Shown here piece after piece: positions 1 through 64,000 of a DNA stretch of 64,000 bases (its first letter is position 1; each line of letters begins with the position of its first letter). Origin of the DNA: an uncultured Planctomycetota bacterium (GTDB taxonomy: Bacteria; Planctomycetota; Phycisphaerae; SM23-33); NCBI GenBank assembly GCA_903892515.1, contig CAITIS010000001.1:77552-141551 (forward strand). Direction: 5' to 3'. Made by a program: the position numbers and the translations under genes. The notes beneath the pieces were generated by a model. That model searched no databases and had not been told where the DNA came from. It was given only the letters and a program-made list of their open reading frames with translations.

Positions 1-2345
1 TGGTTGGCGGCATCGGCGGCCTCCTTGGATTGCCGCAGTTCCTCTTGGGCCTTCTTGCGACCCGTAATGTCGGCGATGGAAGCGATGACATGCCGCCGCT
101 CTTCGATCATGGTCGGCTCGATGTTCAGTTCGATCCACGGCCTCGACTGCGCTCCATGGACCAGCAGCACAGGCTGTACTTCCAGCCCGCGCACCGGCTG
201 CCCGGACTGCGTGACGCTTTCGATGGCGAGGCGAATGGGGCAAGTGGGGCACTGGGGCCCCCTGCCGCAGCCGTCCGGGCTGTCGGAGGCGTGGACACAG
301 CCCAGCCCTTCGCCGGCCCGGACGTGCAGCATCTGTTGCATGCTCCGGCCCAGCAGCTTGGTGGCCAGGTCGTTGACGCGCACGATGACCGTCTGCTCAT
401 CCATGATGAGCATGCCTACCGGCGCCGCCTCCAGCACAGAGGCCAGGTTTTTCCGCTCGCGCTCCAGTTCCTCCTCGGCCCTCTTTCGGGCGGTGATGTC
501 GCGGAAATACCACACCCGCCCGTAGTATTCTCTGCCGCCCCCCAGCATCGGCGCGGAATAGCGGTCGAAGACCCGCCCGTCGCGCAGGGCGATTTCGTCC
601 CGGCTGGTTTCTGAAGGGTGCTCATAGAGAAACCTCACCCGCTCACGGAACAACTGCGGCTCCGCCACCTTGTCGGAACTGCATTGCATAACGGGAGCAT
701 CGAGTCCGGTGGCGATCAGTTCAGCGGGAATCTCCCACAGTGCCACGAATCTTCGGTTGAAGGACACTATCTTTTCGTTCTCATCCACGACCAGGATTCC
801 ATCGATCGAGGCCTCCTGCTGAGTGGCCAGCAGGATGTTCTGGAACCGCAGTTTCTCCTGGGCTTGCCTGGCTAGGGTGATATCGCGGATGACGCTCACC
901 ACGAAACGATTGCCCGAGGGATCGACGTAGAGGCTTTTGGCGGTCAGGTAGATCTGGCGGGTATTATCCGAGGCGGTTACGGGCTCTTCGAACTCGCGTG
1001 CTTCACCGGTGGCCAGAACCTGCGCGTTGCGGGCGAGGATGGCCGAGGCGATCTCCGGGGGCAACGTGTCATCGATGGTGTGCCCGGCCACGTCCTGGGG
1101 CGCGAGGTGCTGCATTCGGCAAAAGGCATCGTTGGCCAGCACGAACCGGCCCTGCTCGTCCTCGACAACTATGGGGTCACGGATGCTGCTGATGATCTTA
1201 TTCATGAATTCCCGCGAAGCCCGGATCGAATTTTCCGCCCGCTGGCGTTCCAGGATCTCGCGTTGCAGCCCGGCGTTGGCTTGCCGCAGTGCCTCGCTGA
1301 CGCGGCTTTTCTCGTCCGTTTCACTCACCAGCAACAAGGTGATTTGCCGCCATTTTCGCAGCACAAACCAGGCCGTTCCGGTCGCGAGCAAAGAACTGAA
1401 GACGATATCGATCGCCTGGGCCGGCCACTTGCCCAGGTGTTCGCCGGCCACCGCCTCGATGGCGGAGAATAACGTCATCCCGATGCCCATCGTGAGCATG
1501 ATGAGCACCATTGGAATGAAGAACTGATGTTTGCGTTGGACCTCGCGGCTGCCGGCGGGCGCCAGCATGGCGGAAAAGCGTCCCAGCACATACGCCAGCC
1601 CGGCCAGATACGCGGCCAGCCGCGCCACGTGAAGGTACCACCAGCCGTCATCCCAGATGCTCGTAAGCCGCAGCAGCACGCCGGAGATGCCCGTCAAGGC
1701 GGCCAGGCAGGCAAAGAGGTAGAACCGTGTTTCACGCGTGCGTCGGTATTCCATGACGAAGTTTGGCGCTGCCGCCGCCAGGAGCAGCCCGCCGGCCACG
1801 TTCAGCCACAGGCCCGATGTGGTCGACGTAATGCCCACCAACAGCGTGGGCAGGATGGCCGGAGAGGCCACGGTGAGCGTCGCCAGTGCGGCCGTCGCCA
1901 CCGCCACGCCAACCACCAACGACCGGCGTCCCGACGCGAACGAACGAGCCTGTGGTATCCACGCGGCGAAGAACAGCACCCCGCCCACTGCAAGGCCCAG
2001 CGCCCGCAAGAAGACAAATGCCTGGCCGACCGGGGTCACTCCATGTATGCCGTCCAGGATCGCCATTTCCACAATGGCGGCGCTGGCCAAGACCGTGCGG
2101 CCGTCCAACTGGCTGCGTAAGGATCCCACCAGCACGACAATCATCGCCAGCCCGGCCATCGCGCAGGTCAACTCGATGGCGGCATGCGCGTCGGCATTCT
2201 GCCACGACCAGTCCGTCCACTGTTTCAGCAGAAATGCCAGAATGCCGGCGAGCAAGACAACCACGGGGCCCAGGTAGAACATGGCCGCCTGGGCCAGGGG
2301 CCGGAGTGTTTTCGCCTTGGTTATGTCGGGGTTGCTCCGTGGCAC
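1..2345 (-). CDS. Membrane-anchored multi-PAS sensor protein (probable histidine kinase), 3' end truncated by window edge
   Basis: Minus-strand reading frame stays open to position 1 (absent from ORF track because no stop in window). Translation: hydrophobic N-terminal segments, then PAS/PAC motifs such as SIRDPIVVEDEQGRFVLAND..., VIRDITLARQAQEKL, YFRDITARKRAEEELERERKNLASVLEAAPVGMLIMDE, SIADITGRKKAQEELRQSKEAADAAN. GTG start ends at 2345, 3 nt after the upstream stop. Confidence 0.8.
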   Translation of the reverse strand, partial: MPRSNPDITKAKTLRPLAQAAMFYLGPVVVLLAGILAFLLKQWTDWSWQNADAHAAIELTCAMAGLAMIVVLVGSLRSQLDGRTVLASAAIVEMAILDGIHGVTPVGQAFVFLRALGLAVGGVLFFAAWIPQARSFASGRRSLVVGVAVATAALATLTVASPAILPTLLVGITSTTSGLWLNVAGGLLLAAAAPNFVMEYRRTRETRFYLFACLAALTGISGVLLRLTSIWDDGWWYLHVARLAAYLAGLAYVLGRFSAMLAPAGSREVQRKHQFFIPMVLIMLTMGIGMTLFSAIEAVAGEHLGKWPAQAIDIVFSSLLATGTAWFVLRKWRQITLLLVSETDEKSRVSEALRQANAGLQREILERQRAENSIRASREFMNKIISSIRDPIVVEDEQGRFVLANDAFCRMQHLAPQDVAGHTIDDTLPPEIASAILARNAQVLATGEAREFEEPVTASDNTRQIYLTAKSLYVDPSGNRFVVSVIRDITLARQAQEKLRFQNILLATQQEASIDGILVVDENEKIVSFNRRFVALWEIPAELIATGLDAPVMQCSSDKVAEPQLFRERVRFLYEHPSETSRDEIALRDGRVFDRYSAPMLGGGREYYGRVWYFRDITARKRAEEELERERKNLASVLEAAPVGMLIMDEQTVIVRVNDLATKLLGRSMQQMLHVRAGEGLGCVHASDSPDGCGRGPQCPTCPIRLAIESVTQSGQPVRGLEVQPVLLVHGAQSRPWIELNIEPTMIEERRHVIASIADITGRKKAQEELRQSKEAADAAN

Positions 2346-2348
2346 GTC

Positions 2349-3401
2349 TTAGTCTCCCACGCACAGAGGTTCGTGCACCGGGTTTCGGCCCGGCAAGATC
2401 AGCTTGTCCGGATTGCTTCGGCACCACTGGCTGGCCGCCAAGGCCAGCGCCGGGTCGAACTGTGTCCCGGCGCAGCAGGTGAGTTCCTCCAGCATTCTCG
2501 GAACGTCATAGCCCTTCTTGTAGGTTCGCTCCATGAGCATGGCGTCCATGCTGTCGGCCACGTGGATGATTCTCGAGCCCCGTGGGATGTGTTCGCCGGC
2601 CAGGCCGTCAGGGTAGCCTTGTCCGTCCCAACGCTCGTGGTGGTGCCGGACCAGCAGCGCCTCGTGGCGCAGGGTCGCGATGTTGCCCAGGATTTCGGCC
2701 CCGATGATCGGGTGTTTGCGAATCTGGGCGAACTCTTTCGCCGTCAGGGGGCCGGGCTTCGTCAAGACACCGTCAGGAACGCCGATCTTGCCGATGTCGT
2801 GGAGCATCGAGGCCACGTAGATCGAATTCAGCGTCTCGGCGCTGACGCCAGAAACTCTGGCCAAGCTGGTGGCGTAGTGGGCGACCTGTTCGCTGTGCCG
2901 GCGCGTGTACGGGTCTTTTGCTTCGACCGCGCGAACCAATGCCTTTACGGCCTCCAGAGAAGCAGGCTGGGACGAACCCACCATTTCCATCGCTTCGGCG
3001 GCGCGGGTGAACAAGGGGAAGTTTTCCGCCTCATGGGACAACGCCCGCTGCACCACCTGCAGAATCTGGCCGGGGGCAAAGGGCTTCCGCACGTAGTCGT
3101 ACGCGCCCAGGCGCAGGGCATCGGCCAGATAGTCAGGCTGCGTGTGCCCGGTGATCAGGATGACCTTGCACTCGGGAAAGTGGATCTGGACATTTTGCAG
3201 CAGCTCCAGCCCGCTGACCTGTGGCATCTTCACGTCCGCGATCAAGGCATCGAATCGCTCCTGCCCCAGCAGGCCCAGTGCGCCAGGCGAGTCGGTGGAT
3301 GTCATGCAGACCAGCCCGTGTGCCTGCAGTTCTGCCTGGAGCATTCGCAGCACCGCCGCCTCGTCATCGACGATCAGAATTCTTCGAGTTTCGTCCGCCA
3401 T
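2349..3401 (-). CDS. Response regulator with REC + HD-GYP domain (putative c-di-GMP phosphodiesterase)
   Basis: REC: ILIVDDEAAVLRML...DALIADVKMPQVSGLELL...YVRKPF; HD-GYP: LHDIGKIGVPD, HHERWDGQGYPDGLAGEHIPRGSRIIHVADSMDAM. Confidence 0.93.
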   Translation of the reverse strand: MADETRRILIVDDEAAVLRMLQAELQAHGLVCMTSTDSPGALGLLGQERFDALIADVKMPQVSGLELLQNVQIHFPECKVILITGHTQPDYLADALRLGAYDYVRKPFAPGQILQVVQRALSHEAENFPLFTRAAEAMEMVGSSQPASLEAVKALVRAVEAKDPYTRRHSEQVAHYATSLARVSGVSAETLNSIYVASMLHDIGKIGVPDGVLTKPGPLTAKEFAQIRKHPIIGAEILGNIATLRHEALLVRHHHERWDGQGYPDGLAGEHIPRGSRIIHVADSMDAMLMERTYKKGYDVPRMLEELTCCAGTQFDPALALAASQWCRSNPDKLILPGRNPVHEPLCVGD

Positions 3402-3750
3402 ACGCCGCGCCTCCCTTTGTTCAGACTCATCGCATCCTCGCTGGATGCCGGCTATTGTTCATGCATCCTTCTTCGTCCAATACCGCAAGGCGCATCTGCT
3501 GTTTGTCACAAATCAGGGAAACCCCGGCCCGTTTTGCCAATGGCCCCGACCAGTCAGGAATGAACGTGACGACGTCGCATACAATCATTGGCATTTGGTG
3601 GTCACTGCCAAGTGTCAATGACAATCAACTCGTAAGTAATGGCAGTGGAATGTGATATGCGGCAAGAGGCGCAGAAGTGATTACATCATTAGCGGAGGCG
3701 GCCCAGCATTCAGGCCCCGCCACGGCGGCGCGATCGAGATTAAGTGCTCT

Positions 3751-3850
3751 CCGATTGGGTGGTGGGTCTCGTAACCCACCACCTCTCGTCAGTGAACGTG
3801 GCGGGCCGGGAGACCCGCCACGCGAAACTCTGCTTTGGCAATTACTGTAG
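3751..3850. repeat. Dispersed palindromic repeat family B, copy 1
   Basis: ccgattgggtggtgggtctcgtaacccaccacc...gtggcgggccgggagacccgccacgcg...ggcaatt; related copies near 10081 and 16878. Confidence 0.75.
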
Positions 3851-3861
3851 CGTCTTGCTGA

Positions 3862-5454
3862 TTACTTTCTGCGCGACCGGCGAATGGCCACGACCAGCCC
3901 CGCCAGCAGCAGCGACACCGTGGCCGGTTCGGGCACGGCGTCGAAGACGAGCAGATCCTGGTATTGCATGTTGCCCGGCGTGGCGTAGCTGAACGAGTTG
4001 GGATACGGATCGGTGCTGCTCTCAATGCCCAGCAGCACGGCGATCTTGCCGTTGGCCGCCACCAGGTCGTCGACCGCCACGATGTACTCGCCCGTGCCGG
4101 CGTACCTGGCCGCCAGATCGATGTCCTGAACGACCTGGCCGGTGGCGGTGGAAATGCCCAGCAAGTCGAACGTCGTGGAACCCTGCTGGCCGCTCACCAG
4201 CCACAGCGTGTCGTCGGTGAGCACCACCGGCTGATAGGCCGGATCTTCGGTAATCCGATAGCCGGCCTCCTGGATGGCGGTGTGCGTCGTCCAGGCCACG
4301 GAGCCGGTGTTGATGTCCACCTTGTACTGCTCGCCGGCGCCGATCACGAACAGGCTGTCGCCGTGGGTGGCCATGAGCGGGCGTTCGTTATCGCCGACCA
4401 TCGGCATGTGCCACTTCTCGTTGCCGGTCTGCAGGTCCAGCACGCGAACGGTCGGCTTCTCGCCGGTGCCGCGCGTGAAGAAGGCGTAGTTGCCCGATTC
4501 CGTGGCCATGAACTTCCAGAAGTCGGCGTTGCAGGCGTAGAAGCCCGTAGCGCCGCCGCCGTCACTGGAAAAGCCCTTGTACCACTTGGGCGTGCCGGTG
4601 TAGAGATCGGTGGCCTGGATGTACAGCTTGTTCACGCCCGCGGTCGAGTCGTACACCGAAGCGGCCACCAGGCACAGATCCTGGGCCACCTTGGGAATGT
4701 CACCGTAGAGCGGGGGATACCAGCCGCTGGCACGAGCCAGGTTGATGATCTCGGGGTACGACGGCCCCATCGAGAACGAACCGGGAGGCGATCCGCCGGG
4801 CTTCCAGTCGCTTGGCCCGATCTTGAAGGACTGGTAGGCACGCAGGACGCGGGTGTCGGAATCGCGGTAGATGATGCGGTCTTTGTAGGTCTGGATGAAC
4901 GCCACGGCGTCGTAGCCGGTGGCGCCGAACTGCCGCCACACGCTGGTGGCCGTATTCAGCGAGCCGCACGTGGAGTGGTCGCCGCCCCGGCGGGTGTAGA
5001 TCTGGCCATCATCGTGCCAGATGACCGTAGTGCTGTAGTGGTGCGAATCGATCTCGGCCGGGTTCTCGCCGGGGTGCAGCGAGTGATTGCCCCACTGGGC
5101 ATAGCCGGGCTGGGTGAAGTTCTTCAACGTCGCCCCTGTGCTCCAGTCAAAAAGCGTGTCCTGAATCGGCAGGTAGTCGTCGATGGAGGAGTACGGCTGG
5201 TCATTGGTCATAATGAACGCCTGGCCATCGCGAATGACCACGCCCGTGGCATACATGTACGTGCTGCCGTACGTGGTGTAGTGGCCGTAGAATCGCTTCA
5301 CGTAGGACTGGGCAAGCTGGGACGAGGCGGAGATGTTGTCGGCCGAGTAGCGGGTGTTGCCGGCATCGGCACCCTGCCGAGACCAGTTATCCGCGCCAGC
5401 TGACGAGACGAAGCACATACACAGTGCAAGCAACGGCGCCATGAAACGAGCCAT
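3862..5454 (-). CDS. PEP-CTERM sorting domain protein with PQQ-like beta-propeller repeats
   Basis: Signal peptide MARFMAPLLALCMCFVSSAGA; C-term VPEPATVSLLLAGLVVAIRRSRRK; NWSRQGADAGNTRYSADN and TGTPKWYKG / TGNEKWHMP repeats. Confidence 0.85.
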   Translation of the reverse strand: MARFMAPLLALCMCFVSSAGADNWSRQGADAGNTRYSADNISASSQLAQSYVKRFYGHYTTYGSTYMYATGVVIRDGQAFIMTNDQPYSSIDDYLPIQDTLFDWSTGATLKNFTQPGYAQWGNHSLHPGENPAEIDSHHYSTTVIWHDDGQIYTRRGGDHSTCGSLNTATSVWRQFGATGYDAVAFIQTYKDRIIYRDSDTRVLRAYQSFKIGPSDWKPGGSPPGSFSMGPSYPEIINLARASGWYPPLYGDIPKVAQDLCLVAASVYDSTAGVNKLYIQATDLYTGTPKWYKGFSSDGGGATGFYACNADFWKFMATESGNYAFFTRGTGEKPTVRVLDLQTGNEKWHMPMVGDNERPLMATHGDSLFVIGAGEQYKVDINTGSVAWTTHTAIQEAGYRITEDPAYQPVVLTDDTLWLVSGQQGSTTFDLLGISTATGQVVQDIDLAARYAGTGEYIVAVDDLVAANGKIAVLLGIESSTDPYPNSFSYATPGNMQYQDLLVFDAVPEPATVSLLLAGLVVAIRRSRRK

Positions 5455-5638
5455 GTGCGTCCTCCTTCGCGTTTCAATTGTTGAGCGAGCAAACTTAGAG
5501 CAACAACAATGTACCGCGAAAGTGCGATTTGGTCAAGGAAGAACAGCACCGGCGTCGTGCCACAGCGATGGTGTCACCCCTGAACGGTGCCCGCGAACAG
5601 CACCTCTGAGCAACCTGTTCTTCTGGCCGCTCTGCTTT

Positions 5639-5830
5639 GTCGTGTAACAGGCCCCCGCTTCAGCGGGGGTATATGGTAGCGACTCTATATTCCCAGCCCG
5701 CTTCAGCGGGCTTGAAGTCGTGCCTTGAGGCACAGCGGCTAAAGCCAGTCCAGGTAAGCCCGTTGAAACGGGCTACAAACACAGTATGGACCCGCCTAAC
5801 CCCCGCTGAAGCGGGGGCCTGTTACACGAC
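5639..5830. repeat. Compound-hairpin dispersed element family A, copy 1
   Basis: Perfect 32-nt terminal inverted repeat gtcgtgtaacaggcccccgcttcagcgggggt / acccccgctgaagcgggggcctgttacacgac, with internal inverted repeats around agcccgcttcagcgggct and aagcccgttgaaacgggct. Confidence 0.9.
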
Positions 5831-5892
5831 TTTCGCCCATGCCTGCGGCACAGCTGGCCTCGCCAGAAACAAAGGTCACACACCGAGAAGAC

Positions 5893-5970
5893 GTCGATGT
5901 GGGCCGCAACAGCCACAGCCGAGGGCGGCTGTGCCACGAAGGCTATCACAGCCAAGGACGGCTGCGCCGC
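5893..5970. repeat. Dispersed palindromic repeat family E (cacagccgagggcggctgtgccacg)
   Basis: Also at ~7564-7626, 15287-15330, 36071-36185, 56129-56172, 58368-58460. Confidence 0.7.
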
Positions 5971-5999
5971 GGGCCAAACCGGCATGAACCTTCCAGACG

Positions 6000-7142
6000 C
6001 TACAGCACCGAATCAAAGCGGTGCAGCGGCGTGGGCCGGCTGGGGCTGAAGCTCGTAATCTCGACGATCTCGGCGGTGATGGCCTCCCCAGATGACTCGC
6101 TCAGGCAGCGTTCGGCGACCGCCCGGAGATCGCCCGGATCGATCCGCACACGGGCGTTCACCACCAACAGGGCCCTGCTCTCGCCGGCGATACTGCCTTG
6201 CAGCGAGGGCTGGCCGGTGTTGCTGGTCAGGCCGATCTTGAGCTTCTGCCCGCCCGACGAGAGCAGCAGCTTCACGTGGGCAATGTCGGCCCCGGCCGCT
6301 GTCAGCCGCATCTGCACCCGCTGCAGCAGGTCCACGCCGAAGGCCTTCCAGTTGATGGTCCCGGCCGAGCTCAGCCGAACCGCCGCATTGAGCCACCCCA
6401 GAGCCGCTTCGCCCGCGGCGTACGTGTCGTAGTCCACCTGGGCGATCCGCTGGCCGACTTTACCGCCGGCCAGAATGGTGTCGAGCCACTGGGCCAACCC
6501 CGCGCCCGTCGCCGCTGACAACGCAGACACCGGAATGCCGGGGAACTCCGCTTTGACCCGCGCCTTGATGCCATCGGCCTCCTGCGAACTCAGCGTGTCG
6601 AGCTTGTTCAGCACGATCAGGTCGGCCTCTTCGATCTGCTTGCGATAGATGTACCGGACCGATTCGTCCTGAGATTCTCCCGGCGAATCCGCCTTGCCAG
6701 CCCCCGTCGCCTGGCGACCGCCCGCCTCACCGCCGGCGACGTTCTGCATGAAGCTGGCCGGATCGATCAATACGCTGTAGGGCGAAAGGTCGAAGATGTC
6801 GCGGCAGAGCTTCTTCATGGGTTGCAGCACGGTGGCCGACAGGTCGGTGCAGCTGCCCACGGGCTCGCCGATGATCACGTCGGGCGCAAAGGACCCGATG
6901 AGCTGATCGCACACGTACAGCAGCCGATTGAAGGCGCAGCAAAAGCACGCCCCGGCCACTTCCTTGACCTCCCGGCCGGCCTGCTGAAGGATCTCGGTAT
7001 CGACCAGATTGGCGGCCTGGTCGTTGGTGATCAGGCCGACCTTCTGGCCGCGGCGCGTGAGTTCCTCAGCCGCACGGGCCAGCAACGTGGTCTTGCCCGC
7101 GCCGAGAAAACCCCCGACGATGATCATCTTGACCTTGTTCAT
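6000..7142 (-). CDS. CobW/HypB/UreG-family (G3E) GTP-binding protein
   Basis: GGFLGAGKTTLLARAAEEL (Walker A), GACFCCAFNRLLY (CxCC metal motif), EADLIVLNKLD (NKxD). Confidence 0.88.
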   Translation of the reverse strand: MNKVKMIIVGGFLGAGKTTLLARAAEELTRRGQKVGLITNDQAANLVDTEILQQAGREVKEVAGACFCCAFNRLLYVCDQLIGSFAPDVIIGEPVGSCTDLSATVLQPMKKLCRDIFDLSPYSVLIDPASFMQNVAGGEAGGRQATGAGKADSPGESQDESVRYIYRKQIEEADLIVLNKLDTLSSQEADGIKARVKAEFPGIPVSALSAATGAGLAQWLDTILAGGKVGQRIAQVDYDTYAAGEAALGWLNAAVRLSSAGTINWKAFGVDLLQRVQMRLTAAGADIAHVKLLLSSGGQKLKIGLTSNTGQPSLQGSIAGESRALLVVNARVRIDPGDLRAVAERCLSESSGEAITAEIVEITSFSPSRPTPLHRFDSVL

Positions 7143-7217
7143 ATTCTGCGGTCCTGCGCTCCTGCGCGGGTTCAGCAGTTATCGCGACGCAAACTCTCGC
7201 GTGTTCGCTGCACCGTT

Positions 7218-7505
7218 CTACACGCCCTCGACCGCCAGCAGCGTGCCCTCGGCCGCGCCTGCGCGAAGCTTCTTGGCTTGCTGGTACTCCGGCGAGTGAT
7301 AGAATTCCTGCGCCTTCTCCAGCGAGGGGAATTCCATCACCACGACCCTTCCGGTCTCGGCCGGGCCTTCCAGCGTGACCGACTTGCCGCCGCGGACCAG
7401 GTACGTTCCGCCATACTGGGCAATGATGGCCGGCACCAAGGCCGCGTACGTCTTGTACCGTTCCGGGTCGGTCACGGTCACGCGGACGATGACATAGGCT
7501 TTCAT
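7218..7505 (-). CDS. DUF1330 family protein
   Basis: MKAYVIVRVTVTDPERYKTYAALVPAIIAQYGGTYLVRGG...VVMEFPSLEKAQEFYHSPEYQQAKKLR. Confidence 0.85.
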   Translation of the reverse strand: MKAYVIVRVTVTDPERYKTYAALVPAIIAQYGGTYLVRGGKSVTLEGPAETGRVVVMEFPSLEKAQEFYHSPEYQQAKKLRAGAAEGTLLAVEGV

Positions 7506-7631
7506 GACTTGTTCCCAAAACTGGTTTCATAGCCGTCTCACGCCCCGCCCTGGGGCGCGAGATGCGTGAGAAGACGTCGATTTTGGCCGCAACATCCACA
7601 GCCGAGGGCGGCTGTGCCACGGGAAAACCAC

Positions 7632-8516
7632 CTATCCCTTTCTGCGCGGGGGCCGCCTCGGCCGGCCGGGACGCCACTTGTTCCCCGGCGCCTCTGCGGC
7701 GGATGCTTTTCCGCGGGCAGGCCTGCCGCGCGTGGGCAGAACGCTCGCGGGGCCACGGGCGTGCGGGCCGTGAGCCACGCCGCCGTCCAGCCCGGCCGAG
7801 CGGCGCAGCAGGGATATCTCGGCCTTGTTCAGGAGCCGGAAGCGCCCGACCTTCAGACCGCGGTCGTCCAGCGGGCCGATGGAACTGCGGTGCAGCCGCT
7901 TGACCTTGTAGCCCAGTTGCAGCAGCATCCGCCGGACCTGGCAATTCCGCCCTTCGGCCACCTTGACCTGCAGCAGGCTCTCGTCGTGCCCGCCGCGGAT
8001 GAGCTGCACTTTGGCCCCGGCCCGTCGCCGACCGGCCACGAACAGCCCGGCCCGCAGCTTGTCCACGTGCTCGGGCGTCATCACGCCGTCGATGCGGGCG
8101 ACGTACGTCCGCTCGACCTCGTAGCTGGGGTGCGTCAGCCGTTGCGTCAGTTCGCCGTCGTTGGTCAGGACGATCAGGCCCGTCGAGCCCTCGTCCAGCC
8201 GGCCGACGCAGTACACGCGGCAGTCCAGCCCGCTCACCAGGTCCACGGCCTTGGGGCGGCTGCGGCCCGGCTCGTCGCGCTGGGTGCAGATGACGCCGCG
8301 CGGCTTGTTCAGCAGCACGTACACCTTCTCCTCGGCGCGCTTGCGCACCAGTTCGCCGTCAACGCGGATCTCGTCGCCCGGCTCACAGAAGCACGGCAGC
8401 GAGGTCACCAGATCGCCGTTGACGGTGATGCGACCTTGAAGGATCATCTCCTCCACGTCGCGCCGCGAGGCCACGCCGGCTTCGGACAACATTTTCTGAA
8501 TTCGAACTTTTTCCAT
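7632..8516 (-). CDS. RsuA/RluB-type rRNA pseudouridine synthase (S4 domain)
   Basis: MEKVRIQKMLSEAGVASRRDVEEMILQGRITVNG (S4), VGRLDEGSTGLIVLTNDGEL; internal start chosen at 8516. Confidence 0.88.
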   Translation of the reverse strand: MEKVRIQKMLSEAGVASRRDVEEMILQGRITVNGDLVTSLPCFCEPGDEIRVDGELVRKRAEEKVYVLLNKPRGVICTQRDEPGRSRPKAVDLVSGLDCRVYCVGRLDEGSTGLIVLTNDGELTQRLTHPSYEVERTYVARIDGVMTPEHVDKLRAGLFVAGRRRAGAKVQLIRGGHDESLLQVKVAEGRNCQVRRMLLQLGYKVKRLHRSSIGPLDDRGLKVGRFRLLNKAEISLLRRSAGLDGGVAHGPHARGPASVLPTRGRPARGKASAAEAPGNKWRPGRPRRPPRRKG

Positions 8517-8517
8517 G

Positions 8518-9469
8518 TCAACCTTCCGGCAGTGTGATTTCCAGTAACTCCATGTCCTCTTGCACGCGCAGCACCGGCTGCTCCAAGCCCGCCGGCAGCA
8601 GCAGCGTCTGGCCCAGGCCGATCGACGCCTGGCCGGAGTAATGCTCGCACTCCAGCCGCCCGCGTCCACGCAGATTCATCCACGCCACGCACCGGCCGTG
8701 CGCCAGCTTATGCTCGCCCGCGGGCAAGCACCGCTTGGCCACCGTGAAATACGGCGAGGCCACCAGCACCTCACCGGCCGCTCCGGGCACGGGTTGGGCC
8801 GGCGTAAAGTGAATCGACTCCATCGCCTCTTTCACGTGGATGGGCCGGCCTCTGCCCCAGTCGCTCACGCGATACGTCGTGTCGGAGGGCTGCTGAATCT
8901 CCGCCACCACCAGGCCCGAGCCCATGGCGTGAACCGTGCCGGCGGGCAGGTGGAAGAAATCGCCGGCCTTGACGTCCACGCGCTCGACCAGTTCGGCCAA
9001 CAGTTGTTCGCCATTGGGCTTGGCCAGGGTCTGCTCAAAATCCTGCCGCGTCACGCCGGGTCTACAGTCCTTCAAGATGTAGCCGTCGCGGCTTTCCAGA
9101 ATGTACCAGCACTCGGTCTTGGCCGCAGAGCCCAGCCGCACCGCCGTCGCCTCGTCGGGATGAACCTGCAAGCTGAGAATATCGTTGGCGTCGAGCAACT
9201 TCAGCAGCAGCGGAAAGCGCTGGCCATTGACCAGCTTCACGCCGCCCAGCAGCGATTGGCCGCGTTCCTTGATGATGTCCTGAATGCTCTTGCCGGCATC
9301 GTTGCCCTCGGCCACCAGCGACTGGCCTTCACGCAGATCGGCCAATTCCCAGCTCTCGCCGACGCGGGCGTCCTGTCGCAGCGGCCGGCCAAAGAGCCGC
9401 TCCAGCGCCCTGCCGCCCCAGATCGTGGGCTTGTACAACGGCGTGAACTTGTACGGATGAATTCCTATC
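8518..9469 (-). CDS. manA: Class I mannose-6-phosphate isomerase
   Basis: HPYKFTPLYKPTIWGGRALERLFG, LLLKLLDANDILSLQVHPDEA, PAGTVHAMG; GTG start proposed. Confidence 0.87.
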
Positions 9470-9603
9470 ACGATCTCACCTGTTCTTAAACACTGTTTCT
9501 GCGTTCGAGCCAACAGGAGATTCTACAGCCTGGCGAGCCCGTTGTCTTGCCACGGCTGACGGTTTCGGCGTACACTTCTTGGCCTTAAGTAAAGGAAACC
9601 GTT

Positions 9604-10026
9604 ATGACCGAACAACCGGCCGAGCAGCCCAAACCCGTCGAACCCGCCAAGCCCGCCGAGCAGCCACAGGCCGCCGAGGCAGCCAAGCCCACCATCGTGT
9701 ATGACGATTTCGCCAAGCTGGACCTGCGCGTGGGCAAGGTGCTGGCCTGCCGCGAGCACCCCAACGCCGACAAGCTGATCGTGCTGGACGTCGACCTGGG
9801 CGGCGGCCAGGTGCGGCAGATCTGCGCCGGCCTGAAGGCCTACGTGCAGATGGACCAGATGGTGGGCAAGAACATCATCGTGGTGGCCAACCTCGAACCG
9901 CGCCGCATGCGCGGGCTGGACAGCCAGGGCATGCTGCTGGCGGCAACGCACTTTGAAGGCGAGCAGCAGCGCGTCACGCCGCTGAGCATCGACCCGGCCG
10001 TGCCGCCGGGCTCGAAGGTTTCGTAG
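9604..10026 (+). CDS. tRNA-binding domain protein (MetRS beta-subunit/CsaA/EMAPII-type)
   Basis: FAKLDLRVGKVLACREHPNADKLIVLDVDLGGGQVRQICAGLKAYVQMDQMVGKNIIVVANLEPRRMRGLDSQGMLLAA. Confidence 0.9.
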   Translation: MTEQPAEQPKPVEPAKPAEQPQAAEAAKPTIVYDDFAKLDLRVGKVLACREHPNADKLIVLDVDLGGGQVRQICAGLKAYVQMDQMVGKNIIVVANLEPRRMRGLDSQGMLLAATHFEGEQQRVTPLSIDPAVPPGSKVS

Positions 10027-10072
10027 CGTTCCAGGCCGACCGTAAAAACCCGCGTCAAACGGCGGCAGGAAC

Positions 10073-10187
10073 GGTTGCCAAAAGCCTTTCCCGATTGGAT
10101 GGTGGGTTTCCTAACCCGCCACCCTTGTCACATGGACGTGGCGGGTTGGGACACCCGCCACGCGGATGTCGGTAATTGCTCTAGTTA
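10073..10187. repeat. Dispersed palindromic repeat family B, copy 2
   Basis: ttgccaaaagcctttcccgattggatggtgggtttcctaacccgccaccc...gtggcgggttgggacacccgccacgcgg...gtaattgctctag. Confidence 0.75.
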
Positions 10188-10188
10188 C

Positions 10189-10304
10189 TCTGTCCGGCCC
10201 AGATTGTCGGGTGCCACACCTGCGGCGTTTGCAGGTGTGTAAACGGCACGGCTGCAAACACCGCAGCCGTGGCACCCACATTATTGCCCGGACAGAGTTC
10301 TAGT
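10189..10304. repeat. Compound inverted repeat (family C)
   Basis: ctctgtccgg...gggtgccacacctgcgg...ccgcagccgtggcaccc...ccggacagag. Confidence 0.7.
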
Positions 10305-11556
10305 CAAACCCGGCCGGGCTGGGGGCCGGGGCCGCCGGCGCGGGCGGAGCCTTGCGGGCTGGCCGGGGTGGCGCGGGAGCGGCGGCGGGCTTGGGAGCCT
10401 CTTGCACAGATGGCTTGCTCGGCACGGCAGGCTTGCTTGGCACAGCCGGTTTGATCGGCTCGGCAGGCTTGGTCTGCGCGGATGGCTTGGCCGGAGCGGC
10501 CGACGCCAATACCGCCGGCTGCTTGAGCGAGTATCGTTTCACGACCTGGCCGGTGCGGCAATCCACCACGCAGGCCAGGCTGCTGGCCCGCTTGAGCACC
10601 GGCTGCCGCAGCGTGTCATCGCCCGTGATCTCCAAGCTGGGCAGGTACAGCAACCGCTGCGAATCAGGCGAGAAGCACGCCTCGGTCTGCTTGCCGGCCT
10701 GGCCCAGCGCCTTCTTCTGGCCATTCAGCGAAACCAGTTGGAGCTTGCCATCTTCCCACAGGGCCAATTCCCGCCCGTCGGCTGAACACGCCAGCACGTG
10801 CTTGCCGTCCATCCAGCCATCGCGCCAGATCTCCTTGCCGTCGGCGAAATTGACGGCCCGGACATCGCGCCCGTTCTTGCCCGTCAGGAACAGCACCGAC
10901 GAGGGCGGCTGGGTCGCCTCGTGCAGCGGATACAGCCCTTGCAGGGTCCACAGCGTCTGGCCCTTCCAGGTGCGGACGGTGGCTGAACCTTCGGGCTCGA
11001 AACTGGCATACGCCCTGGCGTCAGAACTGTATTGCGGCAGCAGCGCCGCGCCTCTCCGGCCATACCGGCTCACCTGCCACGTGGCCATGCTGATGCGGAA
11101 GACGGCGTTGTTGGCCGAGGAGGCACAGAACAGCGTCCGGCCACTGGCGCTGAAGCCCAGCGTGTCAATCGGCGCTGCCTTTGCCAGCGTGAGGGTGTCC
11201 TGGCACTGGCCGGTCTGCAGGTCGTAGAAGCTGCATTCGATGTCGTCGCCCTTGGCCACCAGGCAGGCCAGCACCGGTGCCTTGCCGGGCGAGAGGGCGA
11301 ATTCGCTGTCGCGAAAGTGGAAACGGTCCAGATGGAAGAAGCTGCGGCTCTTGCCCGCGGCCGTGTCGTACGCCCCCACCGCCCCGTCGGACCAGACGCT
11401 CACCAGCACGTCATCGCCCAACGCCACCCACGCCACCTCGCCCGCCGGCAGCGTCGCCCGCGGCATGGCCAGGGAAACCGTCGGCGCCAGACACAACGTC
11501 AGCACAACCAAGCAACAGGCTAGCACGCGCAACATCGCAGACCTTTCGTAACTCAT
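10300..11556 (-). CDS. Secreted beta-propeller-like protein with Pro/Lys/Ala-rich C-terminal tail
   Basis: Signal peptide LACCLVVLTLCLAPTVSLA; WD40-like segments; tail AKPSAQTKPAEPIKPAVPSKPAVPSKPSVQEAPKP. Confidence 0.6.
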   Translation of the reverse strand: MSYERSAMLRVLACCLVVLTLCLAPTVSLAMPRATLPAGEVAWVALGDDVLVSVWSDGAVGAYDTAAGKSRSFFHLDRFHFRDSEFALSPGKAPVLACLVAKGDDIECSFYDLQTGQCQDTLTLAKAAPIDTLGFSASGRTLFCASSANNAVFRISMATWQVSRYGRRGAALLPQYSSDARAYASFEPEGSATVRTWKGQTLWTLQGLYPLHEATQPPSSVLFLTGKNGRDVRAVNFADGKEIWRDGWMDGKHVLACSADGRELALWEDGKLQLVSLNGQKKALGQAGKQTEACFSPDSQRLLYLPSLEITGDDTLRQPVLKRASSLACVVDCRTGQVVKRYSLKQPAVLASAAPAKPSAQTKPAEPIKPAVPSKPAVPSKPSVQEAPKPAAAPAPPRPARKAPPAPAAPAPSPAGFD

Positions 11557-12015
11557 TGCTCACAGTATCGGCCAAGGCCGGCGCAAGAACCTACTCATTT
11601 CGGCCGGCGAATGTCGAGCCGTTAGCACTACAACGCTACGAATGGAGTCTTGGCGTTGCGACTGGATTGGAGGCCCGAAGGGCCGGGACGATTGTAGCCG
11701 GGGGCGTGAGCCAGGCTGCAGGGCTGGAATCATCACATCCCCGCAACCCAGGGCGGCCCTCTGCCCTGGGCTGGACTCTTCATGCCATCTTCGGGCTTAG
11801 GCAATGCGGATTGAATCGCCGTCTGCAAAAGCCCTCGGGCTCAGAGAACAGTTTTATTGCACATCCGCACGGCTTATGGCCGAGCCGTTCAACGGGCATC
11901 CACGAGTATCATGCATCTGCAGCCGGTTCTTCTTGTGGCCGCGAACACATATATTCGGTGACCTTCGGCAAGCTCGGCCGGCACACGCTTGTTTGCCGGG
12001 CCGGCATGGGCTAAC

Positions 12016-12921
12016 ATGGCCCGCCCTGTGAAAACCAGACCTTACCAACTTAGCTCGCTGCCTGGGACAGAAGACTTCTCTATTGTCGGCTACAGCGTGG
12101 CCGGCGAGGAGTCGGTCATCCTGGTGCCCGAGCTGGACGTTGTCTTTGATATCGGCAAGTGCCCCCGCGAAGCCTTGCGGATCAACCACGTTTTGCTGAC
12201 GCACGGGCACATGGACCACGCCGCCGGCATCGCGTATTACTTCTCGCAGCGGGATTTTCAGGGCATTTCGGGCGGCACGGCCTTGGTGCCCAAAGGCCTG
12301 GTAGCGCCACTGGAGACGCTGATGCAGGCCGTCGCCGGCGTGGAGGGCCATCCTTCGCCGCACAAGTTCGTCGGCATGAGCGACGGCCAGGACTACGAAG
12401 TCCGCCGCGGCCTGTTCGCCCGGGCCTTCGCCACGCGCCACGTCGGCAGCTGCCTGGGCTTTAGCCTCGTGGACGTCCGCCAGAAACTCAAGCCCGAATT
12501 TTCCGACAAGACCGGCCCGGAGTTGGTGGCGCTCAAAAAGCAGGGCACGCCGATCACCAACCGCATGGAAATACCGCTGGTGGCGTACCTGGGCGACACG
12601 GCCAAGGGCAATTACATGGACCTGCCCTGCGTCCGCGAGGCCAAGGTGCTGCTGATCGAATGCACCTTCTTTGACCCCGACCACGTCAAGCGGGCCCGCG
12701 CCGGCAAGCATATCCACGTCATCGACCTGCCCGAGGTGCTGGAAGGCACGCACAACGAAAAGATCGTACTGACGCACGTGACGCGCCGGACGAACATGTC
12801 AGCGGCCAAGAAGATCCTTAAAAAAGCCCTGTCCAAGGAAACCCTGGAGCGAGTCACGTTCCTCATGTCACGCAAGTACATCGAAGAAGACGACCTGTCG
12901 CAACCGCCCAGCGGCCAGTAA
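12016..12921 (+). CDS. Metallo-beta-lactamase fold hydrolase, RNase Z-like
   Basis: ALRINHVLLTHGHMDHAAGIAYYF (HxHxDH), FATRHVGSCLGFSL, VAYLGDTAKG. Confidence 0.8.
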   Translation: MARPVKTRPYQLSSLPGTEDFSIVGYSVAGEESVILVPELDVVFDIGKCPREALRINHVLLTHGHMDHAAGIAYYFSQRDFQGISGGTALVPKGLVAPLETLMQAVAGVEGHPSPHKFVGMSDGQDYEVRRGLFARAFATRHVGSCLGFSLVDVRQKLKPEFSDKTGPELVALKKQGTPITNRMEIPLVAYLGDTAKGNYMDLPCVREAKVLLIECTFFDPDHVKRARAGKHIHVIDLPEVLEGTHNEKIVLTHVTRRTNMSAAKKILKKALSKETLERVTFLMSRKYIEEDDLSQPPSGQ

Positions 12922-12948
12922 CGCCGCGGTCAGTGGCGCCGGTTGGCT

Positions 12949-13047
12949 ACAGGTGGCACAGCCTTTCAGGCTGTGCGGCACAGGCTGAAAGCCTGTGCCA
13001 CCCATCAGGTCATGAGCGACGGAGCACTGGAAAGCCTGTGCCACCCC
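12949..13047. repeat. Dispersed palindromic repeat family D (ggcacagcctttcaggctgtgc...cacaggctgaaagcctgtgccacc)
   Basis: Related copies at 16086-16137 (inside tgt), 55303-55353, 55630-55688, 56189-56258. Confidence 0.8.
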
Positions 13048-13093
13048 AAACGTGCAAACACGCAAACTCAAGGCGTTCCAGGACGGCCTCTAC

Positions 13094-13129
13094 GAAAAAA
13101 AGCAGGCGAACCCGCGAAGGTTCGCCTGC
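13094..13129 (-). terminator. Rho-independent terminator of the downstream PEP-CTERM gene
   Basis: Minus strand GCAGGCGAACC-TTCGCG-GGTTCGCCTGC followed by TTTTTTT. Confidence 0.85.
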
Positions 13130-13167
13130 GTGTGTACGTTCAGGATCAGCTCAGGCTCTGGCGACGG

Positions 13168-13917
13168 CTATATGCGACGGCGACGCAGCAGCGCCAGGCC
13201 GCCCGCCAACAGCACGGCCAGCGTGGTCGGCTCGGGGATATCTCCCTGGATCTTGCTCTCGATGATGCCCAGCGGGAACAGGCTGGTGGTTGTATCGTGG
13301 GGGTTGTTGGCGTTCCACATGCCGGCGCCGGCATGATACGTGTTTGTGCCGTCAGTTTCGCCAGGGTGGTTGGCCATGTGCAGATACGCGTGATTTCCAG
13401 CCTGCGGGCCGTACGGAGCAGGAGCCGGCGTGGTCGTGTCGGCCCAGCGGTAGTACAGCGGGGACGCGGCAGTATCCAACGGCGCTAAATTCCGCCACTC
13501 CCACGATGTCCCGTTACCGTCTGCGGGCTTGGACAACCCGATCCAGGCGATGTTCTTAAACGGATCCTTGGAACCCGGAGCCACAGCGGCCTGGTCCTGC
13601 GTGTAAGCCTGGCTGGCGAATTCGGTTGCGAGGAAATTATCCTCGTTGGTCCAGCCTTCCTTGCCGTTGTTGTCGATGACGGCCAAGTCGCCGCCGGCGC
13701 CCAGCGCTTCTGTCAGGGCGTTATCCCACGTGGCATAGGTGTGCGTCAGAGTATAATAATGCCTAAGCCCAGGTTCGGTGGGATCGTAGTGCCATTGATA
13801 GCTCGACGGCAAGCCTAGCTGCGCGGCGACGGCAGGGCTAACGGTGTCTGCAAAAGCGGGGGAAGCGAGCGCGAGCGACACGGCAAAACAGCTAATGAGC
13901 AGAATGAACCTGAGCAT
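13168..13917 (-). CDS. PEP-CTERM sorting domain protein, C-type-lectin-like
   Basis: C-term IPEPTTLAVLLAGGLALLRRRRI; YATWDNALTEALGAGGDLAVIDNNGKEGWTNEDNFLATEF...AWIGLSKPADGNGTSWEW. Confidence 0.85.
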   Translation of the reverse strand: MLRFILLISCFAVSLALASPAFADTVSPAVAAQLGLPSSYQWHYDPTEPGLRHYYTLTHTYATWDNALTEALGAGGDLAVIDNNGKEGWTNEDNFLATEFASQAYTQDQAAVAPGSKDPFKNIAWIGLSKPADGNGTSWEWRNLAPLDTAASPLYYRWADTTTPAPAPYGPQAGNHAYLHMANHPGETDGTNTYHAGAGMWNANNPHDTTTSLFPLGIIESKIQGDIPEPTTLAVLLAGGLALLRRRRI

Positions 13918-14251
13918 GTTACACTCCTCTTTTGATTGAGCTGAGCCTTTGAGCTAGTGGTACCCGAGCCAGGTGCCATCTAACTAATAGAAATCATATC
14001 AGGTTCTCCATAAGGTGTCAACGCGAAAAAGCTTTAGCGGCGAGCTTAATTTTCTCTTAGGTAATGACTTATCAGTGAGTCTCAACAAAGCCGTCAGGCC
14101 AGCCCCAGAATGACGGCAGTAAGTCCATGCCCGCCTGATGTTTGGATTACACCCCTCTGACGAACTCCGCAGGCACTGGCCGGCTTGGCGAGTATTGGAG
14201 CGGCGCCAGAAATAAACAATTAGTGACAGCCCTCCTCAAAGGGCGCCAGCC

Positions 14252-15139
14252 TTACTCGTGCTTGTCGTGGTAGTGCCAACGCCCACCCTTGCGTCCGCGC
14301 CGGCCCTTAGTTCCTGATAGGGCTTTGGGCCCCTCGTTGCCCTGAGCTTCGAGTTTATCCAGCTCCATAAGTGCTCGATCGGCGTTGAAGACCGGCGGCG
14401 GCAAGGCGGCCGCTGCGTCCCGGGCCTGCGCCGGGTCGATGTCCGTTCGCGCATAGCCCATGCCGCGAAATACCGGCAGGTGCTTGACGTGATCGATGAT
14501 CTCGCGGCGCGACCGGCCTTGCGGGGCGTCGGGCCAATTGCCCTTGTGCGCGTGGAAGTCGAAGAACGCCGGCGCCACCGCCAGAATGTACTTCCAGTAC
14601 GCCGGGTTGTCCGTCTGGATCACCAGCAGGCCGCCGGGGATGAGCACGCGATGCACGTCCAATAGGAACTGCGGCGTGATCAGCCGGAGGTTGGCCTTGC
14701 GCGGGTCGTAATATGGCTGCGGATGGTATATATGTACCTGTGACACGCTGGCCGGCGGGATGTGCCGCGGCAGCACCACGCGGGCGTCGCCGACGGCGAA
14801 GCGCACATTGCCCAGGCCACGTTGGCGGGCGCGCTTGCGGGCGTAGCGAATCACCACCGGCAGGTTGTCCATGCCCAGGTGGTCCCACTCGGGATTGCCA
14901 AAGCCTGACAGCAGCGTGCTCCGGCCATTGCCACAGCCGATGTCCAGCACGACCGGCGCCTTTCGGCCAAAGATCTGCTCGAAATCGACAAAGCCCTCGG
15001 GCCACTGGCGCAGGGCCGAGACCGTCCACTGCTCGGGCGGCAGGATCTGGCCGGGGATCGGCACGCCGAATTCGTTCTCCACCGAGCCCGGTGGCAATGG
15101 CTTGTCGCGTTGCGGTTCGTTCGTAGTCATTTGGTCCAT
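14252..15139 (-). CDS. trmB: TrmB-like tRNA (guanine-N7)-methyltransferase (divergent)
   Basis: VVLDIGCGNGRSTLLSGFGNPEWDHLGMDNLPVVIRYARKRA; QVHIYHPQPYYDPRKANLRLITPQFLLDVHRVLIPGGLLVIQTDNPAYWKYIL. Confidence 0.78.
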   Translation of the reverse strand: MDQMTTNEPQRDKPLPPGSVENEFGVPIPGQILPPEQWTVSALRQWPEGFVDFEQIFGRKAPVVLDIGCGNGRSTLLSGFGNPEWDHLGMDNLPVVIRYARKRARQRGLGNVRFAVGDARVVLPRHIPPASVSQVHIYHPQPYYDPRKANLRLITPQFLLDVHRVLIPGGLLVIQTDNPAYWKYILAVAPAFFDFHAHKGNWPDAPQGRSRREIIDHVKHLPVFRGMGYARTDIDPAQARDAAAALPPPVFNADRALMELDKLEAQGNEGPKALSGTKGRRGRKGGRWHYHDKHE

Positions 15140-15524
15140 CCTAGCAAATACGGCATCTCAGGGCCATTGCCAGCACGGATTCAATTAGCAGGGATGCAGG
15201 GAATGCATGGGATGAAGAGAATTGATGATTGCTGGAACTGGTTTCATACCGTTTCACGGCTGCAATCGGGCGTGAGCCTCATTGGGCCGCAAAGACCACA
15301 GCCGAGGGCGGCTGTGCCACGGGTCAAACCGATCCTGAGTTGTGGTTGGTGATTTGGCGCGACCATAGCACCAGACGCATTCAAATCGCAAATCGAACAT
15401 CGCAAATCGAAAAAGCCTTCATCCCATGCATCCCCTGCATCCCTGCTAATGAATTCCTGCTAACGAGTTTTTGCTGGTGGCCGCGTGTCTGGCTTCGGCT
15501 GGATCGAATCGCTATCTTGGCGGA

Positions 15525-16721
15525 ATGGTCGAATTGCAAATTGAGAAAACCTGCGGGCGAGCGCGGGCCGGCGTGCTGAACACCGTCCATGGCCAGGTGC
15601 CCACGCCCGTGTTCATGCCCGTCGGCACCGCCGGCACGGTCAAGAGCGTCACGCCCGAGCAGATCAAGGCCTGCGGCTCGCGGATCGTCCTGGCCAACAC
15701 GTACCACCTGATGCTCCGGCCAGGCGCCGACGTGGTCGGCGCCTTGGGCGGCCTGCACCGGCTCATGGCCTGGGACGGCCCGATCCTCACCGACAGCGGC
15801 GGCTACCAGGTCTTCTCGCTGGCCGAGATGCGGAAACTCACGCCCGAGGGCGTCACGTTCCGCTCGCACATCGACGGCTCGTCGGTGCTGCTGACGCCCG
15901 AGAGCTGCATGGACATCCAGTCGGCCTTGGGTTCGGACATCATCATGCAACTCGACGAATGCCCCCCCGGCCAGGCCCCGCGCGAGCAGGTGCTCTCAGC
16001 GGTTGAGCGATCGGCCGCATGGGCGGCACGCTGCAAACAAGCCTGGCAGCGCAACGAAGAGAAGAACACGGAATCCGCCTCTCGGGTGGAAGAGGCTTTC
16101 GAGCCTGTTCCGCACAGCCTGGAAAGGCTGTGCCACCGTCAGTCGCTTTTTGGCATTCAGCAAGGCGGCGTGCACGTGGACCTGCGGGCTGAGTCGGCCC
16201 GGCGGATCGTCGAACTGGACCTGCCCGGCTACGCCATTGGCGGGCTGTCGGTGGGCGAGGGGCACGAGCCGATGGTGGCCGTGCTGGATCACATCGACGA
16301 GCAATTGCCCAAGGGCAAGCCGCGGTACCTGATGGGCGTGGGCGAGCCGCGCGACATCCTGGCGGCCGTGCTGCGCGGCGTGGACATGTTCGACTGCGTG
16401 CTGCCCACCCGCAACGCCCGCAACGGCCAGGCCTTCACGTGGACCGGCCGGCTGAAGCTGCGCAACGCCATTCACGCCCGCGAAACCCTGCCGCTGGACG
16501 AAACCTGCCCCTGCTACACCTGCCGTAACTTCAGCCGGGGGGCGCTGCGCCACTACTTCATGGCCTCGGAGATGCTGGGCCCGACGCTGCTGACGATCCA
16601 CAACCTGGCCTTCTTCGCCCAATTCATGGCCGTCATTCGCCAAGCCATTTTCGAGGGCGACCTGGAAAGCAAGAGCGCATCGTGGCTCGATGCCATGTAC
16701 CGGCAGGAAAGCGAAGCATAG
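15525..16721 (+). CDS. tgt: Queuine tRNA-ribosyltransferase
   Basis: TPVFMPVGTAGTVKSVTPEQIKACGSRIVLANTYHLMLRPG, ILTDSGGYQVFSLAE, FGIQQGGVHVDLR, VDMFDCVLPTRNARNGQAFTW. Confidence 0.96.
   Translation: MVELQIEKTCGRARAGVLNTVHGQVPTPVFMPVGTAGTVKSVTPEQIKACGSRIVLANTYHLMLRPGADVVGALGGLHRLMAWDGPILTDSGGYQVFSLAEMRKLTPEGVTFRSHIDGSSVLLTPESCMDIQSALGSDIIMQLDECPPGQAPREQVLSAVERSAAWAARCKQAWQRNEEKNTESASRVEEAFEPVPHSLERLCHRQSLFGIQQGGVHVDLRAESARRIVELDLPGYAIGGLSVGEGHEPMVAVLDHIDEQLPKGKPRYLMGVGEPRDILAAVLRGVDMFDCVLPTRNARNGQAFTWTGRLKLRNAIHARETLPLDETCPCYTCRNFSRGALRHYFMASEMLGPTLLTIHNLAFFAQFMAVIRQAIFEGDLESKSASWLDAMYRQESEA
16086..16137. repeat. Family D palindromic repeat located inside the tgt coding sequence
   Basis: gtggaagaggctttcgagcctgttccgcacagcctggaaaggctgtgccacc, near-identical to 55303-55353 gtggaacaggcttttagcctgttcggcgcagcctgaaaggctgtgccaacc. 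Confidence 0.85.
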
Positions 16722-16877
16722 GGCACGAGCGAGGGCGTAGGGCAGAGGGCGTAGGGAGTGGGTCGCAGAGCAAAGGGTGCAAAGCGCATCGTACAGGGCG
16801 TAGCGTGGCAGGCCTTGAACTCCTCTCCCTTGACGGGGGCTCCCGCCTGGGCTAACTAAGCCGCCGCTAACGCGGCT

Positions 16878-16965
16878 GGGGCGGTTGCCAAGAGCCTTTT
16901 CCACTGGGATGTGAGTCTCGGTTTCCTAAACCGCCACGCGAAGATCTATTTTGGCAATTCCTCTA
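16878..16965. repeat. Family B repeat, partial copy 3
   Basis: ggttgccaagagccttttccactggg...tttcctaaaccgccacgcgaagatctattttggcaattcctctag. Confidence 0.6.
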
Positions 16966-17005
16966 GAACGGCCACTTCATGTTGGGCAGAGCGGCCAAGT
17001 CGCGT

Positions 17006-17230
17006 TTACGGCGAGCCCAGGATCTTCACGGCGATGAGGAAGGCCATGTAGGCCAGGAAGAGCACCGCCAGCACGATCAGCAGCCACTTGGGCCTGCGGG
17101 CGGCGCGGTCGGGGATGCCATCAACCACGTCCACCGGTTCGGTGAGCAGAGTTTGCGAAGCGTCGGTCTGGGCGTCCTTGCCCTTGGCATCTTTGGCGGG
17201 CGCGGAGGTCTTGGCGGGACGGTTTGCCAT
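17006..17230 (-). CDS. Small single-pass membrane protein
   Basis: C-terminal TM helix WLLIVLAVLFLAYMAFLIAVKIL; start overlaps upstream stop (operon). Confidence 0.6.
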   Translation of the reverse strand: MANRPAKTSAPAKDAKGKDAQTDASQTLLTEPVDVVDGIPDRAARRPKWLLIVLAVLFLAYMAFLIAVKILGSP

Positions 17231-17619
17231 TAGCGCGTCCCTGCCGCGCCGGGCGAAAAGGCGTCGTCGAAGGTATACACGTCGCGGAAGTCTTCGAGGC
17301 TGTCGTCGTCGGTCTTCTGCATGAGGTTATTGTTCACCAGCAGGTACACCATCTGGCCAAAGTCCAGCGTGGCGCGGATGCGCCAGCGGCCCAGCACCAT
17401 CCGGGCCAGCATGCCCCAGCGTTCCACGGCCTCATCGCGCAGCGACCAGCAAAGCTGCTGACCCGAGACGTGCCTGGGCCGGTTGGCGGCGGCTTCATCG
17501 CCATGACATTGCCGCACCGCCCGCGCCAGGCCCTCGTGCAGGAAGGCGTACGCCTCCAGCGGATACCGGCCATCGCTTCGCACCAACTCGGTCAACTGTT
17601 GTTCGGGAGATCTATTCAT
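17230..17619 (-). CDS. Minf_1886/TIGR04138-like Planctomycetes-Verrucomicrobia-type protein
   Basis: YPLEAYAFLHEGLARAV...RHVSGQQLCWSLRDEAVERWGMLARMVLGRWRIRATLDFGQMVYLLVNNNLMQKTDDDSLEDFRDVYTFDDAF; start overlaps metG stop. Confidence 0.75.
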   Translation of the reverse strand: MNRSPEQQLTELVRSDGRYPLEAYAFLHEGLARAVRQCHGDEAAANRPRHVSGQQLCWSLRDEAVERWGMLARMVLGRWRIRATLDFGQMVYLLVNNNLMQKTDDDSLEDFRDVYTFDDAFSPGAAGTR

Positions 17620-19214
17620 TGCTTCCGCGGGAAAAGCGGCTCGCCCTTGGCGACCTTGGTTCCCGGCTCCAACACGCCCCAGCGAACCCGCTGGCTGAGC
17701 GACTCGCTCCCGATCGTCAGGCCCAGCTGCGCCAAGCCGGTGGCCGTCTTTTCGGGCATAAACGGCGAGAGGTAGTTCAGCACGATCCGAACCGCCTCGG
17801 CGCACGTGTACAAAATCGTCCCCAGCCGCGGGCGCTGCGAGGGATCCTTGGCCAGCGTAAAGGGACTGGTCACGTCAATGTAACGATTGACGGCCGTGGC
17901 CAGTTCCATGACTTTCTGAAGCACCAGGCTGAACTGGCAATGCGCCATCAGCACCGGCACCTCCTGCCCCAGCGCCTGCAACGGTCCGGCCAGGTGCTCG
18001 GCCTCCAAGCCGGTCAGTTCGCGCAGGGCCACCGACGAACCGGCCAGCAGCGCCTGCTGCGTCTCGGGCACGGCGGCGTCAAAATACCGGCCGATCATGT
18101 TCACCGTCCGGCTGAGCAGGTTGCCGATGGCATTGGCCAATTCGACGTTGTACCGCTGCTGGAAGGCGGCGCGGGAAAAATCGCCGTCCACGCCGAAGGG
18201 GACCTCGCGCAGCACGAAGTACCGGAACGCGTCGCGATGATATTCGCCGCACAGTTCCAGGATAACTTCCTTGCTGACGAAGTTGCCCAGGCTCTTGGAC
18301 ATCTTCTTGCCCTCGCTGGTCCACCAGCCGTGGGCAAAGACGGTCGTGGGCAACCGCTCGCCCAGCGCCATCAGCAGGCACGGCCAATACACGCAGTGGA
18401 ACCAGAGAATGTCCTTGCCGATCAGGTGCAGGCTGGCCGGCCAGTAGCTGCCCAGTGCGGGGTCGGCGCCGTCTCCGATATCGGGCAGGCCCAAGGCGGT
18501 GTAATAGTTGCTCAGGGCGTCGATCCATACGTACACGCTGTGCGTGGGGTCGTTGGGCATGGCAATGCCCCAGCCGCCGAGCTTCTCGCTGGCCCGCGAA
18601 ATGCTCAAGTCTTCCACGCCCTGCTCGAGCTTGCTGAGCACCTCGTTCCGCCGGCTGTCGGGCTGGATGAAATCGGGGTTGGCCAGGATGTGCTGCTTTA
18701 AGGCCGGGATCCACTTGGCCAGGTGGAAGAAATAGCTCTTCTCGCTATAGCGGACCAGCGGCTTGCCGCTGATGGCGCTCTTGTACTCGGTCTCGCGGGC
18801 GGTGGACTCGGTGACGAATTCTTCCTGGCCTTCGTCGTACCAGCCGGCGTAGCTGCCGGCGTAGATCTCGTCCTTGGCCACCAGGCGGCGGATGATCTCC
18901 TGCACGCGTTTCTCGTGCCGCTCCTGCGTGGTGCGGATGAAGTCGTCGTTGGAAATGTTCAGGTCCTTCCAAAGCTGCTGGAAGTGCACGACGACCTGGT
19001 CGGCCAGTTCGCGCGGGCCCATGCCTTTTTCGGCAGCGGCCTTGACGATCTTGATGCCGTGCTCGTCGGTGCCGGTGAGGAAGCGCACGTCATACCCCTC
19101 GGCGCGGTGATACCTGGCCAGCACGTCAGCGGCAATGGTGGTGTACGAATGCCCGATGTGCGGAGCATCGTTCACGTAGTAGATCGGCGTTGTAACGTAA
19201 AATCGCTGGGTCAT
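17616..19214 (-). CDS. metG: Methionyl-tRNA synthetase catalytic subunit (no C-terminal tRNA-binding domain)
   Basis: RFYVTTPIYYVNDAPHIGHSYTTIAADVLARY, FLTGTDEHG, GKKMSKSLGNFV; ends at GEPLFPRKQ. Confidence 0.95.
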   Translation of the reverse strand: MTQRFYVTTPIYYVNDAPHIGHSYTTIAADVLARYHRAEGYDVRFLTGTDEHGIKIVKAAAEKGMGPRELADQVVVHFQQLWKDLNISNDDFIRTTQERHEKRVQEIIRRLVAKDEIYAGSYAGWYDEGQEEFVTESTARETEYKSAISGKPLVRYSEKSYFFHLAKWIPALKQHILANPDFIQPDSRRNEVLSKLEQGVEDLSISRASEKLGGWGIAMPNDPTHSVYVWIDALSNYYTALGLPDIGDGADPALGSYWPASLHLIGKDILWFHCVYWPCLLMALGERLPTTVFAHGWWTSEGKKMSKSLGNFVSKEVILELCGEYHRDAFRYFVLREVPFGVDGDFSRAAFQQRYNVELANAIGNLLSRTVNMIGRYFDAAVPETQQALLAGSSVALRELTGLEAEHLAGPLQALGQEVPVLMAHCQFSLVLQKVMELATAVNRYIDVTSPFTLAKDPSQRPRLGTILYTCAEAVRIVLNYLSPFMPEKTATGLAQLGLTIGSESLSQRVRWGVLEPGTKVAKGEPLFPRKQ

Positions 19215-19545
19215 AGTTGTTCCTATGCTATCGCAACAGCATGCCCAGCGGCAGGAGAAAGTCAAGAGACCACGCGCGGGTTAGCAGGGATGCAGGGGAT
19301 GCACGGGATAAGAGATGAGCGGAGAATAAGACTGTGCGCGAAGGCGGGCGCAGCCTTTCATGCCGTCTCAGGCGCAAGTCAGGCTGGCCAGGGTGCCGTG
19401 GTTTGCGCAGCGAAGCGAAGCAACCACGCGGGCCTAGAACATGCTGCCGCGTGGCCCGCTGGGCCGGCTATCCCGCATCGACCCAAAGACGGCGGGCAAT
19501 GCCCGCCCTACCTGCTGGCAACTGTCTTTCTGTACAATCTCTGGG

Positions 19546-21486
19546 ATGGTCAGGACGTTTGACATCGTGGTGATTGGCGGCGGGCATGCCGGGGCGGCGG
19601 CGGCGTGGGCGGCTGGCCGCATGGGCTGCCGCGTGGCCTTGGTGACGCTGTCGGCGGGCGGCATCGCCCAGATGTCCTGCAACCCGGCCATCGGCGGCGT
19701 GGGCAAGGGCCAGATCGTCCGCGAGATCGACGCCCTGGGCGGGCTGATGGGCCTGGCCGCCGACGCCACCGGCATCCAGTTTCGCATGCTCAACCGCTCC
19801 AAAGGACCGGCCGTGTGGGGCCCGCGCTGCCAGTCCGACCGCCACGCCTACGCCGCCTTCGTGCAAGCGGCGCTGGCCCAGACGCCCAACCTGGAAATCC
19901 TCGAAGGCGAGGCCACCGACATCATCGCCGACTCGGGCCACGTCAGCGGCGTGAAGATCATCCGCAGCCGCGGCGGCGGCGCGATGGACGCTTCCGGCCA
20001 GGAAGAACTCACGCTGGGCTGCCGGGCAGTGATCGTAACGGCCGGCACGTTCCTGCGCGGGCTGATGCACTGCGGCGAGAAGATCTGGCCCGGCGGACGA
20101 TACGACGAGCCGGCGGCTGGGGCGCTGTCGCTGAGTTTGGAGAATCTGGGCGTAAAGCTCTCGCGGCTCAAGACCGGCACGTGCCCGCGCATCGCCTCTG
20201 AGAGCATCGACTACTCGCGCTGCCAGCGCCAGGACGGCGACGACGTGCCGCTGCCGTTCTCGTACCTGACCGAGCGGCTGGAACTCGAGCAGACGCCCTG
20301 CTATCTGACGGCCACCAATGCCGAAGTGCATCGCATCATCCGTGAGAACCTGCACCGCGCCCCGATGTTCACCGGCCAGATCCAGGCCGCGGGGCCACGG
20401 TACTGCCCGTCGCTGGAGACGAAGATCGACCGCTTCGCCGACAAAGACAGCCACCCGATCTTCATCGAGCCCGAAGGCCGCTCGACGAATTGGGTGTACT
20501 TAAACGGCGTCTCGACCTCGCTGCCGCCGGACGTGCAGGAGCGGATCGTGCATGGCATCGTGGGGCTGGAAAACGCCCGCGTGCTGCGCTGGGGTTACGC
20601 CATCGAGTACGACTTCGCCCAGCCAACGCAACTGCACCCGACGCTGGACGCCAAGGCCGTGGCCGGACTGTACCTGGCCGGGCAGATCAATGGCACGACC
20701 GGCTACGAAGAGGCGGCCGCCCAGGGGCTCTTGGCGGGCATCAACGCGGCGTTGGCGCTGCGCGGGCAGGAAGGCGTGATCCTGCGCCGCGACCAGGGCT
20801 ACATCGGCGTGATGATCGACGACCTGGTAACGCGCGGCGTGCTGGAGCCGTATCGCATGTTCACCAGCCGGGCGGAACATCGGCTGCTGCTGCGGAGCGA
20901 CAACGCGGATCGGCGGCTGACGGAACTGGGACGGCAGATCGGCCTGGTGGACGAGCGGCGATGGGAAGTTTTTTCGCGCAAGCAAGCGGTCATGCAAGAG
21001 GCCGGCGGCTTGATGTCGGGCATCCGGCTGGAGAACAAAACTCTGCGTCAGCGGCTGGCGCAACCAGAGGTGACGCTGGAGGCTTTGATGCAATCGCTGC
21101 GTGACCTGGCCGCTCAAGACGGCCAAGCGCCACCCGCGGCTGAGAGCGAGAATCAAGCCGCCCGCTGGGCCAAAGTGCAACGGCTGCTGGAACTGTATCG
21201 CGAGCAGCCGACGGCCCTGGAAGGCCTGGCCATCGACTATCGCTACGCCGGGTACGTGGAGAAGGAATTGGTGGAGGCGGCGCGGATGGCCGAGCTGGAA
21301 GCCAAGCGGATTCCGCGCGAGTTGGACTACGCCGGCGTGCTGCACCTGCGGGCCGAGGCGCGCGAGCGGCTGTCGGAGATTCGACCGGCCACGCTGGCGC
21401 AGGCCCTGCGCGTCAGCGGCGTCACGCCGGCCGACATCACCATCCTGATGATCCACATGCAGCAGGCCAGGGAGGGTTCGGCATGA
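19546..21486 (+). CDS. mnmG: tRNA uridine-5-carboxymethylaminomethyl(34) synthesis enzyme MnmG
   Basis: FDIVVIGGGHAGAAAAWAAGRMG, MSCNPAIGGVGKGQIVREIDALGGLMG, LAGQINGTTGYEEAAAQGL, FTSRAEHRLLLRSDNADRRL. Confidence 0.96.
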   Translation: MVRTFDIVVIGGGHAGAAAAWAAGRMGCRVALVTLSAGGIAQMSCNPAIGGVGKGQIVREIDALGGLMGLAADATGIQFRMLNRSKGPAVWGPRCQSDRHAYAAFVQAALAQTPNLEILEGEATDIIADSGHVSGVKIIRSRGGGAMDASGQEELTLGCRAVIVTAGTFLRGLMHCGEKIWPGGRYDEPAAGALSLSLENLGVKLSRLKTGTCPRIASESIDYSRCQRQDGDDVPLPFSYLTERLELEQTPCYLTATNAEVHRIIRENLHRAPMFTGQIQAAGPRYCPSLETKIDRFADKDSHPIFIEPEGRSTNWVYLNGVSTSLPPDVQERIVHGIVGLENARVLRWGYAIEYDFAQPTQLHPTLDAKAVAGLYLAGQINGTTGYEEAAAQGLLAGINAALALRGQEGVILRRDQGYIGVMIDDLVTRGVLEPYRMFTSRAEHRLLLRSDNADRRLTELGRQIGLVDERRWEVFSRKQAVMQEAGGLMSGIRLENKTLRQRLAQPEVTLEALMQSLRDLAAQDGQAPPAAESENQAARWAKVQRLLELYREQPTALEGLAIDYRYAGYVEKELVEAARMAELEAKRIPRELDYAGVLHLRAEARERLSEIRPATLAQALRVSGVTPADITILMIHMQQAREGSA

Positions 21487-22022
21487 TGGCGGGACAGGAG
21501 TATCTGCTGCTGGAGGACGCCGCCCTGCTGGCCCAGTGCGAGCTGGAGACGTACAAGGCATCGGGCCCCGGCGGGCAGCACCGCAACAAGGTGTCTTCAG
21601 CCATCCGGCTGCACCACCGCCCCACCGGCATTACGGCCATCTGCAACGACTCGCGCAACCAGCACGAGAACAAGCGCGTCGCCCTGGCCCGGCTGCGGGG
21701 CAAAATCGCCTGCCAGGTCCGCCGGCCGGTGACTGGCCAACCCCTGGTGCTGCCGGAGATGGTGCAGAGCTGCCTGTTCGTCCCGCGCGGCGGCGGAGCA
21801 GGCAAGGGACGCTTGCAGGTGGGCAGGAAGGATCACCGCTTCTGGATCGTGGTGCAATTCCTGCTGGACGTGCTGGAAGCGGGCGGCGGGCAATTGTCCA
21901 CGGCGGCGAGCCAGTTGGGCATCTCCACCAGCAACTTCGTGACGGTCTTGCAGGAAGAGAAGGACTCCTACGTGGCGGCGGCGGAGATTCGCAAGCGCTT
22001 TGGCCTGGGGCCGATCAAGTAG
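21483..22022 (+). CDS. RF-1 domain (GGQ) peptide chain release factor-like protein
   Basis: CELETYKASGPGGQHRNKVSSAIRLHHRPTGI; start overlaps mnmG stop (ATGA). Confidence 0.82.
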   Translation: MMAGQEYLLLEDAALLAQCELETYKASGPGGQHRNKVSSAIRLHHRPTGITAICNDSRNQHENKRVALARLRGKIACQVRRPVTGQPLVLPEMVQSCLFVPRGGGAGKGRLQVGRKDHRFWIVVQFLLDVLEAGGGQLSTAASQLGISTSNFVTVLQEEKDSYVAAAEIRKRFGLGPIK

Positions 22023-22230
22023 CAACGCACGAGCAAGCAACGCGAAGGTGGGCCTCACGCGCACGACGTTCGGCCCAGCCTACGCAACTCGACGTTCGGC
22101 CGGAGCCTACGCAACTCATGCACGTCTGAACATGGTAGCGTCAGCGAAAGCCGGGTGCCACGGCTGCGGCTTTTGCAGCCGTGCCGCACAGGTGCAGACG
22201 CCGCACCTGTGGCACCCGACGCGCGCCAGG

Positions 22231-22273
22231 GTGCCATAGGTTGAGCCGCGTCTTCTTGCGGCTCTACCTATGC
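22231..22273. repeat. Dispersed hairpin family H, copy 1
   Basis: gtgccataggttgagccgcgtcttcttgcggctctacctatgc; copies at 28488-28529 and 41965-42007. Confidence 0.75.
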
Positions 22274-22298
22274 GGGCCCGCTACTTGGGCCGGCTGCG

Positions 22299-22859
22299 CT
22301 ACTTGGGACAGACTGGCGAACTGGTGGCCTTGGTCTCGGTCATGAATTCCTGGGCCCTGCCCAGCCACGGCACCGGCCCGCCGGGCATGTAGCCCGACTT
22401 GCCTTGCACCGTTCCGTCGCAGGTGATGAACAGCACCGTCGGGAAGCCCTCGACGTTGTACTTCGTGGACAGGTGCTCGTTCTGTTCCTTCAGAGCGGCC
22501 CCCTGATTGCCGCCGCGCGGAAAGTCCACTTCCAGCAGGACGACATTCTGGCTGGCCCAGCTCTTGAATTCCGGCGTGTCGAAGACTTCCTTGTGCAGCC
22601 GCTGGCACCAGATGCACCAGTCGCTGCCGGTGAAGTCCATCAGGATCACGCGATTGGTCGCCTTGGCCTGCTTGACCGCCGCGTCGTAGGAGGTCAGCCA
22701 GATGGCCTGGTCTGGCGGAACGGCTGCCGTCGGCGCCGAGGCCGGCTGCGACGCCGGCTTGGAGGCAGGTTGAGACGTCCCCGCCTTGGGCTGCGATAAG
22801 GCCACGACAGTCAGGACGCACACACAAACGCAAACCGCCCAGATCGTACGCAGTGTCAT
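22299..22859 (-). CDS. Secreted thioredoxin-fold protein (CxxC)
   Basis: ILMDFTGSDWCIWCQRLHKEVFDTPEFKSWASQNVVLLEVDFPR; signal peptide. Confidence 0.8.
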   Translation of the reverse strand: MTLRTIWAVCVCVCVLTVVALSQPKAGTSQPASKPASQPASAPTAAVPPDQAIWLTSYDAAVKQAKATNRVILMDFTGSDWCIWCQRLHKEVFDTPEFKSWASQNVVLLEVDFPRGGNQGAALKEQNEHLSTKYNVEGFPTVLFITCDGTVQGKSGYMPGGPVPWLGRAQEFMTETKATSSPVCPK

Positions 22860-23014
22860 AAGACGTTCCCTTTTTCCGGTGGCTCACCGGCCACAGTCAA
22901 TTCTATCGGCCAGAACAGAGGTATTCCCCCACGGCCGGGTCCTGAGAACGACAGCGGGCGGACCGCAATGGCCCGCCCGCATGGTAAACATCACATCTGA
23001 ATTGTCAGGAAAGC

Positions 23015-23698
23015 TTAGCGGCGGCGACGAACCATGAACAAGCCGCCAGCGACCAGCAGCCCCAGCGTGGCCGGCTCGGGCAGATCGTCTTTCTGGTGGA
23101 AGGTCTGGAACATCTCGGACATGACCGCGACGCCACTGCCACCGCCAGAGAGGATGATGTTCTTGAAGGCGAAGACGAGGGTCTTGGATGGGGCGATGCC
23201 GGCCGTTGCCAGCAGCTGCGTTCCGGTGGCGGAGCCCGTATACACCATCAGCGGCGCGGTGATGGGATTGCCAGGCACCTGATCGAAGATGTTTTCGATT
23301 ATGGACACGACACCGGGCCCGCCGGCGGCGGCGCCGGGCGCCCATAACGTCGCGCCATCGATGGAGAAGTTCCCGGAGGCGGCGACTTGGAAGCTCAGCG
23401 CGCTATCCAAGAGCTGGGCGCCAAAGGCCGTCCAGGGTCCCACAATGTGCAGGCCGAGTTCGCCATTGAGCTGCACCGGCTCGATGACGATCGAAGCAGC
23501 CGATGGCGCGCCGTTGCCAGGCATGTAATTGAAGTTGCTGAACGTCTTGTCACCGGCCTGGATGACCGTGGGACTGCCCAACAACTGATCCAACGTGAAA
23601 GACGGTCCCAGCTTGGTAAACGTTGCCGCCTGAGAGACCGAGGCCAACCCCAGCACCACTGCTACGAGCGTCAGCACGATTCGAGCGTTGCGAGCCAT
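23015..23698 (-). CDS. PEP-CTERM sorting domain protein
   Basis: MARNARIVLTLVAVVLGLASVSQA...LPEPATLGLLVAGGLFMVRRRR. Confidence 0.85.
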   Translation of the reverse strand: MARNARIVLTLVAVVLGLASVSQAATFTKLGPSFTLDQLLGSPTVIQAGDKTFSNFNYMPGNGAPSAASIVIEPVQLNGELGLHIVGPWTAFGAQLLDSALSFQVAASGNFSIDGATLWAPGAAAGGPGVVSIIENIFDQVPGNPITAPLMVYTGSATGTQLLATAGIAPSKTLVFAFKNIILSGGGSGVAVMSEMFQTFHQKDDLPEPATLGLLVAGGLFMVRRRR

Positions 23699-23981
23699 AA
23701 GGCTCCTCCATTCCTGTGTGGACAGAGGGAGCACGTTCTGTCCGCGATTCTGAGCAGTGAGCCAATGCATCTATCGTTATATGTTAACGAACCGCCAACC
23801 TCACGTCAATACAAAAACATCCAATCCCATACTACATATCGGTCCAGGATGCGACCGCGTCGAGGACGCCCTGAACATCCCGCAACAAATTGCTGCCCAA
23901 CTTGCTACATCTTTGAACACCGACCTGTCCGAAAACCCCTTGGCCCGGGCCGGCACAAATTTTTCAAAAAACCAGCGCGTC

Positions 23982-24668
23982 TCAGCTTGTGCGCCGGCGG
24001 CGAATTATAGCCAGACCACCCAGCACCAGCAGGCTCAGGCTTGCCGGCTCAGGAATCTGATGGAAAACCTGATAGAAGTCACTCACCGAGGCCGTGCCGT
24101 TGCCGCCGCCCTGGACGATCACGTTCTTAAAACAGAACAGGAAACTCTGGGCCGGATCCATCGCCGCCGTGGCCGAGAGCACCGAGTAGTTGGCCGTGCT
24201 GACGACCATCAACGGACCTGCAAGCGCTTGGCCTGGAATCTGGTTAAAGACGTTCTCGACGATACTTACAGCGCCGGTGCCTGTTGCGCTGGCGCCGGGC
24301 ATCGAGAGCGTGACGCCATCGATCTGGTTCCCTGCATCGGCCGTGACCTTGAAGTCTAGCGCCCCGTCAGCGACCTGGCTGCCGCTGGCGCTCCACCCGG
24401 CCACGGGCGACATGAAGAAGTGCAACCCGTAGTTGCCATCGATCTGCACCCCTTGAACCAGGATGACATCGGCTGTGGGTGCGTTGCCCGAAGGCGTATA
24501 CGAAAAGTCCGTGAAAAGCTTATCGCCAGCGTGAAGGCTGGCGCCGTCGCCCAGCAACGACTGCAAGGTTTGAGGAGTGCCCAAGTTAAGTTGGTCTGCA
24601 CTGACGACAGAAGCGGCCGCCAGGACTGCACAGAGCAACACGAGTCGAGCAAGACGTTGAAGAGCCAT
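23982..24668 (-). CDS. PEP-CTERM sorting domain protein (tandem paralog of preceding gene)
   Basis: MALQRLARLVLLCAVLAAASVVSA...IPEPASLSLLVLGGLAIIRRRRTS; aligns along its length with the 23015-23698 product. Confidence 0.85.
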   Translation of the reverse strand: MALQRLARLVLLCAVLAAASVVSADQLNLGTPQTLQSLLGDGASLHAGDKLFTDFSYTPSGNAPTADVILVQGVQIDGNYGLHFFMSPVAGWSASGSQVADGALDFKVTADAGNQIDGVTLSMPGASATGTGAVSIVENVFNQIPGQALAGPLMVVSTANYSVLSATAAMDPAQSFLFCFKNVIVQGGGNGTASVSDFYQVFHQIPEPASLSLLVLGGLAIIRRRRTS

Positions 24669-24882
24669 GCTCCTCCCTTTCAAACAAACAATGAGCTGAG
24701 CCGTGTCCCGAACACTTAGTGAGCATTGAGCAAAAGACTGCAAAAAACTGAGCAAAAGGCCGAGCAAAGAAACAGCAAAAGTCTGAGCATCGACCAGTAT
24801 ATGCAGACTTGCGAATTTGTCAAGCTGGATTCGCAGCTGCCTTGGCAATTTTTTAATCCGCTACCGAACGCACGGCCACCTT

Positions 24883-25875
24883 CTACGCTGTGACCATCGC
24901 TTCGCGCATGTGCCCCAATAAGTTACGTGTGTACGTAACAAAGCCTGCGTCGTTAGGGTGAAGCCCGTCGGCGAACATGGCAGAATCGTCCGGCAGGAGT
25001 TCTGTGCCGTCCACCAAGGCGATTCTCGGGGACATGCCAGCCAACGGCCCAAGTGCGTCACGATAGTCCTGGAGCTTGGCGCCCAAGTGGTTCGGCTCGC
25101 GTCTGCCAGGCGCGCTCAGCGGCGTCATGAGAAGAATCGGGGCCGACGCATTTGCTGCCAGCGTCTCCCGCAGCAACTCCTCAGCCGCTTGGGCGAATTC
25201 CCTGGGCGGCACGTCCGTCAGAAAATCGTTGGTGCCATAGGCGATGGAAATGATGTCAGCGGGCAACGCCCGAGCCGCCAGCGCCAACTCCGCCCGCATG
25301 GTCGCCCCGCCGACGCCGAGGTTGAAGGCTTCGGCGTCGATAGCCAATGCGCACCGCGCCACGTGACAGAGCGTGGGCAAGGAACTTTCCATGCCCTGCG
25401 TAATGGAATCGCCTAGTGCCAGCCAGCGCAACGCCAGAGGGGCGGGACTCACGTCGCACCCGTCCTGGACCTCCACCTCGCCCACATCGGCCACGGACAT
25501 GTGCGGCAGCCATATGTCGATGAGTCGATGGCGAGGAGCGTCCTGGTGAAAGACCTGGCCGCGCCAGTGTCCGGCGGGCGCAGCGGAGCCAAAGCCCTGG
25601 CCGGGCAGTCCGCCATCGACCACGACGGCGCCCCTGCCGTTGGCGCGGGCAAATCGGCCATCGTAGTGCAGGGCGAGATTCACAAACGCCGAGTCGGTGC
25701 GAAACCGCAGCCGCACGCCGGCCGGGCAGTCCATGCGCGTGGCCAGGCCTTCCACCGGCCGATACAGCGGCGCAATCGCCGCGGGCATCCGCACCGCCCG
25801 AAACGCCGGGCCGACGCGGGCCATGTCCACCGCGCCGATGAGCACCGCCCGCAAGGTTTCTTCCGAGAGAATCAC
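24883..25875 (-). CDS. SGNH/GDSL hydrolase (carbohydrate-esterase-like)
   Basis: LRWLALGDSITQGMES (block I), NLGVGGAT, AYGTNDF, FADGLHPNDAGF. Confidence 0.85.
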   Translation of the reverse strand: MILSEETLRAVLIGAVDMARVGPAFRAVRMPAAIAPLYRPVEGLATRMDCPAGVRLRFRTDSAFVNLALHYDGRFARANGRGAVVVDGGLPGQGFGSAAPAGHWRGQVFHQDAPRHRLIDIWLPHMSVADVGEVEVQDGCDVSPAPLALRWLALGDSITQGMESSLPTLCHVARCALAIDAEAFNLGVGGATMRAELALAARALPADIISIAYGTNDFLTDVPPREFAQAAEELLRETLAANASAPILLMTPLSAPGRREPNHLGAKLQDYRDALGPLAGMSPRIALVDGTELLPDDSAMFADGLHPNDAGFVTYTRNLLGHMREAMVTA

Positions 25876-25876
25876 G

Positions 25877-28123
25877 CTACTTCACCACCTGCATCTTCGC
25901 CTGGCCCTCGACGCGGCAGCGAGTGCGGCCAAAGCCCTTGCTCTCCACCACCAGCGTCGGCACGGCGCCCTTCTTCCAGTTGGCCAGGCTCAGCAGCGGC
26001 CAGCGCCCCACCGCCACCGGACGGGCCGTCAGCACGCCCTCGGGCTTGTTCATCACCAGTCCGGCCATGGCCAGCGGCAGGCCCATCGTGGCGGCCCCGC
26101 GGCAGTACCACACCAGGTTGTTATTGAGCGTGGTCTCCGTGAAGCACTTGGCGTTTTCCGAGCCGATGCCGTTGGCGAAGACTTGCAGGTTCCAGTACCG
26201 ATCGCTGTTGGCCAGCAGGTTCTCGCCCAGGTACGCGGCCGCACAGTCGCGCCACACGTTCATCGCCACCCATACTTTCTGAATGTCCACCGGGTGACTG
26301 CTGTGCCCGCAGCCATATGGCGTCATGGACTCGCGGCAGGCGTTGACGGCGTCGAGCCTCAACCGCTCGGCCGAGAGCCCCGCCGGCAGGTCGCCGATCA
26401 TCATCAGCGGCAGCAGCCCGTTGGTGGTGTACAGCGAGTAGGCGTCCCAGCCCGGCAGCAACTTGTACGGCAGCGGCTCGTGGCTCCAGGCGTCGAGCAG
26501 GCCCTTGGTCGTCTTGTCCAGGCACACGCCCCAGTGATCGCCCAGCCAGCCGGCGTTGAGCGTCTTGACGGCCTTGGCCACGGCGGCGCGGCAGCTCTTG
26601 GCCAGGGCTGCGTCGCCCGCCTGTTCGAGCATGCCCGCGGCTGCGTGCAGGGCGCCCAGACGCTTGACGCCCAGGTACACGTTGTCACGCCCGTACTGCA
26701 CGGCCGGCGAGGCGTCGTCGATGGTGTTGCTCGTGCCGCGATCGGGGAAACCGTTGCCCTTGGAGTCGCTCCACAGCAGGTACTCCACCAGGGCGCGGAT
26801 GGTGCTGACGTGCCGGCGATACAGCTCGCCCCGGCCGTTCCACTGCCCGTGCCAGTACAGCAGCAGCAGGAAATTGGCGTTCTCCTCCACCGGCATGCCG
26901 TGCGAATACCGCTGGCCATTGCCGGTCCAGCCCGCGCCGATGTCGTGCTGCATGATCCTGCCAGGGAAGTCCAGGTCGCTCTCCACGCGGGCAGCCGGCG
27001 CGGCAGAATCGGGCGCGGCAGCGGCGTGAACGCGCCGCTGGTACCCGGCCGCGTCGTCGGTGCAGTGGGTCCATTCCTCTATGATCATCTCCAGCAACTC
27101 CGGCCAGCAGGTGAAGTAGAACATGGCCTCGTTGTACGTGACGTCCACGGTGGAGTGGAACTGGCAGGAGCCTTCCCACACGACGAACCAGCCCTTGCCG
27201 GTGCTCTTGCACCACAGGCTGCACATGAGATAGCTCTGAAAGGCGATGGCCGTCAGCGATGCCGCCGCGGCCGAGAGACTGCTGAGGGTCCACTGGCTGT
27301 CGAAAAAGCGGCTCTTCTTGAGCAGGCCTTTGTAGTTCTTGCGGACGTAATCGGCCACGGCCGAAACGTCGGGCCAGTGGGCGGTGTACTTGAGCGGCAG
27401 CGCCTGGCCATGACATTCAAACAGGGCGTCGGGGCAGTGGCTGACCAGTGCCAGCCGCACGGTCTGCCGCGCCGCCGGCGCGCTCAGGTCATAGGCGACT
27501 TCTAGGCATTCGCCGTTGACGCGCCAATCGCCTTGGAGCGGCACGATGCGGTCGGTGGCCTGGCCAGTGGACGGAACGCTCCGCTTGGGCGAGCCGAACT
27601 CCGTCGCCGGCGCGTCGGGGCCGAACTTCTCGCCGGTGTTCAGGGCATATTGAAGCTGCACACAGCCATCCTGGGCGGTGACCTTCGCCCCCGGCAGGCT
27701 GATGCCGAATCGCAGCACGCCGCGGCGGTCAACGTCCTTGGCCGGCCGGCTCCAGCGAACTTGGCGTAGGTGCTCTAGGGTGATCTCGACGATGTACGCC
27801 GGAACGATGCTGCCCTTTTCGTCCTGCGGGTAGAACGGGGCGGTGATGTCCACGTTCATCTTCAGGCCGTGGCGGAGGCTGTACGCCTCGTACTGCAGGC
27901 CGGTCATGGTCATCTGCTGATCGACGATGAAGAAGCCCTCGCCCTGCGGGCAAAACGGCAGACACTCCAGGCCGGTTTGGGCGTTCTGCACGCCGATGAG
28001 CAGGCCGGCCTTGTTCTGACACATGAGCCCGAGGCTGCCGTATTGGATCTCGTGGCGGTTGGGGTCGAAGATGATGCTGAACCGGCTGCCCAGGTGGCCG
28101 AGACTGGTCGAAATCAGTGCCAT
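25877..28123 (-). CDS. Large (alpha/alpha)6-type glycoside hydrolase (GH52 / DUF4965-like; family uncertain)
   Basis: STVDVTYNEAMFYFTCWPELLEMIIEEW, RIMQHDIGAGWTGNGQRYSHGMPVEENANFLLLLYWHGQW, GNGFPDRGTSNTIDDASPAVQYGRDNVYLGVKRL. Confidence 0.65.
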   Translation of the reverse strand: MALISTSLGHLGSRFSIIFDPNRHEIQYGSLGLMCQNKAGLLIGVQNAQTGLECLPFCPQGEGFFIVDQQMTMTGLQYEAYSLRHGLKMNVDITAPFYPQDEKGSIVPAYIVEITLEHLRQVRWSRPAKDVDRRGVLRFGISLPGAKVTAQDGCVQLQYALNTGEKFGPDAPATEFGSPKRSVPSTGQATDRIVPLQGDWRVNGECLEVAYDLSAPAARQTVRLALVSHCPDALFECHGQALPLKYTAHWPDVSAVADYVRKNYKGLLKKSRFFDSQWTLSSLSAAAASLTAIAFQSYLMCSLWCKSTGKGWFVVWEGSCQFHSTVDVTYNEAMFYFTCWPELLEMIIEEWTHCTDDAAGYQRRVHAAAAPDSAAPAARVESDLDFPGRIMQHDIGAGWTGNGQRYSHGMPVEENANFLLLLYWHGQWNGRGELYRRHVSTIRALVEYLLWSDSKGNGFPDRGTSNTIDDASPAVQYGRDNVYLGVKRLGALHAAAGMLEQAGDAALAKSCRAAVAKAVKTLNAGWLGDHWGVCLDKTTKGLLDAWSHEPLPYKLLPGWDAYSLYTTNGLLPLMMIGDLPAGLSAERLRLDAVNACRESMTPYGCGHSSHPVDIQKVWVAMNVWRDCAAAYLGENLLANSDRYWNLQVFANGIGSENAKCFTETTLNNNLVWYCRGAATMGLPLAMAGLVMNKPEGVLTARPVAVGRWPLLSLANWKKGAVPTLVVESKGFGRTRCRVEGQAKMQVVK

Positions 28124-28270
28124 GCTCTATTCCTTTGAATTAGGCTGGACAATGTACCGTCCGGGCGTTGGCGTGCCTATAGCCAGTTCGGGCCCGTTGG
28201 GTCAGCGTACGCCGGGGATGGTTCTTGCGTGCTGTAACGCGTTGGTCACGTACTAGCCCGCAAGGGCGTA

Positions 28271-28450
28271 TGAAAGTAGCCCCGCTCCGACCGAAGGGAG
28301 GGCGGGGCGGCGTGCATCAGCATTCGGAGCCCTTCATGGGCGATTGAGGCCCGGAGGCGATCGCCCCGATCGTCAATCGCCCGCAAGGGGCTCTGGTCAA
28401 AGCGTCCTGTTTCCCCGCCCTTGCTGCGCTGCGGGACGGGGCTACTTTCA
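28271..28450. repeat. Compound inverted repeat with 14-nt perfect termini
   Basis: tgaaagtagccccg ... cggggctactttca enclosing further hairpins. Confidence 0.75.
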
Positions 28451-28652
28451 GACGCCCTGTCGGGCTGAAACGGCAGTGTACGCCGGGTGCCATAGGTTGA
28501 GCCGCGGCGTCTTGCGGCTCTACCTATGCACGTCTGAACATGGTCACGCCAACGAAAGCGTGACCCTGCCACCCAACCGTGCCACCCGACGTGGTGCTAT
28601 CGCGGGGCACTCTGTTCTAGCCCTGGCTGCGCTGATGCGTATACTGGCCGGC

Positions 28653-29405
28653 ATGGCCAACGTGACCGAAAAGATCGCCTCGGACCTCGCGGCCTTGGGC
28701 GTTGTGGGCGGCGACGTGCTGCTGGTGCATTCCTCGCTTTCCGCGCTGGGGTACGTCCCGGGCGGTCCGCCGGCCGTCATCGACGGGCTGCTGCGAGCCA
28801 TAGGCCCCGCCGGCACGCTGCTGTTGCCGGGCCTGAGCTACGCCAGCGTCAACGAAAGCCGGCCAAGCTTCGATGTCCGCACGACGCCCTGCTGCGTGGG
28901 CATGATTCCCGAATACTTCCGCACACTCCCGGGCGTGCGGCGCAGCGTTCACCCCACGCATAGCGTCTGCGGCATAGGTCCGCGGGCGGATGAACTGCTC
29001 AGCGATCACCAGCTCGACACCACGCCGGTGGGCCCGCACTCGCCCTTTCGGCGCATCCGGCAAGTCGGCGGCAAGATCCTCATGCTGGGCTGCGGCCTGC
29101 GGCCCAACACCTTCATGCACGGCGTCGAGGAAGTCGTCGAGCCGCCCTACCTCTTGAAAGAGCCCGTGCAGTACCTGATCACGCTGGCCAATGGCGAGAC
29201 CATCATCATGGGCGTGCGGCGGCATAACTTTCACGGGTACATTCAGCGCTACGACCGCGTCGAGGGCCTGCTCTCGACTTCGGAGCTGCGGACGGGGTAC
29301 GTGCTCTCGGCGTATTGCCACCTGCTCGACACCCTCGCCCTGGACGCCAAGGGCCTGGCGGCGTTGCGGCAGGACCCATTTCATTTCGTCGAGAGGGTTT
29401 CCTGA
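28653..29405 (+). CDS. AAC(3)-family aminoglycoside N-acetyltransferase-like protein
   Basis: GDVLLVHSSLSALGYVPGGPPAVIDGLLRAIGPAGTLLLPGLSY, SVHPTHSVCGIG, TTPVGPHSPFRRIRQVGGKILMLGCG. Confidence 0.85.
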   Translation: MANVTEKIASDLAALGVVGGDVLLVHSSLSALGYVPGGPPAVIDGLLRAIGPAGTLLLPGLSYASVNESRPSFDVRTTPCCVGMIPEYFRTLPGVRRSVHPTHSVCGIGPRADELLSDHQLDTTPVGPHSPFRRIRQVGGKILMLGCGLRPNTFMHGVEEVVEPPYLLKEPVQYLITLANGETIIMGVRRHNFHGYIQRYDRVEGLLSTSELRTGYVLSAYCHLLDTLALDAKGLAALRQDPFHFVERVS

Positions 29406-30607
29406 TGGCCGGTTTGTTCCTGATTTTCATGGGCTCGTACGCGGTGCTGAACGTGTACCTGTTTGCCAAGGTGTACTGCGTGTATCCGCAGTTGGGCCGG
29501 CTGCGGATCGCGCTGGCGATCTTCCAGGTGGTCATGGTGGCCGGGCCCGTCCTGGGCCATTACCTGGAGAAGTGGCACTCGCTCTCAACCGCGCGGGCGT
29601 TCAGTTCGGTGGTGTACTGCTGGGCGGTCGTGATCTTCTGGTTCACGCTGCTCATGGCCGCCGGGGACATCTGGAACGCGGGCGTGCGGCTATCGGGGAT
29701 GCACTGGCCCGCTGCCAAGGCGGCGCTGCTGCCGGGGGCTCTGGCCTTGCCCGTCATCGGCGGAATCATCGCGGTCCTGCTGTGCTACGGGCTGTACGAG
29801 GCCCAGAGCATCCGCGTTACGCACCTGGACTTCACGACCCCGGCCTTGGCGAAGGGGCAGTCGATTCGACTGGTCCAGGTGACCGACCTGCACCTGGGCG
29901 AACACATGAACCCGCACCGCTTCGAGCGGATCGTGGAATTGATCCGCCAGCAGCGGCCTGATGTGATTATCAGCAATGGCGACCTGGTGGACACGTCGCT
30001 GGAGAATCTCCGGCCTCAGGCCGCCCTGCTGGCCTCGCTGGAGGCGCCGCTGGGCAAGTTCGCCGTGCTGGGCAATCACGAGTATTACAACGGGCTGGCG
30101 CGCAGCCTGGCCTTCCACGACGCCTGTGGCTTCAAACTGCTGCGCGGGCAATCGACGATGCTTTCGCCACATGTGCGACTGGCGGGCGTGGACGACCCGG
30201 CCGGGCTGAGAACGCGTCAAGAGTGCCACATTGACGAAGCGGCCGCACTGGCCGGGGCGGATGAGCCGCGAGACGAGCAGGGACGGGACGTCCCTGCGAC
30301 ACATGGGCGAGACGCCCATGCTACGAATACAGACCCCCATGCCACGTACACGATCCTGTTGAAGCATCAGCCGCGGGTGAACGAGGAATCCAAGAAGCGC
30401 TTCGACTTGCAGCTTTCGGGCCACACGCACGGCGGGCAGGTGTTCCCGTTCCACCTTTTCACGCGGCTGTTCTACCAGCGGTATAGCGGCCTGTACGAGC
30501 TGGGCGGCAGCCGGCTGTACGTCAACGTTGGCGCCGGCACGTGGGGCCCGCCGCTGCGCGTCCTGGCCCAGCCCGAAGTGACGGTAATTACGCTGTCCAA
30601 CCCCTGA
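29405..30607 (+). CDS. Membrane metallophosphoesterase (YkuE-like)
   Basis: IRLVQVTDLHLGEHM, ISNGDLVD, AVLGNHEYYNGL, QLSGHTHGGQVFPFHLFTRLFYQRYSGLYELGGSRLYVNVGAGTWGPPLR. Confidence 0.9.
   Translation: MAGLFLIFMGSYAVLNVYLFAKVYCVYPQLGRLRIALAIFQVVMVAGPVLGHYLEKWHSLSTARAFSSVVYCWAVVIFWFTLLMAAGDIWNAGVRLSGMHWPAAKAALLPGALALPVIGGIIAVLLCYGLYEAQSIRVTHLDFTTPALAKGQSIRLVQVTDLHLGEHMNPHRFERIVELIRQQRPDVIISNGDLVDTSLENLRPQAALLASLEAPLGKFAVLGNHEYYNGLARSLAFHDACGFKLLRGQSTMLSPHVRLAGVDDPAGLRTRQECHIDEAAALAGADEPRDEQGRDVPATHGRDAHATNTDPHATYTILLKHQPRVNEESKKRFDLQLSGHTHGGQVFPFHLFTRLFYQRYSGLYELGGSRLYVNVGAGTWGPPLRVLAQPEVTVITLSNP
30277..30345. repeat. Palindromic repeat inside the metallophosphoesterase CDS (family I)
   Basis: cagggacgggacgtccctgcgacacatgggcgagacgcccatgctacg, encoding GRDVPATHGRDAHAT in-frame. 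Confidence 0.75.
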
Positions 30608-30720
30608 AATAGGTGCCATGCCTTTACGGCCGTCCACGCCAAAGGCATGTTGGGCGCAAAGAAATCGGCGAGCCACTCTGGCCCGCCGATCTCAAATTCG
30701 ATTCACGTCAATGAGCAGCT

Positions 30721-31410
30721 TTACGCCCTGCGTCGCCGCATCAGCAGCAGGCCGCCGGCTGCCAGCAGGCTCAGCGTCATCGGCTCGGGGGTGACCTGAA
30801 CGTTGTCGAAGACGATCACGCCCATCAGCGGCAAGCTGCTCTCCGCGGCGAACCCCCAGCCGGTGGGGTTCTGCAATGCCGCGGCCAGGTTGCCTGGGAC
30901 GACCGTAATCCAAGACAGGGCGCTGGCGCCCAAGGTCATGCTGCTGGTCGTCCAGGAGGCCGTCGGCATGGGCAGGACGGCACTCGTCATGAACACGCCG
31001 CCGTCGGCGCCCGTCACGCCAAAGTGTATCGGGCCGCAGTTGACCGGCTCATCCAGCACCGGGTCGAGCATCGATACCGACACGGTCGGATTGGCCGTAA
31101 AGTCCACCGAATGGCTTGTCATGCCCAGCAGCGCGGCGTAACCATTGACATCGACCGCACGGAGATCGGCCAGGGAGGAGTAGACACATCCGCCTTTGAG
31201 TCCCCCGACGGGAGACCACACGGCCGGATCGCCGGTGAACGTAAAGTTGCCCGGCGGCACAATCGGGTTCAAGGGCTGCGGCCCGGACCACGCGCCGGTC
31301 ATCCAACCGTCTGCGCCCAGAGGAATGCTGTTCCAGTTTTCCACGTAACCTGCGAAGGTGGGCGCCGCGAGCAGACTAAGAGCAACCAGACACACCAGCA
31401 ATCGAGCCAT
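30721..31410 (-). CDS. PEP-CTERM sorting domain protein
   Basis: MARLLVCLVALSLLAAPTFA...TPEPMTLSLLAAGGLLLMRRRRA. Confidence 0.83.
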   Translation of the reverse strand: MARLLVCLVALSLLAAPTFAGYVENWNSIPLGADGWMTGAWSGPQPLNPIVPPGNFTFTGDPAVWSPVGGLKGGCVYSSLADLRAVDVNGYAALLGMTSHSVDFTANPTVSVSMLDPVLDEPVNCGPIHFGVTGADGGVFMTSAVLPMPTASWTTSSMTLGASALSWITVVPGNLAAALQNPTGWGFAAESSLPLMGVIVFDNVQVTPEPMTLSLLAAGGLLLMRRRRA

Positions 31411-31611
31411 TGCTGCCTCCGTTTCCATTTTGAGCCATGAGCAAGCACATGTGGCCACGCCACACGCATCAGGGAACACCAAACCGGCGGAGCATGCGAA
31501 TCACCGGTTATAGAGCAGAATTCAGTATAGGGAATTCCCTGAATTTGTCAAGAGGTATTGCGCGTCTGTCCCTGACTATGTCTGGGCTGCGCTTTCTGGC
31601 CGCCGGGATTT

Positions 31612-31804
31612 GTCGTGTAACAGGCCCCGGCTTCAGCCGGGGTGCAAGGTGGCCGACAGGCGCAATCAGCCCGTTTCAACGGGCTTGAGGCTGTGCCTTG
31701 AGGCAATGGCTCAAGAGGCAAGACGGTAAGCCCGTTGAAACGGGCTGGCAGAACGTGGGGCAATCCGCTTTACCCCGGCTAAAAGCCGGGGCCTGTTACA
31801 CAAC
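31612..31804. repeat. Compound-hairpin dispersed element family A, copy 2
   Basis: gtcgtgtaacaggccccggcttcagccggggt...taccccggctaaaagccggggcctgttacacaac; internal agcccgtttcaacgggctt / aagcccgttgaaacgggct. Confidence 0.9.
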
Positions 31805-31907
31805 TCAACCAAGGCCCGCGGCAAAAGCACCTCACGGCAGGAATGGTAGTCACACACCCCGTCTGGGCGGTGCCAGCGAGACGCCGGCGCACCCGTTCCC
31901 CGCTCAA

Positions 31908-33287
31908 CTACGCCTGCTGGCAGCGGTTCCGGCCAGCGCCGCGCAATTGGCCCATCGCGTCTATGAACGCCTGGATTTGCTCGGGCGTGTGATTGGTGTT
32001 GGCCATGAAACGCAGCCGGGCGGCCCCACGCGGCACGGCTGGGAAGACGACCGAATCCACGTGAAAGCCGCACTCGCCCAGCTTGGCGGCGTGGCGCTCG
32101 CACATGGCCTCATCCCCCACCAGCACAGGCAGAATGCACGTGTCGCGGCAGGTGACCTGGCAGCCCAGGCCGTCGAAACCCGCCAGCAGCCGCCGCTGGT
32201 TTTCCCACAGCCGGTCGCGACGCCAGGGCTCGTCCACAACCGCGTCCATGGCCTCGGACACCGCCATGGCCTGATCCGGCGGCAGCGTGGACGTAAAGCC
32301 GTACGCCGAGCAGGCATAGCGGAGCATGTCGGCCAGGTACTTCTCGGTGGCCACGAAGCCGCCGATGGCGCCGTAGGCCTTGCTTAGCGTGCCCATGCAG
32401 ATGAGGCGTGGGCTGTTCAGGTTGAAATAGTCGGTAGTGCCGCCGCCGTGGTCGCCCAGGATGCCGGTGGCGTGCGCGTCGTCGATGTACACCAGGGCGT
32501 CGTACTTATCAGCCAGTTGCAGCATGTCGGGCAAAGGCAGGATGTCGCCGTCCTGGCTGAACACGCCGTCGCTGACGATGATCTTCATGTCCGCTCCGCA
32601 GGCGCGGAGCTTTTCTTCCAGGTTGGCCATGTCGCAGTGGCGATAGCTCACCCGGGAGGCCCCGGACATGCGGATGCCCTCGCGAATGCTGATGTGGTTG
32701 AATTCGTCGGAGAAGTACACGTACTTGTAATGCTGCCGTGGCCGGTAGCCGTAAATGCGGGCGATCTTGGACAGCGACACCAGGGCCGTCAGCACGCCCA
32801 TGTTCGTCAGGAAACCGGTGGCGAACAGCACGGCCGACTCCTTCTGCTTCAAGGCCGCCAGTTTGGCCTCCAGATGCTCGTAGATCTCCAGGTTCCCGCC
32901 CAGCAGGCGTGACTCGCAATTGCCCACGCCGTACCGCTCCAGGCCGCGCCGGGCGGCGTCGATGAGCCGCTCGCTGGTGGCCAGGCCCAGATAGTTGTTG
33001 GTGCTGAAGGAAACGACCTGCCGGCCTTCCATGTGGAACGTCGGGGAGGGCAGGCTATCGACGGTGACGATGCGATGGTACGTGCGGCCAAGCATCTGGT
33101 CGCGGATCTCTTCAAACTCATTCACTTCAAACAACTCCTGCTGCACAAAAGTCCCGACACAGTACGGACATCGGCCCGCCGACGCAAGCGTGGCGTGATG
33201 GTTGAAGGTTCTTCTGCCGAGTTTCGCAGGGTGTGCAAGTCCCCGAGTGTATTCTCGCGAGGGGTTTTGCACACGGGCTTCCTGCAA
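31908..33287 (-). CDS. Alpha-oxoamine synthase family PLP aminotransferase (KBL/BioF/SPT-like); start uncertain
   Basis: SFSTNNYLGLATSERLIDAARRGLERYGVGNCESRLLGGNLEIYEHLEAKLA, YIDDAHATGILGDHGGG, LICMGTLSKAYGAIGGFVA. Confidence 0.87.
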   Translation of the reverse strand: MQEARVQNPSREYTRGLAHPAKLGRRTFNHHATLASAGRCPYCVGTFVQQELFEVNEFEEIRDQMLGRTYHRIVTVDSLPSPTFHMEGRQVVSFSTNNYLGLATSERLIDAARRGLERYGVGNCESRLLGGNLEIYEHLEAKLAALKQKESAVLFATGFLTNMGVLTALVSLSKIARIYGYRPRQHYKYVYFSDEFNHISIREGIRMSGASRVSYRHCDMANLEEKLRACGADMKIIVSDGVFSQDGDILPLPDMLQLADKYDALVYIDDAHATGILGDHGGGTTDYFNLNSPRLICMGTLSKAYGAIGGFVATEKYLADMLRYACSAYGFTSTLPPDQAMAVSEAMDAVVDEPWRRDRLWENQRRLLAGFDGLGCQVTCRDTCILPVLVGDEAMCERHAAKLGECGFHVDSVVFPAVPRGAARLRFMANTNHTPEQIQAFIDAMGQLRGAGRNRCQQA

Positions 33288-33384
33288 TACTCACGTGCGT
33301 GGTATTATAGAGGAGGAACGGCCACGGCTTGAACGGTTCTTGAATAAACCGTGTCGCCGGAAGCTAGCAAAAAACTACTAAAGG

Positions 33385-33729
33385 TTGCCAACCACCAGGG
33401 ACCGACGTATAAACCGTGTTGGTTACGCAAGAACGGGCTTTCCCATGAAAAGCGTGCGGAACAGACGCATGGTTATAAAGAATCTGATTGAAGGTGCCGG
33501 AACCCTGATCGACTGGGGCTTGCTGGACCGTTGCGCGCTGTCGACGAAGGATTTTCACTTTATAAGGGATGACCTCAAAGCTATCCAAGCTGACTGGATT
33601 GCTATTGGCAACGATCTGTATCGTGCTGTTGAGTCACAGGCAAAAGTTGAGAAGGAAGGGCCATTCCTGTTCTCTCCGGAAGAATTCCTATCGCCCGAGC
33701 ATGGAAAAGAACGGAAACAAACTCGGTAA
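33385..33729 (+). CDS. Hypothetical protein
   Basis: ORF overlapping the start of the DUF2335-like gene; no recognised motif. Confidence 0.4.
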   Translation: MPTTRDRRINRVGYARTGFPMKSVRNRRMVIKNLIEGAGTLIDWGLLDRCALSTKDFHFIRDDLKAIQADWIAIGNDLYRAVESQAKVEKEGPFLFSPEEFLSPEHGKERKQTR

Positions 33730-34183
33730 GAGAAAACAGGAAGCCTCTCTTAATTCAGTAGGCTCCCAATCTAACGGTGACCAACAGGCCGAATTGGTTT
33801 CCGTGGAGCATCGTGTTAGCAGTTTTAGCGGCCCAATTCCTCCGCCCGAAGTACTCGCTCAATACGAGAGTATTTCTCCAGGCTTCGCGTCACGGATAAT
33901 TAGCATGGCCGAAATCCAATCTAGCCATAGACAAGAATTAGAGAAGGAATCGGTTCGGGGAATCACTAACGATGCCATAGCGTCCAGGCAGGAACGCAGG
34001 TGGGGTCAGGTAATCGGAGGCATCGTCGTGATAGCCGCTATTTTGGCCGCCGTAGCCCTCGGTATTTGGGGCAAGAGCGCATGGGCTAACGCGGCCGGTG
34101 GAGCAATTGGCGGCATTTCCTTGGTCGGAGTTATAATTGCGTTTATGACTGGGAAGTCGAGCGCCAACGAGAAATCAACGTAG
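33701..34183 (+). CDS. DUF2335-like predicted membrane protein
   Basis: FSGPIPPPEVLAQYESISPGFASRIISMAEIQSSHRQELEKE...QVIGGIVVIAAILAAVALGIW...GGAIGGISLVGVIIAFMTG. Confidence 0.8.
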   Translation: MEKNGNKLGKRKQEASLNSVGSQSNGDQQAELVSVEHRVSSFSGPIPPPEVLAQYESISPGFASRIISMAEIQSSHRQELEKESVRGITNDAIASRQERRWGQVIGGIVVIAAILAAVALGIWGKSAWANAAGGAIGGISLVGVIIAFMTGKSSANEKST

Positions 34184-34311
34184 ACTGTCCTGCCGTATTT
34201 CTGCAACCCTCCTTGTATTGCCCAGCCAGAGTGAACCACTGCCAAACAGCGCGTAAGGGCATGGCACCATGCGCGGGCGAGACGCCCGCGGCACGGAGAA
34301 CGCCCGTGTCA

Positions 34312-35115
34312 TCAGCGTTGGCTACTCTTCTTGGACGTGGCCAGGCGCAGCACCGATTTGAAGGGCTGGCTCAGGGCTTCGCCGGACATGGGGGCCAGCA
34401 CCGAGCTGCCGGTGATGAACATGGCCTCCATGGCCAGGGCGGCTTCGGGCGGCAGGAGCTGGGCGATGTTGATGTCGCCCTGGGCGGCGCCGCGTCGCAC
34501 CATTTCGCAGATGATCGTGCCGGACAACTCGGCCGACGTCAGGCCCGCGCCGTCAGGGCCAAAGACGTTCTCCAGCTCGATCAGCGGGATGGGCACCTTG
34601 CCTTCGGGGGCGTTGGCGTAGCACACGTTCAAGGCGGCGTTGCGGATGACCAGCCGGTTGACGCGAATTCGCATCGGCGGCGTGCTGGGCTTCGTGGAGG
34701 GGGCGAACTTGCCCTGGATGGTCTGCAAGAAGACCAGCACGTTGCTGCCGCCCTGGCCCGGTTGCAGCCGGACGACGGGCCGGTCGATCTCCAGCAGGTT
34801 CACCTGCACCGGCCCGTTCTTGATGGTGCGAAAGTCCATGGCCACGTGGGCCTGAGCCAGCCGCAGCAGATTCTGCTGGGGGTCATAGCCCGCGGGGTTG
34901 CCGATGGACAGCGAGTACAGGTCCAAGCTGCCCGCCAGCGGCGAGAGCGAAACCGAGCCGACCTCGCTGCGGACGTTGGCGGCCCATTGCAGCCCGGTGG
35001 TCAGGGCCCGCCCGGCCAGGCGGTCGAGATACAACCACGTCAGGCTGACGGTCACGATCAACAGCAAAAGCCCGCCCAGGATCAGGCGCACGACCCACTT
35101 CTTGAGTTTCTTCAT
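34312..35115 (-). CDS. AsmA-like single-pass membrane protein
   Basis: MKKLKKWVVRLILGGLLLLIVTVSLTWLYLD...VGSVSLSPLAGSLDLYSLSIGNPAGYDPQQNLLRLAQAHVAMDFRTI. Confidence 0.6.
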   Translation of the reverse strand: MKKLKKWVVRLILGGLLLLIVTVSLTWLYLDRLAGRALTTGLQWAANVRSEVGSVSLSPLAGSLDLYSLSIGNPAGYDPQQNLLRLAQAHVAMDFRTIKNGPVQVNLLEIDRPVVRLQPGQGGSNVLVFLQTIQGKFAPSTKPSTPPMRIRVNRLVIRNAALNVCYANAPEGKVPIPLIELENVFGPDGAGLTSAELSGTIICEMVRRGAAQGDINIAQLLPPEAALAMEAMFITGSSVLAPMSGEALSQPFKSVLRLATSKKSSQR

Positions 35116-36032
35116 GGCTGCTCCACCTGGAGCAATTCTTCGGCGCCTTGCCGGGCGAGTTGGGCGTGCAGGTCATTGGCGACAAGCTCAGCCGAAGCGG
35201 CGTCGGCGCGGGCGCGGATGACCCGCCGGCCGGCCACGTCGGCGGCCAGGGCGTCGCCATGCCAAAGCTGGCCAAGGCGGCGAATGTGCACGCCCAAAGC
35301 TGAGTGACACGAGGCATGCAGGCGGGCCACGACGATCCGCTCAGCGGCCAAAGCGGCGGCGGAGTCGGCATGATTGATCTTGGCCAGCACGGCCAGCGTG
35401 GCCTCATCGGCGGCGCGGCATTGCAGGGCCAAAGCGGCCTGGCCGGCGGCGGGAATGAAATCGTCAATCGCCAGCGGGTGCAGATTGGCCTGAAGATCGC
35501 CGGCCAAGGCCAGCCGCTTCAAGCCAGCCAGCGCCAGGACGATGGCGTCGTATTGGCCTTCCTTGAGCTTGCGCAGGCGCGTCTCGACGTTGCCCCGCAG
35601 CGGCAGCGTTTGCACGTCCGGCCGGAGCAGCCGCAATTGCACGCTGCGGCGGAAGCTGCTGGTGCCGATCCGCGGTGATGGCGGCAAATCGGCCAGCGCG
35701 CCCTTGGGCGAAACGAGCACGTCGCGCGGGTCCTCGCGCTCCGGCACGCAGCCAATGACGAGTTCGGCGTCCATTTCGGCCGGCATGTCCTTGGCGGAGT
35801 GAACGGCCAGGTGAACCTCGCCGCTGCGCAAGGCCGCTTCCAACTCGGCGGTGAACAGGCCCTTGCCGCCGACCTCGGCCAGCGGCCCGGTGGCGCGGTC
35901 GCCGCGGGTGGAGAAAGTGACCAGCTCAAACGGCACGGCCAGCATCTGGCCGACAAGCTGCGACTGCGCCAGAGCCAGAGCGCTGCCGCGCGTGCCGATT
36001 CGCAGGATCGTGTTGTTCGTCTTGTCAGTCAA
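35112..36032 (-). CDS. hemC: Porphobilinogen deaminase (hydroxymethylbilane synthase)
   Basis: LRIGTRGSALALAQSQLV, GGKGLFTAELEAALRSGEVHLAVHSAKDMP, RIGTSSFRRSVQLRLLRPDV, LPLRGNVETRLRKLKEGQYDAIVLALAGLKRL. Confidence 0.93.
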   Translation of the reverse strand: MTDKTNNTILRIGTRGSALALAQSQLVGQMLAVPFELVTFSTRGDRATGPLAEVGGKGLFTAELEAALRSGEVHLAVHSAKDMPAEMDAELVIGCVPEREDPRDVLVSPKGALADLPPSPRIGTSSFRRSVQLRLLRPDVQTLPLRGNVETRLRKLKEGQYDAIVLALAGLKRLALAGDLQANLHPLAIDDFIPAAGQAALALQCRAADEATLAVLAKINHADSAAALAAERIVVARLHASCHSALGVHIRRLGQLWHGDALAADVAGRRVIRARADAASAELVANDLHAQLARQGAEELLQVEQP

Positions 36033-36427
36033 GTCGTCTCATCAGTCAAATCGTGTCGTGCGCCTTGGTATGACCCGTGGCACAGCCGCCCTCGGCTGTG
36101 GCTTTTGCGGGCCCAATGGACGTCTTCTCTCGCGGCTCACGCCCGAGGGCGGGCGTGCCACGATTATGAAACCAGTCCTAACATGGTCACGCGAACAGCG
36201 TGACCATGCCACCCACCCGGTAGCTTTGGGTGCCAAGGCGCGGACTTGGGTAGCCATGGCTGCGGCGTCCCGCAGCCATGCGGCGGCATGCCCATTGCGT
36301 TGCGCCCTGCTGACAACTCGTCAGCATCCGGGCAACCGCTCGTCACGCCCATTGCCTTCTTACGAACCATCGGAGTGATGGTTGTACAGACATTGGCTTC
36401 GGGCGGCAAGAACCCTATCATGCCGGC

Positions 36428-37303
36428 ATGAAACGAGACCTCGTCATTATCGGGCCGGGCAAGGTGGGCACCACGCTAGCGGCGCTGGCGGCGCGGGCCG
36501 GGTATCGCATCGTGGCCATGGCCGGCCGATCCACCGAACGGACGCGGGAGGCCGCCGCCATGACCGCTCAGCAAGTCGTCATCGCATCACCGGCCGAGGT
36601 GGCCGCACTGGGCGGGATCGTGCTGCTGACGGTGCCCGATGACGCCATCGCCGCGGTGTGCGAGCAACTGGCCCAGGCCAGGGCCTTTCCGCCTGACTGC
36701 ATCGTGGCCCACTGTTCGGGGGCGCTGTCGAGCGAGATTCTCGCCCCGGCCCGCGACCTGTGCGGCGCCCACGTCGGCTCGCTGCACCCGCTGCAAACCT
36801 TCCCGGACGTCCAGGCCGGCATCGACCGCTTCGGCGGCACGTACTGCTTCTGCGAGGGCGACAAACCGGCAGTGACGGCGTTGAAGCTGCTGGCGGAGGA
36901 GCTTGGCGGCAAGCCGGTGGAGCTGTCCACGACCGGCAAGCTGCTGTACCACGCCTCGGCCGTGCTGGCGTCGAATTACCTCATCGCTCTGCTCGACGCC
37001 GCCTTAGCCACGGCGGGCAAGGCCGGCATCGGACGCCAAGACGCCGCTGCCGCTCTCGAACCACTGGTCAAGGCCACGCTGTCCAACGTGCAAGCTCTCG
37101 GCCCGGCCAAGGCCCTGACCGGCCCCATCGCCCGCGGCGACTGGCAACTGGTGGCAAAACAATACCGCGACGTCCGCACCGCCGACGCCAAGCTGGGCGA
37201 GATCTACCGCGCCATGGGCGTCTGGACCATCGACGTAGCCCTGCGCAAGGGCACGATCAACGAAGAAAAGGCCGGCAAGCTGCGGCAAGTGCTGGGGGAA
37301 TGA
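36428..37303 (+). CDS. Rossmann-like / DUF2520 domain protein
   Basis: LVIIGPGKVGTTLAALAARAGYRIVAMAGRS, HCSGALSSEILAPARDLCGAHVGSLHPLQTF, LYHASAVLASNYLIALLDAALA. Confidence 0.85.
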   Translation: MKRDLVIIGPGKVGTTLAALAARAGYRIVAMAGRSTERTREAAAMTAQQVVIASPAEVAALGGIVLLTVPDDAIAAVCEQLAQARAFPPDCIVAHCSGALSSEILAPARDLCGAHVGSLHPLQTFPDVQAGIDRFGGTYCFCEGDKPAVTALKLLAEELGGKPVELSTTGKLLYHASAVLASNYLIALLDAALATAGKAGIGRQDAAAALEPLVKATLSNVQALGPAKALTGPIARGDWQLVAKQYRDVRTADAKLGEIYRAMGVWTIDVALRKGTINEEKAGKLRQVLGE

Positions 37304-37370
37304 CACGCATTGGGGCAATCGCGCGATGAACGCTGGTCCGGCAGCGATTAGGCAGATAGGCATCTGCCTG

Positions 37371-37455
37371 AGAACTCGATGATATGGCCGCTTGGGAACT
37401 CGACAATAAGGCCGCCTCGGAACTCGATGATATGGCCGCCTGGGAACTCGAAGAT
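37371..37455. repeat. 24-bp tandem repeat, about 3.5 copies
   Basis: gaactcgatgatatggccgcttgg / gaactcgacaataaggccgcctcg / gaactcgatgatatggccgcctgg / gaactcgaagatgggg. Confidence 0.85.
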
Positions 37456-37811
37456 GGGGAATCGCGCGAGCCTGAAAGGCTCAGAGAATGCAGCCCAGGG
37501 CGAGCGCAGCGACGCCCTGGGTAGAGACGCAGGACACCTAGCCCTGAAAGGGCGCAACACTCTGGCGCCCTTTCAGGGCTTGTCCAAGAGGTCATCGTCA
37601 CCCAGGGCGGCGCTTCGCTCTGCCCTGGGCTGTACTATGTCAGCCCGTCGGGCTGAAGGGCTTCGGGCTGAAGAGCTCAACTTCAGACAGGGGCGGGTCG
37701 GCCGGCGCGTGGGCCAAGCGGCGTTGATCAGGAGGCCGCACAACCGAGGGCAGCTATGCCACTACTCCAGGAATTATGGAGCGTACGATAAACGCACGCT
37801 CGGGGAAACAC

Positions 37812-37896
37812 TGCCCGGGACAGGATTTGAACCTGCACAACCTTTTGGGTCACCAGCCCCTCAAGCTGGCGCGTCTGCCAGTTCCGCCACCCGGGC
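37812..37896 (-). tRNA. tRNA-Leu (anticodon GAG)
   Basis: Reverse complement GCCCGGGTGGCGGAACTGGCAGACGCGCCAGCTTGAGGGGCTGGTGACCCAAAAGGTTGTGCAGGTTCAAATCCTGTCCCGGGCA; cloverleaf with long variable arm, anticodon loop TTGAGGG. Confidence 0.93.
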
Positions 37897-37952
37897 GAAG
37901 TTGCATAAGGCTAGCCCCAGCCAAAGCGCTTGTCAAGAAAAGCCCGAGAAAC

Positions 37953-38030
37953 CGGGAATCGGAAACCGGGAATCGGGAATCGGGAATCGGGAATCGGGAA
38001 TCGGGAAACGGGAAACGGAAACTGGAAGCG
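37953..38030. repeat. Heptanucleotide array (GGGAATC)n, degenerate
   Basis: cgggaatcggaaaccgggaatcgggaatcgggaatcgggaatcgggaatcgggaaacggg... Confidence 0.9.
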
Positions 38031-38178
38031 GCGTTTCGTTGGGTGGCATGATCACCCTGCTGTTGGGGTGACCATGTTCAGACTCGATCTGTGGAGGGCA
38101 TTTTCGTCGGGACAAGTGGCAGGTCCAACATGGTCACGCGAACAGCGTGGCCATGCCACCCACCCGCTTCCCGCGTGC

Positions 38179-38292
38179 CCCGACTCCCGACTCCCGATTC
38201 CCGATTCCGGATTCCCGATTCCGGATTCCCGATTCCCCGATTCCCGGATTCCCGGATTCCCGGATTCCCGGATTCCGGATTCCGGATTCCCA
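38179..38292. repeat. Heptanucleotide array (GATTCCC)n, inverted relative to 37953-38030
   Basis: cccgactcccgactcccgattcccgattccggattcccgattccggattcccgattccccgattcccggattcccgg... Confidence 0.9.
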
Positions 38293-38300
38293 AGCTTGCC

Positions 38301-39293
38301 CTACCGCTGCCGCAGGGCGTCCAGGATGCCCTCGGCGATGGCGTCGGCCACTTGGTTGCGGTAGGCCGTGGAGCAAAGCTGGCCGGCCTCGCCGCGGTTG
38401 GAGAGGTAGCCCACTTCCACCAGCATGGCCGGGCAACTGGTGTTGACCAGCACGCGATACCGGGCATGCCGCAGCCCGCGCGAGGCCAGCCCACGCTGCT
38501 CCATGTCGCGGTCCACCGAGCGGGCCATCGTCATCACGGTCTGCGTCGCGCCGGGGGCCACGTACACGGTGTGCCCGGTGGCCGATGAGTTGCTCTTGGT
38601 GGAATCGGCGTGAATGGCCACGAACATGTCGGCGCCGGCGCGGTTGGCGATCTGGGCCCGTTCGTCCAGTTCAATGAACTCATCCGTCGAACGCGTCATG
38701 ATGACCTTTACGCCGCTATCCATGAGCCGGCGCCGCACCTCCAGCGCGATCGGCAGCACGATGTTCTTTTCATACGTGCCGTTGCAGGCGATGCAGCCGG
38801 CGTCCTTGCCGCCATGGCCAGGGTCAAGCACCACCACCGCGCTGACGTGCGAATGCCGCGGGCTCACAGGCGCACCGGCCACGGGCGTCCGGGATGGGGG
38901 CATGGGCCGGGGCGGATACGTCGGGACCGCTTCGCCGCGCAGCAGCGGCCTGATCTGTTCTTCGACGCTCTCGCTCAGGAAGATGGTGCCGCCGACGCGG
39001 GCGATCTGCCCCTGCCGCGAGACCGACTGGCCATTGACGTAGATGGCCCCGCCTGGATCGGAGAAGATCGTCACACTGTTGCACTGGTTGGCCAGCGTGG
39101 CACAGGCCGGGGTGGACTTGGTGACCTGGCAGTTTATCCGGCCAGCGAGTTGGTACACGCTGATGGAATTGGCCGGAGCGGCGGGGTACTGCTCGGTGGC
39201 CTGCACCATCTCATGTTCGCAACCTGCCAGCGCGGCCACCAAGCCGACCAACACAACAACAGACAATCCCTTGCCAAACCGCATCCATGACAT
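38301..39293 (-). CDS. N-acetylmuramoyl-L-alanine amidase (Amidase_3) with lipoprotein-like N-terminus
   Basis: VVVLDPGHGGKDAGCIACNGTYEKNIVLPIALEVRRRLMDSGVKVIMTRSTDEFIELDERAQIANRAGADMFVAIHADS; LVGLVAALAGCEHE lipobox. Confidence 0.92.
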   Translation of the reverse strand: MSWMRFGKGLSVVVLVGLVAALAGCEHEMVQATEQYPAAPANSISVYQLAGRINCQVTKSTPACATLANQCNSVTIFSDPGGAIYVNGQSVSRQGQIARVGGTIFLSESVEEQIRPLLRGEAVPTYPPRPMPPSRTPVAGAPVSPRHSHVSAVVVLDPGHGGKDAGCIACNGTYEKNIVLPIALEVRRRLMDSGVKVIMTRSTDEFIELDERAQIANRAGADMFVAIHADSTKSNSSATGHTVYVAPGATQTVMTMARSVDRDMEQRGLASRGLRHARYRVLVNTSCPAMLVEVGYLSNRGEAGQLCSTAYRNQVADAIAEGILDALRQR

Positions 39294-39815
39294 CCTTGAA
39301 AGAAGAATAAATATGGTCCGATAAGCGTATCCGAACCGGCTCGTTTCTCCAAGCTAAAACGCCGGACGTGCACCCCCGATTGGCGCGTACAGCCTTCCGC
39401 ACGCTCCAACCCGCCCTCAGCAACATCATATATACCAACGGACACGGGCTGGGTTTCTTGCTTTCTTTCTCAGTTCGACGCATAGGTGTCGCGGGCGTCT
39501 CACTTGCGCTCAGCAGCGTCAGAGCGATTGCGATGGCTGGATCACCGGAGAATGACCGCCGGCCGGGAGATCCGGCCAAGCCGAACCGTTGCGTGCGCAA
39601 AAGAGCGTGCACCGCCCCTTCTATAGAAGCGCCTCCGGCCGAGGTGGCCGGGGGAGAACGATTGAAAAGTAAATAGCGTCAGCACCGTGAGGCGCAAGCG
39701 TGCGCATGGGAGGTGCGCAGGGCCCAGCAGAGGCTAGAACGACCTGGCCAGAACTGGACAAACTTCGTAAGTCATTAGCAGGAAGAATGATACGCAATTC
39801 CACCGAAGTTTCAGA

Positions 39816-39916
39816 CGGTTCCAAACCGTTCCGATTGGTTCCAAATGGTTCCGTTTCGTTCCGTTTGGTTCCGTTTCGTTCCCAACGGTTCCATGGCGTT
39901 CCGCTTGGTTGCGGTT
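39816..39916. repeat. 10-bp-period tandem array ([CG]GTTCCNNNN), about 10 units
   Basis: ggttccaaac cgttccgatt ggttccaaat ggttccgttt cgttccgttt ggttccgttt cgttcccaac ggttccatgg cgttccgctt ggttgcggtt. Confidence 0.85.
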
Positions 39917-40240
39917 CGGGACGATCAGGCTTGGACGCGGTGGCAGGTCGAGGCGTGGTTGCTGCGCTTCGATGCGCAGACCACGGCACACGGCTTGGGC
40001 GCGGGGGAGGTCAAGACGTGGTTGCTGCGCTTCGCTGCGCAAACCACGGCACCCTGGCGGCGCAACCACGGCACCTTGGCGGCGCAACCACGGCACCTTG
40101 GCAACCGCGCCTGCCCGAAAACCCTGTTGGACATCAAACTGGTCTCGCCAAATTCCTTGACAATCCCACAGAAATCATCAAGCTTAGCCAATGCTTCTGT
40201 AACGACGCAGTGACTGATTCCATTAACGAGGCGGTATCGC

Positions 40241-40984
40241 ATGAAATCTGAACGTCGGCATGAGTTGCAGGGAAACGCCCTGGCCAGCGAATTGGGCGCG
40301 ATGAAAGTATTCTTCGCCAAGTACGGCAACTGGGTTCTGACGGGTCTGGCCGTGGTGGTCCTGATCGTCCTGGCCATTGTCTGGCACTCCCGCAGCAAGG
40401 CCCGCGCCGAGGCGACCGAATGGAGCACGTTCCAAAGCCTCATCTCCAACCGCAGCATGCTCGACCGCGAGCGTGACCCCCAACTCATCGAGTTGATCAA
40501 CACCGCCAAGCAACCGGCCATTGCCGCCAGCGCGGCGCTGTTCTACGCCGAGTCGCTGACCGACCGGTACGGCCTGGCGCTGGCCGACCCGCAGGGTCAG
40601 AAGACCGCCGCCGATGCCAAGGCCACCGCGCTGACCTATTACCAGCTCGTCCTGGACCGCTACAGTGACATGAAGCCCTTCATGGCCCGGGCGTATCTGG
40701 GGCTGGGCAAGCTGGCCGAGAATGAAGGCGATTTCGCCAAGGCCCGCGAGAATTACCAGCTGGCCATTGCACAGGTGAACTCGGCCTACCCAACGGCCCA
40801 GGAGGCCCAGCGCCGCATGCAGCACTCAGGCGGCGCGATGGCTTCGACGTCGTCGGCGCCAGCGGCCCAGCCGGCCGGAGCGGTGGACAACTGGACCGAG
40901 CCGGTTCGGTTCTCGACCTCGGCCCCGGCGTCAGCGCCGGCATCAGCACCGGCTCTGCGCCCTGCCGCAGCGCCGAAGAAGTAG
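40241..40984 (+). CDS. Single-pass membrane TPR-like protein
   Basis: YGNWVLTGLAVVVLIVLAIVWHSRSKA; PFMARAYLGLGKLAENEGDFAKARENYQLAI. Confidence 0.65.
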   Translation: MKSERRHELQGNALASELGAMKVFFAKYGNWVLTGLAVVVLIVLAIVWHSRSKARAEATEWSTFQSLISNRSMLDRERDPQLIELINTAKQPAIAASAALFYAESLTDRYGLALADPQGQKTAADAKATALTYYQLVLDRYSDMKPFMARAYLGLGKLAENEGDFAKARENYQLAIAQVNSAYPTAQEAQRRMQHSGGAMASTSSAPAAQPAGAVDNWTEPVRFSTSAPASAPASAPALRPAAAPKK

Positions 40985-41135
40985 CGTATCGCGCGGCCTG
41001 AAGGTCGGCTTCACTGGCATGGCAAAAAGTAAAAAGCCTGTTTACACGCAGGCGTATTTGCTGTAAGTATCGCGAGATTATAGTCGGAGGCGCACTCCGG
41101 CACGGGTCAAACGTAAGCGAATTGGAGAAACGTTC

Positions 41136-41768
41136 ATGGCAGACTTGAAGGCAATTGCGGAAGCACTTATCAAGGGCGACCGCAACACGGTGGTGGAACT
41201 GACCAAAAAGGCAATTGAAGAAAAGGTGCCCCCGTCCGACATTCTTCAGAAGGGCCTGATCGCCGGTATGGCCGTCATCGGCGAGCGATTCAAGAAGAAC
41301 GAAGTGTACGTGCCCGAAGTGCTGATCGCCGCCCGCGCCATGCACGGCGCGCTGGCCGTACTCGAGCCGCAGCTCAAGGCCAGCGGCGTCAAGCCTGCCG
41401 GCACCGTCGTACTGGGCACCGTTAAGGGCGACCTGCACGATATCGGCAAGAACCTGGTTGGCATGATGCTCCAGGGTGGTGGGTTGCAGGTCATCGACAT
41501 CGGCACCGACGCACCGGCCGAGAAGTTCGTGACCGCCGCCAAGGAAAAGGGCGCCCAGGTCATCGCCATGTCGGCCCTGCTGACCACGACCATGCCGCAG
41601 ATGGCCGATGTGGTCAAGGCCGTCAAGGCCGCCGGGCTGAAGGTCCAGACCATGATCGGCGGCGCGCCGGTCACCCAGAGCTATGCCGACGAGATCGGCG
41701 CCGACGGCTATGCCGCCGATGCCGCCAGCGCAGTCGACATGGCCATGAAGCTGATCAAGAAGAACTAG
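41136..41768 (+). CDS. Corrinoid (B12-binding) methyltransferase corrinoid protein (MtaC/MtbC-like)
   Basis: GTVVLGTVKGDLHDIGKNLVGMMLQGGGLQVIDIGTDAPAEKFV (DxHxxG), MIGGAPVTQSYADEIGADGYAADAASAVDMA. Confidence 0.93.
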   Translation: MADLKAIAEALIKGDRNTVVELTKKAIEEKVPPSDILQKGLIAGMAVIGERFKKNEVYVPEVLIAARAMHGALAVLEPQLKASGVKPAGTVVLGTVKGDLHDIGKNLVGMMLQGGGLQVIDIGTDAPAEKFVTAAKEKGAQVIAMSALLTTTMPQMADVVKAVKAAGLKVQTMIGGAPVTQSYADEIGADGYAADAASAVDMAMKLIKKN

Positions 41769-41910
41769 CCGGCCGCTGGGCGCACAGCACGAACCAGCCG
41801 CTCCTGCCAGGATCGGCAAGGCCCGTGCGAAGAACGCGCCCAACAACCGGAATTGGCTGAACTTCACGAACAGCCGACCGTAGCGCTGCTACGGGTATAG
41901 CGCGGCACCC

Positions 41911-41945
41911 CAAGCCCGCGGCCGTACTGCCGCGGGCTTGTTGTT
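41911..41945 (+). terminator. Terminator-like hairpin
   Basis: caagcccgcggc-cgtact-gccgcgggcttg followed by ttgtttc. Confidence 0.55.
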
Positions 41946-42091
41946 TCTGCCGGGTGCCAAGTGGGTGCCATAGGTTGAGTCGCGCCGTCTTGCGGCTCTA
42001 CCTATGCCTGACGCAGCACGCGGCATGTGGGGCGTGCAACTGGTTGTACGCGTGAAATGCAAAGCCGCGAGCGGCTGCGTAACGAGAGACT

Positions 42092-43234
42092 GTGCAAAAG
42101 AAAGAATTCCAAAACGAGCCCGGCATCGGCCTGCAGGTGATCGAGACCCCCTTGGAGGCCGACGAGGACGGGCTGCAACGGCTGCGGATTGACATTCGCC
42201 GCGCCCTGCCCGACCGCCGGCTGGACAAGTACCTCGCCGGGAGGCTGGGCCAATTCTCGCGCACGGCCTTGCAGGCGTACATCCGCGAAGGCGCCGTCAC
42301 CGTCAATGGCCGCACGGTCAAGCCCTCTTACGTCATTCAGGACGATGACGTGATCGAGATGCTGCTGCCCGAGCCCGAAGAAAAGAAAGTCATCCTTCCT
42401 GAGCCCATCCATCTGGACGTGCTGTACGAGGACGACGACATCCTGGCCGTCAACAAGCAGGCGGGGCTGATCGTGCATCCGGCCCGGGGCAATCCAACGG
42501 GAACCATGCTTAATGGGCTGGCGTACTACTTCCAGCAGCATCAGGAAAGCTTGGGAGATTTGCCCGCGCCCGGCGGGTGGTATCGGCCGGGGATTGTCCA
42601 TCGGCTGGACCGCGACACGACGGGCGTTATTTTGTTGGCCAAGACCGAGCTGGCCCTGTGGCGGTTGGGACGGCAGTTTGAACTGCGGCGTGTCCATAAG
42701 ACGTACCAGGCTTTGGTGCATGGAATTATGCAACTTGATGAGGACGTGATCGACGCCCCCATTGGACACCACCCCCGGGTCCGCGAACGTTACGCGGTCA
42801 ACCGCGACACGGGCAAGGCCATTGGCGTGATAACCAAAGAGGCCGTCACGCGGTACAAGGTGCTGGCCCGGCTGGCGGAGAGTTCCGCGGTCGGGAAAGG
42901 CTTTTCGCTCGTGGAACTGTATCCAAAGACCGGCAGGACGCACCAGATCCGCGTCCACATGAGCTTCATCGGCCACCCGATCGTGGGCGACGCGATCTAC
43001 GGCGGCGGACCGATTTACGAAAGCCAACTTCAGGGCCGCGGCGATGTGGCTGAAGGGCCTATTATTGTACGGCAAGCCCTGCACGCACGGGCAATTGCGT
43101 TTCAGCACCCGCGCACGCTGAAAGACATGTATCTGCGGGCGCCGTTGCCGGCGGACTTCCTGGCGGCAGTGAGGGCGCTGGGAAACGATGCGTTGGCAGA
43201 AGAATTTTCGCGTGAACCCTTGACGCAGAATTGA
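42092..43234 (+). CDS. RluA/RluD-family pseudouridine synthase
   Basis: RRLDKYLAGRLGQFSRTALQAYIREGAVTVNG (S4), DILAVNKQAGLIVHPA, GIVHRLDRDTTGVILLAKT, GRTHQIRVHMSFIGHPIVGD. Confidence 0.93.
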   Translation: MQKKEFQNEPGIGLQVIETPLEADEDGLQRLRIDIRRALPDRRLDKYLAGRLGQFSRTALQAYIREGAVTVNGRTVKPSYVIQDDDVIEMLLPEPEEKKVILPEPIHLDVLYEDDDILAVNKQAGLIVHPARGNPTGTMLNGLAYYFQQHQESLGDLPAPGGWYRPGIVHRLDRDTTGVILLAKTELALWRLGRQFELRRVHKTYQALVHGIMQLDEDVIDAPIGHHPRVRERYAVNRDTGKAIGVITKEAVTRYKVLARLAESSAVGKGFSLVELYPKTGRTHQIRVHMSFIGHPIVGDAIYGGGPIYESQLQGRGDVAEGPIIVRQALHARAIAFQHPRTLKDMYLRAPLPADFLAAVRALGNDALAEEFSREPLTQN

Positions 43235-43260
43235 GCAAGCCTCACTATTAGGAGCTGACG

Positions 43261-43536
43261 ATGATGCTGGCATTCTTCAATCTTGGCGCCCCCGAGATCA
43301 TCCTGATCGCGTTGCTGGCGGTTTTGATCTTCGGCAAGCGACTGCCTGAGATTGGCCGCAGCCTCGGCCAGGGCATGGTAGAGTTCAAGAAGGGCCTCGC
43401 CGGCGTGAAAGACGACGTGAAAGACGCGGTGGACAGCACGAAGGACGTTGCGTCGGCCGCCCGCAACGCTGGCCAGCAAACGCCGCCGGCGACGACTCCG
43501 CCGACGCAGCAGCCGCCCAGTACGCCGCAGGTGTGA
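43261..43536 (+). CDS. tatA: Twin-arginine translocase TatA/TatE family subunit
   Basis: NLGAPEIILIALLAVLIFGKRLPEIGRSLGQGMVEFKKGL. Confidence 0.92.
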   Translation: MMLAFFNLGAPEIILIALLAVLIFGKRLPEIGRSLGQGMVEFKKGLAGVKDDVKDAVDSTKDVASAARNAGQQTPPATTPPTQQPPSTPQV

Positions 43537-43609
43537 GATTTGTAAGTTCCCCGTGGTTAGTTCTTATCCCCAAGAGCTAAGCACTCTATACTACGAACGT
43601 TGTTTGGAT

Positions 43610-43683
43610 GGGCGATTAGCTCAGTTGGCTAGAGCGCACGGATCACACCCGTGAGGTCACAGGTCCGAGTCCTGTATCGCCCA
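43610..43683 (+). tRNA. tRNA-Val (anticodon CAC)
   Basis: GGGCGATTAGCTCAGTTGGCTAGAGCGCACGGATCACACCCGTGAGGTCACAGGTCCGAGTCCTGTATCGCCCA; anticodon loop ATCACAC. Confidence 0.93.
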
Positions 43684-43700
43684 CTAGTGCAAAAATGAAG

Positions 43701-43727
43701 AAACCCCAATGATCTTGGGGTTTTTTC
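43701..43727 (+). terminator. Rho-independent terminator after tRNA-Val
   Basis: aaaccccaa tgatc ttggggtttttt. Confidence 0.85.
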
Positions 43728-43845
43728 ATGCGCACTGAGGAAGATAGGGGGCAGGGGGTTTCGGGCTGGAAACCGCTCCAAGAGGCTAGAATCTGCTCCA
43801 AGGGTTGCTCCAAGAGTAACGGGGAATAATGCCAGTTCGAGAGAG

Positions 43846-44298
43846 CTATCGCTTCTTTGACTCGGCCGTCGTCCGCACCCATTCCAAGAGTTCTTGAAAT
43901 TCGTTCTCTACTGTCGCCTTCAATTGCGGTGGAATCATCATCGCCAAGGCATCTTGGGCCAACGTGGGCGAAGCCATATCCAGTCGCGAATGGTCAAAGC
44001 CAAGAGGCGTCTTGCCCACCCCGTCTTGGTAGTACGCCAGCAGCGGGAAAATCCATCCCCACGATTCAAGCTGCTGCGCATCCTGACATGCTGAGATCCA
44101 AAGCTGGCAAGCAGCAAGAATCTGCTGCTTGGGGTAAGGAAGGCTGCTACTGTCGTACACAAGCAGGGGTGCTTTTGTGTTGGCGACGAAGTCGGCATAC
44201 GCGCAGGCTATCTTGTTGGCCACGATCAGCGCCGTTTTCATCTCTTGATTCAACGTTCTCTCCATTCGCCCAGAGCCAGGCAGCCAGGACAACTCCAT
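43846..44298 (-). CDS. Hypothetical protein
   Basis: Open frame with plausible internal start (MELSWLPGSGRMERTLNQEMK...); no recognised domain. Confidence 0.5.
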   Translation of the reverse strand: MELSWLPGSGRMERTLNQEMKTALIVANKIACAYADFVANTKAPLLVYDSSSLPYPKQQILAACQLWISACQDAQQLESWGWIFPLLAYYQDGVGKTPLGFDHSRLDMASPTLAQDALAMMIPPQLKATVENEFQELLEWVRTTAESKKR

Positions 44299-44326
44299 CA
44301 ATTCGGCTTTCGCCAATCTAGCGATG

Positions 44327-44731
44327 CTAAGGTCGGGCGTCTTTCCGTGCTTCTTGCGTTGCGGCCGTTGGCTCAGCCGCCTCGTACACTTCAATAGTGG
44401 CGTCGTAGCCGGAGTAAAGGACTTGGCCACGGTAGTTGCGAAAGTCATGCTGTTGGAACGATACAAAGGCCAAATTGCCTCCGTAGCGATGCGTAAGATT
44501 CTTGGCGGCGATAAATGCCTCTTCCATCGTGTCAGCGGTCACGCCACCGGAGTTGATAAGCTTGGCCCCCTTCGTTGCTTCAGGATTGGTCGTTACTCGA
44601 ACGGATTCAGCCCCTGGCGTGACTTCTGTGAAGAGTGGGTCAGGCTTGAACTTCGCGCATCCCGTTAATGTCAACAAGGCAATTACAAGCGAGATACGCA
44701 CCCACAGCAGATGCTTCCAACAATGACTCAT
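44327..44731 (-). CDS. Small lipoprotein (DUF4156-like pattern, tentative)
   Basis: LVIALLTLTGCAKF lipobox; EVTPGAESVRVTTNPEATKGAKLINSGGVTADTMEEAFIAAKNLTHRYGGNLAFVSF. Confidence 0.55.
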   Translation of the reverse strand: MSHCWKHLLWVRISLVIALLTLTGCAKFKPDPLFTEVTPGAESVRVTTNPEATKGAKLINSGGVTADTMEEAFIAAKNLTHRYGGNLAFVSFQQHDFRNYRGQVLYSGYDATIEVYEAAEPTAATQEARKDARP

Positions 44732-44986
44732 TGCATCCCCTTCTCTGAAATAGTGGAAAGGTGGCAGCAGCTTACGCCCGTCGGCCCAAACGAATCTATG
44801 CCATGAGTAGACGTGAAGCAAGATCGAAAGAAACGGACTGATGTTTTTTGAAGCGAAAATTTGAAAGGGGATAAAGGATGGATGATTTGGCATTCTTCCC
44901 CCGCTGCCCCGGCCTTCGCGTGTGTCTGCCACAGGCTACGCGACAGCGCCTTCGGCGGCGGGCCTGACAGCCCGCAGGAAGGGCGA

Positions 44987-45667
44987 TCAGGCCTCCAGCC
45001 TGCTCAGCAGCCGGGCCACAGACGTAGGATGCCACAGGCTGCCCTGCTCCGTCGCATAGCCTCGCGTGTTCAAGGCGTTTGCGACTGCCCGTACTGAGAT
45101 GATGCCTTCCTTGGCCAAGCTGTCGATGACCGGCCGCATGCGTTCGGCCACAGCCTGCGCCTTGGCCTTGTTCATCGCGGGTGCTGGGCTGTTGCCCCTC
45201 AGCAGGTTCTTGGTGTTGCCCAGCCGCACCCCGCGTGCCTTCAGAGACGCCAGTCCCGCCTTCGTCCGCTTGCTGATTTCCTTGGCTTCATACTCCGCGA
45301 AGGCTGCCATGACCTGAATCATAAACGTGTTCGCCTCTGGCATGTCGGCCGCTCGAAAGTCTACGCCGCTTTCCAGCAAGGCAGAGACGAAGGCGACGTT
45401 CCGGGCCAGCCGGTCGAGCTTCGCGACGATCAGAGTTGCCTTGTGCCTCTTGGCGTGAGCCAGGGCCTTGGCCAGTTCCGGCCGGTCCTTCCGCTTGCCG
45501 CTCTCAACTTCTACGAAGGGCGGGGCGATCATCTCGCCACGGATACGCCCCACGTATTCGACAACCGCCCGCTGCTGTGCCTCCAGCCCCAAGCCTGACT
45601 TTCCCTGCTGATCGGTGGAAACCCGGTAGTAGGCCACGAACCGCTGCACCTTTTCCGCCTTCACCAT
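44987..45667 (-). CDS. Serine recombinase (resolvase/invertase family)
   Basis: FVAYYRVSTDQQGKSGLGLEAQQRAV, LIVAKLDRLARNVAFVSALLESGVDFRAADMPEANTFMIQVMAAFAEYEAKEISKRTKAGL. Confidence 0.92.
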   Translation of the reverse strand: MVKAEKVQRFVAYYRVSTDQQGKSGLGLEAQQRAVVEYVGRIRGEMIAPPFVEVESGKRKDRPELAKALAHAKRHKATLIVAKLDRLARNVAFVSALLESGVDFRAADMPEANTFMIQVMAAFAEYEAKEISKRTKAGLASLKARGVRLGNTKNLLRGNSPAPAMNKAKAQAVAERMRPVIDSLAKEGIISVRAVANALNTRGYATEQGSLWHPTSVARLLSRLEA

Positions 45668-46180
45668 GTCTTGCACTCCCTTCTGTACACTAACACAGAC
45701 GACCGTTCGGAACTTGTGTACACTATAGCAAGCCATCGGCAAGCGCCTTAGGAAATTCGAGGATTTTTCGATGCCTCTGGCCAAGCCCCTTGGGCAGCCC
45801 GTCGTCGATTGTCTTGCACCTTCGGTCAGAAGCGGTCGATGCGCCCGTTCCATCGGCCCCGGCCCGATTCTCGCCGCTAGGGTCAAAGTGACTGTCCGTG
45901 TCAATTAGGTTGCCCCTACGGAATAAGACCCAGCCAACCAAGCCAACGAAGCCACCCCAGCCGCCCCCAGATTCCACCGCGCAGATTAGGTTGCACCTAT
46001 GGAAGAACCGTGAGCCGAAGGCCGCGTCTACCGAACGAAGCGTCTTCCCGGCCGGAAAGTCTCAATCGAAAGCCGTTCGTCGCTCCGCCGCATTCGTTCT
46101 GTGCGTGTCTGTTTGTATCTGTCTTTAGGAACGTGTAGTCCAACCCCAAGCCGCCGCCCAGTCGTGGGCCTGCGCTGATC

Positions 46181-47224
46181 GTGAGGAAACCCTTGTCGAA
46201 ACCCAAAGCGTCGAATTCCGCGTCCCTTAAACTTCGCACCCTTGGAGAACTGTTGGACGAACAGTTCCCCAGCCGCGAACCCTTGCTTGGCTCATGGCTG
46301 CTTCAGCGGCAGCTCTGCATGGTCTATGCAGCCACCGGTGTCGGCAAGTCGATGTTCACTCTTGCAGCCGCCTTGGCCGTTGCTGGAGGCTGCGAATACC
46401 TCGGCTGGAAGGCCCCAGAGGCCCGACGGGTTCTGCTGGTGGATGGAGAGATGGATATTGCGGAGTTGCAGGAAAGGGCCAAGCTATTGATGCAGGCCAT
46501 GCCTGAACTCGACACAGCGACCGCCCGAAAGAATCTCATGTTGCTGGCGCAGCAGGACCAGCCGTTGGAGGTAGCCTTTCCCGATCTGGCGGAAGAGGAA
46601 GGGCGGCTGGAGGTCATCAGCCGCGCAAGGAAGCATAAGGCCGCCCTAGTCATCTTGGACAACTTCTCCACGCTGGCGACGGTGGAGGATGAAAACGACG
46701 CTGCTTCATTCAATCCGTTCATCGACCTTATGCGCAGGCTCAAGCAGGGCGGCACGTCCTGCATCCTTGTCCACCACACCCGCAAGGACGGAGAAACCTA
46801 TCGAGGAACGAGCAAGATTGCCGTCACCTTCGATACGATCATCAAGCTGTCACACCTTGATGGCATCCCGTCACATGGCGGGACGCAATTTGAACTGGAC
46901 TGGGACAAGTTTCGGCGCTTGCGGGATGGCAGCAGTCAGCCGCTTCGAGTGAAACTTGAACCCGGCGCGGATGGCAGCCCTTCGATATGGAACTGCGAGG
47001 TCTCGGACAAGAACCGCCTCAAGGAACTTGTGGGCTTGGTCCAGTCCCTGGAGTACCGCACCCAACTGGACTTGGCTGCTGCCATCAAAGTGTCAGGTGG
47101 CCAGTTGCACAACCTGAAGCGTAAGGCGATAGCAGCGGGCTTCATTACGTCCGAGAAGTGGAAGCAATGCCTCGTCGATGCCAAGCGACTGGACGAGCCA
47201 GATGACCCGGCGGGTGATTTCTAA
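46181..47224 (+). CDS. AAA_25/RepA-like ATPase
   Basis: QLCMVYAATGVGKSMFTLAAALAVAGG (Walker A), RRVLLVDGEMDIAELQER, LVILDNFSTLA, GGTSCILVHHTRKDG. Confidence 0.85.
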   Translation: MRKPLSKPKASNSASLKLRTLGELLDEQFPSREPLLGSWLLQRQLCMVYAATGVGKSMFTLAAALAVAGGCEYLGWKAPEARRVLLVDGEMDIAELQERAKLLMQAMPELDTATARKNLMLLAQQDQPLEVAFPDLAEEEGRLEVISRARKHKAALVILDNFSTLATVEDENDAASFNPFIDLMRRLKQGGTSCILVHHTRKDGETYRGTSKIAVTFDTIIKLSHLDGIPSHGGTQFELDWDKFRRLRDGSSQPLRVKLEPGADGSPSIWNCEVSDKNRLKELVGLVQSLEYRTQLDLAAAIKVSGGQLHNLKRKAIAAGFITSEKWKQCLVDAKRLDEPDDPAGDF

Positions 47225-47291
47225 CCCCACCGCGTCGAACCGGTGGCTTCAAGAGGCGGTTCCGCGCAAGTCGCCTATCCAGGTCATGCGC

Positions 47292-47618
47292 CTTTCCGCG
47301 TCTTCACCGACGCGGCCCCATTGAAGCATCCTGAACCCGTCACGGGCCAATCTTGAAGGGCACACCTTTCCGCGTCTTCACCGACGCGGCCCCATTGAAG
47401 CTATGCCCAGTACCGCTTTCTGGACCCATCCATTTTCCTTTCCGCGTCTTCACCGACGTGGCCCCATCGAAGCGCTCATGGTTGCGATCTTCTTCAGCCA
47501 GAAGTCGATGGCTTTCCGCGTCTTCACCGACGTGGCCCCATTGAAGCCACTGCTCGCGTCTGATCGCGCTGGACGGACAGCCACTTTCCGCGTCCTTATT
47601 GGCGGTGGTCAATGCAGC
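47292..47618 (+). CRISPR. Small CRISPR-like array: four 36-bp repeats plus a degenerate fifth; spacers 36-38 bp; no cas genes in window
   Basis: Repeat CTTTCCGCGTCTTCACCGACG(C/T)GGCCCCAT(T/C)GAAGC at 47292, 47366, 47438, 47512; degenerate ctttccgcgtccttattggcggtggtcaatgcagc at 47584. Intervening sequences all differ. Confidence 0.83.
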
Positions 47619-47787
47619 CCGGAACGCGGTCGCGGTCCAGATTCTCCGCTTGCCCCAGCTTCCGTCCCGACCGCTTCCACGTCCGTGTCTGGGGTCGATC
47701 ACAGGCTGAAGCTTGACTCGGACCCATTGTACAACTCATACTCGGGTGATCGAAGGTTGCTGCCTTCGCTGTAATTAGGGCAACGCC

Positions 47788-49353
47788 ATGACAGAGCCAT
47801 GTTTTGACGAGGCGGGGCTTTCTTCCCAGCCGCTGGGGCAACCTGAGGCTTTAGGCGACGCTCGCTCCCCGTTTGTTCACCGGTTCAAGACAGCTCGGTG
47901 CCATTATCTATTCGACGTCAACACAAACCGGATTCTCCGCGTCTCGAAAGCGGTGTGGGACATCATCGCCGACGTGGGCGTTCTGGACGAGCATGAGTTG
48001 GTGGCCAAATACTCCTCGACGCATGCGGCTTACACTCTTTCTGCCGCGAGGCGGGAAGTACTGGCTACCCAAGAACGCGGCATGTTCCTGGCGCACCGGC
48101 CGACGCGGATCACAGCGTACCATCAGGCGGATCTCGCAGACCAACTGGATCATAAGCGCGGCCAGCTTATTCTAAATCTCACTGAAGCCTGCAACTTCCG
48201 CTGCTCCTACTGCATCTTTGGCGGCCAGTACTCCAACCGTCGAAAGCACTCTTCGCGTCGCATGGAATGGCAGACCGCGCGGGCCGCGATCGATGACTTC
48301 ATGCAACACAGCGATCAGGCGGAATCCCGTTTCGTCACCTTCTACGGCGGCGAGCCGCTCCTGGAGGATGGGCTACTGGCTCGTTGCGTTGAATACGTGA
48401 AGGCCGAAAACGCGGGCTCGCCGGTGCAGTTCAGCCTAACGACCAATGGCTCACTCCTGGCCGCACGCCGCGCGGCCTACCTTGCTGCGAACGAGTTCTT
48501 CATCATCGTCAGCCTGGATGGTCCCGAGCCTGTGCACGATAGCCACCGCCGGACGCTCCAAGGAGAGCCGACGTGGGCGACCGTGATGGACAACGTGCGA
48601 GCCTTCCTCGACGCCTATCCTAGCTATAAGTCCAACAGTCGGCTTCGGTTTAGTGCGGTAGTGCCACCGGGAGCAGACCTGCGGGAACTTCAGACCTTCT
48701 TCTGCGAACATGATCTATTCACGGAATGCACGGGCGTCAGCGTTTCTCCTCAAAGCCCTAGCGTAGGAGAAGCCCCAGCGCCGGACGATGTGCCGCGTGC
48801 CCGAAGCTACAAGTCGCTCCGCGAGCAGTTCCTGCAAGACTTGGCGAGCGGGCGGGTTGCAGAGTCTTACGGATCACGAGAGACGCTGTTTCTGGCAGCG
48901 GTTTGTGCTGGCGCCTTCATTCGCTTCCACCGGCGCAAGTACCTCTCGCCTCGTCTCCCGGATGTTATGACAGCGCCGTCCACGTGCATTCCCGGGGCGA
49001 GAAGAACGTTCGTCAGCGTTGACGGCGATTACTTTGCGTGCGAGCGCGTTTCCGAAGGGCCAGGCAATTTGATCGGAGACGTGAAGAACGGCATCGATAT
49101 GGGTAAGGTAATGAAAATGCTCGATCAGTGGAATGAATCGAGCGACCAATGTAGGCGATGCTGGTGCCTGCCAATTTGCGCAGTCGGCTGCTTTGCGAGC
49201 GTCGGAGATGATGCTCCGCTCGGGACCAAAGTCAGTGGACAGGCCTGCAGTATCTGCCGCCAACAAAGCCATGAGCTAATGGAAGAGTACTCGGCTGTCA
49301 TGGAACGGAACCCGCACGCGTTCGACTTCGCGCGTCAATTTGAGTCTTCCTGA
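47788..49353 (+). CDS. Radical SAM/SPASM peptide maturase (SCIFF/CcpM-like Cys-rich peptide maturase)
   Basis: N-term HRFKTARCHYLFDVNTNRILRVSKAVWDII; NLTEACNFRCSYCIFGGQY (CxxxCxxC); FVTFYGGEPLLE; C-term Cys cluster CRRCWCLPICAVGCFAS...CSICRQQ. Confidence 0.88.
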   Translation: MTEPCFDEAGLSSQPLGQPEALGDARSPFVHRFKTARCHYLFDVNTNRILRVSKAVWDIIADVGVLDEHELVAKYSSTHAAYTLSAARREVLATQERGMFLAHRPTRITAYHQADLADQLDHKRGQLILNLTEACNFRCSYCIFGGQYSNRRKHSSRRMEWQTARAAIDDFMQHSDQAESRFVTFYGGEPLLEDGLLARCVEYVKAENAGSPVQFSLTTNGSLLAARRAAYLAANEFFIIVSLDGPEPVHDSHRRTLQGEPTWATVMDNVRAFLDAYPSYKSNSRLRFSAVVPPGADLRELQTFFCEHDLFTECTGVSVSPQSPSVGEAPAPDDVPRARSYKSLREQFLQDLASGRVAESYGSRETLFLAAVCAGAFIRFHRRKYLSPRLPDVMTAPSTCIPGARRTFVSVDGDYFACERVSEGPGNLIGDVKNGIDMGKVMKMLDQWNESSDQCRRCWCLPICAVGCFASVGDDAPLGTKVSGQACSICRQQSHELMEEYSAVMERNPHAFDFARQFESS

Positions 49354-49464
49354 CACAGCGAAGACTCCGTGCGGTTGCCACAGTCACCCAGTCAACGAAA
49401 CTCGTCGGTCTGGCGAGGCTTCATAGGACGCGGGACGAATATCCCGCGATTGAGGAGAATGTTT

Positions 49465-49662
49465 ATGCCGGTTGCAGAACTCGAACAAGGTGTATCGATC
49501 ATGGAGGTGCCGTTTGGCGAAGGGTGCCTGCACGTATTCAACGAAGGGCCTGACCCGCAGGGCGTTTGCGACTGCCTTTGTACTAGATGCGTGCCTCTTG
49601 CCGTGAAGGTCAGCACCGGCGGGATGACCAGCACCGAGCTTGCCGGATCGCGACCGATGTGA
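49465..49662 (+). CDS. Candidate Cys-rich RiPP precursor peptide
   Basis: MPVAELEQGVSIMEVPFGEGCLHVFNEGPDPQGVCDCLCTRCVPLAVKVSTGGMTSTELAGSRPM; Shine-Dalgarno gaggag 7 nt before ATG; 111 bp downstream of the maturase, same strand. Confidence 0.65.
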   Translation: MPVAELEQGVSIMEVPFGEGCLHVFNEGPDPQGVCDCLCTRCVPLAVKVSTGGMTSTELAGSRPM

Positions 49663-49922
49663 TCTCTCTAGTGTAGTGAGTCGCAAATGAGATGACTTAT
49701 ATGTCCTACAAAACAGGCCTGATTCCGGCAGCATGTATCGAAAAAGGCCGGTCTTGTGATGTTCTCATAGGTTATGATTCTTTTGATTCACTACATTGGC
49801 ACTATTCGCATGCACGTCAGGGACAGGGCAAGCGGCTGCAGGACTGCTTGCTCTGCCCCGTGCTGTAGGACGTGGCGTCCAAGCCTGAGTACGCGTGCAA
49901 CCATTCTCTTGCGTACAAGTGA

Positions 49923-51125
49923 TCACTCCGACTGCTTGCTGCGTAGACTGAGGTCACCGTAGATCACGCGATATGAGCCATCACCGGGCAAGCCCCAGTA
50001 GCAGACAACCCGAGAGGCATCTCCGAGTCTTGCGCCGCGTCCCGAATAGTGCCACGCCTGAACTTGCTGAACTTGCCCGATGAACTCCAAACCCTTCAGA
50101 CACGTCCTGAAAGCATCCTTGGCGATTTGATCCATCTCGTATCGAACACGAACGCTCTCGCCCTCATCCACAATCGTTGTCGCGTCCGGCAGACGCCGGC
50201 GGAAATCCTGGAAAACCAAGTTTGCAGCTGTGGCACTGTCTAGCGTGTCAGGAAAGGCCCCATCCGAGAGGGTGACGCACACCCGAAGCAACTCGATAAG
50301 CGACTGCTCGTTTATCGGGCCGCCGTTAACACGCAGTACGTATCCTGCCGGAAGCTCAGTCGAGAATAGGGATGGCTCGATCGGTTCGTTCCAAACGAAG
50401 TGCGTCATCACCTCCACCACGCCATCCTGGCCTGTTCCTGAAGGCCTGATTTCAACGCGCAGCGGCATCTCAGTTACTTCGTCGGCCCAAATCTTGATAG
50501 CCACCGCGTTCTGCGCCACCTCGTATATCTTCGTCCTATGTCCGTCCAGCATCTCGCGGCCGATCAGCCTGCCGCTATCAACGTGAATCCGGCGAAGCCT
50601 GTCCAAGAAATCGCGGTCTATGCCACCGGCTGAATTCGAGACGAGCGAAACGCCCTTCTTTTCGACAAGATTCAACGATACTTCAACATGGCGTTCATCA
50701 TCGCGAACGAAGACATGATCATCCGAGACAATGCGAACGTGCTGAGGCACAGCGTAAACTTGCAGACGATGCTTCGGCTGGCCAGGGATGCAAAGGTCTC
50801 GCCAGAAACTGACGCTTGTCGCAGCCCTCACGTTGGCGATCACAGCGGCCAGGTCGGCAGACGCAACGCCTGTGCCGCCCCCCAGCATCCACCAGCACCC
50901 AAAGGCCAGAACTGCCACCGCAGCCGCGGCCCACACAAGACGCCCCAGGTGCAGACTCTTTCGAGGGCACTGGAGCTGCGTGGACTTGGCTGTCTCCCGG
51001 GCTTGGGCCTGGGTCAGTAGACGTGCCCTCAGCTGCGCCTTAAAGGCGTTGTCTTGGTCGTCTACACGCACCGACTGAAACAGCTTACGCAGGTCGTCGT
51101 CTCGTTCGATCGAATCATGCTTCAT
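49923..51125 (-). CDS. Membrane anti-sigma-factor-like protein
   Basis: Cytosolic N-term, TM helix LVWAAAAVAVLAFGCWWML, outer-membrane-lipoprotein-sorting-like C-domain; overlaps the ECF sigma gene. Confidence 0.55.
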   Translation of the reverse strand: MKHDSIERDDDLRKLFQSVRVDDQDNAFKAQLRARLLTQAQARETAKSTQLQCPRKSLHLGRLVWAAAAVAVLAFGCWWMLGGGTGVASADLAAVIANVRAATSVSFWRDLCIPGQPKHRLQVYAVPQHVRIVSDDHVFVRDDERHVEVSLNLVEKKGVSLVSNSAGGIDRDFLDRLRRIHVDSGRLIGREMLDGHRTKIYEVAQNAVAIKIWADEVTEMPLRVEIRPSGTGQDGVVEVMTHFVWNEPIEPSLFSTELPAGYVLRVNGGPINEQSLIELLRVCVTLSDGAFPDTLDSATAANLVFQDFRRRLPDATTIVDEGESVRVRYEMDQIAKDAFRTCLKGLEFIGQVQQVQAWHYSGRGARLGDASRVVCYWGLPGDGSYRVIYGDLSLRSKQSE

Positions 51126-51735
51126 GACGCGCCCCCAGTTCTTTTCGCAGTTTCCGAATCGCTCGCGAGAGGGTCACTCTGACCGTGATCGGTTTCATCT
51201 TCAAGCGGTCGGCGAGCTCTTCAAGGTCAAGCCCCTCAAAATAGCGTAGGACCACCACGTCTTGCTGGTTCGGCTTCAGCTTCAAGATCGCCCCGTACAA
51301 AACAGGCCAATCGAGCCTGTCGAAGATCGCTTTCCCGTGTCGTTGCCCTTCCCGTTGCCTTGCTACTTCCTGTAGGATCTCAGTCCGTCGCCTTTCGGTC
51401 CGAACCTGGTTGGTGACGACTGTGTTCGCGGCCGCGTACAGCCACCTGACGACCCCTTCCTGCGTCTTGTCCTTAAGGGAGTCGAACTCTTCGATCATCC
51501 TGGCAAAAACCGCGGATGTAGCATCCTGCGCCACCTCGCGCTTAAACAAGCGGCACAGGCAATAGCGGTGAATCCTGTCGAAAGACTCCTCGTAAATCCC
51601 CATCATCCGCTGCGTGTCGCTAGACCGAGCGACACCAATTTCACCCGGCTTGACAGGCTCAACGGACATGCTTTCAGAAGAAGTGACGCGCTGTGAAGGG
51701 GTTTTGTTACAGGCTGACAGCATCGATCCAAACAT
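51115..51735 (-). CDS. ECF-type RNA polymerase sigma factor
   Basis: YCLCRLFKREVAQDATSAVFARMIEEFDSLKDKTQEGVVRWLYAAANTVVTNQVRTERRRTE...LKPNQQDVVVLRYFEGLDLEELADRLKMKPITVRVTLSRAIRKLRKEL. Confidence 0.88.
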   Translation of the reverse strand: MFGSMLSACNKTPSQRVTSSESMSVEPVKPGEIGVARSSDTQRMMGIYEESFDRIHRYCLCRLFKREVAQDATSAVFARMIEEFDSLKDKTQEGVVRWLYAAANTVVTNQVRTERRRTEILQEVARQREGQRHGKAIFDRLDWPVLYGAILKLKPNQQDVVVLRYFEGLDLEELADRLKMKPITVRVTLSRAIRKLRKELGARHEA

Positions 51736-52107
51736 TCTATCCGGCGGCGGGGAGGGTTCAAAGTTTTTCTCTCATCGGCCATTTTTCGTGGTAACCATTC
51801 CTCCCCTTAGCGCGCTCTTCGGGGGCGACATAACCGTGCCGCCGAAGGTGGTGAGAGGAAGGCCCCTATGCAGGGATGCTTGTGGGCACAACGCTTCGCA
51901 GCGACAGCCGCACCGAAAAGCCGCAGCTACCTGAGCACGAACCATAGGGCCACTACTTGGCTCACGCTGCATACAGGGCAGATCTTTACACCGCAACGCA
52001 AGAGCGGCCCGGCGCCGATCCGACCCAAAGGCTAGAAGCCTCCCAGACCCCGGATTGGCTGTCCGGGTCGCTCTTGCGTCGCGGCCACAGGATAATCGCC
52101 GAGGACA

Positions 52108-52761
52108 TTGTGCATGGATCGCCTGAAGAGCTCAAGTGCAAACAGCATCGGTTGCCTCACGCATCCGGAGATCGCAAAAATGAGAAGTATCCCACCGTTG
52201 GCCGAATCGGTTCCCCTCGCAGGTGTGGCCGTGGGCCGCCTCCAGAGTTCGTTGCCGCTGGAAGATCTGCAGGCCACGCAACCCTCAGCTGCGCAGCCGC
52301 ATGTGCAGGGGCGAGGATCGGCGGTGCTGGCGGCACAGGTCGGCTGCGATGCCAGATGCTCTGAAGTCGGGGCGAGGCCCCTTGCCGCTTTACGCGTGTT
52401 AGTGGTCCACCATCAACCAGAGGTGTGCCATCGCCTGTGTGGTCTGCTCAAGGCATCGGACACGCAGCGGCAGGTGCAGGTTTCCCACACCAGTTTTGAA
52501 GCTGGCTGGGACTTCCACGTGTTTCAGCCGCACCTTGTCATGCTTGACCTGTTTATGATCGGGCTGGATTCTCAAACGACCTGTCGGCATATCAAGGCCA
52601 GCCGGGGCGATGAAGTCTCAATTATCGCCTTGTCTTTTCGTAACTTGCCCCACCTCAAGAAAGCTGCCATGCAGTATGGGGCCCAATCGCTCCTAAGCGA
52701 GCCTTTCGACAGCCAGATCGTAGAGGCTGAGGTCAGAAAGGCCCTGGGGCTGTGGCTGTAG
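52108..52761 (+). CDS. Degenerate receiver-domain (pseudo-REC) protein
   Basis: LRVLVVHHQPEVCHRLCGLLKAS...FEAGWDFHVFQPHLVMLDLFMIGLDSQTTCRHIK...IIALSFRNLPHLKKAAMQYGAQSLLSEPFDSQIVEAEV. Confidence 0.65.
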   Translation: MCMDRLKSSSANSIGCLTHPEIAKMRSIPPLAESVPLAGVAVGRLQSSLPLEDLQATQPSAAQPHVQGRGSAVLAAQVGCDARCSEVGARPLAALRVLVVHHQPEVCHRLCGLLKASDTQRQVQVSHTSFEAGWDFHVFQPHLVMLDLFMIGLDSQTTCRHIKASRGDEVSIIALSFRNLPHLKKAAMQYGAQSLLSEPFDSQIVEAEVRKALGLWL

Positions 52762-52880
52762 TCACAATCGCGGTACTACCGTTGCGTCCTCGGTCGCTCC
52801 CTTCGGCCAATAAAGAGCCACCTGGAGCACAGGGCACACGGCACCAAACCAGAATTTCGCAGCACTGGCCGATCCGGCGG

Positions 52881-53813
52881 TCAGTTCACATCCCAGATGC
52901 AGTTGGGATCGCCGGTATTCATGGCGTCCAGTCGCCTGGTGTCACAGTTTCGCACGCACCCATCCAGGAACAGGCAATTCGTCCCGAGATGGCGATCAGC
53001 AAAACGTTGCGGATTCCCCGGACACATCGGTTTGCCCGGGACAACCCATTGGAGGCAGTCGGGAGGAAATAGGCTGGAACATCCTATTTTGCCAAACTCG
53101 CTGGGGTAGGTGGGCACGTTGTTGGTGAAGTAGCAGTCAGCCGCGTAGACGCTGTTCGCCGGGTCCGTCCATGACACGCCGGGGATTGTCGAGTAGGCGA
53201 AGTTCATGGTGGGATAGCCGAAGTAGTAGGGTCGTTCCCAGTTGAGATCGTCGGGGTAGTAGTCGGTATAGTAATTGCCATCGCAGGCCACGGTTTTGTA
53301 GCCAAGCAGCGATTCCTGAAAGATGATGCCGTAACTGCCCTTGCTCAGTGTGCCGGTATCCACATTGACGTGGGTGATGCTGGTGAGATCCTCATCGCAT
53401 CTCACGCGTTCCGTCGGCCGGGCGGTGGGGCAGTCGAAAAGCTTGTACGTGCCATATGGCAGCAGGCTCGCCCACCATGATTTCCAGGGATGCGCCTCGA
53501 CGATGCCGCATCCCAGATCGCAATCTTCCAGCGACATGTTGGCCGGGGTGATCGGAGCCCAGTCGCCGTAGTCGCCTTGATACATCGCCAGCGCAGAGCC
53601 CAAGCCTTTGAAGTTGTTCATGCACACGGTCCGGCGGGCCAGCAGCTTGGCCTGGCTCAGGCTGGGCAGCATCATCGCCAGCAGCAGGGCTATGATGGCC
53701 ACAACCACGAGCAGTTCGATCAGGGTGAAGCCAGCGCAGCGTCTCCTGCGGCCGCAGGCGCGGCGCAAAACACTACCAAGACTGCCGTAATTATCGCAGC
53801 CCGGACTCGACAT
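52881..53813 (-). CDS. Prepilin-type N-methylation protein (H-X9-DG-like)
   Basis: [80 protein letters not shown]. Confidence 0.9.
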
Positions 53814-53978
53814 GCCAATCCTTATCTGGCGGGCATATTATCACAGTTGCAGACGCAAGTTTAGTGCCTTCTGTAAGGCGGATAAGAACTGCCTTGGGGA
53901 CGGCCTCGCGAAACTGACTGCCCCCTCATACAGCGATCTGCGTATCCTCATGCCCAACGCGCACGACTTCCCCGCCGC

Positions 53979-54300
53979 GTGGGAGTTGCTGTGGCGGCAT
54001 ACCTGCGCCGCGGACGGCCCGCCAGCACGCATCGGCAACTGTTCCTGCGGCTTCGCGCCCAGTTGGCAACGCCGGCGAGTAAGGAACTGATCCGAGGGGG
54101 CATTCGCCGGGCCTACGCCGCCATCGGCCTGGACCGCAGCTTTACTGGGACCCACGTGCTGCGGCATACCGCCGCCGACGCGGCCCCACGAAGCTTGCCG
54201 GGGCCGACTTGTACGACCGGCTGGCGGCACCAACGCCATGGCAGTCGATTGATCTGTTGGCCGAAACCCCACTGGCCCATCAAACAAGGTGGCCCCTCGA
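53979..54300 (+). pseudogene. Remnant of a tyrosine recombinase/integrase
   Basis: LRRGRPASTHRQLFLRLRAQLATPASKELIRGGIRRAYAAIGLDRSFTGTHVLRHTAA, then similarity is lost (frameshift/truncation). Confidence 0.65.
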
Positions 54301-54506
54301 CTAGACGCGGCTTGTGCGACCGTTCAGCGAGCGGTGGAAAAGTTGGAGAAGTCTGGCACCATGGAACAAACCACCTGCCGCCGGCGTGGGATGGTATTGG
54401 GTAGTGTCCTGAACGTTCTGCAAAAGCGTTGGGAGTAAGAAGGGTCACGGTATCTTCGATGTGAGTGTGTTTGGTCTAGGAACGACAATCACAAAGGAGA
54501 CAAGCC

Positions 54507-55238
54507 GTGACCCACAAGCAGTGTAGTTCGCGGACGAGCGAACTCAAGGCGTTGCTCAAAGGCGACAAGGATTTCCTCAAGGCGATGGTGCAGGAGTTGC
54601 TCCATGAGGTGTTGGAAGGCGAGATGGACCAGACGCTCTTGGCGGGCACCAACATTGCCTACAAGGCCGCCAGCGACAACGTGGCCCCCAGCAATGGCTG
54701 GATCGGCGCCATGCCAGGCAAGCCCGTGGGCGATGCCAATCTCGACGGCAAGACCAACTTCCAGGACTACATCGTGCTGGAAGCCAATTTCGGCCAAAGC
54801 AACACGGGCTGGGAAGGCGGCGACTTCAACACCGACGGCGTGGTGAACTTCCAGGACTACATCATTCTGGAACGCAACTTCGGCACGTCGTACGTCTCGG
54901 CCGCTCCGGCTGCCGCGCCGGTGGCCAGCCCGGCGGACTTGGCCAACAGCATCCAGCCGACGGGTGGCACGGACGTGCCTGTGACGACCGGGCCGGTGGC
55001 GATCATCACAGCCGGCGGCCAGCTGGCGATGCTGAACGGCCCGAGTACGACCGTCCCAGTCACCAAGCCGACACGGACGCTTTCGTTCCGCAACAGCTTG
55101 CCCGTGCAGCCGAGCAGCATTGTCAGCACGCCCGCCGCTCGCAGCGTGACTTGGGCCAGCAGCGTCAAGTGGCAGCTGCCGCCGATCACTGACGCCGTCG
55201 ACGCGGGCATGATTGACCTGCTGGGAAACGCCCTGTAG
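54507..55238 (+). CDS. Chimeric ORF: IS256-type transposase N-terminus fused to dockerin-like C-terminal fragment
   Basis: N-term ELKALLKGDKDFLKAMVQELLHEVLEGEMDQTL (IS256-like); then GDANLDGKTNFQDYIVLEANFGQSNTGWEGGDFNTDGVVNFQDYIILERNFG (two dockerin/EF-hand repeats). Confidence 0.75.
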   Translation: MTHKQCSSRTSELKALLKGDKDFLKAMVQELLHEVLEGEMDQTLLAGTNIAYKAASDNVAPSNGWIGAMPGKPVGDANLDGKTNFQDYIVLEANFGQSNTGWEGGDFNTDGVVNFQDYIILERNFGTSYVSAAPAAAPVASPADLANSIQPTGGTDVPVTTGPVAIITAGGQLAMLNGPSTTVPVTKPTRTLSFRNSLPVQPSSIVSTPAARSVTWASSVKWQLPPITDAVDAGMIDLLGNAL

Positions 55239-55302
55239 GAATGGAAGCAGGTACGACCGAAGCCAACGCTGACGGCTGAGCGACTTGTGTAAGTTCTGGA
55301 CG

Positions 55303-55353
55303 GTGGAACAGGCTTTTAGCCTGTTCGGCGCAGCCTGAAAGGCTGTGCCAACC
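55303..55353. repeat. Family D palindromic repeat
   Basis: gtggaacaggcttttagcctgttcggcgcagcctgaaaggctgtgccaacc. Confidence 0.8.
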
Positions 55354-55860
55354 CCAAAGACTTATGTAGCACCGCTCGGGTGAGCGTCCAGAACTACGTC
55401 GTGCTGGAGGGAGGCTCCGGCCGGGTCGGTGGGCACGATTCTCAGCGCCGCCGTGTCCGGTTTGTCGGTCCATCTCCTACCGGCAGCCGACACGGCGGCG
55501 CGGACTTCCGGCTGGGACAGCTGATTACTTCGTTCCTGGCTGGCCAACAGGACCTGGCCGGCGCCCAAGGCCAGGAGCCCGGCGGCAAGCTTGTGCTGAA
55601 TCGGCGTATGTTTACGTGTTGCTATATTGTGGGTGGCACAGGCTTTCCAGCCTGTGCAGCACGGCCTGAGGCTGTGCCAGCTGTAGCCAGACAAGCTCAA
55701 TCCGCACTAAGAACATCATCGTTTTCCAGCTTGTATGGGTGCTGACGCACCGGCGTCAGGCGGACAAGAGTATCTGACAAGAAGCAACGCGTGTTGCTTC
55801 GGACGTGTATTCGTTCACGATAGAGCGCGGTATTACGTTTCAAAGACAAAAGGAGCTGGA

Positions 55861-56056
55861 CATGTCACGATTCTGTGCGGTAGCAGTCGTTGCATTGATC
55901 GTCACGCAGGCGGCGATGGCGACCAACTGCACCTACACGGGCGGGGGAGCGGGAACTGATTCCTGGAACAGCCCAGCCAGTTGGGGCGGCGCGGGTTTTC
56001 CCAACAGCTTCTCCGACACGGCGTATTTTTCAGGCGCAAGTGTCCAGATGCCTTAG
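55861..56056 (+). pseudogene. Truncated secreted protein (signal peptide + start of a beta-strand-repeat-like domain)
   Basis: MSRFCAVAVVALIVTQAAMATNCTYTGGGAGTDSWNSPASWGGAGFPNSFSDTAYFSGASVQMP then stop. Confidence 0.5.
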
Positions 56057-56308
56057 TTGTTTGGTTCTTAGCGATTCAGTGGCCATTCTGGCCTGACCAA
56101 CGGCAAGGCAGTAGAATCGGTTGCAGGTGCGGCTCACGCCCGAGGGCGGGCGTGCCACGGTATGAAACCGGTTCTAGACCAGATCGAGTTTGCCTGGCTA
56201 CAGGTGGCACAGCCTTTTAGGCTGTGCTGCACAGGCTGGAAAGCCTGTGCCACGATTACAAAACCAGTGGCAGTATTCAATCCCGAGAGCCGGCACGGAA
56301 AGTGGCCG

Positions 56309-57301
56309 CTATCGTGCCAGCAGGAAGTCATCATCTTCGCGGCCAAAGACCACCGGTTGGCGTGGCAGTCGCGAAAGGTCAAATCGCCGCGCCAGTTCGG
56401 CCATGTCGGCCTCTTGGCGCGAAGGCAGGATTCCGCACCAGTACCCCAGCAGGCCCAGCATGCGCTGGCTCGAGCAGCTGCGATGGCGGTAGTAGTCGAG
56501 CCGCGTGTCGCCGTGGCGTTTGGCCAGCCGTCGGCCATCCGGGCCGATAACCAGCGGCAGGTGCCAGTACCGCACGGTTTGGCTGAGCCCCAGCAGCCTG
56601 CGCAGGTGGATCTGCCGGGCAGCTGATTCCAGCAGGTCGTCGCCGCGCACGATGGCGTCGATGCCCGCCTCCGCATCGTCGATGACCACCGCCAGTTGGT
56701 ACGCGGCCAGACCGTCGCTCTTGAAGATTACGAAATCGCCGCCGTCCTTGAGCAGGTCGTATTCACGTCGCCCGGCCAGGCCGTCGTCAAACGCAATGGC
56801 CGCATCGGGCGCCTTCACCCGCCACGCCACCGGCCGGCCCGTCTGTTGCAGGGCCTCGGCGGCTGAGGCGAACCGCCCGCGGCACGTGTTGGGGTATGAA
56901 GTCGCGCCGTCGCCGGCCTGGGGCGCCCCGCCGGCGGTCTCGACGTCCTTTCGGCTGCACGTGCACGGATACGCCCAGCCAGCGGCCGACAGGCGATCCA
57001 GCGCGGCCCGATACGTCGCTGCCCGGGTCGATTGGTACACCACCGGCTGCTGCCAGCACAGGCCCAGCCAGGCCAGTTCGTCGAGCATCTGCTCGGCAGA
57101 GCCCTTCTTGACCCGCGGCCCGTCCAGGTCCTCGACGCGCAGCAGCACCCGCCAGCCCTGCTGCACGGCCAGCAGGTAATTCACCAGGAACGTGCGGGCA
57201 TTGCCCAGGTGCAACGCCCCCGTCGGCGAGGGAGCCAACCGAGTTGTGCAAGGTGAGTCAGACACTATTACGATGGTACGAAACGCACGCCCATGATGCA
57301 T
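56309..57301 (-). CDS. gluQ: Glutamyl-Q tRNA(Asp) synthetase
   Basis: TTRLAPSPTGALHLGNARTFLVNYLLA, LLRVEDLDGPRV, IVRGDDLLESAARQIHLRRLLGL, GRRLAKRHGDTRLDYYR. Confidence 0.92.
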   Translation of the reverse strand: MHHGRAFRTIVIVSDSPCTTRLAPSPTGALHLGNARTFLVNYLLAVQQGWRVLLRVEDLDGPRVKKGSAEQMLDELAWLGLCWQQPVVYQSTRAATYRAALDRLSAAGWAYPCTCSRKDVETAGGAPQAGDGATSYPNTCRGRFASAAEALQQTGRPVAWRVKAPDAAIAFDDGLAGRREYDLLKDGGDFVIFKSDGLAAYQLAVVIDDAEAGIDAIVRGDDLLESAARQIHLRRLLGLSQTVRYWHLPLVIGPDGRRLAKRHGDTRLDYYRHRSCSSQRMLGLLGYWCGILPSRQEADMAELARRFDLSRLPRQPVVFGREDDDFLLAR

Positions 57302-57437
57302 CGGGTATTGTGGGCTGCTCGTGTCGTGACGGGTCTTGCCGCCCCTGTGCCGGGAATGTTTATCCTTGCGTGAAACCCTTACGCGATCTATACATATGGT
57401 TTGTCATATCGCCCCGACGGGAAAATGGAGACATCTC

Positions 57438-58286
57438 ATGTCACGCGAGTCCCGGGTAGCTGTCATCACTGGCGCGTCTTCCGGCATTGGCCGCGAACTG
57501 GCGTATGAACTGGCTCGGCGTGGTGATCGTCTGGTGCTGGGGGCGCGGCGCATGGACAAGCTTCAAGAGGTGACCCAGATGTGCCTCAAGCTGGGCGGGC
57601 GAGCGCTGGCCGTGCAGACCGACGTGAGCGTGCAGGCGCAGGTCGATGCCCTGGTCACAACCGCCCTGGATAACTTCGGCCAACTGGACCTGATGGTCAA
57701 CAACGCCGGGCGCGGGCTCTTCTCCCGCGTGCAGGAGACGACGTCCCAGCAGATGCGCAGCATTTTCGATGTGAACTTTTTCGGCGTCTTTTACGGCTGT
57801 CTGGCGGCCATTCCGGTCATGCTCGCCCAGAAGCAGGGGCACATCATGAACGTGGCCTCGGTCGTCGGCAAACGCGGCACGCCCTATCACGGCGCGTACA
57901 GCGCCACCAAGTTCGCGGTCATCGGCCTGACGGAGTCGATGCGGGTCGAACTCAAGCCGCACAACATCCACGTCACGGCCATCTGCCCGGCCTTGACCGA
58001 AACGGAATTCTTTGAGACCTCCGAGCGCGGCTCAGCCGCCAAACGAAGCTTCGCCAAGCTCCGCAGGATGATGCCGGCCGCCGACGTGGCCCGGAAGATG
58101 GCCGACATCGTGGGCAAGGACAAGCCGCAGATCGTCTTTACCTTCGGGGGGAAACTCCTGGCCGCAATGGCAACACTCTTGCCCCGCGCCACCGACGCCA
58201 TGATGGCCCGGTATTTCGTGGATATCTCGCAGCAGATCGAGCAGGACAGCCGCACGCCAGCGACCCAGCCCGTTCAGAGCAAGTAG
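57438..58286 (+). CDS. Short-chain dehydrogenase/reductase
   Basis: VAVITGASSGIGRELAYELARRGDRLVLGARR, LMVNNAGRGLF, YHGAYSATKFAVIGLTESMRVEL. Confidence 0.93.
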   Translation: MSRESRVAVITGASSGIGRELAYELARRGDRLVLGARRMDKLQEVTQMCLKLGGRALAVQTDVSVQAQVDALVTTALDNFGQLDLMVNNAGRGLFSRVQETTSQQMRSIFDVNFFGVFYGCLAAIPVMLAQKQGHIMNVASVVGKRGTPYHGAYSATKFAVIGLTESMRVELKPHNIHVTAICPALTETEFFETSERGSAAKRSFAKLRRMMPAADVARKMADIVGKDKPQIVFTFGGKLLAAMATLLPRATDAMMARYFVDISQQIEQDSRTPATQPVQSK

Positions 58287-58485
58287 GCCAGCAAAGCAAG
58301 TAGGCTGGGCCGAAGGCTGTTATGAGGCCCACCTTTTCAGGCTCACAGCCGAGCGGGCGTGAAGGGTGTTTCGTGGCACAGCCGCCCTCGGCTGTGGTCG
58401 TTGCGGGCCAGTCGACGTCTTGGCGCGAGGCCCACAGCCGGGGGCGGCTATGCTACGGGCGGGCAAGGAACATGCATCCCACCAA

Positions 58486-59250
58486 TCACCGGCCAAGTTC
58501 GCGGGAGCGTTCGGCCGCACGGCGAATGGCAGCGACGAGGGCGGCTTTCACGCCGGCGGAATCCATGGCTTCGATGGCGGCCTGGGTGGTGCCGTTGGGG
58601 CTGGTGACTTTCTTGCGCAGCACGTCGGGCTGTTCGCCGGTTTCCAGCAGGAGTTGGGCTGAACCCAGGCCCGTCTGCACCGCCAGCAGCAAGGCGTCCT
58701 CGCGCGACAGGCCTTCGTCCACGCCCGCCTGCACCATGGCTTCGATGAGGTAGAAAAAGTACGCCGGCCCCGAACCGCTGACGGCCGTCACGGCGTCGAG
58801 CAATTCCTCGCGCACCACGATGGTCTTGCCGCAGGCGGCAAAGAGCTGCTTAGCCCAGTGCAAGTCCGTCTCGGTGGCCCCAGGCCCCAGGGCCAAGGCG
58901 CTGGCCCCGCAGCCCACCAGCATGGGCGTATTGGGCATGACGCGGATGATCCGGTTGGCAGGCAGGCGAGAGTGAATGAAGGCGGTCTTGATGCCCGCGG
59001 CGATGCTGATAATCAGCGTGCTGGCCGGGGCGATCTGGGCCAGCGAATCCAGCGCCACGCCCATGACCTGGGGTTTGACGGCCAGCAGGATGGTGCGGCA
59101 ACTCGCGGCCTGGGCGTTGTCGGTCGTGACGGCCACGTGCAACTGCGTAGCGAAATGCTCGCGCCGTTCCAAGGAAGGGTCGGAGGCAATTACGTCGGAG
59201 GGTTTCAGCAGGCCGGCCTTGAGCACGCCACGGGCGATGGCCTCTGCCAT
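58486..59250 (-). CDS. proC: Pyrroline-5-carboxylate reductase
   Basis: TILLAVKPQVMG, IISIAAGI, RVMPNTPMLVGCGASALA, AVTAVSGSGPAYFFYLIEAMVQAGVDEGL, LRKKVTSPNGTTQAAIEAMD. Confidence 0.94.
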   Translation of the reverse strand: MAEAIARGVLKAGLLKPSDVIASDPSLERREHFATQLHVAVTTDNAQAASCRTILLAVKPQVMGVALDSLAQIAPASTLIISIAAGIKTAFIHSRLPANRIIRVMPNTPMLVGCGASALALGPGATETDLHWAKQLFAACGKTIVVREELLDAVTAVSGSGPAYFFYLIEAMVQAGVDEGLSREDALLLAVQTGLGSAQLLLETGEQPDVLRKKVTSPNGTTQAAIEAMDSAGVKAALVAAIRRAAERSRELGR

Positions 59251-59287
59251 GTTGCCGGCGCCGATCAGCCCGAGATGGCGCGGCGTC

Positions 59288-59482
59288 TCAGGCGTCGACG
59301 ATCTCCAGCAGGCGTTCAGAGAGTTCCACTTGCCGCTGCTGATCCTTGGCCAGCGTCGAGAGCACCTGGCGATGCTTGGAGTCGGCAGTTGACTGGGCCA
59401 GCCGGTCGTACTCGGCCACGGCCTTCTGGGCCTTGCTCAGCAGGTCGGTAAAGTGCGCTCGCAGGAGGATTCGCTCAGGCAT
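59288..59482 (-). CDS. Small helical protein
   Basis: MPERILLRAHFTDLLSKAQKAVAEYDRLAQSTADSKHRQVLSTLAKDQQRQVELSERLLEIVDA; overlaps the upstream small ORF. Confidence 0.6.
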   Translation of the reverse strand: MPERILLRAHFTDLLSKAQKAVAEYDRLAQSTADSKHRQVLSTLAKDQQRQVELSERLLEIVDA

Positions 59483-59741
59483 CGCTTCTCCCCTGGTAGC
59501 AGCCCACGAGATTGCCGACAAGTTCGGCGTGGTTTCGGCTGTCGTGCTGCATAGCTTCTAGGATGGCTTGAATCTCCGCCCGCTGCTCCTCGTCGAGCGA
59601 CTCGACGCGTTGGAGCTGCTCGACGGCTGATTTAACCCGCGCCGAGAGCTCCTCTTCCAGCGCGACCGCGTGCTGCAATGTCTTATGCGCAGGCACCGTC
59701 AGGGTAGCGCGTGGCGGACAGGCTTGGGTTGGCTCATCCAT
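59475..59741 (-). CDS. Small helical protein
   Basis: MDEPTQACPPRATLTVPAHKTLQHAVALEEELSARVKSAVEQLQRVESLDEEQRAEIQAILEAMQHDSRNHAELVGNLVGCYQGRSDA. Confidence 0.6.
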   Translation of the reverse strand: MDEPTQACPPRATLTVPAHKTLQHAVALEEELSARVKSAVEQLQRVESLDEEQRAEIQAILEAMQHDSRNHAELVGNLVGCYQGRSDA

Positions 59742-59980
59742 ACGGAGTATTTTCGCATAATTGGCCGCAAAATGCAAGGCAGAAAAGCCCTCGCGGCGAG
59801 GCTGGAAAATGCCTGCGAGTTCGCCTGATGGTCCCTTTTTTGTCGCCAGGATTTGCCAGCTGCGCCATCGCCCTCATCCGCGTCATCTGCGTCATGTGCG
59901 GATGCTTTTGGCCGCCAGGATTTGCCCGGCGTACAAACCATATCGTACGGTCACATCGGAGTATGAAAGGCAGGCAGGAC

Positions 59981-60193
59981 ATGATGCGATATCTGGTGCA
60001 ATACATGGTGGGCCGGGAACGAAAGAGCGCGGCGGTGCAGGCGTCGAGCCCGCAGGAAGCGGCCGTCAAGCTCCAGCACACCAGGAGCGGCCGGGATGAC
60101 CACCGCGGCGGTTGCCAGATCCTGAGCATCATGCCCGAAGCAGCGGACGAGGAAGCCTGCCCAGAGTGGCCCGCACGCGTGGCGCCGGCATAG
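59981..60193 (+). CDS. Small hypothetical protein
   Basis: MMRYLVQYMVGRERKSAAVQASSPQEAAVKLQHTRSGRDDHRGGCQILSIMPEA. Confidence 0.5.
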   Translation: MMRYLVQYMVGRERKSAAVQASSPQEAAVKLQHTRSGRDDHRGGCQILSIMPEAADEEACPEWPARVAPA

Positions 60194-60541
60194 CATTGAA
60201 ATGATCGATTGAGGCCGCGGGCGTCTGGCCAGGCCTAGAATCGACCGGCGGCAAGAAACGCCGCTACGATACAAAAATGCCGGCTTTGTCCGGCCAATCA
60301 AGCGGGCTTTTGCCCGCCTCAGGGACGCAAGCTTGGGTTATGGCCAACGTCCCACCCGTGCCAATGTGGCTGCCTGTTGCAGCCACGGCACTTTTTTTTT
60401 GCGCTGAGCTTTCCCCCTACCTGGGCGAATGCTTTGAAGTCTCCCGCAGGTGCTCGTATCCTGTAGCTTCGTCGTTGTGGTTGCATCCTTTCGCGGCCTG
60501 TGCGACCGGCGCGACTTGATTGGGAAAGGCCAACACCTGTG

Positions 60542-61798
60542 GAATGGCAACTATCCGACCATGAACGGACATATCTTCGCGACTTGGCCAAGAAGCAGGC
60601 CGACTATGCCGCCCTGCCCGTAATGGCCGAGCGAAAAAAGATGTGGTACGCCCTGAACGACGGCTCGCCGACCGCCCGGCCGCCGGTGGTGATCGAGACT
60701 TGGACGTTCGACCGCGACTTCATGCCCGAGGGCGTATTCCAGTGCACCAGCCAGGCCGGCAAGGCCATCGAACGCCAACTGCTCAACAACATCCGCAATT
60801 ACGAGCTGATCAACGATGACAAGGTGATGCCCGACACCTTCAACTTCGGCTGGTTCGTCGACATCGACGAGTTCGGCGTGAGCATCCCCACGGAAACGCG
60901 CAAGGACTCCCAGGGCGTCGAGACGGCGTATCGCTTCCTGCATCCGATCAAGGACCTCAAGCGCGACTTGGCCTTGCTGAAACCGGCCAAGTGCCGCGTC
61001 GACCGCGAAAAGACGGCGGCGCGGAAGGAGTTCCTGGAGGATCTTTTTGGCGGCATTCTGCCCGTGGCGCTGCGGACGGGCGTGTTCGGCAGCCCGTTCC
61101 TGACGAATCGGGTGATCGAGCTGATGGGCATGGAGGCGTTCTTCCTGGCCATGTACGACTGCCCCGACGAACTGCACCAGCTCATGGCCTACCTGCGCGA
61201 CAACAGCCTGCTCGTCATGCGCTGGGCCCAGAGCGAAGGGCTGTTGCGTCTCAACAATGCCAACCAGGACGCGTTTGGATCGAGCTACAACTTCACGACC
61301 GCCCTGCCGGCAGCGGGGTATCAGCCGCCGGCCGCTCGGCTGTGCGACATGTTCGGCTCGGCCAACAGCCAGGAGACCGTCAGCGTCTCGCCGGCCATGT
61401 TCCACGACTTCTGCTTTCCCTACTACCGCGACGCGGTGGCCCCGCTGGGGCTGCTGTACTACGGCTGCTGCGAGCCGGTCCACCCGTTCTGGGGCGACCT
61501 TCAGCGCCTGCCGCACCTCAAGAAGATCTCCATCTCGCGCTGGTGCGACGAGACGTTCATGGGCCAGGCCTTGCAGGGCACCGGCGTGATCTTCTCGCGC
61601 AAGCCCGACCCGCGCTTCCTGGGCGTGGATGTGAAACTGGACGAAGCAGGCTGGAAGGCCAGTATCCGCGCCAGCCTCAAGGCCGCCCGCGGCGTGGGCG
61701 TGGAGTTCATCGTTCGCGACGTCTACACCGTCCACGGCGACCTGTCCAAGCCCCGCCGGGCCGCCGAACTGGCCCGGCAGGTGATCGACCAGCGATAG
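60542..61798 (+). CDS. Uroporphyrinogen decarboxylase (URO-D) superfamily protein, possible corrinoid-dependent methyltransferase
   Basis: GVFGSPFLTNRVIELMGMEAFFLAMYDCPDELHQLMAYLRDNSLLVMRWAQSEGLL; LLYYGCCEPVHPFWGDLQRLPHLKKISISRWCDETFM. GTG start at 60542 proposed. Confidence 0.65.
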   Translation, partial: EWQLSDHERTYLRDLAKKQADYAALPVMAERKKMWYALNDGSPTARPPVVIETWTFDRDFMPEGVFQCTSQAGKAIERQLLNNIRNYELINDDKVMPDTFNFGWFVDIDEFGVSIPTETRKDSQGVETAYRFLHPIKDLKRDLALLKPAKCRVDREKTAARKEFLEDLFGGILPVALRTGVFGSPFLTNRVIELMGMEAFFLAMYDCPDELHQLMAYLRDNSLLVMRWAQSEGLLRLNNANQDAFGSSYNFTTALPAAGYQPPAARLCDMFGSANSQETVSVSPAMFHDFCFPYYRDAVAPLGLLYYGCCEPVHPFWGDLQRLPHLKKISISRWCDETFMGQALQGTGVIFSRKPDPRFLGVDVKLDEAGWKASIRASLKAARGVGVEFIVRDVYTVHGDLSKPRRAAELARQVIDQR

Positions 61799-62218
61799 CG
61801 CAGGCCGCAGGAATCAAGTGGGCCACAGCGGCACAGAGAGCGCAGAGACGGACATTTCAGGACAGAACAGAGACGGACACGTCAGCTCAAGATACGTTGC
61901 ATAGCTCCGCATCGGTGACAGCGCACCGGGCAGCCTGGCCATACAGCCCGAAGGGCTGAGAGCGTACAGCCTGGGGCAACGCCCCAGGTAACGGTGCATT
62001 ACACAGCCAAGCCCTGAAAGGGCGCGAGAGGCAAAGCTCTCCCGCCCTTGCAGGGCTTATATCGTAGTATCCCGCCAACCCAGGGCGGCGCTTCGCTGTG
62101 CCCTGGGCTGGATTCTTCAAGCCCTTTGGGCTTGGGAATGCGGACTAGAATCGCCTCTGCATGAGCCCCGACTCAGCATTCGCAGCCGCCCAGCCGATCA
62201 CCCTCGGAGCTTACTGCT

Positions 62219-62581
62219 CTATTTCCAATGGCCGGCGCGATGCTCGTAGCCGTGCTCGGTGCGATCCCACCGATCCGGTTCCCACCGCGCGCCCTTATGC
62301 GGCGGGGCCTCGTGGTGGCCAGGCCGCCAGACGTAATGATGGTCGTAGTAGTCGTAGTGACCGGCGATCCATATCTGGCCACGCGGGCCGTGGGGGACCT
62401 TTTCGACGATGATCGGCGGCGGCGGCTCGGGCACGACGATCACCTGGGCGGGTTCACGCTCGACGACGACAGGACGCTCTTCATGCACGACAACTTCGTG
62501 CCGATGCTCGTGGCAGCCCGTCAGCAGGCCCAGCGGGGCCACCGCAATCAGGCCGGACACGGTCCATTTCAGAATATTCAT
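62219..62581 (-). CDS. Small lipoprotein with YxWxPGHxxxPP repeat
   Basis: IAVAPLGLLTGCHEHRH lipobox; QIWIAGHYDYYDHHYVWRPGHHEAPPHKGARWEPDRW. Confidence 0.7.
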   Translation of the reverse strand: MNILKWTVSGLIAVAPLGLLTGCHEHRHEVVVHEERPVVVEREPAQVIVVPEPPPPIIVEKVPHGPRGQIWIAGHYDYYDHHYVWRPGHHEAPPHKGARWEPDRWDRTEHGYEHRAGHWK

Positions 62582-62809
62582 GTGGAGCCTTTCTATTTTG
62601 AAACTCGACTAACCGGTCAGTGGCTCGAACAGCACCAGACGTTACATGCAATTACGTCAGGTGACAAGCGAGGTTCGGTGCAGGTTCTATGGGTGCCACA
62701 CCTGCGGCGGTTGCACGTGCGCGTCGCGGAGGACTCGGTCCCCGCCGTTCACCCAAGTGTGTGACTACTGTTCCTGGCGGGAGGCGATTTGGCCACAGCC
62801 CCTTGTTGC

Positions 62810-63003
62810 GCCGTGTAACAGGCCCCGGCTTCAGCCGGGGTGGAGCGGGTTCCCCCGGCATTCTGCCAGCCCGTTTCAACGGGCTTGCCATTTGGCGGCT
62901 TGAGCCCATTGCCTCAAGGCACGGCCTCAAGCCCGGTGAACCGGGCTGGTTACGTCTGTCGGCCACCTGGTACCCCGGCTAAAGCCGAGGCCTGTTACAC
63001 GAC
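62810..63003. repeat. Compound-hairpin dispersed element family A, copy 3
   Basis: gccgtgtaacaggccccggcttcagccggggt...taccccggctaaagccgaggcctgttacacgac; internal agcccgtttcaacgggctt. Confidence 0.9.
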
Positions 63004-63097
63004 AAAGCCGGACGGCCAGAAAGCGCCGTCAGACACACACCCGGCAGCGTAGCCGCTTTTTCATTGCACCGGCCGGGCAGTTGGCTAATTTGTGGGC

Positions 63098-64000
63098 ATG
63101 AGCAAACCAATCACGCTTACGCCCAAACAGGTCATTGACAGAATTCTCGATCTTCTAGCCGCCATGCCCGAGGTGGCCAAGGCCATGCCCCAAGGCTGCC
63201 AGACCAAGGCCTTCTGGCAGGAACTCTTTGGCCGCAACGCCCGGGCACGCCGGCTGATGGAGACCTTCCAGGAGCTGCCGGCCTTTACCGAGCAGGCCCC
63301 GACCAAGCGCTCGCTCTGGCGGGAAGTCTTCGACAAGGACTACCCCGGCACGATGGCGGTGAAGGTGCCCGAGGCCATGCTGACGCTGCAGGAGGTCCTC
63401 AACGCCGCCAACGCCCCCAAGCCCAAGCACATTACCATGAAGCGTTGGCGCGACGGCTACGATGCCCAGCAGGAGATCCAGCGCGTCCGGCCAGTCGAGA
63501 GCGACGAATACATTCCCAACCCCCACCGCGGCACGACCACCTTCCAGCGTTTCCAGGGCGACCCGGTGTACGCGGCCATGCAGACCAGCGACACCCACGG
63601 CCCGCTGGACGCTGACCTGTCCGCGCCGGCCAGCGACAACGTCAAGTACATCCCGCAGACCACGCTGTCGTACTGCCGCTGGCCCTGGTCGTACCTCGAA
63701 CCCAAGCAGGGCAAGTACAATTGGAAGATCGTCGATACGGCCTTAAAGGCCGCCCACGCCCGCGGCCAAACGCTGCAGGCGCGTTTCCAGCCATACACGA
63801 CCCAGGTGAATTACTCTGTCACGCCCTGCACGGCCAAGCGCCACCCGCCCGACAGAAGCGTCAACGTGCCCGACTGGTACTGGGACACCGGCGCCAAGTG
63901 GATCGCCGAGGGGCCCTTTGGCTTCAACGAGGTTGACAGCAACGATCCGCTGTACATCAAGCACTTTGGCAATTTCATTCGCGCCTTTGCCAAGCGCTAC
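63098..64000 (+). CDS. Probable glycoside hydrolase (TIM-barrel, beta-galactosidase-like N-terminus), truncated by window end
   Basis: Open frame from ATG 63098 to window end: MSKPITLTPKQVIDRILDLL...YCRWPWSYLEPKQGKYNWKIVDTALKAAHARGQTLQARFQPY...VPDWYWDTGAKWIAEGPFGF...DPLYIKHFGNFIRAFAKRY. Confidence 0.6.
   Translation, partial: MSKPITLTPKQVIDRILDLLAAMPEVAKAMPQGCQTKAFWQELFGRNARARRLMETFQELPAFTEQAPTKRSLWREVFDKDYPGTMAVKVPEAMLTLQEVLNAANAPKPKHITMKRWRDGYDAQQEIQRVRPVESDEYIPNPHRGTTTFQRFQGDPVYAAMQTSDTHGPLDADLSAPASDNVKYIPQTTLSYCRWPWSYLEPKQGKYNWKIVDTALKAAHARGQTLQARFQPYTTQVNYSVTPCTAKRHPPDRSVNVPDWYWDTGAKWIAEGPFGFNEVDSNDPLYIKHFGNFIRAFAKRY

Follow-up and report, generated by a model that had tools for sequence, protein, structure and literature searches.

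A likely thioether RiPP cassette in Phycisphaerae: a CcpM/RumMC-like radical SAM maturase and a cysteine-rich peptide beside an ECF sigma factor

A radical SAM/SPASM maturase and a 65-aa cysteine-rich peptide, encoded one behind the other in the genome of an uncultured bacterium of the Phycisphaerae (Planctomycetota), most likely belong to an ECF-controlled thioether RiPP cassette in which the maturase very probably staples the peptide with sulfur bridges; crosslinks, export and bioactivity are what we infer here. The pair lies in a 64,000-nucleotide stretch of DNA, hereafter the window (positions 77,552 to 141,551 of contig CAITIS010000001.1), from an assembly of 4.89 Mb in 159 contigs (GCA_903892515.1). 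We put the probability at about 0.78 that the cassette is switched by its ECF sigma factor and that the maturase, guided by an RRE, uses radical SAM chemistry to staple a four-Cys precursor with thioethers. An earlier note on this DNA had proposed a RiPP system consisting of a radical SAM, CcpM-like maturase and a Cys-rich precursor; the present analysis supports that proposal, and both ORFs are present at the positions given there. The features are listed below, where G399 and G424 are genomes from the same family as the window host and G430, G770 and G699 carry more distant orthologues.

47788..49353, plus strand: radical SAM/SPASM peptide maturase, CcpM/RumMC-like, 521 aa (profiles, match to CteB, RRE model)
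49465..49662, plus strand: putative precursor peptide, 65 aa, labelled P0002 (homologues in G399 and G424, Shine-Dalgarno site, candidates in G430, G770 and G699)
49923..51125, minus strand: anti-sigma-like protein with a single transmembrane segment, 400 aa (weak DUF2092 match, gene overlap, conserved position)
51115..51735, minus strand: ECF sigma-70 factor, 206 aa (profiles; ECF gene near the maturase in 6/6 members)
52881..53813, minus strand: prepilin-type protein with an N-methylation motif, DUF1559-like, 310 aa (orthologues in G424 and G399)

The maturase matches the Pfam profile Radical_SAM (PF04055) with an E value of 1.3e-15 and carries a CX3CX2C motif (C135/C139/C142) that is invariant in eight homologues, followed by a complete SPASM signature (C400-X12-G-X4-C418-X36-C455-X2-C458-X5-C464-X3-C468-X18-C487); all ten radical SAM and SPASM cysteines are invariant across the eight aligned sequences. 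The three motifs claimed beforehand, namely an N-terminal SPFVHRF...YLFDVNTNRILRVS segment, C135x3C139x2C142 and a C-terminal Cys cluster, were all found, and the cluster, earlier described as SPASM-like, proved to be the full seven-Cys signature. Among NCBIfam maturase profiles, CcpM (TIGR04068) ranks first of the curated families at 313.5 bits, its alignment spanning residues 29-506, followed by RumMC (NF035951) at 233, lachnocin at 160, PapB and QHNDH at 157 each, SCIFF (TIGR03974) at 115.8 and the sulfatase maturase (TIGR03942) at 100 bits; all eight aligned homologues match both the CcpM and the RumMC profile. Therefore, of the earlier label "SCIFF/CcpM-like," the CcpM half holds and the SCIFF half does not (313 for CcpM and 233 for RumMC vs 116 bits for SCIFF). 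The maturase nevertheless scores under the cut-off of every NCBIfam maturase family that it matches (500 bits for CcpM, 720 for RumMC, 425 for SCIFF and 349 for the sulfatase maturase). Because these cut-offs are not reached and the precursor is unmatched, the system falls outside the CcpM and RumMC families: the maturase is CcpM/RumMC-like in its working and a member of neither curated family. An identity as an anaerobic sulfatase maturase was considered and rejected, as the 100 bits against a cut-off of 349 come from an alignment of the core alone; the earlier note had regarded a grouping with these enzymes as fatal to its proposal, and with 100 bits against 313 for CcpM no such grouping was seen.

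The N-terminal RRE covers approximately residues 28-100, and an AF2 model of residues 27-112 (pLDDT 80) has three strands and three helices. The best PDB folds for this model are those of CteB (5WHY/5WGG; E 3.5e-4, TM 0.79), followed by the stand-alone lasso RREs TbiB1, so that the predicted fold points to an RRE at the maturase N-terminus. An AF2 model of the full-length enzyme, made with three sequences, was poor (pLDDT 48.6) and served solely to pick the RRE segment. In a profile comparison, the eight homologues aligned with CteB 5WGG over the RRE, the SAM core and the SPASM domain (E 2.4e-60).

Two kinds of thioether chemistry have to be weighed for this enzyme. Sactipeptide (C-alpha) chemistry seems the likelier by analogy, since the SPASM spacing of the window maturase (CX12GX4CX36CX2CX5CX3CX18C) is nearly that of RumMC (CX13GX4CX36CX2CX5CX2CX18C) and RumC2 likewise has a C-x-C donor pair, Cys22/Cys24, with CxC donors that pair with acceptors in a nested hairpin (PMC8172795). 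The conserved tail of the window peptide past C42 would suit a hairpin of the RumC2 type. Alternatively, the same maturase and peptide could form thioethers to C-beta or C-gamma, like those of freyrasin and the SCIFF peptides. Among solved structures, the nearest is indeed that of the SCIFF maturase CteB, whose type of product is now counted among the ranthipeptides (PMC8326336), and the PapB and QHNDH maturase profiles, at 157 bits each, score above that of the sulfatase maturase. However, RumMC scores higher still (233 bits, against 157 for PapB and 116 for SCIFF), and both the near-RumMC SPASM spacing and the C-x-C donors known from RumC2 (PMC8172795) argue for the sactipeptide side; we consider ranthipeptide chemistry rather unlikely, if still to be taken seriously.

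The window peptide has a PFGEG leader motif (residues 16-20), a C35-x-C37-x-C39-xx-C42 core and a tail of residues 43-65, and it matches no model in Pfam and none in NCBIfam at E values up to 0.1. Its gene is separated from that of the maturase by 111 nt, and its ATG is preceded at ~7 nt by GAGGAG, the Shine-Dalgarno site that had been claimed for it. In G424, whose maturase is 46% identical to that of the window, a 64-aa peptide is encoded 160 nt 3' of the maturase gene on the same strand. In G399 (maturase identity 48%), the maturase contig stops 80 nt past the gene and a 66-aa peptide opens another contig, convergent with genes for an anti-sigma-like protein and an ECF factor; we infer that the two contig ends adjoin. 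Identity to the window peptide is 39% for G399 and 32% for G424, and neither alignment score was reached by any of 2000 shuffles. The three peptides have CxCxCS-C, VK[VI] and a C-terminal S-x-P in common. Although all five cysteines noted earlier are present (C21, C35, C37, C39 and C42), C21 is replaced by Q in both close relatives while the other four are conserved; therefore, the core consists of C35, C37, C39 and C42 (conserved pattern C-x-C-x-C-x(1-2)-C), and the leader, which had been described as Cys-free, is so just up to C21.

Among the more distant orthologues, candidate peptides are encoded upstream of the maturase in G430 (MINTTTFGEG...CLCVFCPCYCPCVCTCGC; maturase identity 43%), G770 (MIDVTNFHE...GCSCGCTCTCGC; 40%) and G699 (MIEKMAFGE...CANGCLNYTC, lacking CxCxC; 35-39%). 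These match the window peptide more weakly, with 29, 28 and 226 of 2000 shuffles, respectively, reaching the observed score; G430 and G770 match each other strongly (0/2000). When the 122-191 small ORFs of each locus were ranked by similarity to the window peptide, the candidate came first in G424, G399, G430 and G770, and not in G699. All six precursors have Shine-Dalgarno sites, and five have the FG[E/Q] leader motif, which reads FHE in G770. Of 2519 ORFs with lengths of 30-130 aa in 281 kb, just 11 contain the CxCxC pattern, and six of these 11 adjoin a maturase of this clade, or of the more distant G556 relative, on the same strand, which is more than chance. Of 2708 small ORFs, 10 have an F[GH][EQ] motif with three or more Cys after it, and six of the 10 are these very peptides, from which the motif had itself been derived. 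Peptides from three relatives found no NCBIfam match at E values up to 0.01. The earlier note had named lack of conservation of the small ORF next to maturase homologues as a refutation of its proposal; the small ORF is kept beside the maturase orthologues. Taken at the level of sequence, these peptides point to a new precursor family in Phycisphaerae that both Pfam and NCBIfam miss.

The maturase is rare, occurring in 3 of 38 genomes of the order (E 1e-25), and in 6 of 397 genomes of the class and 7 of 390 of the phylum (E 1e-30, more distant relatives included). In the maturase tree, the window, G424 and G399 group with support of 98/97, and the six-member clade has moderate support (85/90). 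When the class was searched again from a different centre as an out-of-sample test, no new members came up, and searches of viral contigs and plasmids returned only remote radical SAM proteins and only distant Bacillota relatives, respectively. Searches of open-licence papers brought up no account of planctomycete CcpM-like or ECF-linked radical SAM RiPPs, which is a weak sign of their absence from the literature, and the module would seem to be a family not described so far and under the control of its own switch.

On the far side of the precursor, the anti-sigma-like and ECF genes overlap by 11 nt and run convergent with it. The ECF protein scores above its profile cut-off as a sigma-70 factor; the anti-sigma-like protein has a single hydrophobic segment, a weak anti-sigma profile match (18.9 bits against 100) and a weak DUF2092 match within its extracytoplasmic part. 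In both G424 and G399, the best and only genome match to this protein adjoins the precursor and is convergent with it as in the window, the ECF gene alongside being homologous too, and in G770 a distant homologue adjoins the maturase. An ECF gene lies near the maturase in all six members, G430, G699 and G770 included. As these genomes have 15-64 ECF genes each, from which the chance of one lying within 5 kb was estimated at roughly 4-11% per genome, a chance association across all members is unlikely, even counting the three close genomes as one. The window's prepilin-type gene lies beyond the ECF gene, with a response-regulator ORF in between, and its product is 40-44% identical to those of genes divergent from the maturase in G424 and G399, where the orthologues score 190 and 187 bits vs ~65 or less for the next matches (53 and 15 matches). 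The maturase/precursor pair is part of a conserved module with the ECF, anti-sigma-like and prepilin-type genes, which two relatives likewise keep together. No convincing ECF promoter common to the cassette genes was visible by eye in their upstream sequences, and neither a protease nor an exporter was noticed next to the window cassette; an MsbA-like ABC exporter is encoded next to the maturase in G430 and G699. Directly 5' of the precursor in G430 (L023, 10377-11519) and G770 (L043, 11394-12476) are genes for similar membrane-anchored proteins of 360-380 aa, without a Pfam match, which are possibly an extra component of the system.

The cassette may be envisaged to work as follows. The membrane anti-sigma-like protein would hold the ECF factor until an envelope signal frees it and the cassette is switched on, after which the small gene would be translated into the 65-aa precursor and the predicted RRE of the maturase may bind the leader near its FG[E/Q] motif. 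As in related enzymes, a [4Fe-4S] cluster on C135/C139/C142 would cleave SAM, and the 5'-deoxyadenosyl radical would take hydrogen from acceptors in the tail (residues 43-65), while the SPASM clusters would help to couple the thiols of C35, C37, C39 and C42 to these acceptors. The product would be a nested hairpin with up to four thioether crosslinks, each lowering the mass by ~2 Da, and leader removal and export would fall to enzymes encoded outside the window cassette. Because the maturase is rare, the peptide would most likely end up serving defence or signalling, at the envelope or between cells, and not housekeeping.

The core and the regulators of this module also invite another reading, in which the peptide binds metal or acts as a metallophore, the radical SAM enzyme supplies a ligand or a bond that fixes the conformation, and metal status is sensed through the ECF pair, as through the FecI/FecR-like pairs of methanobactin systems. 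CxCxCxxC resembles thiolate metal sites. An ECF gene near all members, a FecR-type regulator in the G430 neighbourhood and the MbnI/MbnR precedent (PMC3621798) agree with such a role. However, neither a TonB receptor nor a metal transporter was noticed among the ORFs beside the cassettes, and the anti-sigma-like protein of the window had no FecR match in a Pfam search. We therefore judge a metal-binding role improbable.

The prepilin-type gene raises the question of what the maturase acts on. That it modifies another substrate, such as the prepilin-type protein, with the small peptide as guide, regulator or bystander, would agree with the retention of a prepilin-type gene beside the maturase in G424 and G399; yet G430 and G699 retain maturase and peptide without an adjacent prepilin match, the peptide has many cysteines and what looks like a leader motif, and the window's own genome has a paralogous ECF, anti-sigma-like and prepilin-type row (L030, contig C134, 7503-10429; 53%, 36% and 67% identical to the window set, respectively) at which maturase and precursor are absent, which together leave this reading very improbable. 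As the C134 set shows, the sigma/prepilin unit can occur on its own, with no such RiPP beside it. For the thioether RiPP that we favour, one could speculate that the ECF/anti-sigma/prepilin unit recruited a radical SAM RiPP, such that the crosslinked peptide is the signal or effector of a self-contained planctomycete envelope module and acts on, is sensed by or is displayed via this unit; this extension is a doubtful one, and we are not aware that any RiPP has been described as linked to both a pseudopilin and a sigma switch. Finally, the small ORF is short and matches no library family, but relatives preserve its sequence, its position and strand and its ribosome site, which contradicts the idea of a chance open frame.

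Upstream of the maturase lies a CRISPR-like array (47291-47547) in which a repeat of 36-37 nt occurs four times, spaced by 72-74 nt; a fifth, degenerate piece lies near 47592. Of the island setting drawn earlier from this array and the ECF pair, both elements are real; the ECF pair belongs to the conserved neighbourhood, whereas the array has no evident link to the system. It was set aside as a component because the genome has no further copy of its repeat outside this array, even with up to 3 mismatches allowed. Two other contigs carry Cas1 genes, and the array is probably an orphan. Just past a tRNA-Val at 43610, in a region of lower GC, a serine recombinase (minus strand) and an AAA_25 ATPase (plus strand) occupy 44987-47224, which looks like a small integrated element adjoining the cassette. 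These two genes have no match at the relatives' loci, and the same corrinoid-protein/membrane-protein gene pair is found close to the cassette both in G424 and in the window; therefore, the cassette may predate the insertion beside it. The GC content of the 43.7-53.8 kb region is 0.57-0.59 vs ~0.635, and transfer of the cassette is possible.

Other planctomycete loci came to light alongside this one. In L017 (G216, 9547-11581), a CcpM-like maturase is preceded by a 179-aa protein with Tat-like (SRREAILRFGSLGLIGAG) and Cys-rich (CTSFCMCRCGALCSHCGQCGACVCPP) stretches, possibly a RiPP precursor with a secretion-type leader. L044 (G810, 6526-11941), another planctomycete radical SAM peptide system, has two closely similar tandem radical SAM genes and a 159-aa protein that contains repeated RFAAETDE units as well as a Tat-like SRRQF stretch, together with a probable anti-sigma-type protein. 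In L025 (G556, 6264-7870), the frame of a related maturase contains an in-frame TAA and a downstream ORF has MACGCQCSCPSSS, possibly reflecting a decaying system.

Predicting the residues that a SPASM maturase will crosslink remains difficult, and the characterised thioether maturases named in this text are from Bacillota. A Planctomycetota clade in which one maturase family goes with widely differing cores (CxCxCxxC, long CxC runs and, in one case, spread-out Cys) provides natural examples on which to test such predictions. Through the conserved ECF switch, the trigger of such a cluster could be sought in a group that is for the most part uncultured, and the link to a prepilin-type gene makes one ask whether the peptide is displayed or secreted. 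What is new is the placement of a radical SAM/precursor pair within a conserved ECF/anti-sigma/prepilin neighbourhood; the peptide-making strategy itself is known.

Of the known systems, CcpM (TIGR04068) is the top profile and likewise combines an RRE-radical SAM-SPASM enzyme with a short Cys-rich peptide, but the window maturase stays below its cut-off (313.5 < 500 bits) and no NCBIfam model matches the window precursor; the ECF, anti-sigma and prepilin partners lack a counterpart in those Bacillota plasmid examples that were examined. RumMC/ruminococcin C is alike in giving the second-best profile, in precursor length (about equal), in four conserved Cys and in the CxC donors of RumC2. However, the ruminococcin cysteines form two pairs ~17-21 residues apart rather than a tight CxCxCxxC, the window maturase reaches 233 of 720 bits, and its neighbours are of the ECF type. 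The SCIFF system of CteB (ScfB) has a profile match over the RRE, core and SPASM and the same RRE fold (5WHY/5WGG), but the score is 115.8 of 425 bits and the SCIFF precursor has six Cys in forty-five residues, compared with five in the window peptide, four of them conserved. The Apre_1838 system of Anaerococcus prevotii plasmid pAPRE01 has the same arrangement of a related radical SAM gene directly followed by a 65-aa Cys-rich putative sactipeptide; its maturase is only 25% identical, its peptide differs from that of the window, and it is accompanied by two-component and ABC transporter genes instead of an ECF/anti-sigma pair. Methanobactin is, to our knowledge, not made by a radical SAM enzyme, and no TonB receptor was noticed beside the window cassette. 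What it shares with the window is the pairing, in MbnI/MbnR, of an ECF sigma factor and a membrane regulator beside a Cys-containing RiPP (PMC3621798).
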